DNA from: Jiella endophytica | Lineage (GTDB): Bacteria > Pseudomonadota > Alphaproteobacteria > Rhizobiales > Rhizobiaceae | Direction of reading: 5' to 3' | DNA length: 64,000 nucleotides | NCBI RefSeq assembly: GCF_004519335.1 | Contig: NZ_SOZD01000005.1 | Location: 372,001-436,000, forward strand | In this document: piece by piece, positions 1 through 64,000 of the stretch | Position numbering within the stretch: position 1 is the stretch's first letter | How the letters are laid out: the number at the start of each line of letters is the position of its first letter | Position numbers and translations under genes: made by a program | The notes under the pieces: generated by a model | Told to the model about the DNA's origin: nothing | Database searches by the model: none | Seen by the model: only the letters and a program-made list of their open reading frames with translations

Positions 1-188
1 GCGGGGACGACGTCATAGACCCGTTCCGCCGGGCGGACGACATAGGTCTCCTCGACCGTCGCATAGGCCGCCGGTTCCACCACCGGCTGATAGCAGGCAG
101 TCGGGCTGCCGCCGGCGCTCGCCGGGGCGATGGCCAGCGAGAGACTGCTCGCGGCGGTCAATAGAGCGATGAGCGGTCTTGCAGCCAT
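1..188 (-). CDS. Exported hypothetical protein, C-terminus outside window
   Basis: An open frame runs from an ATG at 188 off the left edge of the window (62 codons visible). The start is preceded by a GGGAGAA ribosome site. The N-terminus (MAARPLIALL, then an Ala/Ser/Leu-rich stretch ending APASAGG) looks like a cleavable signal peptide with cleavage near residue 25. The mature part begins with a Cys and is rich in Val, Tyr and Pro (CYQPVV, ETYVVRP). I do not recognise the family; the protein is probably periplasmic. The signal peptide and ribosome site make it likely real, but the fold and function cannot be judged from a fragment. Confidence 0.6.
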   Translation of the reverse strand, partial: MAARPLIALLTAASSLSLAIAPASAGGSPTACYQPVVEPAAYATVEETYVVRPAERVYDVVP

Positions 189-339
189 ACCCGTTCTCCC
201 GGATCGATACCTCGTCGAAACCAGGATAACGCGCTTTCCTTCAAAGCGTATCGAAGTAGAACGGTCTGACTGCGGCTAGGGTTAAACTCGCATAATTGAA
301 TGAAATGCCGTGTATCACTCTTGAGACGGTGCCCGGTCT

Positions 340-1302
340 TCAGTGCCGATGCTTCTTCTCGATGCCGATCAGCCAGTCGCGCCAGTTCAGCCGTTCGCCA
401 TAACGCTCGAACAGACGGGAGTCCTTGTGTTCGGCAAAGAGCGCGTAGTTGAGCACGGCAACGAAGGTGACGCCGCCGATCGTATTGCCGAGCAGCACCG
501 GCAGGACGAACTCCGGAAACAGTGGCAGGAGATCGACGTCGGACTCGCGGAAGGCGAGGAAGAACACCTCCACGGACGAGGTAATGACGTGAAAGAAGGC
601 CCCGACGCCGATGAAATACATCAGCAGCCAGACGACCAGGATGCGCGAGACGGTGTCCTTGCAGGCATGCACCAGCCAGACCATGGCGGCGACGATCCAG
701 CCGGCGATGATCGCCTTCGAGAAGATCTTGAACCAGCCGGTCTCATGGGCATGCCGGCCGATCTCGATGGCCTTTTCGAGCCGCGGCGCGTCGAGTACGT
801 CGAAATAGGCGAGGAGGGCGGCGACGCCGACGGCGCCGACCATGTTGGCGACGAGCACCACCAGCCACAGCCGCGCGAGATTGGCGACACTGGCAAGCTT
901 CGTCAGCACCAGCACCACCGGTGTCAGGGTGTTCTCGGTGAAGAGCTGGTAGCGGCCGAGAACGATGATCAGGAAGCCGACCGGATAGAGCAGGTTGCCG
1001 ACGACGCCGGGCGTCGCCTCGTGGGCCGTCTCGGCGAAGATGACGCGGGCGAGAAAGGTCAGGCCGAGCGCACCGCCGGCGCCGAGGCCGCTCCAGAACA
1101 GATAGCGGTTCGTCGCGTCGAGTTCGTGGTCGGCGACCGAGAGGACGCGGGCGAAGATCTCCTCGAAGGAGAAGAAGTCGCGGATCGTCGAGCCGTCGGA
1201 GGGGGCATTGTCCAGCGACTCTTCCGGATCCCGCCGGGCCTTTTCCGCCTCGTCGGCGTCTTCGTTGAGGTCGTCCCGAGCGATATTGGCCTCGCGCACC
1301 AT
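340..1302 (-). CDS. Formate/nitrite transporter (FNT) family protein
   Basis: 320-residue membrane protein. About 60 hydrophilic, acidic residues at the N-terminus are followed by the FNT core of six hydrophobic helices, including LLYPVGFLIIVLGRYQLFTENT and a late GNTIGGVTFVAVLNYALF, both typical of the family. FNT proteins are pentameric inner-membrane channels for small monovalent anions such as formate, nitrite or hydrosulfide. The long charged N-terminus and the absence of formate or nitrite genes nearby mean the substrate cannot be assigned. The gene is transcribed away from the FtsB-like gene; the 193 bp between them must hold both promoters. Confidence 0.85.
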   Translation of the reverse strand: MVREANIARDDLNEDADEAEKARRDPEESLDNAPSDGSTIRDFFSFEEIFARVLSVADHELDATNRYLFWSGLGAGGALGLTFLARVIFAETAHEATPGVVGNLLYPVGFLIIVLGRYQLFTENTLTPVVLVLTKLASVANLARLWLVVLVANMVGAVGVAALLAYFDVLDAPRLEKAIEIGRHAHETGWFKIFSKAIIAGWIVAAMVWLVHACKDTVSRILVVWLLMYFIGVGAFFHVITSSVEVFFLAFRESDVDLLPLFPEFVLPVLLGNTIGGVTFVAVLNYALFAEHKDSRLFERYGERLNWRDWLIGIEKKHRH

Positions 1303-1495
1303 CGACGTGTTTTCCGCGCCTGACGTCCCGGACCCTTTCCGGGATCAATCGCCGGCCGATGAGAGGATAGGGTGGCAAGGGCCTGAAAGAATGGGCGCAA
1401 TCGCTACCGCGTGCATTTTGCTTCGCCTGCAGGCGCGGCGGGTTTACGCCGGCTTAACCAAGCCCGTGCGAATCTGGCGGTCCCCGGAGGCCTCC

Positions 1496-1804
1496 ATGCA
1501 CACGATCCAGAAACGCAAGTCGTTTTTCGGCAAGCTGATCATTCCCGCGCTCACCTCGGCGGTGCTCGCCTATTTCGTGCTGCACGCCAAGACCGGGCAA
1601 TATGGCAGCGAGGCGAAGCAGGCCTTTTCCCGCCAGCTGGCCGTGCGCAATGCCGAATATGCCGAGCTGCTGGCCGAGCGCGACGCGCTGGAACGGCGTG
1701 TCAAGGCGATGAAGGACGGCACCCTCGAAAAGGACATGGTCGACGAGAATGCCCGCCGGGCGCTGAATGTCGCCCGCGAGGACGAGATCGTCATCCTGCG
1801 CTGA
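1496..1804 (+). CDS. FtsB/DivIC-type septum formation initiator
   Basis: 102 residues starting at an ATG with a clean GGAGG ribosome site five bases upstream; the open frame extends further 5' but that part is not protein-like. A short cytoplasmic tail (HTIQKRKSFFGK) precedes one membrane helix (LIIPALTSAVLAYFVLHA, about residues 14-31). A periplasmic coiled coil follows, with a heptad-like ELLAERDALERRVKAMKDG. This is the FtsB/DivIC layout: a bitopic protein that bridges FtsL and FtsQ in the divisome. In alphaproteobacteria the gene commonly lies just upstream of pdhA, as here. Confidence 0.85.
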   Translation: MHTIQKRKSFFGKLIIPALTSAVLAYFVLHAKTGQYGSEAKQAFSRQLAVRNAEYAELLAERDALERRVKAMKDGTLEKDMVDENARRALNVAREDEIVILR

Positions 1805-2049
1805 GCGCCGCGATTCGCTATCCCATCATGTGATTAACGCCGCGATCTTGCCATCGGCCGGGGCCATCCTAGCTCCGATGGCGACGTCGCTCGTCATCCG
1901 GGCCTCTCAGTGGGAGGTTTGTCGGGGCGAAATATTGCGGGCGCGAACGGGCTCGCCAGAGGGCGGCGCCCCGGCGAAGCGGACGCGGCGACAAAAGATT
2001 TCTCCCGCATTGCACCATGAAACTGCCGCGCTTTTTCAACTGATCGACG

Positions 2050-2079
2050 GTTAAACAGCCGGTCTGAGATGTGTTTAAC
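2050..2079. promoter_or_regulatory. Inverted repeat upstream of pdhA, candidate operator
   Basis: The 389-bp gap between the FtsB-like gene and pdhA holds no convincing gene. Its AT-rich part contains GTTAAAC (2050-2056) and its reverse complement GTTTAAC (2073-2079), separated by 16 bases. A third related word, CGGTTAAA, lies at 2087-2094, repeating CGGTTAAA at 2048-2055. The position 115-145 bp upstream of the pdhA start suits a transcription-factor site for the pyruvate dehydrogenase operon. The symmetry is seen; the role is inferred. Confidence 0.3.
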
Positions 2080-2193
2080 AGAAATTCGGTTAAAGTATCG
2101 GGCCGCGCTTGAAGAGGGGTGGTCCTCCAATATAGTTGGCTGCAAACGAGAGACGTGGAACGTCGAAGCCACCGGTCAAGAAGGGGAGTCGCC

Positions 2194-3303
2194 ATGGCGG
2201 CAAGGCCACGCAAATCTGCTGCGAATTCGTCCGGCGCCAAGACCGCGAAATCTGCGCCCGAGAGCTCGGCGCATGAGATCGTCAAGACGCTCGAACATTT
2301 CGACGCTCCGAAGCCGGCGAAGTTCGCCAAGGACGAGGACGTCCGCGCCTATCGCGACATGCTCCTCATCCGCCGCTTCGAGGAAAAGGCCGGTCAGCTC
2401 TACGGCATGGGCTTCATCGGCGGCTTCTGCCACCTCTATATCGGCCAGGAAGCCGTCGTCGTCGGTATGCAGATGGCGATGAAGGAAGGCGACGAGGTCG
2501 TCACCGGCTATCGCGACCACGGCCACATGCTTGCCACCGGCATGGAAGCGCGCGGCGTCATGGCCGAGCTCACCGGCCGTCGCTCGGGCTATTCCAAGGG
2601 CAAGGGCGGCTCGATGCACATGTTTTCGAAGGAGAAGAAGTTCTTCGGCGGGCACGGCATCGTCGGGGCGCAGGTGCCGATCGGCACCGGGCTCGCCTTT
2701 TCCAACAAGTACAACGGCGCCGACGCGATCGCGATCACCTATTTCGGCGACGGCGCCGCCAATCAGGGGCAGGTCTACGAAAGCTTCAACATGGCCTCGC
2801 TGTGGAAGCTGCCGGTCGTCTACGTCATCGAGAACAACCGCTACGCCATGGGCACTTCGGTGAGCCGCGCCTCGGCCGAGACCAACTTTTCCCACCGCGG
2901 CGTGTCGTTCAAGATCCCGGGCTTCCAGGTCGACGGCATGGACGTCAGGGCAGTCAAGGCGGCCGGCGATCTCGCCGCCGAGCACTGCCGCTCCGGCGAC
3001 GGTCCGATCATCCTCGAAATGATGACCTACCGCTATCGCGGCCATTCGATGTCGGATCCTGCGAAATACCGCAGCCGTGACGAGGTCCAGAAGATGCGGT
3101 CGGAATCGGATCCGATCGAGCAGGTGAAGAAGCGACTCGTCGGCGATCACGGTATGTCCGAGGACGACGTCAAGGCGATCGACAAGGAAGTCCGGGACGT
3201 CGTCGCCGACGCTGCCGATTTTGCCCAGAACGATCCCGAGCCCGATGTCTCCGAGCTGTGGACCGACGTCTATGCCGAGGACATTCCGCAGGCGGCGGAA
3301 TAA
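2194..3303 (+). CDS. pdhA: Pyruvate dehydrogenase E1 component, alpha subunit
   Basis: 369 residues from the ATG at 2194, chosen because AAGGGGAG sits at 2181-2188 and the translation upstream of it is not conserved-looking. It is the thiamine-diphosphate subunit of the alpha2beta2 E1 that decarboxylates pyruvate and acetylates the E2 lipoyl group. The thiamine-binding motif is visible as GDGAANQG about residue 187, followed about 30 residues later by ENN. The substrate-side motif CHLYIGQEA and the phosphorylation-loop-like YRGHSMSDPAKYR are also present. The Ala/Lys/Ser-rich N-terminal 40 residues are likely flexible. It is first in the pdh run and is separated from pdhB by 176 bp. Confidence 0.95.
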   Translation: MAARPRKSAANSSGAKTAKSAPESSAHEIVKTLEHFDAPKPAKFAKDEDVRAYRDMLLIRRFEEKAGQLYGMGFIGGFCHLYIGQEAVVVGMQMAMKEGDEVVTGYRDHGHMLATGMEARGVMAELTGRRSGYSKGKGGSMHMFSKEKKFFGGHGIVGAQVPIGTGLAFSNKYNGADAIAITYFGDGAANQGQVYESFNMASLWKLPVVYVIENNRYAMGTSVSRASAETNFSHRGVSFKIPGFQVDGMDVRAVKAAGDLAAEHCRSGDGPIILEMMTYRYRGHSMSDPAKYRSRDEVQKMRSESDPIEQVKKRLVGDHGMSEDDVKAIDKEVRDVVADAADFAQNDPEPDVSELWTDVYAEDIPQAAE

Positions 3304-3479
3304 GGCCGTGACGGATTTTAGGGCTGGCGCCTGCCGCCGGCCCGCAAGCTGGCGCGAGGAGTTCGCGCCGCCCCATGTGAAGACAGGCTGGCGGTCAGCC
3401 CGCGGTGCCGAAGGCGGCATCCGGGTACTCCGCCCAAAAGACCAGCCAAACGACCCGTTTGTCAGGAGGAAACACCTTC

Positions 3480-4928
<1,449 letters not shown>

Positions 4929-4960
4929 GCTGAAGACCTTTCGAAAGGACCGCCGCCGCA

Positions 4961-5464
4961 ATGATGCCCGCCGGCTCGCCAGACCTGACCGAAGATGGCG
5001 CGCTCGTCCTGACCAGGGACGTGGCGCGGCCCCGCGAGCATGTGTGGCGCTGCCTGACCGACCCCGCCTGCTTCAAGGTATGGTGGCGCGACAACCTCGA
5101 ATTCGAGGCAAGGCTCGGCGGACGTTTCGTCGAGCCCTGGGTCGACCCGTCGGGCCGCCAGCGCAGGACGCAGGCCGAGGTGACGGCGTATCAGCCGCCG
5201 GAAGGGCTGGTGATGATCTGGGCCGACGAGGATTGGGAGTTCGACACCGTCGTCTCCGTCACGCTGACGCCGATCGACGGCGGCACCCGCGTCACGATCG
5301 AGCATCAGGGCTGGGAGCGGGCGGCAGAACCCGATCGCGCGACCTATCTTCTCGACCACCATGGCGGGTGGGGGCGCCATCTCGACAATCTCGCCGCCTT
5401 CGCCGAGGATCTCGTTGCCGACGAGGCCGAGCCGATGCTGCGCGCCGGTGGCGCCAGGCACTGA
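4961..5464 (+). CDS. SRPBCC (AHSA1-like) domain protein
   Basis: 167 residues with the pattern of an activator-of-Hsp90 (AHSA1)/SRPBCC ligand-cavity protein: LVLTRDVARPREHVWRCLTD at the N-terminus, then FKVWWRDNLEFEARLGGRF, then GTRVTIEHQGWER and a C-terminal helix. Proteins of this fold bind hydrophobic ligands or act as chaperone-like factors; the ligand is unknown. The gene is 32 bp after pdhB, and its TGA overlaps an ATG of the next frame, so it is probably co-transcribed with the pdh genes although not a known part of that complex. Confidence 0.75.
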   Translation: MMPAGSPDLTEDGALVLTRDVARPREHVWRCLTDPACFKVWWRDNLEFEARLGGRFVEPWVDPSGRQRRTQAEVTAYQPPEGLVMIWADEDWEFDTVVSVTLTPIDGGTRVTIEHQGWERAAEPDRATYLLDHHGGWGRHLDNLAAFAEDLVADEAEPMLRAGGARH

Positions 5465-5478
5465 TGAGGGAGGCGGCG

Positions 5479-6084
5479 ATGTCCAGAGCTGAGCAGCTTT
5501 CTCCCGGGCCCCGCAAGGCGACCTATGCCGATCTCGAGGCGGCCGATCCGCTGCTCGTCGCCGAGATCATCGACGGCGAACTGGTGACCCATCCGCGGCC
5601 GGTGCCGAAGCATGCTGCAGCGGCTTCCTATCTCGGAGCCGAGATCCTCGATGCATTCGGACGCGGCCGTTCAGGCCCGGGCGGCTGGATCATCCTGGAT
5701 GAACCAGAATTGCATCTAGGCCCCGACGTGATTGTCCCTGACATTGCCGGCTGGCGGAAGGAGCGTTTGAGCGCGCTGCCGGATAGGGCTTATTTCGACA
5801 TCGCCCCGGACTGGGTCTGCGAGGTCATCTCGCCCTCGACCGAGCGCTACGACCGGAACGCCAAGCGCCGGATATACGCCGAGGCCGGCGTGAAGCACAT
5901 GTGGCTTCTCGATCCGCGCGCCGAGCTGCTCGAGACCTTCGCTCTCGCCAATGGCCGGTGGATCGTCGGCCCGACCTTCGACAACGCCGCGGAAGTCAGG
6001 GCCGAGCCCTTCGACGCCATTGCCTTTCCGCTGACCATTCTCTGGCCGCTCGACCCGGCCCCCGACACTCAAAACGCGCAGTAA
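5479..6084 (+). CDS. Uma2-family (DUF820) putative endonuclease-fold protein
   Basis: 201 residues from the ATG at 5479, chosen for GAGGGAGG at 5466-5473; an ATG at 5464 overlapping the previous stop is the alternative. Uma2 features are clear: ATYADLEAADPLLVAEIIDGEL at the start, then a PD-(D/E)XK-like core with PDVIVPDIAGWR, CEVISPSTERYDR and KRRIYAEAGVKHMWLLDP. The acidic and Lys-like positions of the nuclease fold (PD, EV, YAEAGV) are present. Biological roles of Uma2 proteins are largely unknown. It sits between pdhB and pdhC, an unusual place. Confidence 0.8.
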   Translation: MSRAEQLSPGPRKATYADLEAADPLLVAEIIDGELVTHPRPVPKHAAAASYLGAEILDAFGRGRSGPGGWIILDEPELHLGPDVIVPDIAGWRKERLSALPDRAYFDIAPDWVCEVISPSTERYDRNAKRRIYAEAGVKHMWLLDPRAELLETFALANGRWIVGPTFDNAAEVRAEPFDAIAFPLTILWPLDPAPDTQNAQ

Positions 6085-6105
6085 GACGCTTTCGGAGACG
6101 CCCAT

Positions 6106-7551
6106 ATGCCGATCAACGTCACCATGCCCGCCCTGTCTCCGACGATGGAGGAGGGCAATCTCGCCAAATGGCTGATCAAGGAGGGCGACGAGGTCTCCGC
6201 CGGCGACATCATCGCCGAGATCGAGACCGACAAGGCGACGATGGAGGTGGAAGCCGTCGACGAGGGCACCCTCGCCAAGATCGTCGTCCCGGCCGGCACC
6301 GAGGGCGTCAAGGTGAACGAGGTGATCGCGATCCTAGCCAGCGAAGGCGAGGACGTCTCCGATGCCGCTGAAAGCGGCGGCAAGGCGGAGAAGGCCTCCG
6401 CCGGCGACGACAAGGGCGGCGCCGTGGCGCCCGACCCGAAGGCGGACAACGCTTCGACCGGCAGCAAGGCAGACGCCGAGAAGCCGGAGATGCGCGGCGA
6501 CAGCCGCAGCAGCGACGAAGCGGCGAAAAGCGGCGCCAATGGTGCCGCCTCGTCCAGGGCCGGGTCGGCGCCCTCTGACGGCAAGGGCGGCCGCGTCTTC
6601 GCCTCGCCACTCGCCCGCCGGCTCGCCAGGGAGGCCGGGATCGAGGTTTCGGCCGTCGAGGGCTCCGGCCCGCATGGCCGCATCGTCAAGGCCGACATCG
6701 AGGCTGCGCAGAAGGACGGCGGCGCGAAGAAGGCTGCGGCCGACAGGCCTGCCGAGGAGAAGAAGGCGCCCGAGGCCGCCGCTGCTCCGATGGCCAAGGC
6801 CGCCAGCGACGAATCCATTCTCAAGCTTTTCCCCGAAGGCTCCTACGAGAAGGTGCCTCACGACGGGATGCGCAAGACAATTGCCAAGCGCCTCGTCGAG
6901 GCCAAGCAGACGGTCCCGCATTTTTACCTCACCCTCGACTGCGAGATCGACGCGCTGCTGGCGCTGAGGAAGCAGCTCAACGACGCCGCGCCGATGACCA
7001 AGACCGATGCCGGCGACAAGCCGGCCTACAAGCTCTCGGTCAACGACATGATCATCAAGGCGCATGCTCTGGCGCTGAAGGCGGTGCCGATGGCCAACGC
7101 CTCCTGGACCGAGGGCGCGATGCTGATCCACAAGCATGCCGATGTGGGTGTCGCCGTCTCGATCGAGGGCGGGCTGATCACTCCGATCATCCGCCGTGCC
7201 GAGGAAAAGACCCTGTCGACGATTTCCAACGAGATGAAGGATCTCGCCAAGCGGGCCCGCGCCCGCAAGCTGAAGCCGGACGAGTATCAGGGCGGCACGT
7301 CCGCGGTCTCCAATCTCGGCATGTTCGGCATCAAGGACTTTTCCGCGGTCATCAACCCGCCACACGCAACGATCCTCGCGGTCGGCTCGGGCGACCAGCG
7401 GGCGGTGGTGAAAAGCGGCGCCGTCACCGTCGCGACGATCATGACGGTGACGCTCTCGACCGACCACCGGGCCGTGGACGGCGTCCTCGGCGCCGAGCTG
7501 ATCGCGGCGTTCAAGAATTTCATCGAAAACCCGATGTCGATGCTGGTGTGA
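6106..7551 (+). CDS. pdhC: Dihydrolipoamide acetyltransferase (PDH E2)
   Basis: 481 residues. The order is: lipoyl domain (residues 1-80, lysine in [15 protein letters not shown]); a long Ala/Gly/Lys/Asp linker; the peripheral-subunit-binding domain (FASPLARRLAREAGIEV to GPHGRIVKADIEA, about 165-200); a second linker; and the catalytic acetyltransferase domain ending in the DHRAVDG motif. It transfers acetyl from lipoamide to CoA and forms the core of the complex. It starts 21 bp after the Uma2 gene, which implies the same transcript. A second full lipoyl domain is contributed by PdhB. Confidence 0.95.
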   Translation: MPINVTMPALSPTMEEGNLAKWLIKEGDEVSAGDIIAEIETDKATMEVEAVDEGTLAKIVVPAGTEGVKVNEVIAILASEGEDVSDAAESGGKAEKASAGDDKGGAVAPDPKADNASTGSKADAEKPEMRGDSRSSDEAAKSGANGAASSRAGSAPSDGKGGRVFASPLARRLAREAGIEVSAVEGSGPHGRIVKADIEAAQKDGGAKKAAADRPAEEKKAPEAAAAPMAKAASDESILKLFPEGSYEKVPHDGMRKTIAKRLVEAKQTVPHFYLTLDCEIDALLALRKQLNDAAPMTKTDAGDKPAYKLSVNDMIIKAHALALKAVPMANASWTEGAMLIHKHADVGVAVSIEGGLITPIIRRAEEKTLSTISNEMKDLAKRARARKLKPDEYQGGTSAVSNLGMFGIKDFSAVINPPHATILAVGSGDQRAVVKSGAVTVATIMTVTLSTDHRAVDGVLGAELIAAFKNFIENPMSMLV

Positions 7552-7561
7552 GGACGCGGCG

Positions 7562-8209
7562 ATGAAGACCGTCCTCGCCTATGGCGACTCGCTCACCTGG
7601 GGCTACAACCCCGAGACCGGCCTCAGGCATGAGTTCTTCGACCGCTGGCCGAACGTCGTCGCCAAGGCGCTCGGCCACAATGTCCGGGTGATCTCCGAGG
7701 CATTGAACGGCCGGACGACCGTGTTCGACGACGAGATGGTCTTTGCCGAGCGCAACGGCGCGAGGATCCTGCCGACGGTGCTTGCCAGCCACCAGCCGCT
7801 CGACCTCGTGGTCATCATGCTCGGCACCAACGATCTGAAGTTCCACACCGGCGGCGGCCGGGTCTTCGAAAGCCGGCAGGGGCTGGAGCGACTGGTCGAG
7901 ATCGTCCAGACCTTCCCTTACCAGCGCGGCTACCAGCCGCCGAAGCTGCTGCTCGTTGCGCCGCCGCATTTCACCGCGACGACGGAGCCGGATTTCTCGC
8001 TGCTCTTCGGCCATGCCATCGAGGAGAGCCAGCACTTCCGCTCGGCGGTGACCAAGGTCGCCGAGGAATACGGCTGCGAGATGTTCGACGCCGCCGAAGT
8101 CTGCGAGGCCTCGTCGGCCGACGGCGTCCATCTGACGGCGGAACACACGCGCGCCCTCGGCGAGGCGCTGGTCGAGCCGATCCGGGCGCTGCTGGCGGAC
8201 GACGCGTGA
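7562..8209 (+). CDS. SGNH/GDSL hydrolase, arylesterase-like
   Basis: 215 residues beginning ten bases after pdhC. All SGNH blocks are visible: GDSLTWG with the nucleophilic Ser (block I), the GLN-type block II within EALNGRTTVFDD, IMLGTNDLKFH (block III), and DGVHLTAEH carrying the catalytic Asp and His (block V). The sequence around these blocks closely follows the acyltransferase/arylesterase branch that includes the Mycobacterium smegmatis enzyme MsAcT. No signal peptide, so cytoplasmic. The natural substrate is unknown; position inside the pdh operon hints at an acyl-ester or thioester clean-up role, but that is inference. Confidence 0.85.
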   Translation: MKTVLAYGDSLTWGYNPETGLRHEFFDRWPNVVAKALGHNVRVISEALNGRTTVFDDEMVFAERNGARILPTVLASHQPLDLVVIMLGTNDLKFHTGGGRVFESRQGLERLVEIVQTFPYQRGYQPPKLLLVAPPHFTATTEPDFSLLFGHAIEESQHFRSAVTKVAEEYGCEMFDAAEVCEASSADGVHLTAEHTRALGEALVEPIRALLADDA

Positions 8210-8324
8210 CCGGGTCACGGACCGGCCCCGCAGCAGGCGAGTGGCTGCCTTCCCGCAGCCGGGCTTTTCGCCGCGCCATAAATCACTGACATCAAAAGAA
8301 CAGATCGACCGAGGGAACGACGAT

Positions 8325-9779
8325 ATGGCTGACACCTACGACATCCTGGTCATCGGCGGCGGGCCGGGCGGCTACGTCGCGGCGATCCGCGCAGCCCAGC
8401 TCGGCTTCAAGACCGCCGTCGTCGAGCGCGAGCATCTCGGCGGCATCTGCCTCAACTGGGGCTGCATCCCGACCAAGGCGCTGCTGCGCTCGGCGGAGAT
8501 CTTCCACTATGCCGAGAACGCCCAGAACTATGGCCTGAAGATCGAGAAGCCGAGCTTCGAGATGGAAGCGGTGGTCAAGCGCTCGCGTCAGGTCTCCGGC
8601 CAGCTCTGCGGCGGCGTCGGTTACCTGATGAAGAAGAACAAGATCGACGTCATCTGGGGCGAGGCGAAGCTGACCAAGGCCGGCAAGGGCGGCCCGGTCG
8701 AAGTGACGGTCGGCAAGTCGAAGAAGCCGGTCGTCGAGCCGCAGAACCCGGTGCCGAAGGGAACGCTCGGCGAGGGCACCTACAAGTCAAAGCACGTCAT
8801 CGTCGCGACCGGTGCACGGCCCCGTGTGCTGCCGGGCATCGAACCGGACGGCGACCGCATCTGGACCTATTTCGAGGCGATGAAGCCGAAGGCGATGCCG
8901 AAGAGCCTGATCGTCATGGGCTCCGGCGCCATTGGCATCGAGTTCGCCTCCTTCTACCGGACGATGGGCGCCGACGTCACCGTCGTCGAACTCCTGCCGC
9001 AGATCATGCCGGTGGAAGACGCCGAGATCGCCAAGATCGCCCGCAAGCAGTTCGAGAAGCAGGGGCTGAAGATCCTGACGGACGCCAAGGTGGCGAAGGT
9101 CGAGAAGGGCAGGGACGGCGTTACCGTTTCGGTCGAGACCAAGGGCGGCAAGTCCGAGACGCTGAAGGCCGAGCGGCTGATCTCGGCGGTCGGCGTTCAG
9201 GGCAATATCGAGGGCCTCGGCCTCGAGGAACTCGGCGTCGAGACCGAGCGCGGCTGCATCAAGATCGACGGCTTCGGCAAGACCAATGTCGAGGGCATCT
9301 ATGCCATCGGCGACGTCGCCGGGCCGCCGATGCTCGCCCACAAGGCCGAGCACGAGGGGACGATCTGCGTCGAGAAGATCAAGGGGATGGACGTCCATCC
9401 GATGAAGAAGACCGAGATCCCCGGCTGCACCTATTGCCAGCCGCAGGTCGCCTCGGTCGGCCTCACGGAGGCCAAGGCGAAGGAAGCCGGCCACGAGGTC
9501 AAGGTCGGCCGCTTCACCTTTAACGGTAACGGCAAGGCCATTGCGCTGGGTGAGCCGGAGGGCATGGCGAAGACGATCTTCGACGCCAAGACCGGGGAGC
9601 TTCTCGGCGCCCATCTGGTCGGGGCGGAGGTGACCGAGCTGATCCAGGGCTTCGTCATCGCCATGGGCCTGGAGACCACCGAGGAAGAGCTGATACACAC
9701 CTGCTTCCCGCATCCGACCCTGTCGGAGACGATGCATGAGAGCGTCCTCGACGCATACGGCAAGGTCATTCACCTCTGA
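8325..9779 (+). CDS. lpdA: Dihydrolipoyl dehydrogenase (PDH E3)
   Basis: 484 residues from the ATG at 8325 (GAGGGA at 8311-8316). The FAD-binding GGGPGGYVAAIRAAQLG is near the N-terminus, followed by the redox-active disulfide motif GGICLNWGCIPT, the NAD-binding GSGAIGIEFASF, the second FAD motif AIGDVAGPPMLAHKAEHEG, and the C-terminal His-Glu region CFPHPTLSETMHE. An insertion of about 25 residues (KAGKGGPVEVTVG to EGTYKSK) before the ATGARP motif is seen in the rhizobial E3 associated with pyruvate dehydrogenase. It reoxidises dihydrolipoamide on the lipoyl domains of PdhB and PdhC. Confidence 0.95.
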   Translation: MADTYDILVIGGGPGGYVAAIRAAQLGFKTAVVEREHLGGICLNWGCIPTKALLRSAEIFHYAENAQNYGLKIEKPSFEMEAVVKRSRQVSGQLCGGVGYLMKKNKIDVIWGEAKLTKAGKGGPVEVTVGKSKKPVVEPQNPVPKGTLGEGTYKSKHVIVATGARPRVLPGIEPDGDRIWTYFEAMKPKAMPKSLIVMGSGAIGIEFASFYRTMGADVTVVELLPQIMPVEDAEIAKIARKQFEKQGLKILTDAKVAKVEKGRDGVTVSVETKGGKSETLKAERLISAVGVQGNIEGLGLEELGVETERGCIKIDGFGKTNVEGIYAIGDVAGPPMLAHKAEHEGTICVEKIKGMDVHPMKKTEIPGCTYCQPQVASVGLTEAKAKEAGHEVKVGRFTFNGNGKAIALGEPEGMAKTIFDAKTGELLGAHLVGAEVTELIQGFVIAMGLETTEEELIHTCFPHPTLSETMHESVLDAYGKVIHL

Positions 9780-9978
9780 CGAGTCTTGGGAGGGTAGGGC
9801 TGGTTTCGCCCGCTCCGCCAGTCTCGCCGCCAATGCAACGTCCGGGCGGCGCGGCGCATCGTCGGCCACGCCATTTCCCGCGAATAGTTCGCGCGATCGG
9901 CGAGAAAACCTCTTGCCCGACTTCTGAGAGCCCTAACTACTTCGGCAACCCGATCAATCGTCCTCAGGAGTCAACATC

Positions 9979-10227
9979 ATGGGTTTTCTTGCAGCCATAA
10001 TCGTCGGCGGCCTTGCCGGCTGGCTTGCCGAACAGGTCATGCGAAGCGACATGGGCTTCATCATGAACATCATCCTCGGCGTCGTCGGCGCGCTGATCCT
10101 CAGCTTCGTCCTCAGCCTGTTCAACATCGGCGTGCCGGCCGGGGCGGAATTCTCTTGGGCCTACCTGCTCACCGGCTTCGTCGGCGCCTGCCTTCTGATC
10201 TTCATCGCCCGCGCCGTTCGGCGCTGA
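9979..10227 (+). CDS. GlsB/YeaQ/YmgE family small membrane protein
   Basis: 82 residues, three hydrophobic helices: GFLAAIIVGGLAGWLAEQVM; the GFIMNIILGVVGALILSFVLSL region; and AYLLTGFVGACLLIFIARAV. The double-Gly pattern GGLAGWLA, the ILGVVGA signature and the length are those of the transglycosylase-associated/YeaQ family, whose members are often induced by stress; no biochemical activity is established. The ribosome site is CAGGAG at 9965-9970. The 199 bp between lpdA and this gene shows no gene and presumably holds its own promoter. Confidence 0.85.
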   Translation: MGFLAAIIVGGLAGWLAEQVMRSDMGFIMNIILGVVGALILSFVLSLFNIGVPAGAEFSWAYLLTGFVGACLLIFIARAVRR

Positions 10228-10244
10228 CGCGATCTTAACACCCT

Positions 10245-10270
10245 TGCATGACGGTCAAGGCCGTCATGCA
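10245..10270 (+). terminator. Perfect hairpin after the YeaQ-family gene
   Basis: TGCATGACGG (10245-10254) pairs perfectly with CCGTCATGCA (10261-10270) around a six-base loop, 18 bp after the stop codon and 61 bp before lipA. No T-run follows, so it could be a weak or Rho-assisted terminator, or an mRNA-stabilising 3' end. Confidence 0.4.
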
Positions 10271-10330
10271 CCTTCCCCCGCGGGTGCCGAGCCGATTGCA
10301 TCGCCAAAACCGGAGGCTTAAGTAGGCCCC

Positions 10331-11305
10331 ATGGTCACCATCCTCGACACCCGCCTCGCCGAAGCCGACAAGCCGAAGCTTCGCCATCCCGAAAAGGCCC
10401 ATCGCCCGGATGCCGTGGCGAGCCCGCCGAAGCCGGACTGGATCCGTGTCAAGGCGCCCGTTTCGAAAGGCTATTTCGAGACCCGCGAGATTGCCCGGGA
10501 AAACAGGCTGGTGACGGTCTGCGAGGAGGCCGGCTGCCCCAATATCGGCGGCTGCTGGGAGAAGAAGCACGCGACCTTCATGATCATGGGCGGCATCTGC
10601 ACCAGGGCCTGCTCCTTCTGCAATGTCGCAACCGGCATGCCCCACGCGCTCGATCAGAGCGAGCCTGAGAGCGTCGGTCGCGCCGTCGCCAAGATGGGCC
10701 TCAACCACGTCGTCATCACCTCGGTCGACCGCGACGATCTTGCCGATGGCGGCGCCGAGCATTTCGTCCGCACCATCCGGGCGATCCGCGCCGCAGCGCC
10801 CGGCACCACGATCGAGATCCTGACGCCCGACTTCCTGCGCAAGCCCGGCGCGCTGGAGCGGGTGGTCGAGGCGAAGCCCGATGTCTTCAACCACAATCTC
10901 GAGACCGTGCCGTCGAAATATCTCACAGTACGCCCCGGCGCCCGCTATTTCCATTCGATCCGGCTGCTGCAGCGGGTGAAGGAACTCGATCCGACGATCT
11001 TCACCAAATCTGGCATCATGGTCGGGCTCGGCGAGGAGCGGAACGAGGTGCTGCAGTTGATGGACGATCTTCGCACCGCGGATGTCGATTTCCTCACCAT
11101 CGGCCAGTATCTACAGCCGACCAAGAAGCACCATGCGGTGATCCGCTATGTGAGGCCGGAGGAGTTCCAGTCCTTCGAGAAGGTCGCCCTCACCAAGGGC
11201 TTCCTGGTCGTGTCTGCGAGCCCGCTCACCCGTTCATCCCACCATGCCGGCGAGGATTTCGAACGCCTCAAGGCAGCCCGTCTGGCCCGTCAGTCCGCCG
11301 CGTAA
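10331..11305 (+). CDS. lipA: Lipoyl synthase
   Basis: 324 residues. The radical-SAM cluster motif is in [16 protein letters not shown] (CxxxCxxC). The auxiliary sulfur-donating cluster is bound by the N-terminal [24 protein letters not shown] motif (shown here only by its cysteines C-x4-C-x5-C) plus the C-terminal RSSHHAGE serine motif. LipA inserts two sulfurs into the octanoyl group on the E2 and other lipoyl domains, which makes it the natural partner of PdhB and PdhC upstream. The gene for the COQ10-like protein follows after 11 bp. Confidence 0.95.
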
Positions 11306-11316
11306 CCCGCCTCGCC

Positions 11317-11763
11317 ATGCCGAAATTCGAAACGACCCGCCACGTCCATCACACCGCCGACGAGATGTTCGCCCTCGTCGCCGATGTCGAGAAATATCCC
11401 GAGTTCCTGCCGCTTTGCCAGGCGCTGACGATCCGTCAGGAACGCGAGAAGGAGGGCAAGCGGCTGCTCGTCGCCGACATGACGGTGGCCTACAAGATGG
11501 TCCGCGAGACCTTTACCTCGCAGGTGCTGCTGAAGCCCGAGGAGCGGCGGATCGAGGTGTCCTACGTCAACGGCCCGTTCAGGTTCCTCGACAATCGCTG
11601 GGACTTCGTGCCGACCGGCGAGACCACCTGCGACGTGAAGTTCTTCATCGAATACGAGTTCAAGAGCCGCACCCTCGGCATGCTGATGGGCTCGATGTTC
11701 GATTACGCCTTCCGCCGCTTCGCCACCGCCTTCGAGGAGCGGGCGGACAAGGTGTATGGGTGA
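11317..11763 (+). CDS. COQ10/RatA-like SRPBCC protein (ubiquinone-binding family)
   Basis: 148 residues of the START-like polyketide cyclase fold: TTRHVHHTADEMFALVADVEKYPEFLPLCQAL, then VADMTVAYKMVRETFTSQV, then FRFLDNRWDFVP and a C-terminal helix LMGSMFDYAFRRFATAFEERADKVYG. These are hallmarks of the COQ10/RatA family. In mitochondria and alphaproteobacteria such proteins assist ubiquinone function; the RatA toxin label in E. coli is a separate claim that should not be transferred. It is co-directional with lipA 11 bp upstream, a common alphaproteobacterial pair. Confidence 0.85.
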   Translation: MPKFETTRHVHHTADEMFALVADVEKYPEFLPLCQALTIRQEREKEGKRLLVADMTVAYKMVRETFTSQVLLKPEERRIEVSYVNGPFRFLDNRWDFVPTGETTCDVKFFIEYEFKSRTLGMLMGSMFDYAFRRFATAFEERADKVYG

Positions 11764-11770
11764 GATAGTG

Positions 11771-11791
11771 CAGCGGGCAAAAAGCCCGCTG
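11771..11791. terminator. Hairpin between convergent genes
   Basis: CAGCGGGC (11771-11778) and GCCCGCTG (11784-11791) form a perfect 8-bp stem with an AAAAA loop, seven bases after the COQ10-like stop and in front of the convergent chaC 3' end. No long T-run is present on either strand, so efficiency is uncertain. Confidence 0.4.
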
Positions 11792-11891
11792 AAATATGCC
11801 GTCACTGTTGGCAGCCGTCTCTCAACCCAATCTGAAACAGGATGCAAGAAAAGCGTTTCAGACACGAGAAATCGAGCCGCCGAGTGGGTGA

Positions 11892-12593
11892 TCAGCTGAC
11901 CTGTTGGCGCTGGCTTTCCCATATTTGTTCTGCCATCAGCTTCTGTATTTTCCACAGGTTGCGATCTCTAATCCCATGCTCTTCCAGTTTCGTGATTGTG
12001 TTGAAAGCATACTGCGCGGATGAGCCCCAATGCCCGGCGGCGCGGCTGAGCACGCTCGCAACTTCAGGCAACGGGCGCTTCCCCGCATAGGCGCCGCCTG
12101 TCCGAAGCGCCACGAATGCCAAGGTCTTCAGGCGTCCGCTCGTGGTCGACACATTTATCCACTTGGCGATATTCGTTGGAGGCTTCGCGTCAAGTTCGCG
12201 CTTGAGCAATCTCACGATCTGTCCGTGCATGTCGTCTTCGGGCGATCGATAGGCAATCCCGAGACAGGTTCCGCCCCTATCGAGCGCTAGCATCAGGGCA
12301 GGCAGTTCGCGCGTGCCCCGCCACCTTGTCAGCTTCAGGCAGAACGAGCGATGCCATCCCGCAGCGACCGCGGGTCTTTGCTCGTCAGCTTGAAACTCCG
12401 GATTCCAGATCAGAGAGCCGTAGGCGAAAACCCAGAGATGCTTGGGATTGTATTCTGCGAGCAGAGCGGTTGCCATATCGTGCAAGTCAGCGTCGGTATG
12501 GTCACTCGTTCCGGGTTCGGGGCCTGGATCAGGCTCCATCCTATCGACCAAAGCTACGAGTTCGGCTGTCAGATCCATGTTGCGCATCGGCAT
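11892..12593 (-). CDS. ChaC-like gamma-glutamylcyclotransferase
   Basis: 233 residues. The glycine-rich substrate-binding motif VFAYGSLIWNP and the downstream GWHRSFCLKLTRWRGT place it in the ChaC branch, which degrades glutathione to 5-oxoproline and Cys-Gly. PALMLALDRGGTCLGIAYR continues the beta-barrel core, but the usual EYL(x)REM-type catalytic segment is not obvious in this form, so activity is less certain than the fold. Codon use is less GC-biased than in the neighbours. Starts at MPMRNMDL (12593) or one of two in-frame Met codons a few residues later are possible. Confidence 0.75.
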   Translation of the reverse strand: MPMRNMDLTAELVALVDRMEPDPGPEPGTSDHTDADLHDMATALLAEYNPKHLWVFAYGSLIWNPEFQADEQRPAVAAGWHRSFCLKLTRWRGTRELPALMLALDRGGTCLGIAYRSPEDDMHGQIVRLLKRELDAKPPTNIAKWINVSTTSGRLKTLAFVALRTGGAYAGKRPLPEVASVLSRAAGHWGSSAQYAFNTITKLEEHGIRDRNLWKIQKLMAEQIWESQRQQVS

Positions 12594-12705
12594 GCCTCAA
12601 AGTTGAGACTGGCAACATTCAGCCTCACCGAGCCGAAGTCCGCAATGGGTGGAAACCCGCCGAACGCTTTTCAGTGGTTTCCGACACCGAATTGGTACGT
12701 CTGTT

Positions 12706-13215
12706 TCAGCTCTTCAGCGCAACCGCCAGCATCTCCAGCGCCACCAACACCGACGCTTCGCGTATTCCCCTTCGACCAATGTCGCCGAAGCGTTCTTCGC
12801 GGTGCACCGTCCCATTCGGCCCCGCACAGGCGAAATGCACCAGCCCGACCGGCTTTTCATCCGAGCCACCACCCGGCCCGGCGATGCCGGTGATCGACAC
12901 CGCAACGCTGACGCCAGCCCTCTGGCGCGCGCCTTCGGACATCTGCCGCGCCACCGTCTCCGACACGGCGCCGTGTGCGGCGAGCTCCGCCGGATCGACG
13001 CCGAGCATGTCGATCTTCGCCTGGTTGGAATAGGTAACGAAGCCGCGGTCGAGGACGGCGGAGGAGCCGGCAATGTCGGTGATCGCGCCGGCGACGAGAC
13101 CGCCGGTGCAGGACTCCGCCGTAGCGATCGTCCAACCGGCGGCGGTGTAGCGCTCGACGACTTCGCGGGCGAGGGCGGCGATCCGCTTTGCGGTGTCCTG
13201 CTGCTCGCCTGTCAC
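12706..13215 (-). CDS. pncC: CinA-family NMN amidohydrolase (PncC-type)
   Basis: 169 residues starting at a GTG whose last bases form the TGA of ispDF (GTGA overlap), which implies translational coupling. The sequence is the C-terminal CinA domain alone: [47 protein letters not shown]-like [24 protein letters not shown]. This domain hydrolyses nicotinamide mononucleotide to nicotinate mononucleotide in pyridine-nucleotide salvage. No N-terminal MoCF-like domain is present. The ispDF-cinA pairing is common in this group. Confidence 0.85.
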
Positions 13216-14411
13216 GCCGTCTCTCCATAGACCACCGAGGCGGTGGCAATCGCCGCAATGCCTTCCTTGCGGCCGACGAAGCCGATCGCCTCGTTGGTCG
13301 TCGCCTTGACCGAGACCCGGTCCAGCGTCAGCCCGGTCATCGCCGCGATCGCCTCGCGCATCGCCCGGCGATGTGGCGCGATCTTCGGCGCCTCGCAGAT
13401 CAGCGAGACGTCGGCATTCATGATCCGGCCGCCCTTCGCGGAAATGATCTCCACCGCCTTTTCGACGAAGATGTGCGACGCAGCGCCCTTCCATTGCGGA
13501 TCGCTCGGCGGAAAATGGTCGCCGATGTCGCCGGCGCCGCAAGTGGCGAGCAAGGCGTCGGTGAGGGCGTGGAGGCCGACATCGGCGTCGGAGTGGCCGT
13601 CGAGCCGCCTGTCATGGGGGATGCGCACGCCGCAGAGGGTCACATGATCGCCCGCAACGAGACGGTGGACGTCGTAGCCGTTTCCGGTGCGAACATCGAT
13701 CATCGGCGGTGTCTCCTTCAGTCTCGCATCGGCCGTCAGAATGTCTTCGCGGGTGGTCAGCTTGACGTTGCCCGCAGCGCCCTCGACCAGCATCACGGCA
13801 AGCCCCGCCCATTCGGCGATCGAGGCGTCGTCGGTAAAATCCGTCCGGCCCGAGCCGGCCGCCGCCGCCGCATGGGCGTCGCGGATCGCCGCGAAGCGGA
13901 AGCCCTGCGGCGTCTGGGCGCCATAGAGGCCACTGCGGGGCACGGTCTCGGCGATCGCGCCGCCGGCCGCCGCCCGCTTGATCGTGTCGGCGATGGCGAC
14001 GGCGGGGATGGCGCCGCCATGGCTGGCCGCCGCGGCGATCACCCGGTCGATGGTCGCGGGATCGGTGAAAGGCCTGACGGCGTCGTGGATGAGGACGATC
14101 TCCGGCAGCGTGCCCGAAGCCGCTAGGGCTTCCAGGCCGCAGCGCACCGAGATCTGCCGTTCGGCACCGCCGGTGACGATCTGGACGTCGTCGGCCGCAT
14201 CGCCGAGCGCGTCCCGGCAGAGCACGGCGTCGTCGGCATGGATGACGACGACAATCGGGCCGACCCGCGGATGGCTGCGGAAGATGTCGAGCGCATGGGC
14301 GAGAACCGCTCGCCCGCCGATCCGGCGATACTGCTTCGGCCCATCGGTCAGGCCGCCGGCCCGCTCGCCGCGGCCGGCCGCCACCAGGATCGCCGCGACG
14401 CTCTGCGTCAT
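13212..14411 (-). CDS. ispDF: Bifunctional 2-C-methyl-D-erythritol 4-phosphate cytidylyltransferase / MEcPP synthase
   Basis: 399 residues from the ATG at 14411, chosen because AAGGAC lies 8-13 bases upstream and the IspD domain begins immediately ([15 protein letters not shown]). Residues 1 to about 230 are IspD (nucleotide-binding AAGRGER, then IVVVIHADD and LIHDAVRPF). From about 240 the IspF domain follows ([36 protein letters not shown]), with the Asp and His metal ligands of the DVH motif. The two steps belong to the non-mevalonate isoprenoid pathway; their fusion is well known in alpha- and epsilonproteobacteria. Divergent from dusB. Confidence 0.93.
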
Positions 14412-14542
14412 CTGAGCCGTCCTTTCGAAAGTTTTCCGGGGAGGAGCACGAAGGGCGGGGCAAAAGCAAGCACCAGCTTGCTTGTCATTTGAGCATGCTC
14501 CGATTAGATACAGCACAGGTGCTGCAAGAATCGACAGTTGCG

Positions 14543-15613
14543 ATGATCGCTCAGAGTTTAGGCGTATTGCAAAGACGGGGAGACGTTTCCGAACCCTTGC
14601 GGATCGGCGACCGGACTCTGGCAAATCGCGTTCTGCTTGCGCCGATGTCCGGCGTCAGCGACGTGCCCTTCCGCCGCCTCGCGAGCCGCTTCGGAGCCGG
14701 GCTGGTGATCTCCGAAATGGTCGCCAGCGGGGAATATCTGCGCGGCGTCGCCGAATCCAACCTTCGAGCCCTGCGTGCAGGGAATGGCATCCATGCGGTG
14801 CAGCTTGCCGGGCGCGAGCCCGAGGTAATGGGCGAGGCCGCAGCGCGGCTCAGAGATGCCGGCGCCGACATCATCGACATCAATTTCGGCTGCCCGGCCA
14901 AGAAGGTCGTCGGCGGGCTGTCCGGCTCGGCGCTGATGCGCGAGCCGGACCTCGCCCTCGCCATCGTCGAGGCGGTGGTCGCCGGTGCCGGCGACGTGCC
15001 GGTCACCGTCAAGATGCGGCTCGGCTGGGATCGCTCTTCGATGAATGCTGCCTGGCTTGCCAGACGGGCGGAGGAGGCCGGCGTGCGGATGGTGACGGTG
15101 CATGGCCGCACCCGCATGGATTTCTACGACGGGACCGCCGACTGGCGGGCGATCGGCGCGGTCCGCGAGGCGATCGACGTGCCACTCGTCGCCAATGGCG
15201 ACCTCGTCTCGTCGGAGCGCCTGGCGGAAATGCTGCGGTCGAGCGGCGCCGATGCGGTGATGGTCGGCCGCGGCTGCTATGGCCGGCCATGGCTCGCCGG
15301 GCTGATCGCCGGCGCCATCGGCATCGCCGACCTGGCGCGGCTCGATCTCGCCGATCTCGTCCTCGAGCACTACGAGGCGATGCTCGATCATTACGGGCCG
15401 GCCACGGGCATCCGTCATTCGCGCAAGCATCTCGGCTGGTATCTCGACCGCTTCGCGGCGGCGGGCGCCTTCGTGCCGCCGTCCGAGCGAAAGGCGATCA
15501 TGACCGCGACCGATCCGACCGATGTGCGGCGGAAGATCGCCCGCCTCTTTGCGGGCACCACGCTCGCCTCCGTCGAGACTGCTGCCGCAACCCCGGACGC
15601 CGAGGCTGCCTGA
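14543..15613 (+). CDS. dusB: tRNA-dihydrouridine synthase (DusB/NifR3 type)
   Basis: 356 residues from the ATG at 14543; earlier in-frame starts at 14495 (ATG) and 14489 (TTG) exist, but that stretch is AT-richer, more like promoter sequence. The flavin-binding TIM barrel shows [16 protein letters not shown] at the N-terminus, then [15 protein letters not shown] with the catalytic Cys, [23 protein letters not shown], and [12 protein letters not shown]. It reduces specific uridines in tRNA. As nifR3 it is the standard first gene of the ntrBC operon in alphaproteobacteria; ntrB starts 3 bp after its stop. Confidence 0.9.
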
Positions 15614-15615
15614 CC

Positions 15616-16761
15616 ATGACCGATTCACCCGACGAAGACACCGCGCTGCCGGGCGATGCCGCCCAGATCCTGAATGCGCTGCCGCATCCGGTCATCGTCG
15701 TCGATCCGACCGGCCGTTTCCGCTTTGCCAATTCCGACGCTGAACAGTTCTTCTCGGCGGGCTTTGCCTATCTCGCCCGCAAGAGGCTGCAGGATTTCGT
15801 GCCGGGCGACAGCCCGCTGTTCTTCCTCATCGAGCAGGCCCGCGAGCAGCAGGCGCGGATCAGCGAATATCGTGTCGACATCTCCTCGCCGCGGCTCGGC
15901 GGCGAGCGGCTGGTCGATCTCTACGTCTCCGGCATGAACGAGGCGCCGGAGCTGGTGGTGGTGATGATCCAGCAGCGCTCGATCGCCGAGAAGATGGATC
16001 GCCAGCTCACCCATCGCTCCGCCGCGCGGACCGTCACCGGCCTTGCGGCGATGCTCGCCCACGAGATCCGCAATCCGCTTTCCGGCATCAAGGGGGCAGC
16101 GCAGCTGCTCGCGACCTCGGCCAGCGACGAGGACCGGACGCTGACCCGGCTGATCCAGGAGGAGAGCGACCGCATCGTCAAGCTGGTCGACCGGATGGAG
16201 GTGTTCTCCGATCAGCGGCCGATCGAGCGGTCGGCGGTCAACATCCATTCCGTGCTCGAACATGTGAAGACCCTCGGCCGCAACGGCTTTGCCCGCGACA
16301 TCAGGATCGTCGAGCTCTACGACCCGTCGCTGCCGCCGGTCTTTGCCAACCGCGACCAGCTGGTGCAGGTGTTCCTCAATCTCCTGAAGAACGCCGCCGA
16401 GGCGGTTCGCGGCAAGGAGGATGGCGAGATCCGCCTCACCACCGCCTTCAAGCCCGGCGTGCGGCTGTCGGTGCCCGGCACCAAGGACCGCGTCACCCTG
16501 CCTCTGGAATTTGCGGTCGAGGACAATGGCGACGGTGTGCCGGACGATATCCGCGAGCACATCTTCGACCCGTTCGTCACCACCAAGCCGAGCGGCTCCG
16601 GCCTCGGCCTCGCGCTGGTCGCCAAGATCGTCGGTGACCATGGCGGCGTCATCGAATGCGAGTCCCAGCCGGGTCACACCATCTTCCGCATCCTCATGCC
16701 GGCCTGGCGCGAATTGTCCGTGCCGGGCGAGACACTCGCCGAGACCGACGAACAGGGCTGA
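15616..16761 (+). CDS. ntrB: Nitrogen regulation sensor histidine kinase NtrB (GlnL)
   Basis: 381 residues, soluble. An N-terminal PAS-like domain ([21 protein letters not shown]) is followed by the H-box [20 protein letters not shown] with the phosphorylated His, then the ATPase domain: N-box LKNAAEAV, G1 DNGDGVPDD and G2 [10 protein letters not shown]. NtrB phosphorylates NtrC under nitrogen limitation and is switched to phosphatase mode by PII (GlnB, encoded at 33 kb in this window). It starts 3 bp after dusB. Confidence 0.95.
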
Positions 16762-16769
16762 TTTCACAC

Positions 16770-18215
16770 ATGGCAATGCAGATTATCGTAGCCGACGACG
16801 ATGCCGCGATCCGCACGGTCGTCTCCCAGGCGCTGATGCGCGCCGGCTTCGAAGTGCGTGTGACCTCCAACATCGCGACGCTGTGGCGCTGGATCTCGGC
16901 GGGCGAGGGCGATCTCGTCATCACCGACGTCCTCATGCCGGACGGCAATGCCTTCGACACACTGCCGAAGATCAAGAACTCGCGGCCCGAGCTGCCGGTC
17001 GTGGTGATGAGTGCCCAGAACACCTTCATGACGGCGATCAAGGCGTCCGAGCGGGGCGCCTACGACTATATCCCAAAGCCCTTCGACCTCACCGAACTCG
17101 TCTCGATCGTCCGCCGCGCCTTGTCCGAGCCCAAGCAGGGGCCGCGCCCGGGCGCCCAGGACGACCTGCAGGAATCGATGCCGCTGGTCGGCCGTTCGCC
17201 CGCCATGCAGGACATCTACCGGGCGCTCGCCCGGATGATGCAGACCGACCTGACAGTGACGATCACCGGCGAATCGGGCACCGGCAAGGAGCTTGTTGCT
17301 CGGGCGCTCCACGACTACGGCCGCCGCCGCAAGGGGCCATTCGTCGCGATCAACATGGCGGCGATCCCCCGCGACCTCATCGAATCAGAACTCTTCGGCC
17401 ATGAGAAGGGCGCCTTCACCGGTGCCCAGGCGCGCACCAGCGGCCGCTTCGAACAGGCCGAAGGCGGCACTTTGTTCCTCGACGAGATCGGCGACATGCC
17501 GATGGAGGCGCAGACCCGGCTGCTGCGCGTCCTGCAGCAGGGCGAATACACCATCGTCGGCGGGCGCACGCCGATCGCCACCGACGTCAGGATCGTCGCC
17601 GCGACCAACAAGGACCTGCGCCAGCTGATCGCACGCGGCCAGTTCCGCGAGGATCTGTTCTATCGGCTCAACGTCGTGCCGCTGCGCCTGCCGCCGCTGC
17701 GCGAGCGCATCGAAGACCTGCCGGATCTCGCCCGCCACTTCTTCGCCCAGGCCGAGAAGGAAGGCCTGCCGCGCAAGGCGCTCAGCCAGGGCGCACTCGA
17801 CGTGATGCGGCGCTATGCCTGGCCCGGCAATGTCCGCGAGCTGGAAAACCTGATCCGCCGGCTCGCCGCGCTCTATCCGCAGGACGAGATCTCCACCGAG
17901 ATCGTCGAGCACGAGCTCACCAACGATCCGATCAAGAGCCCCGGCCTCGAGGCCGACGGCAACAAGCCGATCGATCTCAGCGCCTCGGTGGAGCGCTATC
18001 TCGCCGAGTATTTCTCGTCCTTCGGCGACGACCTGCCGCCGCCGGGGCTGCACGGCCGGATCCTGCGCGAGGTGGAATATCCGCTGATCGCCGCAGCGCT
18101 CGCGGCGACCCGCGGAAACCAGGTCAAGGCGGCCGATCTCCTCGGGGTGAACCGCAATACCCTGCGCAAGAAGATCCGCGATCTCGACATTTCCGTCGTC
18201 CGCTCGATCCGCTGA
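16770..18215 (+). CDS. ntrC: Nitrogen regulator NtrC, sigma-54 activator
   Basis: 481 residues from 16770 (an in-frame ATG at 16776 is an alternative). The receiver domain has VADDD and the phospho-acceptor in [10 protein letters not shown]. The AAA+ domain has Walker A GESGTGKE, the sigma-54-contacting loop GAFTGA (in [12 protein letters not shown]) and Walker [12 protein letters not shown]. The Fis-type helix-turn-helix is at the C-terminus ([20 protein letters not shown]). It activates sigma-54 promoters of nitrogen genes; a candidate target promoter lies upstream of glnB at 33.5 kb. Confidence 0.95.
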
Positions 18216-18231
18216 CTCGCTTTTTTCGGCA

Positions 18232-18286
18232 TTTCGTTGCAGTTTAGACACATTCCGTTGCTCTGTGGCAACGAAATCAAAACTGC
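18232..18286 (+). promoter_or_regulatory. Interleaved inverted repeats between ntrC and ntrY
   Basis: The 80-bp ntrC-ntrY gap contains two inverted repeats in a-b-a'-b' order. TTTCGTTGC (18232-18240) pairs with GCAACGAAA (18268-18276), and GCAGTTT (18239-18245) pairs with AAACTGC (18280-18286). The two stems cannot both form as simple hairpins; they are either mutually exclusive or a pseudoknot. The second stem ends 9 bases before the ntrY start, so it could influence ntrY translation or act as a protein site. The pairing is seen; the function is inferred. Confidence 0.4.
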
Positions 18287-18295
18287 ACGCAGAGC

Positions 18296-20530
18296 ATGAC
18301 GACGCACCCGATTCAGTCCGAAACCGAAGTCCCGTTCCTGATGGAACGACGCCGGTTCCTGTTGTTCCCCGGCCTCTTCGCCGTTGCCGGGGCGCTGATC
18401 TCCGGCGCGATCTCCTTCGTCGTGCTGATGGGCCTGACGCCCATCGAGCCGACCGATACGATCGTCACCATCGCGACTGTGGTGAACGGCGGCTTCGTGC
18501 TCCTCCTCTGCGTGCTGATCGGCCGCGAGGTGATGCGCATGGTGCGCGCCCGGCGGCAGGGCAGGGCCGCCTCGCGGCTGCATGTGCGCATCGTCGTCCT
18601 GTTCTCGATCGTCGCGATCCTGCCGGCGCTCCTGGTGGCCATCGTCGCCAGCGTCACCCTGGATCTCGGCCTCGACCGCTGGTTCGGCATGCGTACCCGG
18701 GCGATCGTCGAATCCTCGATCAACGTCGCCCAGGCCTATGTGAATGAGAACGCCCGCAACCTGCAGGGCACGACGCTGTCGATGGCCTACGACCTCGACC
18801 AACAGCGCCAGCTCTTCGATCTCGATCGCGGCGGCTTTCAGGACCTGATGACCGAGCAGGCGCGGGGCCGCTCCCTGCTCGGTGCGCAGATCCTGCGCCT
18901 CGACGGCACGCCGATCCTCAAGGCCGACGTCGACGAGGAGAAGCCGCTGCCTGTGCCGCCGAACGACGCGCTGCAGCAGGCGGCGGCCGGCAATCTGGTC
19001 TTCATTCCGCCGGGCATCACCAATCTCGTCGGCGCGATCATCCGTCTCAGGCAGATTTCCAACGCCTATCTCTATACCGTGCGCGCCGTCGACCCCCAGG
19101 TGATCACGGCGCTGCGGCAGATGGAGGAGCGCTCGGCGGAATATTCGAGCCTTTCGGAGAACCGCTTCGGGCTGCAGGTCGCCTTCGCGCTGCTCTATCT
19201 CGGCATCACGCTGATCGTGCTTCTGTCGGCGATCTGGACCGGCATCGGCGTCGCCGACCGGCTGGTGCGGCCGATCCGCCTTCTGATCGGTGCCGCCGAC
19301 GAGGTGTCGGAGGGCAATCTCTCCGTGACGGTGCCGGTGAGGGTCTCCGACGGCGACGTCGGATCGCTCTCCAACACCTTCAACAACATGATCCTGCAGC
19401 TGCGGAGCCAGCGCTCCGAACTGGTCAACGCCAAGGACGTCATCGACGAGCGCCGCCGCTTCATCGAGGCGGTGCTCTCCGGCGTCACCGTCGGCGTCAT
19501 CGGCATCGAGCGCGACGGCACCATCTCGATGCTGAACCCTTCGGCCGAGCGGATCCTCGACGTCGATGCCGAAGCGGTGACGGGCCGGAAGGTCGACGGA
19601 GTGTTCCCCGAGATCGGGCGTATCCGGCAGGCCGCGGCGGCCTCCTGGCGGCCGGAATATCAGGAAGAGGCCAAGCTGAAGATCCGCGAGCGCGAGCGCA
19701 CCCTGGCGATCCGGATCACTTCCTTCGAGGAGAGCGAGGGCGAACATTCCCTCGTCGTCACCATCGACGACATCACCGATCTCGTCGATGCCCAGCGCAC
19801 CTCGGCCTGGGCCGACGTCGCGCGGCGCATCGCCCACGAGATCAAGAACCCGCTGACGCCGATCCAGCTTTCCGCCGAGCGCATCCGCCGGCGCTACGGC
19901 AAGCGGATCGAGGACGACCGCGAGGTCTTCGACCGCTGCATCGAAACGATCGTGCGACAAGTCTCCGACATCGGCCGGATGGTCGACGAGTTCTCCACCT
20001 TCGCCCGCATGCCGAAGCCGACGATGGAGCGCATCGACCTGCGCGACGCGCTGCGCGAGGCGGTGTTCATGCGCGAGATGGGCGATCACGGCATTGCGTT
20101 CTCCGCCGAGATTCCCGACACGCCGATGTACGGATCCTATGATACCCGGCTGCTTTCCCAGGCCTTCGGCAATCTGGTGAAGAACGCGGTGGAATCCCTC
20201 GAGGCGACCGAGGGCATCGAAGGCCGGATCAAGGTCCGGGCGCGGGCCGATGGCGACGTCTACCGCATCGATATCGTCGACAACGGCCGCGGTTTTCCGA
20301 AAGACAATCGCGATCGGCTGCTCGAGCCCTACATGACGACGCGCGAGAAGGGCACGGGCCTCGGCCTCGCCATCGTCCGCAAGATCATCGAAGACCATGG
20401 TGGCGTGATTTCGCTGGAGGATGCTCCCGATCAGCCCCAGGGCGCGATGGTGCGGATCGTTCTGCCCGCAGGCAGTGGGCCGGACGGCGCGAGCGCACCG
20501 AAAGATCGAGACCAACACAAGGAGTGGTGA
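18296..20530 (+). CDS. ntrY: Membrane sensor histidine kinase NtrY
   Basis: 744 residues. Hydrophobic segments near residues 22-45, 55-75, 95-118 and 295-318 flank a large periplasmic part. A HAMP linker (RPIRLLIGAADEVSEGNLS), a PAS domain (GVTVGVIGIERDGTISMLNPSAERIL) and a kinase core follow: H-box RRIAHEIKNPLTPIQLSAER, N-box VKNAVESL, G-boxes DNGRGFPK and GTGLGLAIV. NtrY pairs with NtrX and responds to nitrogen or redox/microaerobic cues in different alphaproteobacteria; which applies here cannot be read from sequence. ntrX starts 3 bp after the stop. Confidence 0.95.
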   Translation: MTTHPIQSETEVPFLMERRRFLLFPGLFAVAGALISGAISFVVLMGLTPIEPTDTIVTIATVVNGGFVLLLCVLIGREVMRMVRARRQGRAASRLHVRIVVLFSIVAILPALLVAIVASVTLDLGLDRWFGMRTRAIVESSINVAQAYVNENARNLQGTTLSMAYDLDQQRQLFDLDRGGFQDLMTEQARGRSLLGAQILRLDGTPILKADVDEEKPLPVPPNDALQQAAAGNLVFIPPGITNLVGAIIRLRQISNAYLYTVRAVDPQVITALRQMEERSAEYSSLSENRFGLQVAFALLYLGITLIVLLSAIWTGIGVADRLVRPIRLLIGAADEVSEGNLSVTVPVRVSDGDVGSLSNTFNNMILQLRSQRSELVNAKDVIDERRRFIEAVLSGVTVGVIGIERDGTISMLNPSAERILDVDAEAVTGRKVDGVFPEIGRIRQAAAASWRPEYQEEAKLKIRERERTLAIRITSFEESEGEHSLVVTIDDITDLVDAQRTSAWADVARRIAHEIKNPLTPIQLSAERIRRRYGKRIEDDREVFDRCIETIVRQVSDIGRMVDEFSTFARMPKPTMERIDLRDALREAVFMREMGDHGIAFSAEIPDTPMYGSYDTRLLSQAFGNLVKNAVESLEATEGIEGRIKVRARADGDVYRIDIVDNGRGFPKDNRDRLLEPYMTTREKGTGLGLAIVRKIIEDHGGVISLEDAPDQPQGAMVRIVLPAGSGPDGASAPKDRDQHKEW

Positions 20531-20533
20531 GCC

Positions 20534-21898
20534 ATGGCATCGGACATCCTCATCGTCGATGACGAAGCCGACATTCGCGAGCTCGTCGCAGGCATTCTCG
20601 AGGACGAGGGGCACGAGACCCGCACGGCCGGCAATTCCGACGCGGCGTTGCAGGCGCTGACCGATCGTGTCCCGCGGCTGGTCTTCCTCGACATCTGGCT
20701 GCAGGGGAGCCGGCTCGACGGCCTCGATCTTCTCGACGCCATCAAGGCGCAGCATCCGGAGGTGCCGGTGGTGATGATCTCAGGCCACGGCAACATCGAG
20801 ACCGCCGTCTCGGCGATCAAGCGCGGCGCCTACGACTATATCGAGAAGCCGTTCAAGGCCGACCGGCTGATCCTCGTCGCCGAGCGGGCGCTGGAGACCT
20901 CGAAGCTCAAACGCGAGGTCTCCGAGCTCAGGCGCCGCTCCAGCGACTTCGCCGAACTGATCGGCAAGTCGCAGCCGATGAACCATCTGCGCAGCGTCAT
21001 TGAGCGGGTGTCGCCGACCAACAGCCGGGTGATGATCCTCGGCGCCTCCGGCTCCGGCAAGGAGATGGTGGCGCGGGCAATCCACGCTGCTTCGCCGCGA
21101 GCGTCAGGCCCCTTCGTCGCGCTCAACGCAGCGGCGATCACCCCCGACCGGATGGAACTCGAACTCTTCGGCAACGAGACGCCGCCGGGCGTCGAGCGCA
21201 AGATCGGGGCGCTGGAGGAGGCCCATCGCGGCGTCCTCTATCTCGACGAGGTCGCCGACATGCCGCGCGAGACCCAGAACAAGATCCTGCGGGTTCTCAC
21301 CGAACAGACCTTCGAACGCGTCGGCGGCTCGAAGCGGGTGAAGGTCGATGTCAGGATCATCTCCTCGACCTCGCAGAATCTCGATTCGCTGATTGCCGAG
21401 GGGCTGTTCCGCGAGGACCTGTTCCATCGCCTCGCCGTCGTGCCGATCTCGGTGCCGCCGCTCGCCGATCGGCGCCAGGACGTCCCGCTTTTGATCGAGG
21501 CCTTCATGAACCAGATCGCCGAGCAGACCGGCATCAAGGCCAAGCCGATCAGCGACGAGGCGATGGCCGTGCTTCAGGCGAGCGACTGGCCGGGCAATGT
21601 CCGCCAGCTGCGCAACAATGTCGAGCGGCTGATGATCCTCGCCCGCGACGGCGACGCCGAAAGCCCGATCACCGCCGACATGCTGCCGAACGAGGTCGGC
21701 GACATGCTGCCGCGAACGCCGAGCCAGGCCAATGGCCAGATCCTGGCCTTACCACTGCGCGACGCCCGCGAGGTGTTCGAGAAGGAATATCTCGTCGCCC
21801 AGATCAACCGCTTCGGCGGCAACATCTCGCGCACCGCCGAATTCGTCGGCATGGAGCGCTCGGCGCTGCACCGGAAACTGAAATCGCTCGGCATCTGA
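20534..21898 (+). CDS. ntrX: Response regulator NtrX
   Basis: 454 residues. The receiver domain (LIVDDEADIRELVAGIL; phospho-acceptor in LVFLDIWLQGS) is followed by an AAA+ domain with Walker A GASGSGKE and Walker B GVLYLDEVADM, and a Fis-type helix-turn-helix at the C-terminus (GGNISRTAEFVGMERSALHRK). Where sigma-54 activators carry GAFTGA, this protein reads ELFGNETPPGVERKIGALEE: the sigma-54 contact loop is missing. It therefore probably regulates sigma-70-type promoters, as proposed for other alphaproteobacterial NtrX proteins. Confidence 0.95.
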   Translation: MASDILIVDDEADIRELVAGILEDEGHETRTAGNSDAALQALTDRVPRLVFLDIWLQGSRLDGLDLLDAIKAQHPEVPVVMISGHGNIETAVSAIKRGAYDYIEKPFKADRLILVAERALETSKLKREVSELRRRSSDFAELIGKSQPMNHLRSVIERVSPTNSRVMILGASGSGKEMVARAIHAASPRASGPFVALNAAAITPDRMELELFGNETPPGVERKIGALEEAHRGVLYLDEVADMPRETQNKILRVLTEQTFERVGGSKRVKVDVRIISSTSQNLDSLIAEGLFREDLFHRLAVVPISVPPLADRRQDVPLLIEAFMNQIAEQTGIKAKPISDEAMAVLQASDWPGNVRQLRNNVERLMILARDGDAESPITADMLPNEVGDMLPRTPSQANGQILALPLRDAREVFEKEYLVAQINRFGGNISRTAEFVGMERSALHRKLKSLGI

Positions 21899-21956
21899 TG
21901 GCGCGATACGGTATGGCTGCGCGGCGAAACCTATTGGCGAGCACGGAGCGGCCGGA

Positions 21957-23333
21957 ATGAAAGTGGTGATCTGCGGGGCAGGGCAGGTGGGCTACGGCAT
22001 TGCCGAGCGGCTGGCCTCCGAACGCAACGACGTTTCGGTGATCGATACCTCGCGCAGTCTCGTCCAGGCGATCCGCGACAATCTCGATGCCCGGGGCTTC
22101 GTCGGCCACGGCGCCCAGCCCGACGTTCTTGCCGAGGCCGGCGCCGAACAGGCCGACATGATCATTGCCGTCACCCTGCACGACGAGGTGAACATGATCG
22201 CCTGCCAGGTCGCGCACTCGCTGTTCAACGTGCCGACCAAGATCGCCCGCATCCGCTCCCAGAGCTATCTGCGGCCGCACTGGCAGGACCTCTTCTCGAC
22301 CGACAACCTGCCGATCGACGTCATCATCTCGCCGGAAGTCGAGGTCGGCGAGATGGTGCTGCGGCGCATCGCCCTGCCGGGCGCGATGGATGCGGTGCGG
22401 TTTGCCGACGATCACATCGCCATGGTGGCGATCGAATGTTCGGAGGACTGCCCGGTCGTCAACACGCCGCTCGACCAGCTGACCGACCTCTTCCCGGATC
22501 TTAACGCGACCGTCGTCGGCATCTGGCGCGGCGACCGGCTGTTCATCCCCGGCTCCAACGATCACATGGTGCCCGGCGACGTCGCCTATGTCGTCGCCGA
22601 GAAGACCCATGTGCGCCGCGCCCTCGGCCTGTTCGGCCATGAGGAGCCGGAGGCCGGGCGGATCGTCATCGTCGGCGGCGGCAATATCGGCTATTTCGTC
22701 GCCAGGCAGATCGAAAAGCGCAATTTCGGTGCCAAGATCCGGGTGATCGAGGACAATCACGATCGCGCGGTCACCATCGCCGACGGGCTGAAGCGGACAA
22801 TCGTCCTGCACGGCAACGGCCTCGACCAGTCGATCCTCAAGGAAGCCGACGTCGGCTCCAGCGACCTGCTCGTCGCGCTCACCAACGACGACAAGGTGAA
22901 CATCCTGTCGAGCGTCATGGCCAAGCGCCACGGCTGCAAGGGCAATCTCGCGCTGCTCAACAATGCCGACTACCAGGGTTTCACCCGGATGCTCGGCATC
23001 GACGCCTTCATCAATCCGCGGTCGGTGACGATCTCGCGTGTCCTGCAGCATGTCCGGCGTGGCCGCATCCGGGCGGTGCACTCGATCCAGAACGGCGTCG
23101 CCGAGGTCATCGAGGCCGAGGCGCTGGAAACCTCGCCGCTGGTCGGAGAGCCGCTGCGCGATCTCGACCTGCCGGACAATCTCAGGATCGGCGCGATCTT
23201 CAGGAACGGCGCCTACGTCAAGCCGACCGGCCAGACCAAGATTCGCGCCAAGGACAGGGTGGTGATCTTTGCGGCGGCGGCGGCGGTTCGCCATGTCGAA
23301 CAGATGTTCAGGGTGTCGCTGGAATTCTTCTGA
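21957..23333 (+). CDS. trkA: Trk potassium uptake system protein TrkA
   Basis: 458 residues containing two RCK units. Each begins with a Rossmann NAD-binding motif (VVICGAGQVGYGIAERL at the N-terminus; RIVIVGGGNIGYFVARQI near residue 233), and each is followed by an RCK C-terminal domain. TrkA is the cytosolic NAD-gated regulatory subunit of TrkH-type potassium transporters. No trkH is in the window. The ntrX-trkA-hfq-hflX order is conserved among rhizobia. Confidence 0.93.
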   Translation: MKVVICGAGQVGYGIAERLASERNDVSVIDTSRSLVQAIRDNLDARGFVGHGAQPDVLAEAGAEQADMIIAVTLHDEVNMIACQVAHSLFNVPTKIARIRSQSYLRPHWQDLFSTDNLPIDVIISPEVEVGEMVLRRIALPGAMDAVRFADDHIAMVAIECSEDCPVVNTPLDQLTDLFPDLNATVVGIWRGDRLFIPGSNDHMVPGDVAYVVAEKTHVRRALGLFGHEEPEAGRIVIVGGGNIGYFVARQIEKRNFGAKIRVIEDNHDRAVTIADGLKRTIVLHGNGLDQSILKEADVGSSDLLVALTNDDKVNILSSVMAKRHGCKGNLALLNNADYQGFTRMLGIDAFINPRSVTISRVLQHVRRGRIRAVHSIQNGVAEVIEAEALETSPLVGEPLRDLDLPDNLRIGAIFRNGAYVKPTGQTKIRAKDRVVIFAAAAAVRHVEQMFRVSLEFF

Positions 23334-23520
23334 CCCCCGTGACTTTCCCCGCCAGCACGATCACCCTGTTCGCAGACGCAAAAATTGTGTCATGATTCGG
23401 CAAGGTCAGGCTTTCGAACTCGCCCGGCCGTGCGGTATCAATGGCTAAGCGTTCGATGCATGGGCGGGCGCGATCGGATTCAACCAGGCTGCAGCACAAA
23501 TCAAAAAAGGACATCTCTGC

Positions 23521-23769
23521 ATGCCAGAACGGACACAACACCTTCAGGACCTGTTTCTCAATACGGTCCGCAAGCAGAAGATTTCCTTGACGATTTTCCT
23601 CGTCAACGGCGTCAAGCTGACCGGGGTCGTCACCTCCTTCGACAATTTCTGCGTTCTCTTGCGCCGGGACGGTCATTCGCAGCTAGTCTACAAGCATGCG
23701 ATTTCGACCATCATGCCTTCGCAGCCCGTGCAGATGTATGAGGGCGTCGACGAGAGCGGGAAGGCCTGA
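23521..23769 (+). CDS. hfq: RNA chaperone Hfq
   Basis: 82 residues, the compact alphaproteobacterial length. The Sm1 motif ([20 protein letters not shown]) and the Sm2 motif YKHAIST are intact, with no extended C-terminal tail. A purine-rich AAAAAAGGA stretch ahead of the ATG serves as ribosome site. Hfq hexamers stabilise small RNAs and promote their pairing with mRNAs. The 187 bp upstream includes AT-rich sequence that can hold its own promoter. Confidence 0.95.
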
Positions 23770-25161
23770 TTGGCTGAATTTCAGGAAAAGGGGCCGCGCG
23801 GACCCGTCGAGCATCGGCGGGAGCCGACGCGTGCGGCCGTGCTGGTGCCGGTGTTCCGGCAGCGCAGCGAGGCGGAGAACCGCGCGACGCCGGGGCTCGA
23901 GCCGGCGCGCCGCAGCGACGACGCGCGCCTTGCCGAAGCGGTCGGGCTCGCCGCGGCGATCGATCTCGACATCGTCGCGAGCTCGATCGTCACTGGCCAG
24001 AAGCCGCAGCCCGCGACGCTGATCGGCAGCGGCAAGGTGGAGGAGCTGAAGGGACTGGTCGCGGCGGAAGCCGTCGGTCTCGTCATCGTCGACCATCCGC
24101 TGACGCCGGTGCAGCAGCGCAATCTCGAAAAGGAGCTGGAGACCAAGGTCCTCGACCGCACCGGGCTGATCCTCGAGATCTTCGGCCGGCGAGCGCGCAC
24201 CAAGGAGGGCCGGCTGCAGGTCGAACTCGCGCATCTGAACTATCAGCGCGGGCGGCTGGTCCGCTCATGGACCCACCTCGAGCGCCAGCGCGGCGGCGCC
24301 GGCTTCATGGGCGGTCCGGGCGAGACCCAGATCGAGGCCGACCGCCGGCAGCTGCAGGAAAAGATCAAGCGGCTGGAAAAGGAGCTCGAGCAGGTGCGTC
24401 GCACCCGCCAGCTTCACCGCGCCAAGCGGCGCAAGCGCCCGCATCCGATCGTCGCGCTGGTCGGCTATACCAATGCCGGCAAGTCGACGCTGTTCAACCT
24501 TCTGACCGGCGCCGACGTGATGGCCCGCGACCTCCTCTTCGCGACCCTCGATCCGACGCTGCGCAAGACCGTCCTGCCGCATGGCACGGAGATCCTGTTT
24601 TCCGACACCGTCGGCTTCGTCTCGGATCTGCCGACGCATCTCGTCGCTGCCTTCCGTGCGACGCTGGAGGAGGTCATCGAGGCCGATCTCATCCTCCATG
24701 TCCGCGATATCGCCGACCCGGACACGCTGGCCCAGGCGGAGGACGTGCGGCGGATCCTGCGCGATCTCGACGTCGATACGGAGGACACCGATCACGTCGT
24801 CGAAGTCTGGAACAAGATCGACCGGCTGGATGAGGACGCGCTGCACCTCGTGGCGGCGTCGCGGGCCTCGCTCGCCCATCCCGACGCGGCGTTTCTCGTC
24901 TCGGCGGTGACGGGCGAGGGGACGGAGGCGCTGCTTGCCGACATCGAGCGCCGGATTGCTGGCAACATGACCGACGTCAGCCTCGACGTCAGGCCCGAGG
25001 CGATGAGCTTCATCCCCTGGCTCTACGACAACGCCACGGTCCTCGCACGCGAAGACGGCGAGGATGGTGTGGTGCATCTGAAGGCGGAGATGACGGCAAG
25101 CGCCCGCGCCGAGCTTCGTCGGCTCGGCGCATCGTCCGACGGGATCACCATCGCAGGCTGA
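23770..25161 (+). CDS. hflX: GTPase HflX
   Basis: 463 residues from a TTG immediately after the hfq stop (TGATTG), with no clear alternative in the conserved N-terminal region. The HflX-specific N-terminal domain (LIGSGKVEELKGLVAAE, VIVDHPLTPVQQRNLEKEL, VLDRTGLILEIFGRRARTKEG) is followed by a coiled region and the G domain: G1 GYTNAGKST, G3 DTVGFVSDL, G4 NKID. HflX binds the large ribosomal subunit and can split stalled or heat-damaged ribosomes. Tight coupling to hfq is widespread. Confidence 0.93.
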   Translation: MAEFQEKGPRGPVEHRREPTRAAVLVPVFRQRSEAENRATPGLEPARRSDDARLAEAVGLAAAIDLDIVASSIVTGQKPQPATLIGSGKVEELKGLVAAEAVGLVIVDHPLTPVQQRNLEKELETKVLDRTGLILEIFGRRARTKEGRLQVELAHLNYQRGRLVRSWTHLERQRGGAGFMGGPGETQIEADRRQLQEKIKRLEKELEQVRRTRQLHRAKRRKRPHPIVALVGYTNAGKSTLFNLLTGADVMARDLLFATLDPTLRKTVLPHGTEILFSDTVGFVSDLPTHLVAAFRATLEEVIEADLILHVRDIADPDTLAQAEDVRRILRDLDVDTEDTDHVVEVWNKIDRLDEDALHLVAASRASLAHPDAAFLVSAVTGEGTEALLADIERRIAGNMTDVSLDVRPEAMSFIPWLYDNATVLAREDGEDGVVHLKAEMTASARAELRRLGASSDGITIAG

Positions 25162-25166
25162 GCCAA

Positions 25167-25187
25167 GCGGGCGTCAGAGGCGCCCGC
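25167..25187. terminator. Hairpin between convergent hflX and helicase genes
   Basis: GCGGGCG (25167-25173) and CGCCCGC (25181-25187) pair around a seven-base loop within the 35-bp gap between two convergent genes. No T-run is present; it could serve as a bidirectional, weak terminator. Confidence 0.35.
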
Positions 25188-25196
25188 CGCGAGGCG

Positions 25197-26756
25197 TCAG
25201 GTGCCGGTGTTGATCAGCATGAAGGCCGGGATGTCGTCGCCGAAGCCGACCGGCTGCTTGCCGTCGTCGTCGCGGCGGCGACCGCCGCCGTGCCCACCAT
25301 TGCCGTGCCCGCCATCTTGGCTGCGCTGCGAACGCCCGCCCCGGCTGGCGCCGTTGCCGCGCGGATAGCTGGCTGCAGCCGGACGCGAGGTGTTCTCGTT
25401 CGCCACCGGCAGGTCGGCGATCTCCTCGACCGGAACGGCGAGCTCTCCCGCCTCGGCCCGCTCGAGCACGGCGCTGTCCGCCGCAATCTCGGTGACATCA
25501 GCCTCGGCGCGCGGCTCCGACTTCGCCCGGCGGCTGCGGCGTTCCGGCTTGTCGCCGGAAGTCTTGCCACCTCGGCCGCGGCCCCGCTTCGGACGCTCGT
25601 CCTCCTCGGTGTCGGCCGGCAGTTCGGCGACCGTCGGCCCGTGCCACTCGATGGAATTGGCGATCATCTTCTCGATAGCGTCGAGATATTTCCGGTCGGA
25701 CTTGGTGACCAGCGTGAAGGCCTTGCCGGAGCGGCCGGCGCGGCCGGTACGGCCGATTCGGTGGACATAGTCCTCGGCATGGATCGGCACGTCGAAATTG
25801 AAGACGTGGCTGACCTTCGGGATGTCGAGGCCGCGGGCGGCGACGTCGGAGGCGACGAGGAGCTGGATCTTGTCCTCGCGGAAATTGTGCAGCATCGTCA
25901 TGCGTGCCCGCTGGTCCATGTCACCATGCAGCGCACCGGCCGAGAAGCCGTGCTTTTCCAGCGACCGGAACAGCGTCGAGACGTCCCGCTTGCGGTTGCA
26001 GAAGATGATCGCGTTGGTGAGATCTGCCTCTTCTCGCAGCACGCGGCGAAGGGTCTCGCGCTTGTCCCATTCCTTGCCGCCCGTCGCGACGAGCCGCTGG
26101 GTGACGGTGAGGGCGGCGGATGCCTGCTTGGCGACTTCGACCCGCACCGGGTTCTGCAGGAACTGCTCGGTCAGCCGGGTGATCTCCGGCGGCATGGTCG
26201 CTGAGAAGAACAGCGTCTGCCGGGTGAAGGGCAGCAGCTTGCAGATCCGCTCGATGTCCGGAATGAAGCCCATGTCGAGCATCCGGTCGGCCTCGTCGAT
26301 GACCAGGATCTCGACGCCTGTCAGCAGCAGCTTGCCGCGCTCGAAATGGTCGAGCAGGCGGCCCGGCGTCGCGATCAGGACGTCGGCGCCGCGATCAATC
26401 TTGCGGTCCTGCTCATCGAAGGACATGCCGCCGATGAGCAGCGCGACGTTGATCTTCTGGTCCTTGCCGTATCGGGTAAAGGACTCTTCCACCTGCGCGG
26501 CGAGCTCGCGGGTCGGCTCGATGATCAGCGTACGCGGCATGCGCGCCCTGGCGCGGCCTTTTTCCAGAAGCGTCAGCATCGGCAGCACGAAGGACGCAGT
26601 CTTGCCGGTGCCGGTCTGGGCGATGCCGAGCACGTCCCGCCGCTCCAAGGCGTGCGGAATCGCCTCCGCCTGGATCGGGGTCGGTTCGGTGTAGCCGGAG
26701 GCTTCGACAGCCGCCAGCACCTTGGCGCTGAGACCGAGTTCGGAAAAAAGTGTCAA
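25197..26756 (-). CDS. DEAD-box ATP-dependent RNA helicase (RhlE-like)
   Basis: About 519 residues if started at the TTG at 26756, where the conserved N-terminus LTLFSELGLSAKVLAAVEASGY begins; the frame stays open to an ATG at 26846, adding 30 residues that do not look like the family. Helicase motifs in order: Q motif PTPIQAEAIP, AQTGTGKT, PTRELAAQ, TPGRLLD, DEADRMLDMGF, SAT, then in the second lobe ARGLDIP and HRIGRTGRAGRSG. The C-terminal 150 residues are a basic, low-complexity Arg/Gly/Glu tail. Such helicases act in ribosome assembly and RNA decay. Confidence 0.9.
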   Translation of the reverse strand: MTLFSELGLSAKVLAAVEASGYTEPTPIQAEAIPHALERRDVLGIAQTGTGKTASFVLPMLTLLEKGRARARMPRTLIIEPTRELAAQVEESFTRYGKDQKINVALLIGGMSFDEQDRKIDRGADVLIATPGRLLDHFERGKLLLTGVEILVIDEADRMLDMGFIPDIERICKLLPFTRQTLFFSATMPPEITRLTEQFLQNPVRVEVAKQASAALTVTQRLVATGGKEWDKRETLRRVLREEADLTNAIIFCNRKRDVSTLFRSLEKHGFSAGALHGDMDQRARMTMLHNFREDKIQLLVASDVAARGLDIPKVSHVFNFDVPIHAEDYVHRIGRTGRAGRSGKAFTLVTKSDRKYLDAIEKMIANSIEWHGPTVAELPADTEEDERPKRGRGRGGKTSGDKPERRSRRAKSEPRAEADVTEIAADSAVLERAEAGELAVPVEEIADLPVANENTSRPAAASYPRGNGASRGGRSQRSQDGGHGNGGHGGGRRRDDDGKQPVGFGDDIPAFMLINTGT

Positions 26757-27085
26757 GCTGGCGTGTCTCTTCGGATCGAGATGTCGGCGCAGGTCGCGCC
26801 CTTGGGAGCCCGTCGTGCTCGGGCGATAGGTCGACTGGTCGTCCAAGTCAACCGTTTCTGCGCATATGGGCAGGATTCCGGGGATTTTGAAGAGGTTTTC
26901 ATCGGAATGTCGTAAATGTCACCCTTCGGCGGCCGACGAGGGTGCGCGCGGGCCGGCAGGGCGGCCACCACGGTCCGGACCTGGTGACCCGAGATGGGCA
27001 GACCTGCTCTCGCGGGCGCGTCGGGCACGCCGAGGCGCCCGCCCGCGACTGCCGCAGGGCGAGAGGCTCGGCAGGCGGAACCGGC

Positions 27086-27622
27086 TCAGTTGGAGGCGGG
27101 GCCGAAGAGGTAGGGCTGGCCCGGGGTGAAATGCAGCTCGTAGGTCTCGCTGATCTCGCCGTCCGACGGCACCACCTCGAAGAACAGGCCGAGGCTGTTC
27201 GGCTCGGTTTCGCTGGGGTCGTCCGCCCGATAGCCGACGACCTGGCCGTCGATCTTGGCGATCTCGGGGATTTCCGTCGTCGAGCGCAAGGACAATCCGT
27301 TGTGCCCGGAGGCATCGAGCTGCTGGATGAAGAAATGCGCCCCTGCGTTATCGCCGGCGGGCTGGACCATCACCGTGCGCCAGACGCCGTGCTCGTCGCC
27401 GTCCGACCAGGGCCCGACCACCTGGACGTCCTGGATCAGCGGCGACAGCGCCTCGACGGCCGCCGAGAATTCGCCGGATGCATCCTTGCCTTGAGCCGGC
27501 GCTGCCGCGGCGCCCGCCTCCGGCGCGGCGGGGGCTGCTGCATCCTGAGCAGAAGCCGGGGCGGCCAGCAGCAGCGCGGCGGCGACGATGCCGGCGGAAC
27601 GCAATGGGGTCAGGCTGGGCAT
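27086..27622 (-). CDS. Exported conserved hypothetical protein
   Basis: 178 residues from the ATG at 27622, chosen for GAGGTGA upstream and because a good signal peptide starts there (PSLTPLRSAGIVAAALLLA, cleavage after APASAQ). An Ala/Pro-rich linker is followed by a compact domain: SPLIQDVQVVGPWSDGDEHG, WRTVMVQPAGDN, FFIQQLDASG, LGLFFEVVPSDG, TYELHFTPGQPYLFG. I do not recognise a named family; the domain looks like a small periplasmic beta-rich protein. The 297 bp between the helicase gene and this gene holds no convincing gene. Confidence 0.65.
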   Translation of the reverse strand: MPSLTPLRSAGIVAAALLLAAPASAQDAAAPAAPEAGAAAAPAQGKDASGEFSAAVEALSPLIQDVQVVGPWSDGDEHGVWRTVMVQPAGDNAGAHFFIQQLDASGHNGLSLRSTTEIPEIAKIDGQVVGYRADDPSETEPNSLGLFFEVVPSDGEISETYELHFTPGQPYLFGPASN

Positions 27623-28103
27623 GATGATCACCTCGGTTGGGGCGAGACCGGTCCGCGGGGGCCGTCGCCTCGGGATGGATTTTGGTGTGGCGCAAGCGCC
27701 ACTTGCTGAAAACTCTCGCGGCCCCGGCAATCCGTTTTCAAGCAACGCGATCGCTTGGAAACCGCTTGCGCATCGCTTCGGGCCGATCGCGGACGCACGG
27801 AACACTCAAACTCCCGCGGCGACAATTGCTTCAGCGCGCGAATTTGTCGAGAGCCGGCTGTATAGGCGTTTGACCCCGCCTTGCGGCATCCGGTCAAGAG
27901 ATACCGTTGCGGTATAGATGCGGCCGAAGCTGGTGCGAGACTTGTAAGTAGTGGCGCATCGCAACGGTCATATGAATGAATGATTGCTGTTTGTGAATGA
28001 ACGTATTGGATTACGGTTATCTAGTGTTGCAAAAGTGTTGTAGCCGACTCGTAGTGACGGTGCGACAAATTGCTCCGTCGACTGATAAACGGGGGATCCC
28101 AAA

Positions 28104-28898
28104 ATGATTCGTGCAGTACTTCTGGCGTCCGCAGGCATGTTCGTTGTTGCGACGTCTTCCATGGCAGCCGATGTCATGTACGAAACCGCAGCACCGTCGG
28201 GCTATGACTGGAGTGGCTTCTACATCGGTATCAACGGCGGGTACGGCTGGGGCAACAGCGACACCAGCACGTCTGTCCCTACTGGCAGCAATATCAATGC
28301 TGTCGCATCGGCACTCGCCGTCGGAACCGGCGACGGAAGCTTCGACAGCGATGGCGGCCTCGCCGGCGTCCAGTTCGGCTACAACTACCAGAGCGGGCCT
28401 TACGTCGTCGGCGTCGAGGCGGATATCGACTGGTCGGGCATGGACGGCTCGCGTGACTCCGGCATCTTCTCGCTCGGCGGCTTCAACGCCCGCACGACGG
28501 ACGATCTGGACATGAACGTGCTGGCCACCCTTCGCGGCCGCCTCGGCTACGCAGCAGACAGGCTGCTGATCTACGGTACGGGCGGCGTCGCCTGGTCGGA
28601 CGCCGAGATCAGCCGCAATCTCGACTGGAGCTTCGCGGATGGTTGCCCGCCCGTCGGTGGCGGCCTTCAGCGTTGCCATGTCGGCAGCGAGGACTTCGAC
28701 TTCGGCTACACGATCGGCGCCGGTCTGGAATATGCCTTCCTGGACAACCTCACGGCCAAGGTCGAATACCAGTACACCGACTTCGGCACCGAGAGCTTCC
28801 GGACGATCAACGCCAACATTCCGAACCAGCCGCTCGATCACGAGGTCGATCTCGACATGCACACGGTCCGGGTCGGCCTGAACTACAAGTTCAACTGA
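28104..28898 (+). CDS. Outer-membrane beta-barrel protein, Omp25/Omp31 family
   Basis: 264 residues. A signal peptide (IRAVLLASAGMFVVATSSMA, about residues 2-22) precedes an opening strand YDWSGFYIGINGGYGWGN, then GVQFGYNYQSGPYVVGVEADIDWSG, RGRLGYAADRLLIYGTGGVAW and the C-terminal VGLNYKFN. This is the 8-stranded porin-like Omp25/31 pattern common in Brucella, Bartonella and rhizobia, where it stabilises the outer membrane. The start follows GGGGGATCCC rather than a canonical site. Upstream AT-rich sequence (27940-28060) gives room for a strong promoter; a strong terminator follows. Confidence 0.9.
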   Translation: MIRAVLLASAGMFVVATSSMAADVMYETAAPSGYDWSGFYIGINGGYGWGNSDTSTSVPTGSNINAVASALAVGTGDGSFDSDGGLAGVQFGYNYQSGPYVVGVEADIDWSGMDGSRDSGIFSLGGFNARTTDDLDMNVLATLRGRLGYAADRLLIYGTGGVAWSDAEISRNLDWSFADGCPPVGGGLQRCHVGSEDFDFGYTIGAGLEYAFLDNLTAKVEYQYTDFGTESFRTINANIPNQPLDHEVDLDMHTVRVGLNYKFN

Positions 28899-28937
28899 TC
28901 AGGAATCCGCGTGGCGGTGACAGTCCGCGCGGCAGAC

Positions 28938-28970
28938 AAAGCCGGCCCGGGTTTTTCCGGGCCGGCTTTT
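28938..28970 (+). terminator. Rho-independent terminator of the Omp gene
   Basis: AAAGCCGGCCCGG (28938-28950) pairs perfectly with CCGGGCCGGCTTT (28957-28969) over a GTTTTT loop, ending in TTTT, 40 bp past the Omp stop codon. The perfect 13-bp GC-rich stem makes this the clearest terminator in the window. The remaining ~220 bp to the parE 3' end shows nothing I can name. Confidence 0.85.
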
Positions 28971-29191
28971 CACTTTGAGTGGGAGACGATGCTCGACGTC
29001 GTGCCGATTTTTTGCCGGCATGTGAAACGCAAGGATTTGGAAGCTACGCCACGAATACGCGATACGTTGTGTGTGGTCATCGACGAGGTGGCCAGCGGCG
29101 CGTGGCACTCCGTCGTCGCGGATTTCAGGGCTTTCAAGGCGACGCTCTAACGAAGGCCCTCCGGACGACGATCGACGGACCCTGCCGATCC

Positions 29192-31216
29192 TCAGATGTC
29201 AAGGTCGGAGACAAAAGCGGCGCGCTCCTGGATGAAGCGGAAGCGCGATTCCGGCTTGTTGCCCATCAGCGCGTCGACGGCGCCCGAGGTGCCGGCTTCC
29301 GGCGTCTCGTCGACGATGACGCGCAGAAGCGTGCGCTTCTTCGGGTCCATCGTCGTTTCCTTCAATTGGGCAGGGAGCATCTCGCCGAGGCCCTTGAAGC
29401 GCCCGACCTCGACCTTGCGACCCTTGAACTCGCGCTGGGTGATCTCCTCGCGGTGCCGATCGTCACGGGCATAGAAGGTCTTGCCGCCGCCGGACAGCTT
29501 GTAGAGCGGCGGCACGGCGAGGAAGAGATGGCCGCCGCGGATCAGCTCCGGCATCTCGCGATAGAAGAAGGTGATCAGCAGCGAGGCGATGTGGGCACCG
29601 TCGACATCGGCGTCGGTCATGATGATCACACGCTCGTAGCGCAGATCCTCCTGCCGGTATTTCGAACGGGTGCCGCAGCCGAGTGCCAAAGTCAGGTCGG
29701 CGAGCTGCTGGTTGGCGCCGAGCTTGTCCCGTCCGGCGCTCGCGACATTGAGGATCTTGCCTCTGAGCGGCAGGATGGCCTGGACCTTGCGGTCGCGGGC
29801 CTGCTTGGCCGAGCCGCCGGCGGAGTCGCCCTCGACGATGAAGATCTCCGCGCCGGCAGAGCCGGTCTGCGAGCAGTCTGCCAGCTTGCCGGGAAGCCGG
29901 AGCTTGCGGGTCGCCGACTTGCGGCTGACCTCCTTTTCCTGGCGGCGGCGCAGCCGCTCGTCGGCGCGCTCGACCACCCAGTCGATCAGACGCGCGGCGT
30001 CCTGCGGCGAAGAGGCAAGCCAGATGTCGAAACTGTCGCGCATCGACTGCTCGACGATGCGCTGTGCCTCGGCGGTGGCGAGACGGTCCTTGGTCTGGCC
30101 GACGAATTCCGGCTCGCGGATGAAAACCGACAACATCGCCGAGGCGGTCTGCATGATGTCGTCGCCGGTGATGATAGCGGCGCGCTTGTTACCGGAGACT
30201 TCCGCGAAAGCCTTGAGGCCGCGGAGCAAGACCGAGCGCAGCCCGGCCTCGTGGGTGCCGCCCTCCGGCGTCGGGATGGTGTTGCAGTAGGAACGGACGA
30301 AGCCGTCGTCGGCGGTCCAGCTCACCGCCCATTCGACGGCGCCGTGGCCGGAGATCTTCTCGGTGCGGCCGGCAAAGATCTGCGAGGTCACGCGGTGCTC
30401 GGTGCCGAGCGTCGTGTCGAGATAGTCCTTGAGGCCGCCGGGGAAGTGGAAGGTCTCGCGGGTCGGCACGCCGGAATCGGCGCCGATCAGCGAGGGATCG
30501 CAGGCCCAGCGGATCTCGACGCCGCCGAAGAGATAGGCCTTCGAACGGGCCATCGCCATCAGCCGCTCGGGACGGAAGCGGCAATTGGTGCCGAAAATCT
30601 CCGGGTCGGGGCGGAAGCGCACTTTGGTGCCGCGCCGGTTGTGGACCTCGCCGACCTCCTCAAGCCGCGAGGTGGCGAGACCCCGCGCATAGGTCTGGCG
30701 GTAGAGCTTGCGGTTGCGGGCGACCTCGACCTCGAGCTGCTCCGACAAGGCGTTCACCACGGAGACGCCGACGCCGTGGAGGCCGCCAGAGGTCTCGTAG
30801 ACCTTGGAGTCGAACTTGCCGCCGGCATGCAGCGTCGTCATGATCACTTCGAGGGCGGAGCGGTCCTTGTATTTCGGATGCGGGTCGATCGGAATGCCGC
30901 GGCCGTTGTCGGAGACTGCGAGCGAGCCGTCGGCCTCGAGCGAGACCTCGATGAAATTGGCGTGGCCGGCCGTCGCCTCGTCCATCGAGTTGTCGATCAC
31001 CTCGGCAAAGAGGTGATGGACGGCCTTCTCGTCGGTGCCGCCGATATACATGCCGGGCCGTCGCCGGACGGGCTCCAGCCCTTCCAGCACCTCGATGTCA
31101 GCGGCGGTATAGTCGGCGCCGGGGACGAATTCCTGGGCCGGCTGGCGGCGGGGCGCCGCCGGCTTTGGCGGAGAGGGCTTGCGAGCGGCGTTGCCCGAGA
31201 ACAGGTCGTCGCTCAT
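29192..31216 (-). CDS. parE: DNA topoisomerase IV subunit B
   Basis: 674 residues. GHKL ATPase domain: LEGLEPVRRRPGMYIGGTDEKAVHHLFAEVIDN, DNGRGIPID, TLHAGGKFDSKVYETSGGLHGVGVSVVNAL. Transducer domain with the TOPRIM motif EGDSAGGSAKQARDRKVQAILPLRGKILNV follows, then DADVDGAHI with metal-binding Asp residues. The Lys/Pro-rich N-terminal 35 residues precede the ATPase. Length and the absence of the GyrB-specific insert favour ParE over GyrB. With ParC it decatenates replicated chromosomes. Single-gene unit; the 299-bp gap before glnA holds its promoter and the glnA terminator. Confidence 0.93.
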   Translation of the reverse strand: MSDDLFSGNAARKPSPPKPAAPRRQPAQEFVPGADYTAADIEVLEGLEPVRRRPGMYIGGTDEKAVHHLFAEVIDNSMDEATAGHANFIEVSLEADGSLAVSDNGRGIPIDPHPKYKDRSALEVIMTTLHAGGKFDSKVYETSGGLHGVGVSVVNALSEQLEVEVARNRKLYRQTYARGLATSRLEEVGEVHNRRGTKVRFRPDPEIFGTNCRFRPERLMAMARSKAYLFGGVEIRWACDPSLIGADSGVPTRETFHFPGGLKDYLDTTLGTEHRVTSQIFAGRTEKISGHGAVEWAVSWTADDGFVRSYCNTIPTPEGGTHEAGLRSVLLRGLKAFAEVSGNKRAAIITGDDIMQTASAMLSVFIREPEFVGQTKDRLATAEAQRIVEQSMRDSFDIWLASSPQDAARLIDWVVERADERLRRRQEKEVSRKSATRKLRLPGKLADCSQTGSAGAEIFIVEGDSAGGSAKQARDRKVQAILPLRGKILNVASAGRDKLGANQQLADLTLALGCGTRSKYRQEDLRYERVIIMTDADVDGAHIASLLITFFYREMPELIRGGHLFLAVPPLYKLSGGGKTFYARDDRHREEITQREFKGRKVEVGRFKGLGEMLPAQLKETTMDPKKRTLLRVIVDETPEAGTSGAVDALMGNKPESRFRFIQERAAFVSDLDI

Positions 31217-31456
31217 CGGCCGGGATTTCCTCGCTCGATCCAGGAAGTGTCATGCTGCGCCGCAATCATAGGGCCCTGCCTACACTTTCACGAAATGTTC
31301 TTCAAGGTGCGGGTTGGGCGGATTGCCGGTTTCGCGGCCGCTTGCGGCGTTTTCCACGGAAAAATCGGCGGCTGCGAAGGATTTTCGGAGCGGGCGCCCT
31401 ATGCCCCGACGCGAGGGCGTCCGGCCCGTATCCCGGCACCGACGGTGGCGGACATG

Positions 31457-31484
31457 AAAAGGGCGCCCGTTGCCGGGCGCCCTT
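31457..31484 (-). terminator. Rho-independent terminator of glnA
   Basis: On the minus strand AAGGGCGCCCG (31484-31474) pairs with CGGGCGCCCTT (31469-31459) over a four-base loop, followed by TT (CCCTTTTC), 32 bp downstream of the glnA stop. A perfect 11-bp stem. Confidence 0.8.
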
Positions 31485-31515
31485 CGTCTCATTCCGCCGA
31501 TGGCAGATCTCTCGA

Positions 31516-32925
31516 TCAGACCGAGTAGTACATGTCGAACTCGATCGGATGCGGCGTCATTTCGTAGCGCAGCACCTCGGCCATCTTCAGGTCGATGAAG
31601 GCGTCGATCTGGTCGTCGTCGAAGACGCCGCCGGCCTTCAGGAAGTCGCGGTCGGCGTCGAGGCTCTCCATGGCTTCGCGCAGCGAGCGGCAGACGGTCG
31701 GGATCTCCTTCAGCTCCTCGGCCGGCAGGTCGTAGAGATCCTTGTCCATGGCGGCGCCCGGATGGATCTTGTTCTTGATGCCGTCGAGGCCGGCCATCAG
31801 CATGGCGGCGAAGGCGAGATAGGGGTTTGCCGTCGGATCGGGGAAGCGGACCTCGACGCGCTTCGACTTCGGCGACTGGCCGAAGGGGATGCGGCAGGAG
31901 GCCGAGCGGTTGCGGGCTGAATAGGCGAGCAGCACCGGAGCCTCGAAGCCCGGGACCAGGCGCTTGTAGGAGTTGGTCGAGGGATTGGTGAAGGCGTTGA
32001 TCGCCTTGGCGTGCTTGATGATGCCGCCGATGTAGAACAGCGCGCTCTCCGACAGTCCGGCATATTCGTTGCCCGCGAAAGCAGGCTTGTCGCCCTTCCA
32101 GATCGACTGGTGGACGTGCATGCCCGAGCCGTTGTCACCATAGACCGGCTTCGGCATGAAGGTTGCCGTCTTACCGTAGGCGTTCGCCACCTGATGGATC
32201 ACGTATTTGTAGATCTGCATCTTGTCGGCGTTGCGGGTGAGGGTGTCGAACTTGATGCCGAGCTCGTGCTGGGCGGCCGCCACCTCGTGGTGATGCTTCT
32301 CGACCGAGACGCCCATCTCGGCCATTACCGTCAGCATCTCCGAGCGCATGTCCTGGCAGCTGTCGACCGGCGGGACGGGGAAGTAGCCGCCCTTGGTGCG
32401 CGGCCGGTGGCCGAGATTGCCGGTCTCGTATTCGGTGTCGTCGTTGGACGGCAGCTCGGTCGAATCGAGCTTGAAACCGGTGTTGTACGGGTCGGCCTTG
32501 TAGCGAACGTCGTCGAAGACGAAGAACTCGGCCTCGGGGCCGAAATAGCAGCTGTCGCCGATGCCCGACTGGGAAAGATAGGCCTCGGCCTTGCGGGCGG
32601 TCGAGCGCGGGTCGCGGTTGTAGCCTTCGCCGGAGATCGGATCGAGGATGTCGCAGGTCACCGCCATCGTCGCCTGGGCGAAGAACGGATCCATATAGGC
32701 GGTCTCGGGATCCGGCATCAGCACCATGTCGGACTCGTTGATGGCCTTCCAGCCCTGGATCGACGAACCGTCGAACATCGAGCCTTCCGAGAACATGTCT
32801 TCATCGACGATGGAGGCATCCATCGTCACATGCTGCATCTTGCCCTTTGGATCGGTGAAGCGCAGGTCGACGAACTTGATGTCGTTGTCCTTGATCTGCT
32901 TCAGAATCTCGTTGGCACTCGTCAT
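31516..32925 (-). CDS. glnA: Glutamine synthetase, type I
   Basis: 469 residues, the usual GSI length. Seen: the N-terminal beta-grasp ([19 protein letters not shown]), DGSSIQGW, the metal-binding [12 protein letters not shown] and [16 protein letters not shown], the ATP/ammonia region [11 protein letters not shown], the glutamate loop [13 protein letters not shown], and the adenylylation motif DLYDLP with its Tyr. It makes glutamine from glutamate, ammonia and ATP. It lies 155 bp downstream of glnB on the same strand, so the NtrC-type promoter in front of glnB probably drives both; the gap may hold an additional promoter. Confidence 0.97.
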
Positions 32926-33080
32926 GGCCGTCCTTCCCGTTGCGTGTGTTTTGTCCGATCGTGTGCCGGATCGGCGCTTGGCTACCTGAAATCGGCGCGC
33001 CGATCCATCCTCGGTTCAGCCGGCTGCGGACGGCATTCTGCGATGTCCTTGATCCACAGGGCTTGATGGGCAGAAATCCG

Positions 33081-35225
<2,145 letters not shown>

Positions 35226-35227
35226 CC

Positions 35228-36205
35228 TCAGCGGGCGAGCGGCGTCTCGGCCCTCAGCCGCACGAGGCCGAGCACCGTGTCGATCGTCGGGGTCGCAATG
35301 CCGGTCAGCCGGCCGAGCTCCTGCACCGAGGCGACGAGCGCGTCGATCTCCATCGGCCGGCCGAGTTCGAGATCCTGCAGCATCGACGTCTTGTGCTCGC
35401 CGATCTCGGCGGCGCCTGCGATGCGCTTGTCGACGTCGATCGGGAAGCGGATGCCGAGGGCCTCGGCGATCGCTTCGGCCTCCTCCATCATCTCCCGGGC
35501 GACGGCGCGGGTGCCGTCATGGCCGCAGATCGCCGCCAGCGTCGCGCCGGTCAGCGCCGAGATCGGGTTGAAGGAGACGTTGCCCCAGAGCTTCACCCAG
35601 ATCTCCGAGCGGATATGCGGCCGCACCGGCGCGCGGAAGCCGCCGGCGACCAGGAGCCGCGACAGCGCCTGCGAGCGTTCGGTCTTCTCGCCGGAAGGCT
35701 CGCCGAGCGGCAGCCGCTCGCCCTCGGTGTGACGGATCACGCCGGGCGCCTCGATGTCGGCGGCCGGATGGACGACGCAGCCGATGGCGCGCTCGGGGCC
35801 GATCGTGTCCCAGATCGCGCCGCCGGGATCGACGGCTTCGATGCGCCGGCCCTCATGCTCGCCGCCGCTCTTGTAGAAATACCACCAGGGCAGGCCGTTC
35901 TGGGCGGTGACGACCGCGGTCTCCTCGCCGAGCAGCGGCTTGAGCCCCGGCAGGATCGCCGGCACCGAGTGGGCCTTCAGCGCGATCAGTACGTAGTCCT
36001 GCGGGCCGAGCGTCGCCGGGTCGTCGGTGGCGCGGACCTTGACGGTGAATTCGCCCTCCGCGGTGCGCAGGGTCAGGCCCTTCTCCTGCATGGCCGCAAG
36101 ATGCGGCCCGCGGGCGACGAGGCTGACCTCGGCATCGGTGCGTTCGGCAAGCCGCGCCCCGATCAGTCCACCGATCGCGCCGGCGCCATAGATGCAGATC
36201 TTCAT
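35228..36205 (-). CDS. panE: Ketopantoate reductase family protein (2-dehydropantoate 2-reductase)
   Basis: 325 residues. N-terminal NADP Rossmann motif CIYGAGAIGGLIGARLAE, then ALKAHSVPAILPGLKPLLGEETAVVTAQNGLPWW with the conserved Lys and Asn-Gly, and the C-terminal all-helical domain with KLWGNVSFNPISALTGATLAAI. It reduces 2-dehydropantoate to pantoate in CoA biosynthesis; closely related ketoacid reductases share these motifs, so the physiological substrate is probable rather than certain. Its ATG overlaps the stop of the upstream ligase gene (ATGA). Confidence 0.85.
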   Translation of the reverse strand: MKICIYGAGAIGGLIGARLAERTDAEVSLVARGPHLAAMQEKGLTLRTAEGEFTVKVRATDDPATLGPQDYVLIALKAHSVPAILPGLKPLLGEETAVVTAQNGLPWWYFYKSGGEHEGRRIEAVDPGGAIWDTIGPERAIGCVVHPAADIEAPGVIRHTEGERLPLGEPSGEKTERSQALSRLLVAGGFRAPVRPHIRSEIWVKLWGNVSFNPISALTGATLAAICGHDGTRAVAREMMEEAEAIAEALGIRFPIDVDKRIAGAAEIGEHKTSMLQDLELGRPMEIDALVASVQELGRLTGIATPTIDTVLGLVRLRAETPLAR

Positions 36206-37734
36206 GCTCCCCCCTCCTTGCCGAGGCCCAGCTTCTCGGCGAGGCCGATCCGCTGCAGCTTGCCGGTCGCGCCCTTCGGGATCTCGTCGAGAAAGACGAG
36301 ACGCCGCGGCACCTTGAAATCGGCGAGATGCTCCGCCGCGAAATCGCGGAGCTCCCGCTCGTTCGCCTGCATGCCGTCGCGAAGCACGACCGCCGCGGCG
36401 ACGTCCTCGCCGAGCTTGTCGTGGGGCATGGCGAAACAGACCACCTGCTGCACGGCCGGATGGTCCATCAGCACCTCGTCGACCTCGCGGGGCGAGATCT
36501 TCTCGCCGCCACGATTGATGATCTCCTTCAGCCGACCGGTCAGGAACAGGAAACCGTCCTCGTCGAGCCGGCCCTGGTCGCCGGTATGGAACCAGCCATG
36601 GGCGAAGGCCTCGGCGGTGGCCGCCTCGTTGTTCTCGTAGCCGGCGGTGACATTGGGGCCGCGGATGCAGACCTCGCCGATGGCGCCGGTCGGCAGGATC
36701 TCGCCGTCATCGGAAAGGATCGCCACCTCGGGGCCGGCGGAAGGGCCGACGCTGCCGGCCTTGCGGGCTCCGGGGGGCAGAAGGTTGCAGGTCATCTGGT
36801 GCGCCGCCTCGGTCATGCCGTAGGCCTCGATCACCGGGCAGTCGAAGGTCTCCTCCAGCTGGGTCATCACCTGCGGCGGCAGCGACGAGGAGGAGGAGCG
36901 GATGAAGCGCAGCTTCGCCCGCGCGACGCTGTCCTTGTTGCGCGGCGCCCTGGCGAGGATCGCCTGATGCATCGTCGGCACCGCCGTGTACCAGCTGGGG
37001 GCGGCGTCATCCATCCAGTGATAGACCTTCAGGCCGTTGAAGCCCGGGGTGCAGATGACCGAGGCGCCGGCCGAAAGCGAAGACAGCACCGCCGCGATCA
37101 GCCCGTGGATGTGGAAAAGCGGCATGATGTTGAGGCAGCGGTCTTCGGGCGTCAGCTCCAGCGAGGTGCGGATGTGACGCGCCGAGGCCTTGAGATTGCC
37201 GAGGGTGAGGGGCACGATCTTCGGCCGTGAGGTGGTGCCGGATGTGTGGAGGACGAGCGCTTCCTCATTTTCCGCGGAAAGTCCCGGCCGCGCTGCCGTC
37301 CCGCGCGCCTCGCCGCTCAGCGAAAAGGCACCGGCGGGGGCGACGGCATCGACGGAAAGCCGCAGCACCGGGATGCCGAGCTTCGCCGCGATACCCTCGG
37401 CCGCCTCGTGTCCGGCCTCATCGAGGACGATCGCCTTGGCCCTGAGGTCCGTCAGGTAGAATTCCATCTCCTCGGCCCGGTAGGCCGGGTTGAGCGGCGC
37501 CGCGACGGCGCCGGCGGCGATCGAGACGAAGGCCGCGGCCATTTCAGGGCCGTTGGGCAGCACGATCGCCACCCTGTCGCCCCGACCGATGCCGAAGCCG
37601 TTCAGCGCCGCGACGGTCTTGTCGACGAGGGCGGAAAGATCCCGATAGGTGAGGGCGGGCCGATCCGGTGCTCCGATCGCCGGATTGTCCGGTCGTCCCG
37701 CGCCAAGCAAATCGAGCATCAATCTTTCCCTCAT
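36202..37734 (-). CDS. AMP-dependent acyl-CoA synthetase/ligase
   Basis: 510 residues of the ANL superfamily. The phosphate-binding loop HTSGTTSRPKIVPLT, YGMTEAAHQMTCN, GEVCIRGPNVTAGY, the hinge GRLKEIINRGGEKISPREVDEVL and the catalytic Lys in PKGATGKLQR are all present, so an active acyl-adenylating, CoA-thioester-forming enzyme is expected. The sequence is nearest in feel to the oxalate/malonate/benzoate-CoA ligase branch, but the acyl substrate is not deducible. It is translationally coupled to panE; panE feeds CoA synthesis, so the pair may be a CoA-linked module. Start at 37734 or at the second Met (37719). Confidence 0.85.
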   Translation of the reverse strand: MRERLMLDLLGAGRPDNPAIGAPDRPALTYRDLSALVDKTVAALNGFGIGRGDRVAIVLPNGPEMAAAFVSIAAGAVAAPLNPAYRAEEMEFYLTDLRAKAIVLDEAGHEAAEGIAAKLGIPVLRLSVDAVAPAGAFSLSGEARGTAARPGLSAENEEALVLHTSGTTSRPKIVPLTLGNLKASARHIRTSLELTPEDRCLNIMPLFHIHGLIAAVLSSLSAGASVICTPGFNGLKVYHWMDDAAPSWYTAVPTMHQAILARAPRNKDSVARAKLRFIRSSSSSLPPQVMTQLEETFDCPVIEAYGMTEAAHQMTCNLLPPGARKAGSVGPSAGPEVAILSDDGEILPTGAIGEVCIRGPNVTAGYENNEAATAEAFAHGWFHTGDQGRLDEDGFLFLTGRLKEIINRGGEKISPREVDEVLMDHPAVQQVVCFAMPHDKLGEDVAAAVVLRDGMQANERELRDFAAEHLADFKVPRRLVFLDEIPKGATGKLQRIGLAEKLGLGKEGGA

Positions 37735-37869
37735 CGTCGGCCAGGCGCCCGCCGCGGACCCACGCGCATGAAAATAGGCGGGAGCCGACGGTCCGCTACG
37801 TCAATCCAGTCGGTCCTTGCGCTCTTATCGCGAGGCCCGGGCGTTGTCGATGTCATGCCGGATAGGACA

Positions 37870-37898
37870 AACCCGCCGATGGTGGCCACCGGCGGGTT
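37870..37898 (-). terminator. Hairpin downstream of the molybdenum hydroxylase operon
   Basis: AACCCGCCG and CGGCGGGTT pair around an 11-base loop that contains the palindrome GGTGGCCACC. On the minus strand the stem is followed by only TTTG, so it is a modest intrinsic terminator candidate 90 bp after the hydroxylase stop. Confidence 0.5.
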
Positions 37899-37907
37899 CG
37901 AACGTCT

Positions 37908-37989
37908 GCGATCGGGTCGCCCCGGATGAGCGATCGGGTCACCGAGGATGACCGATCGGGTCGCCGGCGAGGAGCGATCGGGTCGATCA
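37908..37989. repeat. Four tandem ~22-bp repeats with core CGATCGGGTC
   Basis: The core (G/C)CGATCGGGTC begins at 37908, 37930, 37952 and 37974, an exact 22-bp period. The other half of each unit varies (CCCGGATGA, ACCGAGGATGA, GCCGGCGAGGA). The fourth unit abuts the stop codon of the first large hydroxylase subunit, and the block lies between it and the terminator hairpin. It looks like a small minisatellite or a set of protein sites in a 3' untranslated region. Confidence 0.75.
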
Positions 37990-40254
37990 GGCGGCCTGCG
38001 GCCGCGTCAGCATGTCGGCGATCCCGATCGGAAAGCGGCGGGCGCGAATTCCGGTGGCGTGCCAGACGGCATTGGCGATGGCCCCGACGGTGCCGGTGAT
38101 GCCGATCTCGCCGACACCCTTGATGCCGAGCGGATTGACGTATGGATCGTCCTCGGGGACGAGGATCACGTCCATCTCCGGCACGTCGGCATTCACCGGC
38201 ACATGGTACTCGGCGATGTTGGCATTCATGATCCGCCCCGACCGCCGGTCGTGGACCGCCTGTTCCTCGAGGGCGAAGCCGAGGCCCCAGATCATCCCGC
38301 CATAGAGCTGGCTCGATGCCAGCCTCGGGTTGATGATGCGGCCAGCCGCGAAGGCGCCGACCAGCCGGCTGACCTTGATCTGGCCGAGATCGGGATCGAC
38401 CTTCACCTCGGCGAACACCGCGCCGTGGGAGAACATCGCCCGTTCCTCGGCGCTCGCCGGATCGCGGGCGCCCTGGCCGGCGCCGCCGATCTCCGAGAGG
38501 CCGGCTCGCGCGAGGATCTCGGCATAGCTTTCCGACCGTTCCGGATCGTCGGCGCGGTAGAGCCTGCCGTCGCGCGCCTCGACACCGACATTGCCGGCGC
38601 CGAAGAGCGGCGAGCGCTCGTCGCCCACCGCGAGTTCGGAGAGCTTGGCGATCGCATCGGTCCCGGCGGCGTGCAGCGCGCTGCCTGCCGTCGCGGTGTG
38701 GCCCGAGCCGCCGGCGATGCCACCGTCGGGCAGCCCCGAATGGCCGGAGTGGAACTCGACCATCGAGATGGCGAGGCCGAGGCCGTCCGCCGCGATCTGG
38801 TGCAGCGCCGTCCAGGCACCCTGGCCCATGTCGGCGCCGGCGGTCTCGACCAGCGCGGTGCCGTCGGCCCGCAGGGTGGCTTTCGCCTCGGCCTGGAACA
38901 TCGGCGCATGAAACAGCGCCGTCCCCATGCCCCAGCCGACGAGACGCCCGGTCTCGTCGCGCATCTGCCCCGGCGCGAGCGGCCTGCCGGCCCAGCCGAA
39001 GCGCTTGGCACCGTCGGCGTAGCATTCGCGCAGCGCCTTGGCGGAGAACCGCTTGCCGGAGGCCGGATCGGTCTCGGCATAGTTGCGCAGCCGGAACTCC
39101 AGCGGATCGAGCCCGGCGGCGAAGGCCGCCTCGTCCATCGCCGATTCGAGCACCGCCGAGCCGGAGGCTTCGCCCGGCGCGCGCATCGGACCCGGCGTGC
39201 CGATGTCCCACCGCACCGCCTTGTGCCGCGCCAGCAGCGCCGGCGTCGCATAGGTGTTCAGCGAGGCGTTGGAGGCCGGCTCGAGGAACTCCTCGAAGCT
39301 CGACGTCGCCGACGTCGTCAGGTGATCGAGGGCGGTGAGCCGTCCCTCGTCGTCGATGCCGAGCCGCATCTCCTGCCGCGTCGCGCCGCGATGGCCGACC
39401 GGGCCGTACATCTGGTCCCGCCTGAGGGCGAGCTTGACCGGCCGCTGAAGCATTCTGGCAGCGAGGATGGCGAGGACCTGGCCGCCGAAGATGATCGCCT
39501 TCGACCCGAAGCCGCCGCCGAGGAAGGGGCTGCGGATCGTGACGTTCTCGGCCGGGATGCCGAACCATGCGGCGAAGGCGCCGGTCGACATCACGAGCGC
39601 CTGGTTCGGCGTGTCGAGGGTGACGCGGTCGCCATCCCATTCGGCGACGATGGCATGGGGCTCCATCGCGTTGTGATACTGCCCCGGCGTCTCGTAGCGG
39701 ACCTCGACCCGCCGGGTGGCGGCTGCAAGCCCCGCCTCGACGTCGCCCTTGCCGACCTTCGCAGGGGCGCCGACGCCGACGGCCTCGGGCTCGTAGGTGT
39801 CGACGGCGTCGAAGCCGTGCCGAGCCGGTTCCTCCTCGTAGCGCGGCGAGAGCAGCCGCGCTCCCTCGGTGGCCGCCTCCAGCGTCTCGGCGACGACGAG
39901 GGCGATCGGCTGGCCGGCATAGCGGACCGTGTCGTCCTGCAGCACCTCGGTGCGGAAGGAGAAACGCGTCGGCTTCTCGTCCGGATCCATCGCCAGCGGC
40001 GGCCGATTTTCCGGCGTGATCACCGCAACGACGCCGGGATGCGCCTTCGCAGCCTCAACGTCGAGGAAGGTCACCCGGCCGCGCGAGACGGTGGCGCCGG
40101 CGGTCACGGCGTGGAGCAGCCGGTCGGGATGGTTGTCGGCGGCGAAGGTGGCGGCGCCCGTCACCTTCAGGACGCCGTCGCGGCGGGTCAAAGGCTGGCC
40201 GCTGTTGGAGCCGAAGCGGTTGCGCCCGCCCGGCATGGGGATCGCATCAGACAT
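37987..40254 (-). CDS. Molybdenum hydroxylase large (molybdopterin-binding) subunit, copy 1
   Basis: 755 residues of the xanthine dehydrogenase/aldehyde oxidoreductase large-subunit family, from the ATG at 40254. The N-terminal aldehyde-oxidase a/b hammerhead (RRDGVLKVTGAATFAADN) is followed by the Mo-cofactor domain: FLGGGFGSK, GPMRAPGEASGSAVLES, GADMGQGAWTALHQIAADGLG, and the catalytic Glu in KGVGEIGITGTVGAIANA. No signal peptide. It starts 4 bp after the second large-subunit gene and is very similar to it over its whole length. The N-terminal EQPLTRRDG-type motif is PaoC-like; the substrate is probably an aldehyde or N-heterocycle. Confidence 0.88.
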   Translation of the reverse strand: MSDAIPMPGGRNRFGSNSGQPLTRRDGVLKVTGAATFAADNHPDRLLHAVTAGATVSRGRVTFLDVEAAKAHPGVVAVITPENRPPLAMDPDEKPTRFSFRTEVLQDDTVRYAGQPIALVVAETLEAATEGARLLSPRYEEEPARHGFDAVDTYEPEAVGVGAPAKVGKGDVEAGLAAATRRVEVRYETPGQYHNAMEPHAIVAEWDGDRVTLDTPNQALVMSTGAFAAWFGIPAENVTIRSPFLGGGFGSKAIIFGGQVLAILAARMLQRPVKLALRRDQMYGPVGHRGATRQEMRLGIDDEGRLTALDHLTTSATSSFEEFLEPASNASLNTYATPALLARHKAVRWDIGTPGPMRAPGEASGSAVLESAMDEAAFAAGLDPLEFRLRNYAETDPASGKRFSAKALRECYADGAKRFGWAGRPLAPGQMRDETGRLVGWGMGTALFHAPMFQAEAKATLRADGTALVETAGADMGQGAWTALHQIAADGLGLAISMVEFHSGHSGLPDGGIAGGSGHTATAGSALHAAGTDAIAKLSELAVGDERSPLFGAGNVGVEARDGRLYRADDPERSESYAEILARAGLSEIGGAGQGARDPASAEERAMFSHGAVFAEVKVDPDLGQIKVSRLVGAFAAGRIINPRLASSQLYGGMIWGLGFALEEQAVHDRRSGRIMNANIAEYHVPVNADVPEMDVILVPEDDPYVNPLGIKGVGEIGITGTVGAIANAVWHATGIRARRFPIGIADMLTRPQAA

Positions 40255-40258
40255 GACG

Positions 40259-42541
40259 CTAGACTCCTTTGTCGGAGACGTCGGGCGTGCCGCCGAGAAG
40301 ATCGGCGAGCCCGATCGGAAAGCGCCGGACGCGGACGCCCGTCGCGTGCCAGATAGCATTGGCGATGGCGCCGACCGTGCCGGTGATGCCGATCTCGCCG
40401 ACGCCCTTGACCCCGAGCGCGTTGACGTGGGGGTCGTCCTCATGGACGAGGATTGCCTCGAGAGACGGGACGTCGGCATTCACCGGCACCCTGTATTCGG
40501 CGAGGTTGGCATTCATAATCCGGCCGGTGCGCTTGTCGTGCACCGCTTCCTCGTGGAGGGCGAAGGAGAGACCCCAGATCATCCCGCCGTAATACTGGCT
40601 CTCGACCATCCGCGGATTGATGACCCGGCCGGCGGCAAAGGCGCCGACGAGCCGCGTCACCCGGATCTGGCCGAGATTCGGATCGACCGCCACCTCGGCG
40701 AAGACCGCGCCATGGGCGTCCATGGCGTAGCGCTCCTGCGCGGCCGGGTCGGCGGCGCTCTGGCCGCGGCCCTCGATCTCGGCAAGGCCGGCCCGCTTCA
40801 GGATGGCGGCATAGGGCTCGCCGCGGCTCTCGTCGTCCTGGCGAACCAGCCGGCCGTTCCTGGCGACGACACCGACATTGCCGGCGCCATAGAGCGGCGA
40901 CGCCTCGTCATTCACGGCGAGTTCGGTGAGCCTGGCGATGACGTCCTCGCCGGCGCCATGCAGCGCCGTGCCCGCCGTCGCCGTGTGGCCGGAGCCGCCG
41001 GCGATGCCGGCATTCGGCAGGTCGGACGAGCCGGAACGGAACTCGACCTCGTCCATCGACAGGCCCAGGCCGTCGGCGGCGATCTGGTGCAGCGCCGTCC
41101 AGGCACCCTGGCCCATGTCATGGGCGCCGATCTCCATCAGCCCGCTGCCATCGGCCCGGATCACCGCCCGGGCCTCGGCCTGGAACATGATCGCCGGGAA
41201 GGTGGCGGTGCCGACACCCCAGCCGAGGAGCCGGCCTTCGCCGTCGCGCATCGAGCGCGGGGCTTGGGGGCGCTTCGACCAGCCGAACCGCGCGGCGCCC
41301 CGCTCGTAGCATTCGCGCAAAGCTTTCGAGGAGAAGGGCTTGCCGGAGATCGGCTCGACCTCGGCATAGTTGAGGAGCCGGAAGTCCAGCGGGTCCATTC
41401 CCGCTGCAAAGGCCGCCTCGTCGATGGCGCTCTCAAGCGCCGCCGAGCCTGGCGCCTCGCCCGGCGCCCGCATGAACATCGGCGTGCCGATGTCGATGCG
41501 CGAACCGGCGTGGGTGGTGCGGATGGCGGGCGCCGCATAGAGCGAATGGGTGACATTGGAGGCCGGCTCGAGAAAGTCGTCGAAGCGGCTCGTCGAGGTG
41601 AGCGTGTGATGCTCGATGGCGGCAAGCCGGCCGTCCTCGCCCATGCCGAGCTTCACCGTCTGCCGCGTCTGACCACGATGACCGACCGGGCCGTACATCT
41701 GCTGGCGGGTGAGGACGAGCTTGACCGGCGCGCCGACGAGCTTCGCCGCAAGGATGCCGAGCACCTGCGGTCCCGCCGCGAGGCCCTTGGAGCCGAAGCC
41801 ACCGCCGAGGAACGGGCTGCGGATGTGGATCTTCTCGGGCGAGATGCCGAAGAGCTCCGCCGTGCGGCCGACCGCCATGGCAAGACCTTGGGTCGGCATG
41901 TCGATCGACAGGCTGTCGCCTTCCCATCGCACGACGATGGAATGCGGTTCCATGGCGTTGTGATATTGCGGCGGGGTGTCGTAGGTCGCCTCGATGTGCT
42001 TCGCCGCGCTGGCGAAAGCCGCGTCGAAGTCGCCGCTTGCGGCGCGGCCCGGCGCACCGGGCCCGACGATCTCGGCAACGAAGCTCTCGCCTTCGAGATC
42101 GACGCGCGCCGCCTCGGTTTCGTAGCTCGGCCGCAAGAGCGCCGCGCCCTCGACGGCGGCCTCGAGCGTCTTTGCGACGACCACCGCGATCGGCTGCCCG
42201 GCATAGCGCACGCCGTCGTTCTGCAGGGCATCGAGCCGGAAGGCGAAGGGATTGGTCTTCTCGTCCGGGTCGGTGGCGAGAGGCGGCCGGTTCTCCGGCG
42301 TCATCACCTCGACGACGCCGGGATGCGCCCGCGCAGCCTCGACGTCGAGGCGGGTGACCTTGCCGCGGGCGATCGTCGCCGTGGCGAGCACCGCATGCAT
42401 GAGGCCCTCGGGGTTGTTGTCGGCCGCATAGGTGGCGCTGCCGGTGACTTTCAGGATCCCGTCGCGCCGGGTCATCGGCTGGCCGATGTTCGATCCCTGG
42501 CGCTGCCGCGATCCCGTCGGGAGCGAGGCGATATCAGACAT
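40259..42541 (-). CDS. Molybdenum hydroxylase large subunit, copy 2
   Basis: 760 residues from the ATG at 42541. Same domains and motifs as copy 1: QPMTRRDGILKVTGSATYAADNNP, FLGGGFGSKG, FMRAPGEAPGSAALESAIDEAAFAAGMDPLDF, HDMGQGAWTALHQIAADGLGLSMDEVEF, catalytic Glu in KGVGEIGITGTVGAIANAIWHATG. By eye roughly two-thirds of residues match copy 1 through the first 140 positions. It overlaps the FAD-subunit gene by 8 bp. The catalytic residues are intact in both copies, so neither is obviously a decaying duplicate. Confidence 0.88.
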   Translation of the reverse strand: MSDIASLPTGSRQRQGSNIGQPMTRRDGILKVTGSATYAADNNPEGLMHAVLATATIARGKVTRLDVEAARAHPGVVEVMTPENRPPLATDPDEKTNPFAFRLDALQNDGVRYAGQPIAVVVAKTLEAAVEGAALLRPSYETEAARVDLEGESFVAEIVGPGAPGRAASGDFDAAFASAAKHIEATYDTPPQYHNAMEPHSIVVRWEGDSLSIDMPTQGLAMAVGRTAELFGISPEKIHIRSPFLGGGFGSKGLAAGPQVLGILAAKLVGAPVKLVLTRQQMYGPVGHRGQTRQTVKLGMGEDGRLAAIEHHTLTSTSRFDDFLEPASNVTHSLYAAPAIRTTHAGSRIDIGTPMFMRAPGEAPGSAALESAIDEAAFAAGMDPLDFRLLNYAEVEPISGKPFSSKALRECYERGAARFGWSKRPQAPRSMRDGEGRLLGWGVGTATFPAIMFQAEARAVIRADGSGLMEIGAHDMGQGAWTALHQIAADGLGLSMDEVEFRSGSSDLPNAGIAGGSGHTATAGTALHGAGEDVIARLTELAVNDEASPLYGAGNVGVVARNGRLVRQDDESRGEPYAAILKRAGLAEIEGRGQSAADPAAQERYAMDAHGAVFAEVAVDPNLGQIRVTRLVGAFAAGRVINPRMVESQYYGGMIWGLSFALHEEAVHDKRTGRIMNANLAEYRVPVNADVPSLEAILVHEDDPHVNALGVKGVGEIGITGTVGAIANAIWHATGVRVRRFPIGLADLLGGTPDVSDKGV

Positions 42542-43592
42542 TGACGACACCTTCCGGAAGGGGGGCGAAGGCCGAGGCGGGAAGCGCCGGCATGCGCTCC
42601 GGGGTGCCGGCCGCGGCCATCGCCAGAACGCGGGCGACGACGCGCTTGCCGAGCTCGATCTTGTAGGCGTTGTCGCCGGAGGGCTTCGCCTCGGCGAAGG
42701 CCGCTTCGGCGGCAGCCGCAAAGGCCTCCTTGCCCGGCGCCTTGCCGACGAGGGCGGCTTCCGCCTCGCTCGCCCGCCAGGGCTTCGGTGCGACGCCGCC
42801 GAGGGCGAGCCGCGCTTCGGTGATGGCACCGTTCTCGATCGTCAACGCCGCTGCCGCCGAGGCGAGGGCGAAGGCATAGGAGGTGCGCTCGCGGACCTTC
42901 AGATAGCGCTGGTTGGCGGCGAGCTTGGCCGCTTCCGCAGGCAGTCTGACGGCGACGATCATCTCGCCGGCCTCAAGCACCGTCTCCTTCTCGGGCGTGT
43001 CGCCGGGCAGGAGGAAGAACTCGGTGATCGGCACCTCGCGCCGGCCGGTCGTTCCCTCGATCTCGACGATCGCGCCGAGCGCCGTCAGCGCCACGCAGAA
43101 ATCCGACGGGTGGACGGCGATGCAGTTTTCGCTCCAGCCGAGAACGGCGTGGGAGCGGTTCTCGCCGCCGATCGCGTCGCAGCCGGAGCCGGGCTGGCGC
43201 TTGTTGCAGGCGCTGGCGGTGTCGGTGAAGTACGGGCAGCGGGTGCGCTGCATCAGGTTGCCGCCCACCGTCGCGGCGTTGCGCAGCTGCGCAGAGGCAC
43301 CCGAAAGGAGCGCCTCGGCCACCACCGGAAACCGCTTCGCGAAGTCGGTGTCATGGGCGAGGGCGGCGTTCTTCACCAGGGCACCGATCCGCGTCGATCC
43401 GTCCGGCAGGGTCTCGATGCTGCCGAGATCAGGCAGGTGGGTGAGGTCGACGAGCCGGGCCGGGGTGAGGGCGCCGCCCTTCATCAGGTCGAGGAGGTTG
43501 GTGCCGGCGCCGAGATAGGCCGAGTTCGGCTCGCCGGCGGCGGCGATGGCCTCGGCGACGGAGGCCGGGCGAACATATTCGAAGAGGTTCAT
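42534..43592 (-). CDS. Molybdenum hydroxylase FAD-binding subunit with extra Fe-S cysteines
   Basis: 352 residues. The FAD-binding PCMH-type fold has SAYLGAGTNLLDLMKGG and RNAATVGGNLMQRTRCPYF. After it comes a loop with Cys119, Cys129 and Cys138 (RCPYFTDTASACNKRQPGSGCDA). E. coli PaoB and 4-hydroxybenzoyl-CoA reductase have an extra [4Fe-4S] cluster in this place, so an additional cluster is likely here too. The CO-dehydrogenase-type C-terminal domain follows. It is coupled to the 2Fe-2S subunit by an ATGA overlap. Confidence 0.87.
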   Translation of the reverse strand: MNLFEYVRPASVAEAIAAAGEPNSAYLGAGTNLLDLMKGGALTPARLVDLTHLPDLGSIETLPDGSTRIGALVKNAALAHDTDFAKRFPVVAEALLSGASAQLRNAATVGGNLMQRTRCPYFTDTASACNKRQPGSGCDAIGGENRSHAVLGWSENCIAVHPSDFCVALTALGAIVEIEGTTGRREVPITEFFLLPGDTPEKETVLEAGEMIVAVRLPAEAAKLAANQRYLKVRERTSYAFALASAAAALTIENGAITEARLALGGVAPKPWRASEAEAALVGKAPGKEAFAAAAEAAFAEAKPSGDNAYKIELGKRVVARVLAMAAAGTPERMPALPASAFAPLPEGVVNV

Positions 43593-44086
43593 GCCGCGTC
43601 CCTTTCCTTGCCGGCCGAAAGCTTGCCGCTCGCGTCGATCACCGCCTCGGTGATGCCCTTGTAGGCGCCGCAGCGGCAGATGTTGCCGCTCATCGCCTCG
43701 CGCACCCGCTCCGGATCGTCGCAGGCCTGGCCCTCGGCGATCAGACCGACGGCGCTCATGATCTGGCCCGGCGTGCAGAAGCCGCATTGGAAGCCGTCAT
43801 GCTCGATGAAGGCCTGCTGCACCGGATGCAGCTTGTCGCCCTCGGCGAGGCCCTCGATGGTGGTGATCGCCGCGCCGTCGTAGCTGATCGCCAGAGCGAG
43901 ACAGGAATTGATCCGCTCGCCGTCGACGAGGATCGTGCAGGCGCCGCACTGGCCGCGGTCGCAGCCCTTCTTGGCGCCGGTGAGGTGCAGACGCTCGCGC
44001 AGAAGGTCGAGCAGCGTCACGCGAGGATCGTCGAGAACGATTTCGCGTCGCTCCCCGTTGATCGTGAGTGTCAGGGAAAGGTTCAT
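43589..44086 (-). CDS. Molybdenum hydroxylase 2Fe-2S subunit
   Basis: 165 residues, first gene of the operon. A ferredoxin-type cluster is bound by Cys42, Cys47, Cys50 and Cys62 (GCDRGQCGACTILVDG). A second, helical cluster is bound by Cys101, Cys104, Cys137 and Cys139 (QCGFCTPGQIM, GNICRCGAY). Together with the FAD and molybdopterin subunits it makes a three-subunit hydroxylase. PaoA of E. coli carries a Tat signal; here there is none, so the enzyme is predicted to be cytoplasmic. Confidence 0.9.
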   Translation of the reverse strand: MNLSLTLTINGERREIVLDDPRVTLLDLLRERLHLTGAKKGCDRGQCGACTILVDGERINSCLALAISYDGAAITTIEGLAEGDKLHPVQQAFIEHDGFQCGFCTPGQIMSAVGLIAEGQACDDPERVREAMSGNICRCGAYKGITEAVIDASGKLSAGKERDAA

Positions 44087-44248
44087 CGGGTTACCTTTCG
44101 AGGAATGGGAATGTCGGAACAGGCGATCGTCCAGCCGTCGCGTATCCTTCGGGACAGGGTGTCCAGGCGAGGTGCGAGGGTTTTCCTTGCGATCCGGAGC
44201 TGATTGAGGAAGACGATGGGATACGGAGGGGACCGCCTGCCCGCCATA

Positions 44249-44276
44249 TTTATACGGAGGGCTCCTCCGCTTTCAA
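44249..44276 (-). promoter_or_regulatory. Promoter of the hydroxylase operon with operator in its spacer
   Basis: On the minus strand TTGAAA (44276-44271) and TATAAA (44254-44249) are spaced 16 bases, a good sigma-70-type promoter. The spacer is filled by the perfect palindrome CGGAGG-N3-CCTCCG (44255-44269). A half-site repeat, ATACGGAGGG, recurs at 44221-44230. The site lies in the 215-bp divergent region between the operon and the TetR gene, so it is the likely TetR operator. Predicted start is near 44242, giving a leader of about 155 bases. Confidence 0.6.
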
Positions 44277-44301
44277 GAGTGGAAGGATTATAATTTCCGA
44301 G

Positions 44302-44922
44302 ATGGAGAGAGAATTGACTACGGCAATCCGCCGCCCCCGCGCCGATTCGTTACGAAACCGTGAGAAGCTGCTCGCCGCGGCGGCCGCGGTGTTTCGCGAG
44401 ACCGGCGGCCAGGGAACGCTGGAAGCCGTGGCTCGCACTGCCGGCGTCGGCATCGGAACGCTCTACCGGCACTTTCCCACTCGTGAGGCGCTGTTCGAGG
44501 CGGTCTATCGCCGCGAGATAGACCAGCTCGACGATTTGTCACGCGAACTCGCCGAGGATGACGATCCGGTTGCGGCGCTGCGCCGCTTCCTGCATGGGAT
44601 GGTCGGCATGGTCGCGACGAAGAAGGGCATGGTCGCGGCTCTCGCCATCGCCATCGACGGTTCCTGCGACATCGCGGTCTATTCCTTCACGACGCTTTCT
44701 GCGGCCATGCAGCGGCTGCACGAGCCGGCAGTGGCGAGCGGCCGGCTGCGCCCCGACGTCTCCGCCGACGACATCCTGCAGACGGTGATCGGCATGTGCC
44801 TCGCCCGCCGCGAGGATCGTTGGGAGGGAGCGGTCACCCGGCTTGCGGACGTCTTTCTCGACGGGCTGCTGGTACCCGAGGCGCCGGCCATGGCGCTGCG
44901 GCGGGAAAGCGCGAGAGGCTGA
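44302..44922 (+). CDS. TetR/AcrR family transcriptional regulator
   Basis: 206 residues. The N-terminal helix-turn-helix is typical (NREKLLAAAAAVFRETGGQGTLEAVARTAGVGIGTLYRHFPTREALFEAVY), with a ligand-binding C-terminal helical domain. The gene is divergent from the molybdenum hydroxylase operon and probably represses it. A TATAAT at 44289-44294 would start transcription about 44301, right at this ATG. An in-frame TTG at 44314 with GGAGAG ten bases upstream is therefore a credible alternative start. Ligand unknown, perhaps the hydroxylase substrate. Confidence 0.85.
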   Translation: MERELTTAIRRPRADSLRNREKLLAAAAAVFRETGGQGTLEAVARTAGVGIGTLYRHFPTREALFEAVYRREIDQLDDLSRELAEDDDPVAALRRFLHGMVGMVATKKGMVAALAIAIDGSCDIAVYSFTTLSAAMQRLHEPAVASGRLRPDVSADDILQTVIGMCLARREDRWEGAVTRLADVFLDGLLVPEAPAMALRRESARG

Positions 44923-45001
44923 GGCGGACGACCGCCGCAGCGTCGCAGGCCGCCGGACGCGTGGCCGGCGATGACTATGTCCTACCGGTCCATAACCCAG
45001 T

Positions 45002-45955
45002 TCAGCTGCCGGTGGACTCGCCGGGCGCCGCTTCGCCGTTTCCCGGCTCGCGGCCGAAATTCGGCTTGGCGGTGTCCTGTCCGGCCTCGATGACGTTGCG
45101 CCGGATCGCCCGGGTGCGGGTGAAGAGATCGAACAGCGTGTCGCCGTCGCCCCAGCGGATTGCTCGCTGCAGCGAGGCGAGATCCTCCGAGAAGCGCGCG
45201 AGCATCTCCAGCACCGCGTCGCGGTTGGTGAGGAACACGTCGCGCCACATGGTCGGATCGGAGGCGGCGATGCGGGTGAAGTCGCGAAAGCCAGAGGCAG
45301 AGAACTTCACCACTTCCGACTGGGTCACCGTCTCGAGGTCAGCGGCGGTCCCGACGATGTTGTAGGCGATGAGATGCGGGACGTGGGAGACGATGGCGAG
45401 GACCAGATCATGGTGCTCGGCGGTCATCGTCTCGACATTCGAGCCGCAGCCCCGCCAGAACGCTTCGACCTTTTCGATGGCCGCAGGGTCAGTGCCCTCG
45501 GGCGGCGTCAGGATGCACCAGCGGTTGCGGAAGAGTTCGAGAAAGCCGGATTCCGGGCCGGACTGTTCGGTGCCGGCGAGCGGATGGGCCGGCACGAAAT
45601 CCACCCCTTCCGGCAGGTGCGGGCGCATCTGGTCGATCACCGCGCCCTTCACCGAGCCGACGTCGGAGACGATCGCGCCCTTTTTCAGATGTGGCGCGAT
45701 CTCGCTCGTGATCGCTCCGCAGACGCCGACCGGCACGCAGAGGATGACGAAGTCGGCATCGGCGACGGCCTCCGTCGCTTCCAGATGATAGCTGTCGCCG
45801 AGCCCGAGCGCCTCGGCCTTTTCCAGCGTCTCGCGCCGCCGGGTGGTGACGGCGATATGCCGGGCAAGACCGTTCGCCCTGATGTTGAGGGCGAGGGAGG
45901 AGCCGATCAGGCCGATGCCGATCAGGGCGACGCGGTCGAAGAGCGGTTCCGTCAT
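45002..45955 (-). CDS. tyrC: Prephenate/arogenate dehydrogenase family protein
   Basis: 317 residues from the ATG at 45955, which overlaps the hisC stop (ATGA). The N-terminal NAD(P) Rossmann motif [17 protein letters not shown] is followed by [36 protein letters not shown] (His and Gly-Thr of the active site) and the helical dimer domain with [20 protein letters not shown]. It oxidatively decarboxylates prephenate or arogenate in tyrosine synthesis; cyclohexadienyl specificity cannot be settled by eye. The C-terminal 25 residues are Gly/Pro/Glu-rich and likely disordered. Confidence 0.9.
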
Positions 45956-47049
45956 GGGGACGGGCTCTTCAGAAACTCGGCAAGTGCCGCGACGACGCCG
46001 CGATTGGCCTCTTCCGATCCGATCGACATCCGCAGCCCGTTCGGGAAGCCGTAGCCGGCGACGCGCCGCAGGATGTAGCCGCGGGCCGTGAGATAGGCGT
46101 CCGCCTCGGCGGCGCCCTTGCCGGGCTCGTCCGGGAAGTGGATGAGAATGAAGTTGCAGACGCTCGGCGTCACCGTCAGCCCGAGGGCCTCGATCTCGCG
46201 TGTCGTCCATTCGAGCCATTCGGCGTTGAAGCTCGCCGCTTCCTCGACGAAGGCGCGGTCACGGATCGCCGCGGCGCCCGCGGCGATCGCCGCGGCGTTG
46301 AGGTTGAACGGACCGCGCACCCGGTCGATCGCCTGGACGATCGCCTCGGGGCCGAACAGCCAGCCGATCCTCAGCCCGGCGAGACCGTAGATCTTCGAGA
46401 AAGTGCGGGTCATCACGACGTTTTCGGCCGAGGAGACGAGCTCGATGCCGGCGCCGTAGTCGTTGCGCCGGACATACTCGGCATAGGCCGCGTCGAGGAC
46501 GAGGATGACGTTGCCCGGCAGCCCCGCCTGCAGCCGCCGGATCTCGTCGAAGGGAAGATAGGTGCCGGTCGGATTGTTCGGATTGGCGAGGAAGACCAGC
46601 TTCGTCTTCTCGGTGACGCGCGCGAGGATGGCGTCGACGTCGGCGGTGCGGTCCGTCTCGGGCGCGACCACTGGCGTCGCGCCGGCGGCCTTGATCTGGA
46701 TCTCGTAGACGAGGAAGCCGTGCTCGGTGTGGATCGCCTCGTCGCCCGGCGCGAGATAGCACTGGCAAAGCAGCCCGAGGAGTTCATCAGAGCCGTTGCC
46801 GCAGAGGATGTTCGCCGTGTTGAGGCCGTGCACCTCGGCGATCGCCGCCTTCAGGTCGTTCGCCTGGCCGTCCGGATAGGAGGCGAGGTCGAACAGCGTC
46901 CGGCTCGCCGCCTCCAGAGCCGCAGGCGGAGGCCCGAGCGGCGTTTCGTTGGACGACAGCTTGTAGAGCTTGATCCCGTCCGGTGCGCGGCTCTTGCCGG
47001 GGACGTAGATCTCGATATCGAGCACGCCGTTCTTGGGCACGGGTTTCAT
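45952..47049 (-). CDS. hisC: Histidinol-phosphate/aromatic aminotransferase
   Basis: 365 residues from the ATG at 47049. Class I/II PLP aminotransferase: [13 protein letters not shown] at the N-terminus, [38 protein letters not shown], and the PLP Lys in [17 protein letters not shown], with C-terminal [16 protein letters not shown]. Placed between a chorismate mutase and a prephenate dehydrogenase, it probably serves aromatic transamination as well as, or instead of, histidine synthesis; HisC homologues with such dual roles are known. Confidence 0.9.
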
Positions 47050-47086
47050 CGTCGAAGAACCTTGATTGAGAGCCTGGCCGGCACGC

Positions 47087-47881
47087 TCAGGCGGCCGGGA
47101 ACGCCAAGGGAGCCGCATAGCCGCCAATCCGGCGGATGTCGAGGCCGCCGCCGAGGCGGGCGGAGACTTCTTCCTCGGCAAGCGGCGCTGCGACAAGGGC
47201 GCTGGCGCCGGTGGCGGAGCTGACGGAGGCGAGGACGTCGATGCCGTCGCCCGGCGCAGGCAGGGGATTGGCGCCGGCGACCGCATAGCAGGCGATTTCC
47301 GGCGGCACCGGGTCCGACAGCGGCGGCGCGATGACGAGGCTCGGCGTTGCCGCGGGGCGAGCGTCGATCGCGTAGAAAGGCAGCCGTGCGACGACATGAG
47401 CATTGGAGAGCCGTTCCCACCAAGCCCCACCGTCGCCCTCGATGGCGACGACGCCGAGCCGGTCGTCGCCGCCGGTCTCGATCGCCTCGATCACCGCCGC
47501 CGCGGAATCGAGCAGGGTCAGCGGCACGGTGAAGCCGAAATAGAACCGCGCCGTGTCGATGATCGCGGCCGGGTCACCGGAGGCGAAGACGCCGAACGGC
47601 GCCTGCAGCGCGGTGAAGGTCGAGATGATCTCCCGCCACAGATGCTCGATCGCCGTCAGCGGCAGATGGCCGGAATGGCGCTCGGCAAGGCGATGCATCA
47701 TGTCGGCCTCACGGCCCGGACGGAAGGCCGCGCCGTTTCTCGCCGTCCCCTTCACCGCGATCAGCTCGTCGATCACCACGGCGCGCTGCATCAGCAGGCG
47801 GTGCACCGACTCGTCGATCGCGTCGATCTTCGCCCGCAGCTCCACAAGCCGCGACGGATCGGACTTTCGAGGCTCGTTCAT
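47087..47881 (-). CDS. Chorismate mutase with C-terminal regulatory-like region
   Basis: 264 residues from the ATG at 47881 (GGAGGGGG just upstream). The N-terminal 90 residues are an AroQ-type chorismate mutase: [35 protein letters not shown], then [17 protein letters not shown] and [15 protein letters not shown]. The remaining 160 residues are less conserved and resemble the prephenate-dehydratase-like C-terminal portion seen in rhizobial chorismate mutases, without a readable dehydratase active site. It begins the mutase-hisC-tyrC run and supplies prephenate to it; 37 bp separate it from hisC. Confidence 0.85.
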
Positions 47882-47983
47882 TGCCCCCTCCGGCCATTGT
47901 TGCGGGACGCTTCTAGACCCTCGCATGGCGCTTGGCAAAGCCGGGAGGACCATCGCGGATACTCTGAAAGAAGGGCTGCAGGG

Positions 47984-48379
47984 TCAGTTGAGGGTGCGGT
48001 GGTCGCCGGGCAGATCGAGCGAGAAGGCAGGGATCTCCACCTCGAAGGTTTCGCCGATGTCGTTGCGCATGTGGTAGCTGCCGCGCATGATGCCGGATGG
48101 GGTCGGCAGCGGGCATCCGGAAGTGTAGGAGAAGCTGTCGCCCGGCAGGATCACCGGCTGTTCGCCGACGACGCCGGGTCCGCGGACCTCCTCCACGTGA
48201 CCGGCCGCGTCGGTGATCTGCCAGTAGCGCGACTGCAGCTGCACGGCGACGTCGCCGGCATTCTCGATCTCGACCTGATAGGCCCAGACCCAGCGGCCGC
48301 CCGGGGGATCGGACTGCTCCTCCAGATAGGCCGGCTTCACGGTCACGACGATCTGCCGTGTCGTCGCCTGGTACATCAC
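47984..48379 (-). CDS. apaG: ApaG-domain protein
   Basis: 131 residues, a complete ApaG/DUF525 fibronectin-III-like domain: [78 protein letters not shown] and [16 protein letters not shown]. The glycine-rich GPGVVGEQP loop is a family hallmark. ApaG in Salmonella was linked to cobalt/magnesium efflux, but the biochemical role is unresolved. Starts with ATGATG; either can serve. Confidence 0.9.
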
Positions 48380-48774
48380 ACTTGCAACCTTTTCGTCATG
48401 ATGACAGTCGCATGCATGGCTATAGCGCGGATCGCGGCGGAATTCATCGGTCCGCGCCTCATAATGACAGGGCAGCCGGCGATCTGCCCGGAAAGCGTGA
48501 CCAATCGCTGGTTCCGGCAGTGGGAAGCGTCGCCGATGCGTGTCGACGACGGGAAGAGGCGGTCTTCACCAAGGAAGTGATGAGTCCGGCTTTACAAGCA
48601 CGCTCGCCGAGCCCTGCATGCGGTTTGCAAAGCGGCGCGCGCCCGGCGATCCAGCCCCGTCTCCGCACGGCACCTTGCGGCACCAACCGGAATTTGACCG
48701 GCAAACCCCTTGTGACGCTAGGTCATTTCATGGACATTCCGGGAGCGTACGAACTCCGCGCCACGGGATTGATC

Positions 48775-50676
48775 ATGACGCTAAATCGGATCTTCATGGC
48801 CGCGCTGGCTGCGATGCTCATGGTGGTTGCCGGTGAGAGTGTCGCCGACGAACGCCGCTTCGGCGCATTCGTGGTGAGCAGCGATCGGCCAGGCGTCATC
48901 CGTCTCACCGGGCCGATCGGGGTCCGCGACAGCCTGCAGTTCCGCCGGGCGCTCAGGGCCATTCCGGAGGCGCGGACCCTGTTGCTCGACAGTGAGGGCG
49001 GCTCGCTGATCATCGCTCTCGATCTTGCCGAGGACGTGCTGGAGCGGGGGCTGACGACCGAGGTCGCGGAGGGATCCCGATGCCTCTCGGCCTGCGCGCT
49101 GGTCTTCTTCGCCGGCAGGGAACGTGTGGTGAAGGGCCGCCTCGGCGTCCACCAGGTGGCCTCGACCAGTTCCGGGGACGTCGGCTTCACCCAGTCGACG
49201 CTGTCGGACGTGCTCGATCTTTTCCGCCGCGCCGGGGTCGATCTCGAGATCGCGCAGATCATGCTGGCGACACCGGCCGACCAGATGCACGTCTTCAACG
49301 CCGAGGAAATCGAGCGGCTGGCGATCAACCAGGCGGGCGGATCGAGCGGCCGCTCTGCCTCGCCGCCGGACAGTGGCGCCGGGGCGCCGGTCGAGGCACG
49401 GCTCTCTGCCGAGGCCCGCGAGGCCATCCGCCTGTGCGACGAACTCGCGGCCTATCCCGCGGACCGCAACCGGCCGGCGGGAATCGTCGGCGTCTCCTTC
49501 GACGATCTGAATGCCGATCGTGCCGTGCCCGCCTGCCGGTCGGCTGCGGCAGTACAGCCGGATTCGCCGCGCCTGCAATTTCAGCTCGGCCGGAGCCTCG
49601 ACAAGCTGAAGCGCTATGACGAGGCGCTCTACTGGTACGAGAAGGCGCTCGCCGCCAACTACGCGCCGGCGCAGTCGAATATCGGCTTCATGTATCAATA
49701 CGGCCTCGGCGTAACGAAAGACCCGAGCGAAGCGATCAAGCACTACAGGAGCGCCGCCGAGCGCGGATATGCTCCGGCGCAGTTCAACCTTGCCGAGATT
49801 TATGCGGAGGGAGAGGGCGTTCCGCGCGACGATGCCGAAGCCTTCCGCCTGTACGGCCTGGCCGCTGCCCAGGGCGATGCCGATGGCCAGCGCAAGCTCG
49901 GCTGGATGTACGATCACGGTCTGGGCACGGCCGAAGATGATGCTGCGGCGGTGCGGCTCTACCGGCAGGCGGCCGACCAGGGCGATGCATCCGCGCAACG
50001 ACTTCTCGGCTGGATGTATGCCAACGGGCAAGGCGTCGAGAGAAACGATGGGGAGGCGCTGAAATGGTATCGCAAGGCGGCGGACCAGAATGAACCGGCG
50101 GCGGTGCGCCTGATAGGTTGGATGCACGAGAACGGCTACGGCGTTGCCGAGAGCGCGACGGAGGCCGTGGCGTGGTACCGCAAGGCTGCCGATCTGGGTG
50201 ACGCCGATGCGCAGCGGGAAGTCGGCTGGGCCTATGCCAACGGCACCGGCGTCAGCAAGAACGAATCCGAAGCGGTCAGGTGGTACCGCAAGGCGGCCGA
50301 CCAGAACGACGCCGCGGCGGAGCGGCTGCTCGGCTGGATGTATGCCAATGGTCTCGGCCTGCGAAAGAACGAAACCGAGGCGGTCAAATGGTACCGCAAG
50401 GCCGCCGAAAAGAACGAAGCCGCTGCCCAGAGGCTGCTAGGCTGGATGTATGCGACAGGGCGGGGCATTCGCGAAGACGATGCCGAGGCGATCAAATGGT
50501 ACCGGAAGGCGGCCGAACAGGACGAGCCCCAGGCTCTCTACAATCTCGGCGCCATGTATCAGTCGGGTCAAGGTGTTCGGAAGGATCTCGCCGAGGCGGC
50601 GAGATGGTATAGCAGGGCCGCAGCCGTCGGCCATGAGGACGCCCGCAAGGCGCTTCAGAGGTTGAAGAAGTCCTGA
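48775..50676 (+). CDS. Exported ClpP-like domain protein with nine Sel1 repeats
   Basis: 633 residues from the ATG at 48775, which gives a good signal peptide (TLNRIFMAALAAMLMVVAGE); ATGs at 48730 and 48796 are alternatives. Residues about 30-190 form a ClpP/crotonase-like domain (TLLLDSEGGSLIIALDLAEDVL, GSRCLSACALVFFAG, GRLGVHQVA), as in periplasmic COG3904 proteins. Residues about 295-620 are nine Sel1-like repeats of exactly 36 residues, each near the pattern A-x2-LGWMYANGxGVxKNxxEAxKWYRKAADQ. Sel1 arrays build interaction scaffolds. The 395 bp upstream holds no convincing gene. Confidence 0.8.
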   Translation: MTLNRIFMAALAAMLMVVAGESVADERRFGAFVVSSDRPGVIRLTGPIGVRDSLQFRRALRAIPEARTLLLDSEGGSLIIALDLAEDVLERGLTTEVAEGSRCLSACALVFFAGRERVVKGRLGVHQVASTSSGDVGFTQSTLSDVLDLFRRAGVDLEIAQIMLATPADQMHVFNAEEIERLAINQAGGSSGRSASPPDSGAGAPVEARLSAEAREAIRLCDELAAYPADRNRPAGIVGVSFDDLNADRAVPACRSAAAVQPDSPRLQFQLGRSLDKLKRYDEALYWYEKALAANYAPAQSNIGFMYQYGLGVTKDPSEAIKHYRSAAERGYAPAQFNLAEIYAEGEGVPRDDAEAFRLYGLAAAQGDADGQRKLGWMYDHGLGTAEDDAAAVRLYRQAADQGDASAQRLLGWMYANGQGVERNDGEALKWYRKAADQNEPAAVRLIGWMHENGYGVAESATEAVAWYRKAADLGDADAQREVGWAYANGTGVSKNESEAVRWYRKAADQNDAAAERLLGWMYANGLGLRKNETEAVKWYRKAAEKNEAAAQRLLGWMYATGRGIREDDAEAIKWYRKAAEQDEPQALYNLGAMYQSGQGVRKDLAEAARWYSRAAAVGHEDARKALQRLKKS

Positions 50677-50725
50677 CGATGCGGATGGCGCCCGCAGGGC
50701 TGGCGACGAGGCGAGTGGAGTTGCA

Positions 50726-51331
50726 GTGCTCGACGCGATACTGAGGCGGAGGATCGATCCGCCGGTCGAGAGACTGGCAGCCCGGCTGGTGTCATACGGG
50801 CTCGGGGCGAATGCCGTCACGGTGGCAGGCCTTGCCATCGGCATCGGCGCGGCAGCGGCGATCGCGCTCGGCAGCCCGCTTGCCGGGCTCGTCCTCATCC
50901 TCGTCTCGCGGCTTTGCGACGGGCTCGACGGGGCGATCGCCAAACAGACCCGGCCGACCGATCTCGGCGGTTATCTCGACATCACGTTCGACTTCGTCTT
51001 CTACGGTGCAATCCCGCTCGGCTTTGCGGCGCTCGACCCGGCTGAGAACGCCCTGCCGGCCGCCGTCCTGCTGCTGACCTTCTATGCCAATGGCGCGAGT
51101 TTCCTCGCCTACGCGGTCCTCGCCGAAAAGCGGCAGATCACCACCGATGTGAGGGGGAAGAAGTCGTTCTTCTTCTCGACGGGACTGGCAGAGGCCAGCG
51201 AGACGATCATCGCCTTCTGCCTTTTCTGCCTGTTTCCGGCGTGGTTTCCGGTGATCGCCTATGTGTTCGCGGCGATGACGGCGTGGACCTTTGTCACCCG
51301 CGTCTGGCTGGCGGTGAAGACGTTCGGGTGA
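50726..51331 (+). CDS. CDP-alcohol phosphatidyltransferase family protein
   Basis: 201 residues from a GTG (GTGGAG site six bases upstream). Several hydrophobic helices (VTVAGLAIGIGAAAAIAL, LAGLVLILVSRL, LPAAVLLLTFYA, FAMTAW region). The family motif appears as CDGLDGAIAKQTRPTDLGGYLD-type sequence: Asp65, Asp68-Gly69, Ala72-Lys73, Gly81, Asp85, Asp89. The motif's usual Ala-Arg is Ala-Lys and the spacing to the Gly is one shorter than typical. The metal-binding Asp residues are kept, so transferase activity is plausible, but the substrate head group is unknown. Confidence 0.8.
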   Translation: MLDAILRRRIDPPVERLAARLVSYGLGANAVTVAGLAIGIGAAAAIALGSPLAGLVLILVSRLCDGLDGAIAKQTRPTDLGGYLDITFDFVFYGAIPLGFAALDPAENALPAAVLLLTFYANGASFLAYAVLAEKRQITTDVRGKKSFFFSTGLAEASETIIAFCLFCLFPAWFPVIAYVFAAMTAWTFVTRVWLAVKTFG

Positions 51332-51410
51332 GGCCGCAAGCTGCTCGCCACGAGAACGCGACGTTTCCTCCGCGCGCCTGGGTCTTGGCAGTTTCACGCA
51401 GCGGCCCGCA

Positions 51411-51467
51411 CCCTCGCCCTTCGAGGCTCGCCCGATCGGAGATCGGTCTCGCACCTCAGGATGAGGG
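51411..51467 (-). repeat. Intergenic repeat element, copy 1
   Basis: The 339-bp gap between the phosphatidyltransferase gene and metZ contains no gene but two related elements in opposite orientation. This copy runs CCCTCGCCCTTCGAGGC to CACCTCAGGATGAGGG. Its ends (CCCTC, GAGGG) are complementary. Such CCTCATCCTGAGGTGC...CCTCGAAGGGCGAGGG elements are a familiar type of dispersed non-coding repeat in rhizobial genomes. Confidence 0.7.
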
Positions 51468-51554
51468 CGCTCGGGCTTCGCCGATGAGTGCGGGCGCTTT
51501 TCGCCAGACGAGAGGGCTCGGTTTTCGCAACCGAGAGCGCCGAGTTTTACCTAG

Positions 51555-51601
51555 CCCCTCATCCTGAAGTGCCGCCGCAGGCGGCCTCGAAGGGCGAGGG
51601 G
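51555..51601 (+). repeat. Intergenic repeat element, copy 2 (inverted to copy 1)
   Basis: CCCCTCATCCTGAAGTGCC to GGCCTCGAAGGGCGAGGGG, the same element as at 51411-51467 in reverse orientation. A third related word (GGTTTGACAGGCTCACCATGAGGG) follows around 51633-51656. The inverted pair could fold into a long stem in RNA from either strand and may act as a 3'-end structure between the convergent phosphatidyltransferase and metZ genes. Confidence 0.7.
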
Positions 51602-51670
51602 CGCCGGGCGCGAACGGGTCGGATCCCCTCGTGGTTTGACAGGCTCACCATGAGGGAGTGGGAGCACGGA

Positions 51671-52867
51671 TCAGACAGCCGCCAGTGCGCCCTCGATGTC
51701 GTCCCACAGATCCTCGACGTCCTCAAGGCCCAGCGACAGCCGCACCAGGCCGTCGTCGATGCCGAGTTCGGCCCGGGCCTCGGGCGTCAGGTTCTTGTGG
51801 GTGGTCGTTGCCGGATGGGTGACGAGGCTCTTGGCGTCGCCGAGATTGTTGGAAATCAGGATGATCTCCAGCGCGTTGAGGAAGCGGAAGGCTGCCTCCT
51901 TGCCGCCGGCAATATCGAAGGCGACGAGGGTCGAGCCGGCCGCCATCTGCCGCTTGGCGATCGCATGGTCCGGATGGTCCTCGCGATGCGGGTAGAGCAC
52001 CCGCGAGACTTCCGGCCGCTCGGCCAGCCGGTCGGCAACGGTCGCTGCGGCGGCGGTCTGGTGGGCGACACGCAAAGGCAGGGTCTCGAGACCCTTCAGA
52101 AGCGTCCAGGCGTTGAAGGGCGACAGCGCCGGGCCGGTATGGCGGTAGAAGTCGTGGAGGTTCTCGTCGATCCAGTCCTTCGAGGACAGCACGATGCCGC
52201 CGAGGCAGCGACCCTGGCCGTCGATGTGCTTGGTCGCCGAATAGACGACCACGTCGGCGCCGAGCGCCAAAGGCTTCTGGTGGATCGGCGTCGCAAAGAC
52301 GTTGTCGACCACCAGCGTTGCCCCGGCGGCGTGGGCAATTTCGGCGACGGCGGCGATGTCGATCACCTCGAGCGTCGGATTGGTGGGCGTCTCCATGAAG
52401 AACACGCGGGTGTTCGGCCGCACCGCCTTCTGCCACTGATCGAGGTCGCGGCCGTCGATCAGCGTGCAGTCGACGCCGCAGCGCGCCATCACCGTCTCGA
52501 CCACGTAGCGGCAGGAGCCGAACAGCGCCCGCGCCGCGACGACGTGGTCCCCGGCCTTCACCTGGCACTGGATGGCGGATGCGACCGCCGCCATGCCCGA
52601 GGCGGTGCCGCGGGCGTCCTCGGCGCCTTCGAGCGCCATCATCCGCTCTTCGAACATCCGGGTGGTGGGATTGGCGTAGCGCGAATAGATGAATCCCGGC
52701 TCTTCGCCCTTGAAGCGCGCCTCCGCGGCTTCCGCCGTGTCGTAGACGAAGCCCTGGGTCAGGAACATCGCCTCGGAGGTCTCGCCGAAGCCTGAGCGCG
52801 TTGTCCCGCCATGGACCATCATGGTCGCCGGCCTGAGGGGTTTCTTTTCGTCGCTTCGCTTCAGCAT
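51671..52867 (-). CDS. metZ: O-succinylhomoserine sulfhydrylase
   Basis: 398 residues from the ATG at 52867; the ATG two codons earlier (52873) directly abuts the GGAG ribosome site and is less likely. A Cys/Met-metabolism PLP enzyme: ATMMVHGGTTRSGFGETSEAMFLTQGFVYDTAEAAEARF, YSRYANPTTRMFEERMMALEGAEDARGTASGMAA, and the PLP Lys in VVYSATKHIDGQGRCLGG. The length and N-terminal pattern match MetZ, which makes homocysteine from O-succinylhomoserine and sulfide. Its leader carries a SAM-II riboswitch and a terminator-like hairpin. Confidence 0.93.
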   Translation of the reverse strand: MLKRSDEKKPLRPATMMVHGGTTRSGFGETSEAMFLTQGFVYDTAEAAEARFKGEEPGFIYSRYANPTTRMFEERMMALEGAEDARGTASGMAAVASAIQCQVKAGDHVVAARALFGSCRYVVETVMARCGVDCTLIDGRDLDQWQKAVRPNTRVFFMETPTNPTLEVIDIAAVAEIAHAAGATLVVDNVFATPIHQKPLALGADVVVYSATKHIDGQGRCLGGIVLSSKDWIDENLHDFYRHTGPALSPFNAWTLLKGLETLPLRVAHQTAAAATVADRLAERPEVSRVLYPHREDHPDHAIAKRQMAAGSTLVAFDIAGGKEAAFRFLNALEIILISNNLGDAKSLVTHPATTTHKNLTPEARAELGIDDGLVRLSLGLEDVEDLWDDIEGALAAV

Positions 52868-52884
52868 CGTCATCTCCGAACAGC

Positions 52885-52918
52885 AAAAAACCGGCCACTG
52901 CGATCCCGCAACGCCGGT
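52885..52918 (-). terminator. Intrinsic terminator/attenuator in the metZ leader
   Basis: On the minus strand ACCGGC (52918-52913) pairs with GCCGGT (52895-52890), with an inner TTGCG/CGCA extension, followed directly by TTTTTT (52890-52885). It lies between the SAM-II aptamer and the metZ start and ends 12 bases before it, so SAM binding could be linked to early termination. Confidence 0.6.
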
Positions 52919-52945
52919 CCTCCAGAACGTCCTCGTCTTCGGATC

Positions 52946-53000
52946 GGCCCTTTAGCGAGTTGTTTTACGTGGCTGCAAGCCGGCCGGCCAAATCACCACG
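52946..53000 (-). promoter_or_regulatory. SAM-II riboswitch upstream of metZ
   Basis: Minus-strand sequence from 53000: CGTGGTGATTTGGCCGGC, then GGCTTGCAGCCACGT, AAAACAACTCGCTAAAGGG. P1 pairs CGTGG with CCACG; the GATTTGG loop and the downstream GCTAAAGG form the pseudoknot and U/A-rich triple region typical of SAM-II. The element occurs before metA, metZ and metC in alphaproteobacteria. It would shut down metZ when SAM is plentiful. Confidence 0.88.
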
Positions 53001-53098
53001 ATGGCTTTGCAAATAGCTCCGATGCGGTTAGGCGTCAATCCGCGAAAACTTGGGACATGGCCCGGCAGGCGGGCCGAGAGACGAGAGGACGGCGCGAG

Positions 53099-54190
53099 GT
53101 GAGCGCGAGGCTGGAAGGGATTTTGCCGGATCGGGACATCGCGGCGCTGTTCGATGCGGGCGGGCTCGTCGCCGAGCGCGAGCGCGACGGCGACCAGATC
53201 CAGCCGGCCTCGCTGGACCTCAGGCTCGGGCCCGTCGCCTACCGGGTGCGGGCAAGCTTCCTGCCGGGCGGCGCCCATTCGGTCGCCGACAAGCTCACGC
53301 GCTTTGCCCTTCACGAATTCAGCCTTGAAGGCGGAGCAGTGCTGGAGACCGGCTGTGTCTACGTCGTGCCGCTGATCGAGCGTCTCGCTCTGCCGGCCGA
53401 CGTGCGGGCGACGGCGAACCCGAAATCCTCGACCGGCCGTCTCGACATCTTCACCAGGGTGCTTGCCGACAATGCCCAGGAGTTCGACAAGCTGCCGGCG
53501 GGCTATCAGGGGCCGCTTTATCTGGAAATCTCGCCGCGCACCTTCCCGATCCTCGTCCGCGAGGGCTCGCGCCTGTCGCAGATCCGCTTCCGCCGCGGCG
53601 AGCCGACCCTGTCGGCAGCGGACCTCGCGGCGCTCCATGCCGAGGCGCGGCTGACGTCGGCCGAGACGGTCAACATCTCCGATGCGGGCATAGCCTTGTC
53701 GATCGACCTTGCCGGCGAGCCGGGCAGCCTCGTCGGCTATCGCGGCAAGCGCCACACCGGCCTCGTCGACGTCGATAAGCGCGCCGCCTATCCGATCGCC
53801 GACTACTGGGAGCCGATCCTTCGGCGCGGCAGCGGCGAGATCGTCCTCGATCCGGACGAATTCTACATCCTCGTCTCGAAGGAAGCTGTGCATGTGCCGC
53901 CGGACCACGCGGCCGAGATGACGCCCTTCGATCCGCTGGTCGGCGAGTTCCGCGTCCATTATGCCGGCTTCTTCGATCCGGGTTTCGGCCATTCGGCGGC
54001 GGGCGGCACCGGCAGCCGGGCGGTGCTCGAGGTGCGCAGCCACGACGTGCCGTTCATCCTCGAGGACGGCCAGATCGTCGGCCGGTTGATCTACGAGAAG
54101 ATGGCGGCGATCCCCGAGCGGCTCTATGGCGCCGACCTCGCCTCGAACTACCAGGCCCAGGGCCTGAAGCTGTCGAAGCATTTCGTCTGA
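53099..54190 (+). CDS. dcd: 2'-deoxycytidine 5'-triphosphate deaminase, double-domain form
   Basis: 363 residues from a GTG with GAGAGGA about ten bases upstream; an ATG at 53057, without a ribosome site, would add 14 residues. The length is twice that of ordinary Dcd: the first half has DQIQPASLDLRLGPVAYRVRASFLPG and ANPKSSTGRLDIFTRV (substrate-binding Lys-Ser-Ser), the second has GEIVLDPDEFYILVSKEAVHVPPDHAAEM. It deaminates dCTP to dUTP for dTMP synthesis. The fused form is characteristic of alphaproteobacteria. Divergent from metZ. Confidence 0.88.
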   Translation: MSARLEGILPDRDIAALFDAGGLVAERERDGDQIQPASLDLRLGPVAYRVRASFLPGGAHSVADKLTRFALHEFSLEGGAVLETGCVYVVPLIERLALPADVRATANPKSSTGRLDIFTRVLADNAQEFDKLPAGYQGPLYLEISPRTFPILVREGSRLSQIRFRRGEPTLSAADLAALHAEARLTSAETVNISDAGIALSIDLAGEPGSLVGYRGKRHTGLVDVDKRAAYPIADYWEPILRRGSGEIVLDPDEFYILVSKEAVHVPPDHAAEMTPFDPLVGEFRVHYAGFFDPGFGHSAAGGTGSRAVLEVRSHDVPFILEDGQIVGRLIYEKMAAIPERLYGADLASNYQAQGLKLSKHFV

Positions 54191-54340
54191 TCAGCCTGCC
54201 ACACCGGCGGCCGGCGGGTGGCGGTCCGTGACAGTCCTGCCGCGGAGACGGCGCGATGGCTATCCGGTCGCAGACTCTGCTTGACTGGCCCGTCAAAGGG
54301 CCTATCGCCTCGGCACGACTATCAGTGTGGGAACGGTATC

Positions 54341-55663
54341 GTGCAGGCAGAAACCATCTGTGTCGTCGGGGTCGGCTATGTCGGCCTGATCCAGGCGGTC
54401 GGACTCGCAAGCTTCGGGCTGAAGGTGAAGTGCGTCGACCTCGACGCATGCAAGATCGAGATGCTGAAGAAGGGCGTCCCGCCGATCTTCGAGGAGGGGC
54501 TCGACGAGGCGCTGAAAGAGACCATTGCCCGCGGCCTCATCACCTTCACCACCGACATTGCCGCGGCGGCCGACGCCGATCTGTTCTTCGTCGCCGTCGG
54601 AACCCCGACCAGCGAGCGCACCGGCAATGCCCGGCTCGACTATCTCGACGCGGCGGTATCCGACATTGCGGCGGTTGCGCCGCAAGATGCCGTCATCGTC
54701 GTCAAGTCGACCGTGCCGATCGGTACCTGCGCCGGGCTGCAGGCGCGGCTCGACCGCGACCATCCGGCCAAGCGCCTGCAGATCGTCTCCAACCCGGAAT
54801 TCCTCCGCGAGGGGACGGCGCTCAAGGACTTCTTCAATCCCGAGCGCATCGTCATCGGCGGCGCTGGCGAAAGCGCGCGCGAAAGGGTTCGCCGCAGCTA
54901 CGCCGCCTTCGAGGAACGCGGCGTGCCGATGATCCTCACCGACACCTCGACCAGCGAGACCATCAAATACGCCGCGAATGCCTTTCTCGCGACGAAGGTC
55001 ACCTTCATCAACGAGATCTCCGACCTCGTCGAGACCGTCGGCGGCGACATCGACCAGGTCGCCCGCGGCATCGGCCTCGACAGCCGCATCGGCCCGCAGT
55101 TCCTGAAGGCCGGCCCCGGTTATGGCGGCTCCTGCTTTCCGAAGGATACGCTGGCGCTCGCGACCATCGGCCGGCGCCATGGCGTCCAGCAACAGATCGT
55201 CGAGACGGTCATCAGAATCAATGATTCGCGCCGGTTTCACATCCTCAAGCGGATCGAATCGGCGGTCGGCGACAAGCTCGCCGGCAAGCGGATCGCCGTG
55301 CTCGGCCTCGCCTTCAAGGCCAATACCGACGACGTGCGCGACAGCCCGGCGGTCGATCTCGTCCATGCGCTGCTGGAGGAGGGGGCGGACGTCAGGAGTT
55401 TTGACCCGGTCGCGAGGCTCGCCGTCGATCACCGCAGCTATCGCCAGTGCGACAGCATCGCGGCGGCCTGCGAAGGCGCCAGCGCCGTCCTCGTCGCGAC
55501 GGAATGGGCGGAGTTCAAAAGCTTCGACTTTGCCGCCGTCGAGGCGCTGGTCGCGCGCCGCTACATCTTCGACATGCGACGAATCGTCGATGTCACCGCG
55601 GACTGGGTGCCGCGCTGGGACATCGAGCGGATCGGCTCGCCGCTGATGCGCGCCAGCCTGTGA
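54341..55663 (+). CDS. UDP-glucose 6-dehydrogenase
   Basis: 440 residues from a GTG, chosen because the Rossmann motif ICVVGVGYVGLIQAVGLASFG begins six residues in. Other signatures: FFVAVGTPTSERTGNARLDY, VVKSTVPIGTC, NPEFLREGTALKDFFNPERIVIG, YAANAFLATKVTFINEISDL and the catalytic Cys in GPGYGGSCFPKDTLAL; C-terminal LGLAFKANTDDVRDSPAVDL. It oxidises UDP-glucose to UDP-glucuronate for exopolysaccharide or lipid A modification. Related nucleotide-sugar dehydrogenases cannot be excluded. Last chromosomal gene before the integrated element. Confidence 0.9.
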   Translation: MQAETICVVGVGYVGLIQAVGLASFGLKVKCVDLDACKIEMLKKGVPPIFEEGLDEALKETIARGLITFTTDIAAAADADLFFVAVGTPTSERTGNARLDYLDAAVSDIAAVAPQDAVIVVKSTVPIGTCAGLQARLDRDHPAKRLQIVSNPEFLREGTALKDFFNPERIVIGGAGESARERVRRSYAAFEERGVPMILTDTSTSETIKYAANAFLATKVTFINEISDLVETVGGDIDQVARGIGLDSRIGPQFLKAGPGYGGSCFPKDTLALATIGRRHGVQQQIVETVIRINDSRRFHILKRIESAVGDKLAGKRIAVLGLAFKANTDDVRDSPAVDLVHALLEEGADVRSFDPVARLAVDHRSYRQCDSIAAACEGASAVLVATEWAEFKSFDFAAVEALVARRYIFDMRRIVDVTADWVPRWDIERIGSPLMRASL

Positions 55664-55892
55664 TGCGATGATCCCGTACCTGCGATGACCCCGTACCGGA
55701 GACATGGGTGACAGCATGTCGACACCCCGAACGGTTTGCTCAGGCACCTGAGCCGTCGGGGTCCGAAACCCGATGGACGAGTGCAAGCATATCGGCAGGG
55801 GCGCAGGGCCGCTCGTCCCCGTTCCGTCGCCGGCCGCGAGGCCGCCGAAACATCTTGCGTCGACCGCGCCCATTGGATAGGCAGTCTTTCGT

Positions 55893-55932
55893 CGGAGCGT
55901 AGCGCAGCCTGGTAGCGCACCTGAATGGGGTG
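55893..55932 (+). pseudogene. 5' half of tRNA-Pro(GGG); attachment-site junction
   Basis: The sequence CGGAGCGTAGCGCAGCCTGG continues TAGCGCACCTGAATGGGGTG. This is the acceptor 5' strand, D-arm and the 5' half of the anticodon arm (anticodon GGG) of a proline tRNA, nearly identical to the same parts of E. coli tRNA-Pro(GGG). The 3' half (TCAGG of the anticodon stem, T-arm, CGCTCCG) is absent; from about 55932 the sequence is unrelated. The integrase gene lies 37 bp on. This is the classical position of an att site, and the rest of the tRNA is expected at the element's far end. Confidence 0.7.
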
Positions 55933-55968
55933 CTGATGCGCCCGAATCCAAATCGGCAGCATTCTCAA

Positions 55969-57111
55969 TTATTTGTTGGCGGCTTGCGCGGCCTGCGTGG
56001 TGGATTGCGTGGGAGTCCCGGTCGCCGGGGTGCTCGCGGCTTCCATAGCGTGGCGCAGGTCACTCTGCGTGACGTGGGCGTATTTCGTCGTCGTCGCTAT
56101 GTCGGAGTGGCCGAGCAGGATCTGGGCGAGCTTGATGTTGCCGGAGGCGCGGACGAGCCGTGAGGCGGCGGTGTGGCGGGTGTCGTGGAAGCGGAAGTTG
56201 GTGACGCCGGTCTTGTCGATCGCGCGGCGCCAGGCTGTCTTGAAGCCCTCAGCCGTCAACGGATAGCGGTGGCCGCGAATTCGGGCGCCGCCGGTCTGGC
56301 TCGCTTTCTTTGCCCGGCGCGCCTCATAGGTGAAAACGGCCTCCGGATGATGGTCCTTCAGCGTCCAGAGCAGATCGAAGACGGCGGCCGTCATCGGGAT
56401 CGCCCGAATGCGGTCTCCCTTCCCGGTGACGGTGAGGGTGCGGTTGAAGAAGTCTACGCGGGACCAGCTGAGGCCGATAATCTCGGCGCGGCGGCAGCCT
56501 GTGAGAATGGCGAAGACGACGGCCGGGAGATAGTCCTCGCGCAAGGCAGCGGAGATCTCGCTCTCTTCCTCGCGTGTCGCCTCGCGTACCCTCTCACGCG
56601 GCTCCTTCAGCTTGTGGCGGCGCCAGTCGATCGTTTTGACGCATTGCCCCCAGACGGCGCTTGCGCGGCGCAGGATCGCATCGAGCGGCTGAGTGACCGT
56701 ACGATTGACGGTGGCGGGGCTGATCAGCACGTCGGTCAATTCGCCGTCGCGGCGGCGTGCCACGGTCTCGCCGCGGCGCCGGGCAACGAGACGGGCGACG
56801 AGGGCATCGTCGATGTCTGCGATCGGCGTCCTGGCGCCGACATTGGTCTGCAGCCAGGCGAGGGTTCGCTCGGTATCATCGGAATTTCTGTGATGCTGGC
56901 CGACTTCCGTCCAATAGAGCGTCGCAGCCTCTCCAAAGGAGAGGGGACGGGCAGTGTTAATCGTCGACTCCCTCAGCTTCGCCTTGAGTTGGCGGAGGTA
57001 TTCTTCCGCGTCGCGACGACGCGTGCATCCCGTCTGGCCTGAAAATCGATGACCGCGATGGTGGAAGTCGTAGGAATAGGTGTCGGAACCGCGACGCTTG
57101 TAGACCGACAT
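55969..57111 (-). CDS. Tyrosine-type site-specific integrase
   Basis: 380 residues. The N-terminal SVYKRRGSDTYSYDFHHRGHRF is an arm-binding-type domain opening, followed by a core-binding SAM-like domain (FGEAATLYWTEVG...). The catalytic domain has all residues: Arg207 in LTGCRRAEI, Lys231 in GKGDRIRAIPM, His309 and Arg312 in HDTRHTAASR, His335 in LGHSDI and the nucleophile Tyr344 in TTKYAHV. A Thr/Gln/Ala-rich C-terminal tail ends the protein. It faces the tRNA-Pro junction with its 3' end 37 bp away. The first 139 bp overlap the upstream helix-turn-helix gene. Confidence 0.93.
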   Translation of the reverse strand: MSVYKRRGSDTYSYDFHHRGHRFSGQTGCTRRRDAEEYLRQLKAKLRESTINTARPLSFGEAATLYWTEVGQHHRNSDDTERTLAWLQTNVGARTPIADIDDALVARLVARRRGETVARRRDGELTDVLISPATVNRTVTQPLDAILRRASAVWGQCVKTIDWRRHKLKEPRERVREATREEESEISAALREDYLPAVVFAILTGCRRAEIIGLSWSRVDFFNRTLTVTGKGDRIRAIPMTAAVFDLLWTLKDHHPEAVFTYEARRAKKASQTGGARIRGHRYPLTAEGFKTAWRRAIDKTGVTNFRFHDTRHTAASRLVRASGNIKLAQILLGHSDIATTTKYAHVTQSDLRHAMEAASTPATGTPTQSTTQAAQAANK

Positions 57112-57299
57112 TTCCGCGCCTCCTTATAGGCCTCGACGTCGGCCGGATCGTAACGCCGGTGCTCGCGCTTCCGGCCGCGGCCGACATTGACGTAGGGTAT
57201 CAAGCCGTCATTGGTCAGCTCGCGCAAGTGGTCCTCGCAGATCGCCAGGCGCCGCGCCGCTTCCGACGGCTTGAGAAGATCGCAGTGCGCGTCAGCCAT
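56973..57299 (-). CDS. Excisionase-type helix-turn-helix protein
   Basis: 108 residues. Residues 8-65 are a winged-helix DNA-binding domain of the AlpA/excisionase kind: LLKPSEAARRLAICEDHLRELTNDGLIPYVNVGRGRKREHRRYDPADVEAYKEAR. The C-terminal 45 residues lie in the 139-bp overlap with int in another frame and are low-complexity Thr/Arg/Ser, so they may be dispensable. Its ATG overlaps the upstream gene by 8 bp. Placement just before int makes a recombination directionality factor most likely. Confidence 0.75.
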   Translation of the reverse strand: MADAHCDLLKPSEAARRLAICEDHLRELTNDGLIPYVNVGRGRKREHRRYDPADVEAYKEARKCRSTSVAVPTPIPTTSTIAVIDFQARRDARVVATRKNTSANSRRS

Positions 57300-57489
57300 G
57301 GCGCTTCATCGTTGTCTCGACGCTTCCATTCGTGGCGAGGGTCAGGAAGGCGAAGCCAAGCAGCGACCACCATCCCCAGTCAGCGAACGCGAGGCCAAGG
57401 ACAGTCCCTGCGGCGGCGAAGATGGCGGCGATGTTCTGGAGCTTCTGCCAGCGCCAGCAGCTCGCCAGCATGGCGTGGTGATCAGCCAT
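57292..57489 (-). CDS. Small membrane protein of the element
   Basis: 65 residues with two adjacent hydrophobic segments (LQNIAAIFAAAGTVLGLAFA and WWSLLGFAFLTLATN) flanked by His- and Lys/Arg-rich ends. No family recognised. It overlaps both neighbouring genes by 8 bp, so it is part of the early operon. Confidence 0.55.
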   Translation of the reverse strand: MADHHAMLASCWRWQKLQNIAAIFAAAGTVLGLAFADWGWWSLLGFAFLTLATNGSVETTMKRHG

Positions 57490-57679
57490 GGTGCGAGACC
57501 TCCGTCAGCGAGTGGTCGGGCCCGGTCAGCCGGGAGCCGCCGGAGGCCTGACAGACGGATGGCGCGTAGCCGGCAGTCGTAAGGGCCTCGTCGACGATGC
57601 GGGCGATGTCGTCGACCACCGTCTGGTCGTCGCGGTCATCCTCGACCACGATGGCGGCAGCGATCTGAAACAGCTTCAC
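57482..57679 (-). CDS. Hypothetical protein of the element
   Basis: 65 residues, soluble. An acidic helix-rich N-terminal part ([23 protein letters not shown]) precedes a Ser/Gly/His-rich tail. No family recognised. Overlaps the GapR-like gene by 4 bp (ATGA) and the next gene by 8 bp; only this coupling supports it. Confidence 0.5.
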
Positions 57680-58134
57680 CGGACGCTCCTTTCGCGCGCC
57701 GTCGCCTCGCCGACGGCCTTGCGGAACGTCGCCAGATCGACCGGCGGCGTCGTCACCTTTTCGCCATCGGCGCTAGTGAATGAGACCGACACGGTCGCCT
57801 CGTCTTCACGGCGGCGCCGTCCGGCTCCTGGCTTCGGTTCGCGACCCTTGCGCTGGATCGGCAACTCGTCGTCGCCGAAGGGAAGGTCGGGGTTCATGCC
57901 GAGGGCGGACAGGTAGAGGTCGAGAATCGCCTCCTGCTCCTGGCGCTCGTCGGCGTCCTGCTTGCGCAGCGAGATCACGCGGCGCAGGATCTTGGTGTCG
58001 AAGCCGTTGCCCTTGGCCTCGGCGTAGACGTCCTTGATGTCGTCGCCGATGGTCTTCTTCTCTTCCTCGAGCCGTTCGATCCGCTCGACGAAAGAGCGCA
58101 GCTGATCCTGCGCAACACCGTTCACATCACTCAT
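57676..58134 (-). CDS. GapR-family (DUF2312) protein with C-terminal extension
   Basis: 152 residues from the ATG at 58134. Residues 1-80 match GapR, the alphaproteobacterial DNA-clamping protein that recognises overtwisted [73 protein letters not shown]. The chromosomal protein is about 90 residues; here 70 more follow, including a basic [16 protein letters not shown] and a short [13 protein letters not shown] unit. It may shape element DNA or compete with host GapR. Coupled on both sides by ATGA overlaps. Confidence 0.85.
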
Positions 58135-58817
58135 GCGGCGTCTCCTTCTGTGAGCCGGTTCGCTCGCGCTGCGGCGTCTGGGCAAAGGCGGGCAAGGGCG
58201 GTGGCGAAGCGCTCAGAGGCAATGCCGGGCCCGCGCCACGGGCGGATCATGCCGTCGCGCAGCGGTAGCGGCTTGACGTCCCTTGGGAGGTCCGGCCAGG
58301 CGGGTGAGAGCGAGTGGAGGTCGCGCTTCTCGGTGGCGAGCGCGCGCATGTCATAGAGCTTGACGAGAGCCCGCCCGCGATCGTCGATCGGCGGCAGCTG
58401 CGCCGCACGGTGGATCTCGGCGTCCAGCCGGTCCTCGATGCAGAGGCGAAGGGCTCGCCATCTTGCGATCTGCGCCTCGACGATGACGTCGGGCGTGCCG
58501 TTGGCCTCGGCCCGGCGGATCATCTCCGCCTCGACGGCCCGCCGCGCCGGCGTCGGGGTGTCGCCGAGATAGGCCTCATGCGCATCATGGAGCAGGCAAT
58601 AGGCGGCGAGCGTCGGGTCGCCGGTCTCGCTCTCGGCAGCCTCGGCCATCAGCACCGAGTGCTGTGCGACGGAATAGGGGGTGGCGGTCTGCCCGGCAAA
58701 GCGGGCGAGATGCGACAGGCCGTGCGCGATCTCGGATAGGAGATGCGCCGGCTCGATGCGCGGTGCCATCAGGTCGACGAGACGGCCGATGGCCGTGGGT
58801 GCAAAGGGGCCTGTCAC
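58131..58817 (-). CDS. HD-domain phosphohydrolase (YfbR-like)
   Basis: 228 residues from a GTG with GGAGGAG four bases upstream, a better start than the upstream ATGs, which are in shadow sequence. HD-superfamily metal ligands are visible: [13 protein letters not shown] (His53) and the HD pair His77-Asp78 in [20 protein letters not shown]. The pattern resembles YfbR-type 5'-deoxyribonucleotidases and related phage-borne phosphohydrolases. In phages such enzymes adjust nucleotide pools or counter nucleotide-signal defences; which applies here is unknown. Confidence 0.8.
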
Positions 58818-59038
58818 GAAGCTCCTCCGTCGCCTGCGGAAGGCGCGTCGTTCATTGCCTCGGCGAGTTCGGCGGCGATCGCCCGACGATCGCCCTCGAG
58901 GATGTTGAGAGCCCGTGCGATCTGCGGTGCCCAGTCGGCGCGCGCCGTCAGGCAGACGGTCTCGGTGACGCGGCCGTTCTCGATCAGGGCGACGCCGGGC
59001 GTCGCGTGGGGTGGGTGTGCTTCGAATCGGCGGGTCAC
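58814..59038 (-). CDS. Hypothetical protein of the element
   Basis: 74 residues from a GTG that overlaps the upstream stop (GTGA); the stop overlaps the GTG of the HD gene in the same way. The protein is a strand-rich N-terminus (GVALIENGRVTETVCLTARADW) and a helical region (APQIARALNILEGDRRAIAAELAEAMND). No family recognised. Confidence 0.6.
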   Translation of the reverse strand: MTRRFEAHPPHATPGVALIENGRVTETVCLTARADWAPQIARALNILEGDRRAIAAELAEAMNDAPSAGDGGAS

Positions 59039-59316
59039 TGCAGCGGACCTTTCTGCGAAGCCTCGCCGCCCTCGGCGATGGCGCCGGCGATCGCCTTGCG
59101 AAGGATGGCAAGCTCGGCGGCTGGCATGCCGGCCTCGGCAAGTCGGAAGAGCACGAGTTCGGTGATCGTGGCGCATCCAGCGACCATGATCGCCGCCCGC
59201 TCGCCCGCCGTTTCGCCGGCTTTCGCGCCGGCCAGGACGCTTTCTGCCGCGATGCTCAGGGCGCCCGAAGAGGTCTCGAGGAAACGATCGGCGAGGTCTT
59301 CCCGCGAAAGCGTCAT
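59035..59316 (-). CDS. Hypothetical protein of the element
   Basis: 93 residues, almost all helical and Ala-rich, without a membrane segment. It opens with LSREDLADRFLETSSGALSIAAE and ends AEGGEASQKGPLQ. No family recognised. ATGA-type overlaps on both sides support it as part of the early operon. Confidence 0.6.
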   Translation of the reverse strand: MTLSREDLADRFLETSSGALSIAAESVLAGAKAGETAGERAAIMVAGCATITELVLFRLAEAGMPAAELAILRKAIAGAIAEGGEASQKGPLQ

Positions 59317-59498
59317 GATGCGCCTCCAGCCCTGTCGCGCTTGACCTTGGAAATGACGGAGCCCTTGGGAGCAGCCTTCGCGGCGACCTTGCGGGCGGCC
59401 CCCGCCGTGGCGGCGGTGACGGTCTCGACGAGGCCGCCGATGAAATGGACGCGGAAGGTGCCGCCCTTGGTGCTGCGCCGGCTAGAACGGGCGGTCAT
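59313..59498 (-). CDS. Small basic hypothetical protein of the element
   Basis: 61 residues, strongly basic (about a quarter Lys/Arg) and Ala-rich, starting TARSSRRSTKGGTFRVHFIGG. It could bind nucleic acid. Overlaps its upstream neighbour by 17 bp and the downstream gene by 4 bp. No family recognised. Confidence 0.55.
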   Translation of the reverse strand: MTARSSRRSTKGGTFRVHFIGGLVETVTAATAGAARKVAAKAAPKGSVISKVKRDRAGGAS

Positions 59499-59814
59499 CG
59501 TCGACCTCCTCGTCCTCGCTGGTGATGGCCGGGCGATAGTCGACAGGCCGGACCGGTCGCGGATCAGCGCCGTAGCGCTCGCGGGCCGACCGTCGGGCGA
59601 TTTCCTCGGTGGTCGGGCGCAGGCTGTAGACCGCGCCACCGCCGTAATATTCGGTGACGTATTCCTCGCCGGCTTCGCCGACAGGAATGTCGACGCGCAG
59701 CATCTTTGATGCTGCTATCTCGACTTCCTTGACGAAGCCCGGGCGGACGCGATGGCCCATCAACTCGAGAATGGCCCAGCCCTCGAAGGCCGATGCGGTC
59801 GTTTCGGTGGTCAT
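59482..59814 (-). CDS. Conserved phage-type hypothetical protein
   Basis: 110 residues from the ATG at 59814. The sequence FEGWAILELMGHRVRPGFVKEVEIAASKMLRVDIPV, then VTEYYGGGAVYSLRPTTEEIAR, is a pattern I have met in early regions of alphaproteobacterial prophages, without a known function. The C-terminus is acidic (SEDEEVDDDRPF). Confidence 0.65.
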   Translation of the reverse strand: MTTETTASAFEGWAILELMGHRVRPGFVKEVEIAASKMLRVDIPVGEAGEEYVTEYYGGGAVYSLRPTTEEIARRSARERYGADPRPVRPVDYRPAITSEDEEVDDDRPF

Positions 59815-59960
59815 GACGCGGTCCCCCGATAGGCGACGAAGGCCTCCTGGCTGGCGCGGTCGATGGCGCCGGCCCGATCGGCGCCGGCCATGCAGCCGAC
59901 GGCGAAGAGGCAGGCGGCGGCAAGCAGCGCCGCAGCCTCGGTAAGCTGCCGGGTGCTCAT
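59811..59960 (-). CDS. Very small membrane or exported protein of the element
   Basis: 49 residues, below usual gene-calling limits. The ATG at 59960 overlaps the stop of the next gene upstream and its TGA overlaps the ATG at 59814, so it exactly fills a gap in an otherwise continuous overlapping operon. The N-terminus is hydrophobic (LTEAAALLAAACLFAVGCMAG), a membrane helix or signal peptide; AVGC is close to, but not, a perfect lipobox. Confidence 0.6.
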   Translation of the reverse strand: MSTRQLTEAAALLAAACLFAVGCMAGADRAGAIDRASQEAFVAYRGTAS

Positions 59961-60268
59961 GCGACCCGCCGTTCCGACACGCCATAGGCGAGCTGCCGGG
60001 CGATGCGGCCGTCGCGGGTGAGATCGTCGGGCGTGAAGCCGGCCTCGATCAGATCGGCGTCGGTGCAGGCGCCGGTCAGCGCTGCAATGTCGATCATCCT
60101 CGCGGCCATGCGCTCGGCGGATTCGGAGACGTCTGGAAAGGCTTTGTCTGCCCCGGCCTTAAGCTTCGCGGCGAGGCCGCTCGCTGGCGGGGACCCCGCA
60201 TCTGTCGGCAGATTGGAGCGGCGGGCGCGGGCGATCTCGGCCGGTGTGAGAGTACGAAACGCGATCAT
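59957..60268 (-). CDS. Hypothetical protein of the element
   Basis: 103 residues; the ATG at 60268 has GGAGG-CTGAGG upstream. Helical, with an opening FRTLTPAEIARARRSNLP and a closing CTDADLIEAGFTPDDLTRDGRIARQLAYG. The latter looks like a small helix-turn-helix-like motif but I cannot assign a family. Confidence 0.6.
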   Translation of the reverse strand: MIAFRTLTPAEIARARRSNLPTDAGSPPASGLAAKLKAGADKAFPDVSESAERMAARMIDIAALTGACTDADLIEAGFTPDDLTRDGRIARQLAYGVSERRVA

Positions 60269-60272
60269 CGCC

Positions 60273-60593
60273 TCAGCCTCCGATCACGGGAAGGCTGAGG
60301 ATGCCGGCGGCAAAGCCGAAGCCGATCAGCACCGCAGCGACGAGCGAGGCAGCGAAGAAGACCGCCATGAGAAATGCGTCGAGACGCCTGCGGGCCTCGC
60401 CGGCAGCAATCAGCTCGGTGCGGAGTGCCGCGTCGCCCTCGTCGAAGAAGCCGAAATGACGGCGGCTCACGGCCTGGGGATCGAAGTAGACGCCGCCCGA
60501 CGCCGCGCGGGGAGGACGCCCGGCGTCGGACGGCGCAGGCGCCGCCGTCTGGGAGGAGGAGGCGACGGCGGGTCTGAAGAGGGTAGTTCGCAC
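60273..60593 (-). CDS. First gene of the early operon; membrane-anchored hypothetical protein
   Basis: 106 residues from a GTG with TAGGAG seven bases upstream. A Ser/Ala/Pro-rich N-terminus is followed by a single C-terminal membrane helix (AVFFAASLVAAVLIGFGFAAG), with the soluble part probably cytoplasmic. Four bases separate it from the next gene. No family recognised. A repressor-type operator lies in its promoter. Confidence 0.6.
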   Translation of the reverse strand: MRTTLFRPAVASSSQTAAPAPSDAGRPPRAASGGVYFDPQAVSRRHFGFFDEGDAALRTELIAAGEARRRLDAFLMAVFFAASLVAAVLIGFGFAAGILSLPVIGG

Positions 60594-60626
60594 GAAAATG
60601 CTCCTATCGGAGGTTGATGGGAGGCA

Positions 60627-60655
60627 AAGCTAATGCGGTCTTTTGTCCGCGTCAA
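60627..60655 (-). promoter_or_regulatory. Promoter of the early operon with operator O1 in its spacer
   Basis: On the minus strand TTGACG (60655-60650) and TAGCTT (60632-60627) are spaced 17 bases; the spacer is almost exactly operator O1 (ATGCGGTC-TTTT-GTCCGC, 60633-60650). Transcription would begin about 60620, with the GTG of the first gene at 60593. A bound repressor would physically block polymerase. Confidence 0.6.
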
Positions 60656-60661
60656 GCTGAA

Positions 60662-60679
60662 ATGCGGTCAAACGTCCGC
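60662..60679. promoter_or_regulatory. Operator O2 of the element
   Basis: ATGCGGTC-AAAC-GTCCGC: same arms as O1 (29 bp away) and O3. Arms are near-palindromic (ATGCGGTC against ATGCGGAC). It lies between the early operon and the divergent WYL gene. I do not see a convincing promoter for WYL around it. Confidence 0.65.
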
Positions 60680-60735
60680 TTGTCGTCTCCGTTGCTTCGC
60701 GCGAGCCTTGCGAGTGCAGATTGTGGAGGCGGCGC

Positions 60736-61356
60736 ATGGATGTGGCGAAGCGGCTTGAGGATGCAATGGGGACGGGGGAGCTCGTCTCCATCCGGTATCA
60801 TGGCGGTAGTCAGCCGGGCGCGATCCGGGACATTGCTCCGCTGGCCATTGAGGGGACGAAGCTCCGGGCCCGATGTTACGCGTCCCACACCGTCAAGACG
60901 TTTTCGCTCGACAAGATCGAGCCGCTGCCGACACCGGCCCGCACGGCCGATCCCGCGCGCTGGCAGGCGGGATGGTTTCCAGACGTCGAGGGCGAGCCGG
61001 ATGCGGTTGAGGACATTTGCCCGGGTTCTCGCGAGCGATGGGCCGCACTCGGCTGGTCGGTGCGCGAGACGGCTGACGGATCGGGTTTCGCACTCCGCCT
61101 TCATCGCCCGAAAAAGCGAGGATCCGGCTTTCTCGCCGCGCCGTGCGTCGAATTGTGTTTCACGCCGATGCGCCGGCGCGTTGTCATGACCGGGGATGTC
61201 ACCGCGTCCGGGGCCGCCGTCCTCGTCGAGGTCGAGGATGGAGAAAGCGCGCGGCCGTGGCGGCTAAGGACGCGCAGCGACACGCGGACATGGAAGCATT
61301 ACGATAAGGCTGCGGCGGCTTTTCGAGAGGCGGCCGATCGCGGACCTGGCGCCTGA
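60736..61356 (+). CDS. Stand-alone WYL-domain protein
   Basis: 206 residues from the ATG at 60736 (GGAGG seven bases upstream). The first 50 residues after the start resemble a WYL beta-fold: ELVSIRYHGGSQPGAIRDIAPLAIEGTKLRARCYASHTVKTFSLDKIEPL. No helix-turn-helix is visible. The rest (PDVEGEPDAVEDICPGSRERWAALGWSVRETADG and on) resembles a second, diverged unit of unknown type. WYL domains sense nucleic acids or ligands and often regulate defence and phage systems. It is transcribed away from the early operon, with operators between. Confidence 0.7.
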   Translation: MDVAKRLEDAMGTGELVSIRYHGGSQPGAIRDIAPLAIEGTKLRARCYASHTVKTFSLDKIEPLPTPARTADPARWQAGWFPDVEGEPDAVEDICPGSRERWAALGWSVRETADGSGFALRLHRPKKRGSGFLAAPCVELCFTPMRRRVVMTGDVTASGAAVLVEVEDGESARPWRLRTRSDTRTWKHYDKAAAAFREAADRGPGA

Positions 61357-62169
61357 TCAGACGCCGAACAGCTCGTTCAGCGTCAGAACGCGATGCACCG
61401 CTTTGAGGTGGCGCGCGGAAAACTCGACCGTTGCGTCGGGGTTGAGCTTGCGGATGAACAGCTTGTCAGAGGTCGCGTGGTCATAGATGCCGACGAACGC
61501 CTCTACGCCACTGTGCTCGGCATATTGCGCCTGGACGACGACGGTGTCGCCCTGGCGGGGCGGCTTGTAGGGATGAACGAATCGGAGGTCGCCGGGCATG
61601 TGCGCCGGCACCATGGAGTTGCCGGCGACGTAGAAGGCGTAGGCCTCCGGCACCTGCATCAGGGCCGGCGGCCGCCGAACAAACTCGACGACGCGGCTCT
61701 CCATCTCGAAAGCGCCCTCGTGACGGACGGCAAGGGACGCAGCGGCAGTGCCATAGACCGGCATGTTCGGCGGCATGGCCTCTCGCATCTGGTCGAGATT
61801 AACCGAAGCGATCGGCAAAACCTCTGAGAGCGGGCGTCCGGCTTCAGCCTGTGATCCCCTATCTTCCGACTTCTCAGATGCTTGAACACCAGGCGTCTTC
61901 TCGCCGCGACCCCATCGCAGCCATTCGAACGTCGTCTCCAGTCCGTTCGCAAGTTTCTGCAAGTTGTCTGTGTGCGGTACTTGGCCGGGTCGGCGCAGCG
62001 TGTTGCGCACAAAGTCCCGCGAGAGTCCGCTCCGAATTGCGGCGGCGTTGGCGCTCAGGCCAAGGTCGGCCAAGCGCTCGCTGATCCGCGCATGCAGCGC
62101 CTCGGCGGTGTGATTGTTTGTCGCATCAGCCATGTCGCGGACAATAATCCGCGCGAGCGCCGAAGTCAT
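61357..62169 (-). CDS. Phage repressor: HTH plus S24 (LexA-like) peptidase domain
   Basis: 270 residues from the ATG at 62169 (an ATG at 62133 is an alternative). The N-terminal HTH (LSANAAAIRSGLSRDFVRNTLRR, about residues 38-60) precedes a linker and an S24 domain. The catalytic Ser185 is in FYVAGNSMVPAHMPGD. At the usual Ala-Gly cleavage site, PVYGTAAAS (137-145) lacks the Gly. Near the catalytic Lys, FIRKL places Arg240 then Lys241. It probably binds the ATGCGGTC-type operators and maintains lysogeny. Confidence 0.85.
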   Translation of the reverse strand: MTSALARIIVRDMADATNNHTAEALHARISERLADLGLSANAAAIRSGLSRDFVRNTLRRPGQVPHTDNLQKLANGLETTFEWLRWGRGEKTPGVQASEKSEDRGSQAEAGRPLSEVLPIASVNLDQMREAMPPNMPVYGTAAASLAVRHEGAFEMESRVVEFVRRPPALMQVPEAYAFYVAGNSMVPAHMPGDLRFVHPYKPPRQGDTVVVQAQYAEHSGVEAFVGIYDHATSDKLFIRKLNPDATVEFSARHLKAVHRVLTLNELFGV

Positions 62170-62184
62170 GCGGACGATCGCCCG

Positions 62185-62213
62185 TTGACTATGCGGTCAA
62201 ATGTCCGCATATT
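62185..62213 (+). promoter_or_regulatory. Promoter of the Cro-position gene with operator O3 in its spacer
   Basis: TTGACT (62185-62190) and CATATT (62208-62213) are exactly 17 bases apart, and the spacer plus one base is operator O3 (ATGCGGTC-AAAT-GTCCGC, 62191-62208; symmetry extends two more bases to AT). Transcription would start about 62220, which is the ATG of the next gene. A lone half-site ATGCGGAC lies at 62168-62175, over the repressor start codon. Confidence 0.65.
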
Positions 62214-62219
62214 GCCCGC

Positions 62220-62636
62220 ATGATGACCCTCCGCGAACAACTCATTCATGTGGCTGACCGCTACTGCCAGGCTGTTGGCCTGTCGCGAGCCCGCGTCTCG
62301 ACCATTGTCCTTGGCCGAGGTTCGAAGCTCGACGACCTCGCGCGGGGCGGAGATGTGACCACTCGCATTTTCGAGCAGGCGGTCAGCTGGTTCTCCGCCA
62401 ATTGGCCCGACGGCACCGACTGGCCGAATGGCATCGCACGACCTGCGCCGCAGCCTCAGGCCAGCGCGGGTGTCGTTGGCAGGGATGAGGCGGGCGCGGG
62501 TTCTCTGCCAGCGAAGAGCGACGCGAGTGAGCTTAAGGGCGGGGCAGACAACGATCATGGCGGCGAAAATGCGGCAGATCGGCTGACGGCGCATCGGCAA
62601 TGTGCCGGCGGTTTTGCCGACGAGGCGACACGATGA
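62220..62636 (+). CDS. Cro-position DNA-binding protein of the element
   Basis: 138 residues from ATGATG; the first ATG lies at the predicted transcription start, so the message may be leaderless. The N-terminal 60 residues (LREQLIHVADRYCQAVGLSRARVSTIVLGRGSKLDDLARGGDVTTRIFEQAVSWFSANWPDG) look like a small helix-turn-helix protein. The C-terminal half is low-complexity. Its place opposite the repressor, sharing O3, is that of cro. Confidence 0.65.
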   Translation: MMTLREQLIHVADRYCQAVGLSRARVSTIVLGRGSKLDDLARGGDVTTRIFEQAVSWFSANWPDGTDWPNGIARPAPQPQASAGVVGRDEAGAGSLPAKSDASELKGGADNDHGGENAADRLTAHRQCAGGFADEATR

Positions 62637-63127
62637 GGCCGCAGAAGCCTCGTCGTGGTGCGCATGCGGCGCTCGCCGCAGCTGTCGCGGAGATCGGCGA
62701 AAGCGCGCGGGGCGAGCCGCAGCTCGGCATGGCGGAGGTTGCCGCCTTCCTGTCCGTCTCCGAGGGCACGCTCTACAAGGCGCTCGATCCCGACCAGGCA
62801 GGTGAATTCTCCTATGTGCGCGCGCGGCAGATCACCGAGCGCTACGGCTGCACGGCTCTTGCCGAAGACATGGCCATGGCCGCGGGCGGCATCTTCGTCC
62901 GGCTGACCGGCGAGAAGGTCGGGAGTGCCCGCTACATGAAGACGATCGCCGAGATCGGCGAAAGCATCCACGCCGTCGTCCGGAACATCGCCACCGCCGC
63001 CGAAGACGGGCGCATCGAAGCGGTTGAGGTGAGGGCGCTGCGCATGCGGGAAAGCATCGCGGCGGCGCTCGTCGTCCTCGTCACCCACGACCTGCACCTC
63101 AAGCAGATCCTGGAGGCGGGCGAATGA
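62633..63127 (+). CDS. CII-like regulatory protein
   Basis: 164 residues. Its ATG overlaps the previous stop (ATGA) after a GAGGCG site. The pattern AHAALAAAVAEIGESARGEPQLGMAEVAAFLSVSEGTLYKALDPDQAGEFSYVRARQITERYG, then AEDMAMAAGGIFVRLTG, resembles the phage CII/regulatory protein family with a poor helix-turn-helix; a long C-terminal helix region follows. The role is inferred from position and this resemblance. Confidence 0.65.
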   Translation: MRPQKPRRGAHAALAAAVAEIGESARGEPQLGMAEVAAFLSVSEGTLYKALDPDQAGEFSYVRARQITERYGCTALAEDMAMAAGGIFVRLTGEKVGSARYMKTIAEIGESIHAVVRNIATAAEDGRIEAVEVRALRMRESIAAALVVLVTHDLHLKQILEAGE

Positions 63128-63188
63128 GCGGCCAAGCTCGTCAGGTTCGGGCTGCGCGGCGTCATGAGCGCTTCGCAACGCTCCAAAT

Positions 63189-63217
63189 GGAGCCGACTTG
63201 TCTATCGAGACGGCTCC
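63189..63217 (+). terminator. Hairpin after the CII-like gene
   Basis: GGAGCCG (63189-63195) pairs with CGGCTCC (63211-63217), with an inner GTCT/AGAC stem. It lies 62 bp after the CII-like stop and overlaps the 3' end of the convergent gene. No T-run. Confidence 0.35.
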
Positions 63218-63996
63218 TGAATAATGAGCAAAGTTTCGTCGCCGTTTGCAGCGAAGTCGATCCAATAGAGGTCGTCAGTATCGCGAAAATCAAAGCGAAG
63301 GGTATTTGGAAACTCTCCTGCTACGAATTTCTCTCTGAATGCATTGGATATTGCGGGCATGCTCTCATATCTTGTCGTGGGAATGTCTGTCATGACCTCT
63401 ATGCAACTGGACCGCAAAGCAAGGGTAGGGAGGCTTTTGCACGCAAGAAAGGATTGAGGGAACGTAACTATCCCCCCTTCAAAAGTTATATGCCAAACCC
63501 CGGCGATTGGATGCCATCTAGCATCTGGGTGTGTAGTCCCGAAAGCAAGACTCTTCATGGACGTTCTCCCAATTTTCGCGCCGCTCTCCATAGCCGAATA
63601 CATGTATTTCATTGCATAAGTATTATCACTGATACCTATCGACTGCATCTTGTCTGCAAGGAGATCCATCGCGATCTGCCAGTATCGAGTTTCGGGGGCT
63701 ACTATTATTCGCTGCAGAACTCGAATGGCGATTTCGATATCGGTCTTGCTTTCGGAATTGAGAAGATTCGCGCTGATTCGGAGATCTTCAAGATTCTGCT
63801 TCTCTTCAGATGCAAGTCTCTGAAGGCGTGTCTCCTTAATCTGGTCGGTCTGCCGATCGATTGCGTCACGCTGAGAATCGGCATGGCGACTAGCAATCGT
63901 GCCGCGCCACAAGACGGAGAAGGCGGTCACCAGGGCGCCAAGAAAGACCGAGACACGCCAAACGACGTCAAGGCGAAACCGCTCGTCCCCGTTCAC
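63202..63996 (-). CDS. Membrane-anchored hypothetical protein; 5' end may lie outside the window
   Basis: At least 264 residues. A GTG at 63996 is a possible start, but the frame is still open at the window edge. One N-terminal membrane helix (VSVFLGALVTAFSVLW) is followed by a coiled coil (SQRDAIDRQTDQIKETRLQRLASEEKQNLED) and then LRISANLLNSESKTDIEIAIRVLQRI, which recalls the segment just after the coiled coil in bacterial membrane-anchored pentapeptide-repeat proteins. The last 140 residues (AGVWHITFEGGIVTFPQ, TLRFDFRDTDDLYW) are unknown. The DNA is noticeably AT-richer than anything else in the window, so it was probably acquired separately. Confidence 0.65.
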   Translation of the reverse strand: MNGDERFRLDVVWRVSVFLGALVTAFSVLWRGTIASRHADSQRDAIDRQTDQIKETRLQRLASEEKQNLEDLRISANLLNSESKTDIEIAIRVLQRIIVAPETRYWQIAMDLLADKMQSIGISDNTYAMKYMYSAMESGAKIGRTSMKSLAFGTTHPDARWHPIAGVWHITFEGGIVTFPQSFLACKSLPTLALRSSCIEVMTDIPTTRYESMPAISNAFREKFVAGEFPNTLRFDFRDTDDLYWIDFAANGDETLLIIQEPSR

Positions 63997-64000
63997 AAGC

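Follow-up and report, generated by a model that had tools for sequence, protein, structure and literature searches.

In the 64,000-nucleotide stretch of Jiella endophytica DNA analysed here (the window), a gene for an HTH + S24 (LexA/CI-type) repressor lies divergent from an early operon, and one palindromic word recurs on either side of it. This arrangement raises the question of which sites the repressor would use, and whether these sites make up a lysogeny switch that is built like the switch of phage lambda. Our reading, to which we assign a probability of about 85%, is that the region holds a genetic switch of the lambda type, with five operators and a conserved geometry of its own. This reading rests on comparison of sequences, first within the window and its assembly and then across related control regions. 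The features of the region and of the neighbouring genes are collected in Table 1; no tRNA was found in the window.

Table 1. Features of the proposed switch and of the genes around it (window coordinates).
Feature	Position	Strand	Description
OR1	62191..62210	+	Putatively the strongest operator, ATGCGGTCAAATGTCCGCAT; fills the 17-bp PR spacer plus 3 bp of the -10
OR2	62168..62187	+	Putative degenerate operator, ATGCGGACGATCGCCCGTTG; overlaps the PR -35; 23 bp from OR1
OR3	62135..62154	+	Putative degenerate operator, TCGCGGACAATAATCCGCGC; 56 bp from OR1; directly 5' of repressor Met13; covers the predicted PRM -10
OL1	60633..60652	-	Putative operator; fills the 17-bp PL spacer and extends over the final 3 bp of the -35
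OL2	60662..60681	-	Putative operator; 29 bp upstream of OL1
PR	62185..62213	+	TTGACT-17-CATATT; predicted promoter of the Cro-position gene (sigma-70 scan and reading)
PRM	62141..62169	-	ATGACT-17-TATTGT; candidate, predicted; 7 nt before Met13
PL	60627..60655	-	TTGACG-17-TAGCTT; predicted promoter of the leftward early operon; weak -10
Repressor gene	61357..62133	-	HTH + S24 peptidase-like; 258 aa from Met13
Alternative repressor opening	62169		270 aa
Cro-position gene	62220..62636	+	PHROG 7669 (function unassigned)
CII-like regulator	62624..63127	+	Phage_CP76, PHROG 101; next in the PR operon
Leftward early operon	55969..60593	-	Under PL; presumed operon structure
Excisionase-like gene	57030-57299	-	HTH_17; near the end of the leftward operon
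Integrase gene	55969-57111	-	End of the leftward operon

A scan of the 64-kb window located the exact 18-bp motif ATGCGGTC-N4-GTCCGC at 60633, 60662 and 62191 only, in all three cases on the + strand, in agreement with the first-pass annotation, which had placed it at these positions and in two control regions only. All three exact sites are imperfect inverted repeats of 20 bp, of the type ATGCGGwCnnnnGwCCGCAT, and in site 62191 the symmetry of the outer 6 bp is perfect. When up to three mismatches were allowed, the window contained 26 matches vs 20.3 expected from shuffles; thus, the exact sites alone stand out. The same annotation had proposed a scan of the whole element and the chromosome as a check, for which the window's own assembly (5,251,375 bases in 28 contigs, completeness given as 97.15) was used. 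Here, the relaxed form TGCGGNCN4GNCCGC represents background, with 25 matches in the assembly compared to 20 for a reversed control. Among those 25 matches, the strict 17-bp core TGCGGTCN4GTCCGC is found at the three switch sites only and is absent elsewhere from the 5.25 Mb. By an estimate from composition alone, about 0.8 occurrences of the strict form are expected by chance per genome; the three strict sites all lie within 1.6 kb. In the scanned material, the palindrome at G000:C11:678952 overlaps open reading frames of at least 80 aa.

According to the first-pass annotation, the operator fills the 17-bp spacer of two promoters, which holds true for sites 60633 and 62191. PR alone was listed by the sigma-70 promoter scan, and PL was not; the -10 of PL matches three of six consensus positions, and the candidate PRM matches four of six in both its -35 and its -10. 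When a position weight matrix (PWM) built from the three exact sites was applied to the 64 kb, it ranked 62135-62154 sixth and 62168-62187 seventh. With these two sites included, the right-hand region resembles a three-site array OR1/OR2/OR3 in which two members are degenerate. The earlier list of sites is confirmed for the three exact matches and had missed the two weaker ones. On the left-hand side, exact search and PWM found two OL sites in the window, not three.

Based on the window, it could be argued that the three exact sites alone are operators, with one at PR and two at PL, and that 62168 and 62135 are chance matches. The two additional sites score 11.1-11.2 bits vs 27.8-32.3 bits for the exact three, which is below two non-switch sites that rank fourth and fifth (20015, 13.5 bits; 61007, 12.0 bits). 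Moreover, when ranked within its own locus, OR3 of the window is only modestly above background (p = 0.012), next to p = 0.0013 for OR2 and a spacing of 29 bp for the left-hand pair. These modest scores of OR2 and OR3 made it necessary to test both sites on relatives.

The relatives were drawn from 297 genomes (family-level search), phage records, genome contigs (40 loci) and viral contigs (80 of 105 loci kept), while a single-sequence scan of viral contigs kept nothing beyond the window's own element. The 16 control regions that were read first share one plan and differ in their operator words. Because of these differing words, a PWM derived from the window only finds just part of the relatives' operators, so that each locus was scanned with a matrix from its own OR1. 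Altogether, 122 loci were scored (L040, L041 and L064-L183), corresponding to 96 distinct control regions. Eight of the 96 were dropped, their repressors aligning only beyond the HTH, and 12 of the remaining 88 lacked an OR1 candidate, which leaves 76 scored loci, among them the window's own element (L104). A palindromic OR1 next to the PR -35 is hence present in 76 of 88 control regions if the own element is counted; here, the adjacency of OR1 and PR -35 is given by construction, as the OR1 search demanded a palindrome abutting GTCAA. Three OR1 calls look wrong (L084, L123 and L179). They were kept among the 76 and excluded from the start-codon counts, for which 73 loci were thus used, 71 of them with a repressor start.

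Within these loci, the site at the OR3 offset (55-59 bp) falls into the top 1% of its locus (p < 0.01) in 58 of 76 cases, and the same is true of the OR2 offset (21-25 bp) for 49 of the 76, whereas seven control offsets reach p < 0.01 in only 0, 0, 3, 1, 1, 2 and 1 of 76. Such an excess of matches to the loci's own OR1 speaks against chance, as does the position of the repressor gene, whose start codon directly follows the OR3 position and in 67 of 71 loci lies 75-79 bp from the base at which OR1 begins. We therefore regard it as unlikely that the exact sites are the only operators of the region, and retain OR2 and OR3 as members of the five-operator switch.

For the left-hand sites, pairs were sought more than 200 bp downstream of OR1 with any spacing from 14 to 60 bp allowed. 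The best pair is spaced by 28-30 bp in 60 of 76 loci and is located beyond the repressor stop codon in 56 of these 60. The word TTGAC starts 2-5 bases before the distal site of the pair in 60 out of 60 loci, which marks the distal site as OL1, beginning at the -35 and filling the PL spacer. When the window's own element is left out, the respective numbers for OR3, OR2 and the pair are 58, 48 and 59 of 75. With one row per cluster of repressors at 60% identity they amount to 31, 29 and 31 of 39, and with clusters at 50% identity to 18, 16 and 16 of 23. The complete set of five sites, tallied less strictly (OR2 and OR3 at p < 0.05, together with the pair), is found in 51 of 76 loci and in 25 of 39 clusters at 60% identity, but in only 11 of 23 at 50%. 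As far as can be read from the sequences, the five sites thus keep their positions across phages with different operator words. Relatives retain both groups of sites, with a sequence that differs from phage to phage and yet matches within each phage, and for this reason it is very probable that the adjacent HTH + S24 repressor has its operators in the three exact sites, situated at the repressor/Cro-position region and at the leftward early promoter.

The repressor protein matches the S24 peptidase-like domain of Pfam, with an HTH match below the cut-off, and it also matches repressor PHROGs. Profile matches were obtained with chains of 434, SinR and LexA. The AlphaFold model of the repressor comprises HTH and S24-like domains; apart from the linker it is confident, with a mean pLDDT of 85.7. 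Its best fold match in the PDB is the lambda-186 hybrid repressor (E 2.8e-5), with a TM-score of only 0.29 over two domains. The window repressor carries Ser173 and Lys229, which we take to be the dyad by analogy with LexA/CI, just as we take an Ala-Gly bond to be the cleavable one. At the position aligned to the expected P1' Gly the window repressor has Ala132, whereas Gly is present in 46 of the 51 repressors of the alignment used for these cleavage-site residues.

The repressor gene had earlier been drawn as 61357-62169. A start at Met13 (62133) is probably the correct one, since OR3 directly precedes this codon and since the starts of the relatives lie at the matching distance, in the 67 of 71 loci mentioned above. 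In line with this, AmM-1 and RR1-A are annotated with a start that corresponds to Met13. The opening at 62169 was rejected as first choice on the position of OR3 and the relatives, and is the less likely of the two.

The predicted promoters are placed close to the start codons. The gap between the PRM -10 and the repressor start is 6-7 nt in 61 of 71 loci (3-11 nt allowed, ties resolved towards 7), and in 51 of 68 loci the PR -10 is separated from the first codon of the Cro-position gene by 5-8 nt. In the window, the end of the PR -10 is 6 nt away from the ATG at 62220 and 9 nt away from the next ATG, and the second distance (9 nt) was used for the window's locus in the count across loci. With gaps this short, the expected +1 falls onto the start codons or at most about 3 bases away from them, which suggests that both divergent transcripts are probably leaderless or nearly so. 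This prediction has a precedent in the telomere phage PY54, whose repressor and cro transcripts are both leaderless according to the paper on that phage (PMC4488713). The same paper describes the lambda repressor mRNA as leaderless, beginning at its AUG (PMC4488713), and the repressor mRNA of the window is likewise predicted to start at the AUG. By the title of the paper, PY54 Cro binds a single site (PMC4488713).

If the five sites are bound by the repressors next to them, operator words and recognition helices may be related. The 69 aligned repressors are accompanied by 34 distinct 8-base half-sites, or by 24 distinct 6-base cores once the two outer bases are left aside. Types of recognition helix tend to pair with types of half-site (KETLRK with GCGTAT, RSYFRKLF with GCGGTC and KTYLRK with GGGGAC). 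Furthermore, an aromatic residue at position 41 is associated with C at position 8 (counts of 7, 4, 1 and 27; Fisher p = 1.5e-4) in a test with one row per 60% cluster; this association was chosen after inspecting the data. In a mutual-information scan of the 69 repressors, the strongest coupling is located outside the HTH (K229), and residues 38-48 account for only 9 of the top 40. As the couplings are largely found outside residues 38-48, part of the covariation signal is attributable to shared ancestry. We infer binding by this repressor from the co-location of gene and sites, from the matching words on both sides and from the sorting of the words with the helix types.

An alternative candidate for the bound protein is a host regulator, e.g. 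a LexA-like or nutritional one. Motifs of this size can be shared, and binding by the phage repressor is itself a prediction. A host regulator is difficult to reconcile with the absence of the strict motif from the rest of the assembly and with a word that varies by phage, matches across both flanks of the repressor gene and tends to sort with the recognition-helix type of the repressor. Hence, we consider a host regulator highly improbable and the phage repressor very probably the protein that binds the sites.

Apart from the repressor, the product of the gene in Cro's place could act on the same operators. Lambda Cro prefers OR3 and starts the lytic path, and by analogy the Cro-position protein might share the sites with the repressor, prefer OR3 and start lytic development. 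We put this forward tentatively, at somewhat less than even odds. With the window's own element counted, 75 of 96 loci have the gene in this place, and the predicted structure of its product has a confident N-terminal part of four helices that shows a weak XRE/lambda-repressor-like resemblance (best Z 5.5; lambda cI-NTD, Z 5.2). However, Z values near 5 are common among unrelated helical folds, the best Foldseek E is 0.59, and a sequence search of the family (48 Cro-position proteins in the alignment) against solved structures gave no match at E up to 1. The function of PHROG 7669 is moreover unassigned. Given that the HTH-like matches of the N-terminal part are only weak, naming the protein Cro would be premature.

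How, then, does the five-operator switch compare with known ones? The first-pass annotation had proposed repressor control through the exact sites, of which the assignment to the adjacent repressor very probably stands, in combination with an operator layout unlike that of lambda. This contrast is mostly wrong and a layout different from lambda's was rejected, as in lambda OR1 and OL1 also lie mostly within the PR and PL spacers and the window also has a three-site OR. In the lambda record (NC_001416), 13 of the 17 bp of OR1/OL1 are in the PR/PL spacers and 4 bp in the -10, compared to 17 bp of OR1 in the PR spacer and 3 bp in the -10 in the window. Lambda and the window both combine a three-site OR with a separate OL, and in both OR2 overlaps the PR -35. 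The centres of OR3, OR2 and OR1 are found 11.5, 44.5 and 67.5 bp from the repressor start in the window vs 19, 42 and 66 bp in lambda. OR1 and OR2 are thus near lambda's positions, and OR3 appears moved onto the predicted PRM -10. The spacing of OR2 and OR3 is correspondingly 33 bp in the window and 23 bp in lambda. Further differences are the OL region, with two sites 29 bp apart vs three in lambda, the operators, which in the window are 20 bp long with a sequence unlike lambda's, and the Cro-position gene, which unlike its lambda counterpart is not recognisably Cro and is probably leaderless.

Rhizobium phage 16-3 (NC_011103) is similar to the window in that the repressor gene is located between OR and OL. 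According to its annotated record, from which all facts on 16-3 were taken, OL2 lies wholly inside the PL spacer, resembling the window, the start of C follows the end of the Pc -10 at a distance of 6 nt, and PL faces xis and int. The annotation holds two sites each for OR and OL, 12-14 bp long and with spacings of 26 and 17 bp, as opposed to the 20-bp sites and the three OR sites of the window. The 16-3 C repressor aligns with the C-terminal half of the window repressor only (37%, residues 136-262 of the 270-aa ORF), and one relative (L078) aligns from its residue 85. The nearest named phage repressors are CI of the Aurantimonas phage AmM-1 (AB967974, 45%) and that of the Rhizobium phage RR1-A (NC_021560, 37%), both with a similar divergent layout. 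Both phages show OR1-like and OR3-like sites, with a TATAAT inside OR3 just 5' of the start codon. In RR1-A, OR2 is present together with a 30-bp OL pair, with a half-site, ATGCGTAT, unlike that of the window. In AmM-1, OR2 reaches only p = 0.034, and the best pair is 35 bp apart. No operators are annotated in the stretches of the AmM-1 and RR1-A records that were fetched.

On the basis of these positions, the switch may operate as follows. Repressor dimers would occupy OR1 (strong) and OR2, possibly in a cooperative manner, and would thereby shut PR with the Cro-position and CII-like genes, and dimers on OL1/OL2 would shut PL and with it the leftward operon that holds xis/int. The order of affinities among the sites is likewise a prediction. 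Lambda CI activates PRM from approximately the OR2 distance upstream of the repressor start. With OR2 about 44.5 bp upstream of the repressor start, and hence close to this activating position of lambda, the repressor may stimulate its own promoter, and with OR3 on the predicted PRM -10, repressor synthesis would be capped at high concentration. About 86 bp would then be sufficient to hold both promoters and three operators, with mRNAs that start at or a few bases from their start codons.

Beyond this single element, we are slightly inclined to view the surveyed loci as a large, apparently undescribed and mostly alphaproteobacterial class of prophage switches with a rigid frame of five operators. 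In this frame, OR2 and OR3 would lie about 23 and about 56 bp from OR1, the OL pair would be spaced by about 29 bp, OR3 would cover the PRM -10, and neither divergent mRNA would have a leader, while operator word and recognition helix would diverge together into many immunity specificities. No earlier description of the five-site frame was found by titles and abstract openings among the papers listed, a scope with few subscription journals. In BiPBO1, a temperate phage of Brucella, the operators reportedly 'could not be predicted by in silico methods' (PMC4729917); the matches listed, which for the third phage listing are the best 20 of 35 records, do not include this phage. Operators of the lambda or 16-3 type are described as absent from phiLM21-like prophages (PMC12429752).

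The geometry found here can be condensed into a simple rule, i.e. a palindrome abutting TTGAC, partners about 23 and about 56 bp off, and a further pair spaced by 28-30 bp. This rule predicts operators from sequence within the surveyed prophage class. The switch it describes is a lambda-like one in which OR3 is placed on the -10 of the predicted repressor promoter. The many naturally paired recognition helices and predicted operators provide material on the evolution of immunity specificity, and if the proposed joint divergence of helix and word is true, these prophages would hold a natural, readable repressor-operator code.

The prophage element of the window is already catalogued as a virus, since the IMG/VR record IMGVR_UViG_2837678835_000003 (48,052 bp; L039 / L104, the latter being the window's own locus) carries a repressor that is identical to that of the window over all 270 residues. 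The features surrounding the lysogeny switch are summarized in the table. The product of the gene situated between the left operators (OL) and the repressor shows a weak WYL match, which lies under the Pfam cut-off. Such a gene would find no space in 26 of the 60 loci that possess an OL pair spaced by 28-30 bp, because in these loci no more than 150 bp separate the pair from the stop codon of the repressor. The phosphatase-like gene of the leftward operon has a counterpart in phage RR1-A, where a deoxyribonucleoside 5'-monophosphate phosphatase-like gene is likewise annotated downstream of the repressor. The operator-like scores found at two sites outside the switch are probably due to chance.

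Features of the window in and beyond the surroundings of the lysogeny switch
Feature	Position	Strand	Remarks
Operator-like site	20015-20034		13.5 bits, above OR2 and OR3 of the window; ~40 kb from the switch, left of the integrase
Deoxyribonucleoside 5'-monophosphate phosphatase-like gene, PHROG 318	58131-58805	-	leftward early operon
Gene of unknown function, PHROG 8498	60736-61356	+	between OL and repressor, directed towards the repressor
Operator-like site	61007-61026		12.0 bits, above OR2 and OR3 of the window; within the PHROG 8498 gene
Repressor gene	61357-62133	-	258 aa, counted from Met13

In five loci (L085, L087, L089, L091 and L102), which according to the record titles stem from Rhodospirillales and unclassified alphaproteobacteria, a ATACGGGCAA-type palindrome adjoins GTCAA. 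Scanning each of these loci with its own OR1 yielded no match with p<0.01 at the OR2 and OR3 offsets, and the repressor start seems to be located farther off; the layout of these loci thus appears to differ.

The repressors themselves also vary. In eight of the 96 loci (L090, L092, L101, L153, L166, L168, L176 and L177) the repressor aligns with that of the window solely past the DNA-binding domain, which suggests domain swapping. At residues 131-132 (numbering from Met13), where the Ala-Gly bond for self-cleavage is expected, the window's repressor possesses Ala-Ala; in the alignment, Gly occupies the expected cleavage position in 46 of 51 repressors. Moreover, the putative catalytic Lys229 is replaced by Gln in 13 of the 51 aligned proteins. 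Judged by sequence, the SOS response may leave some repressors of this group uncut.
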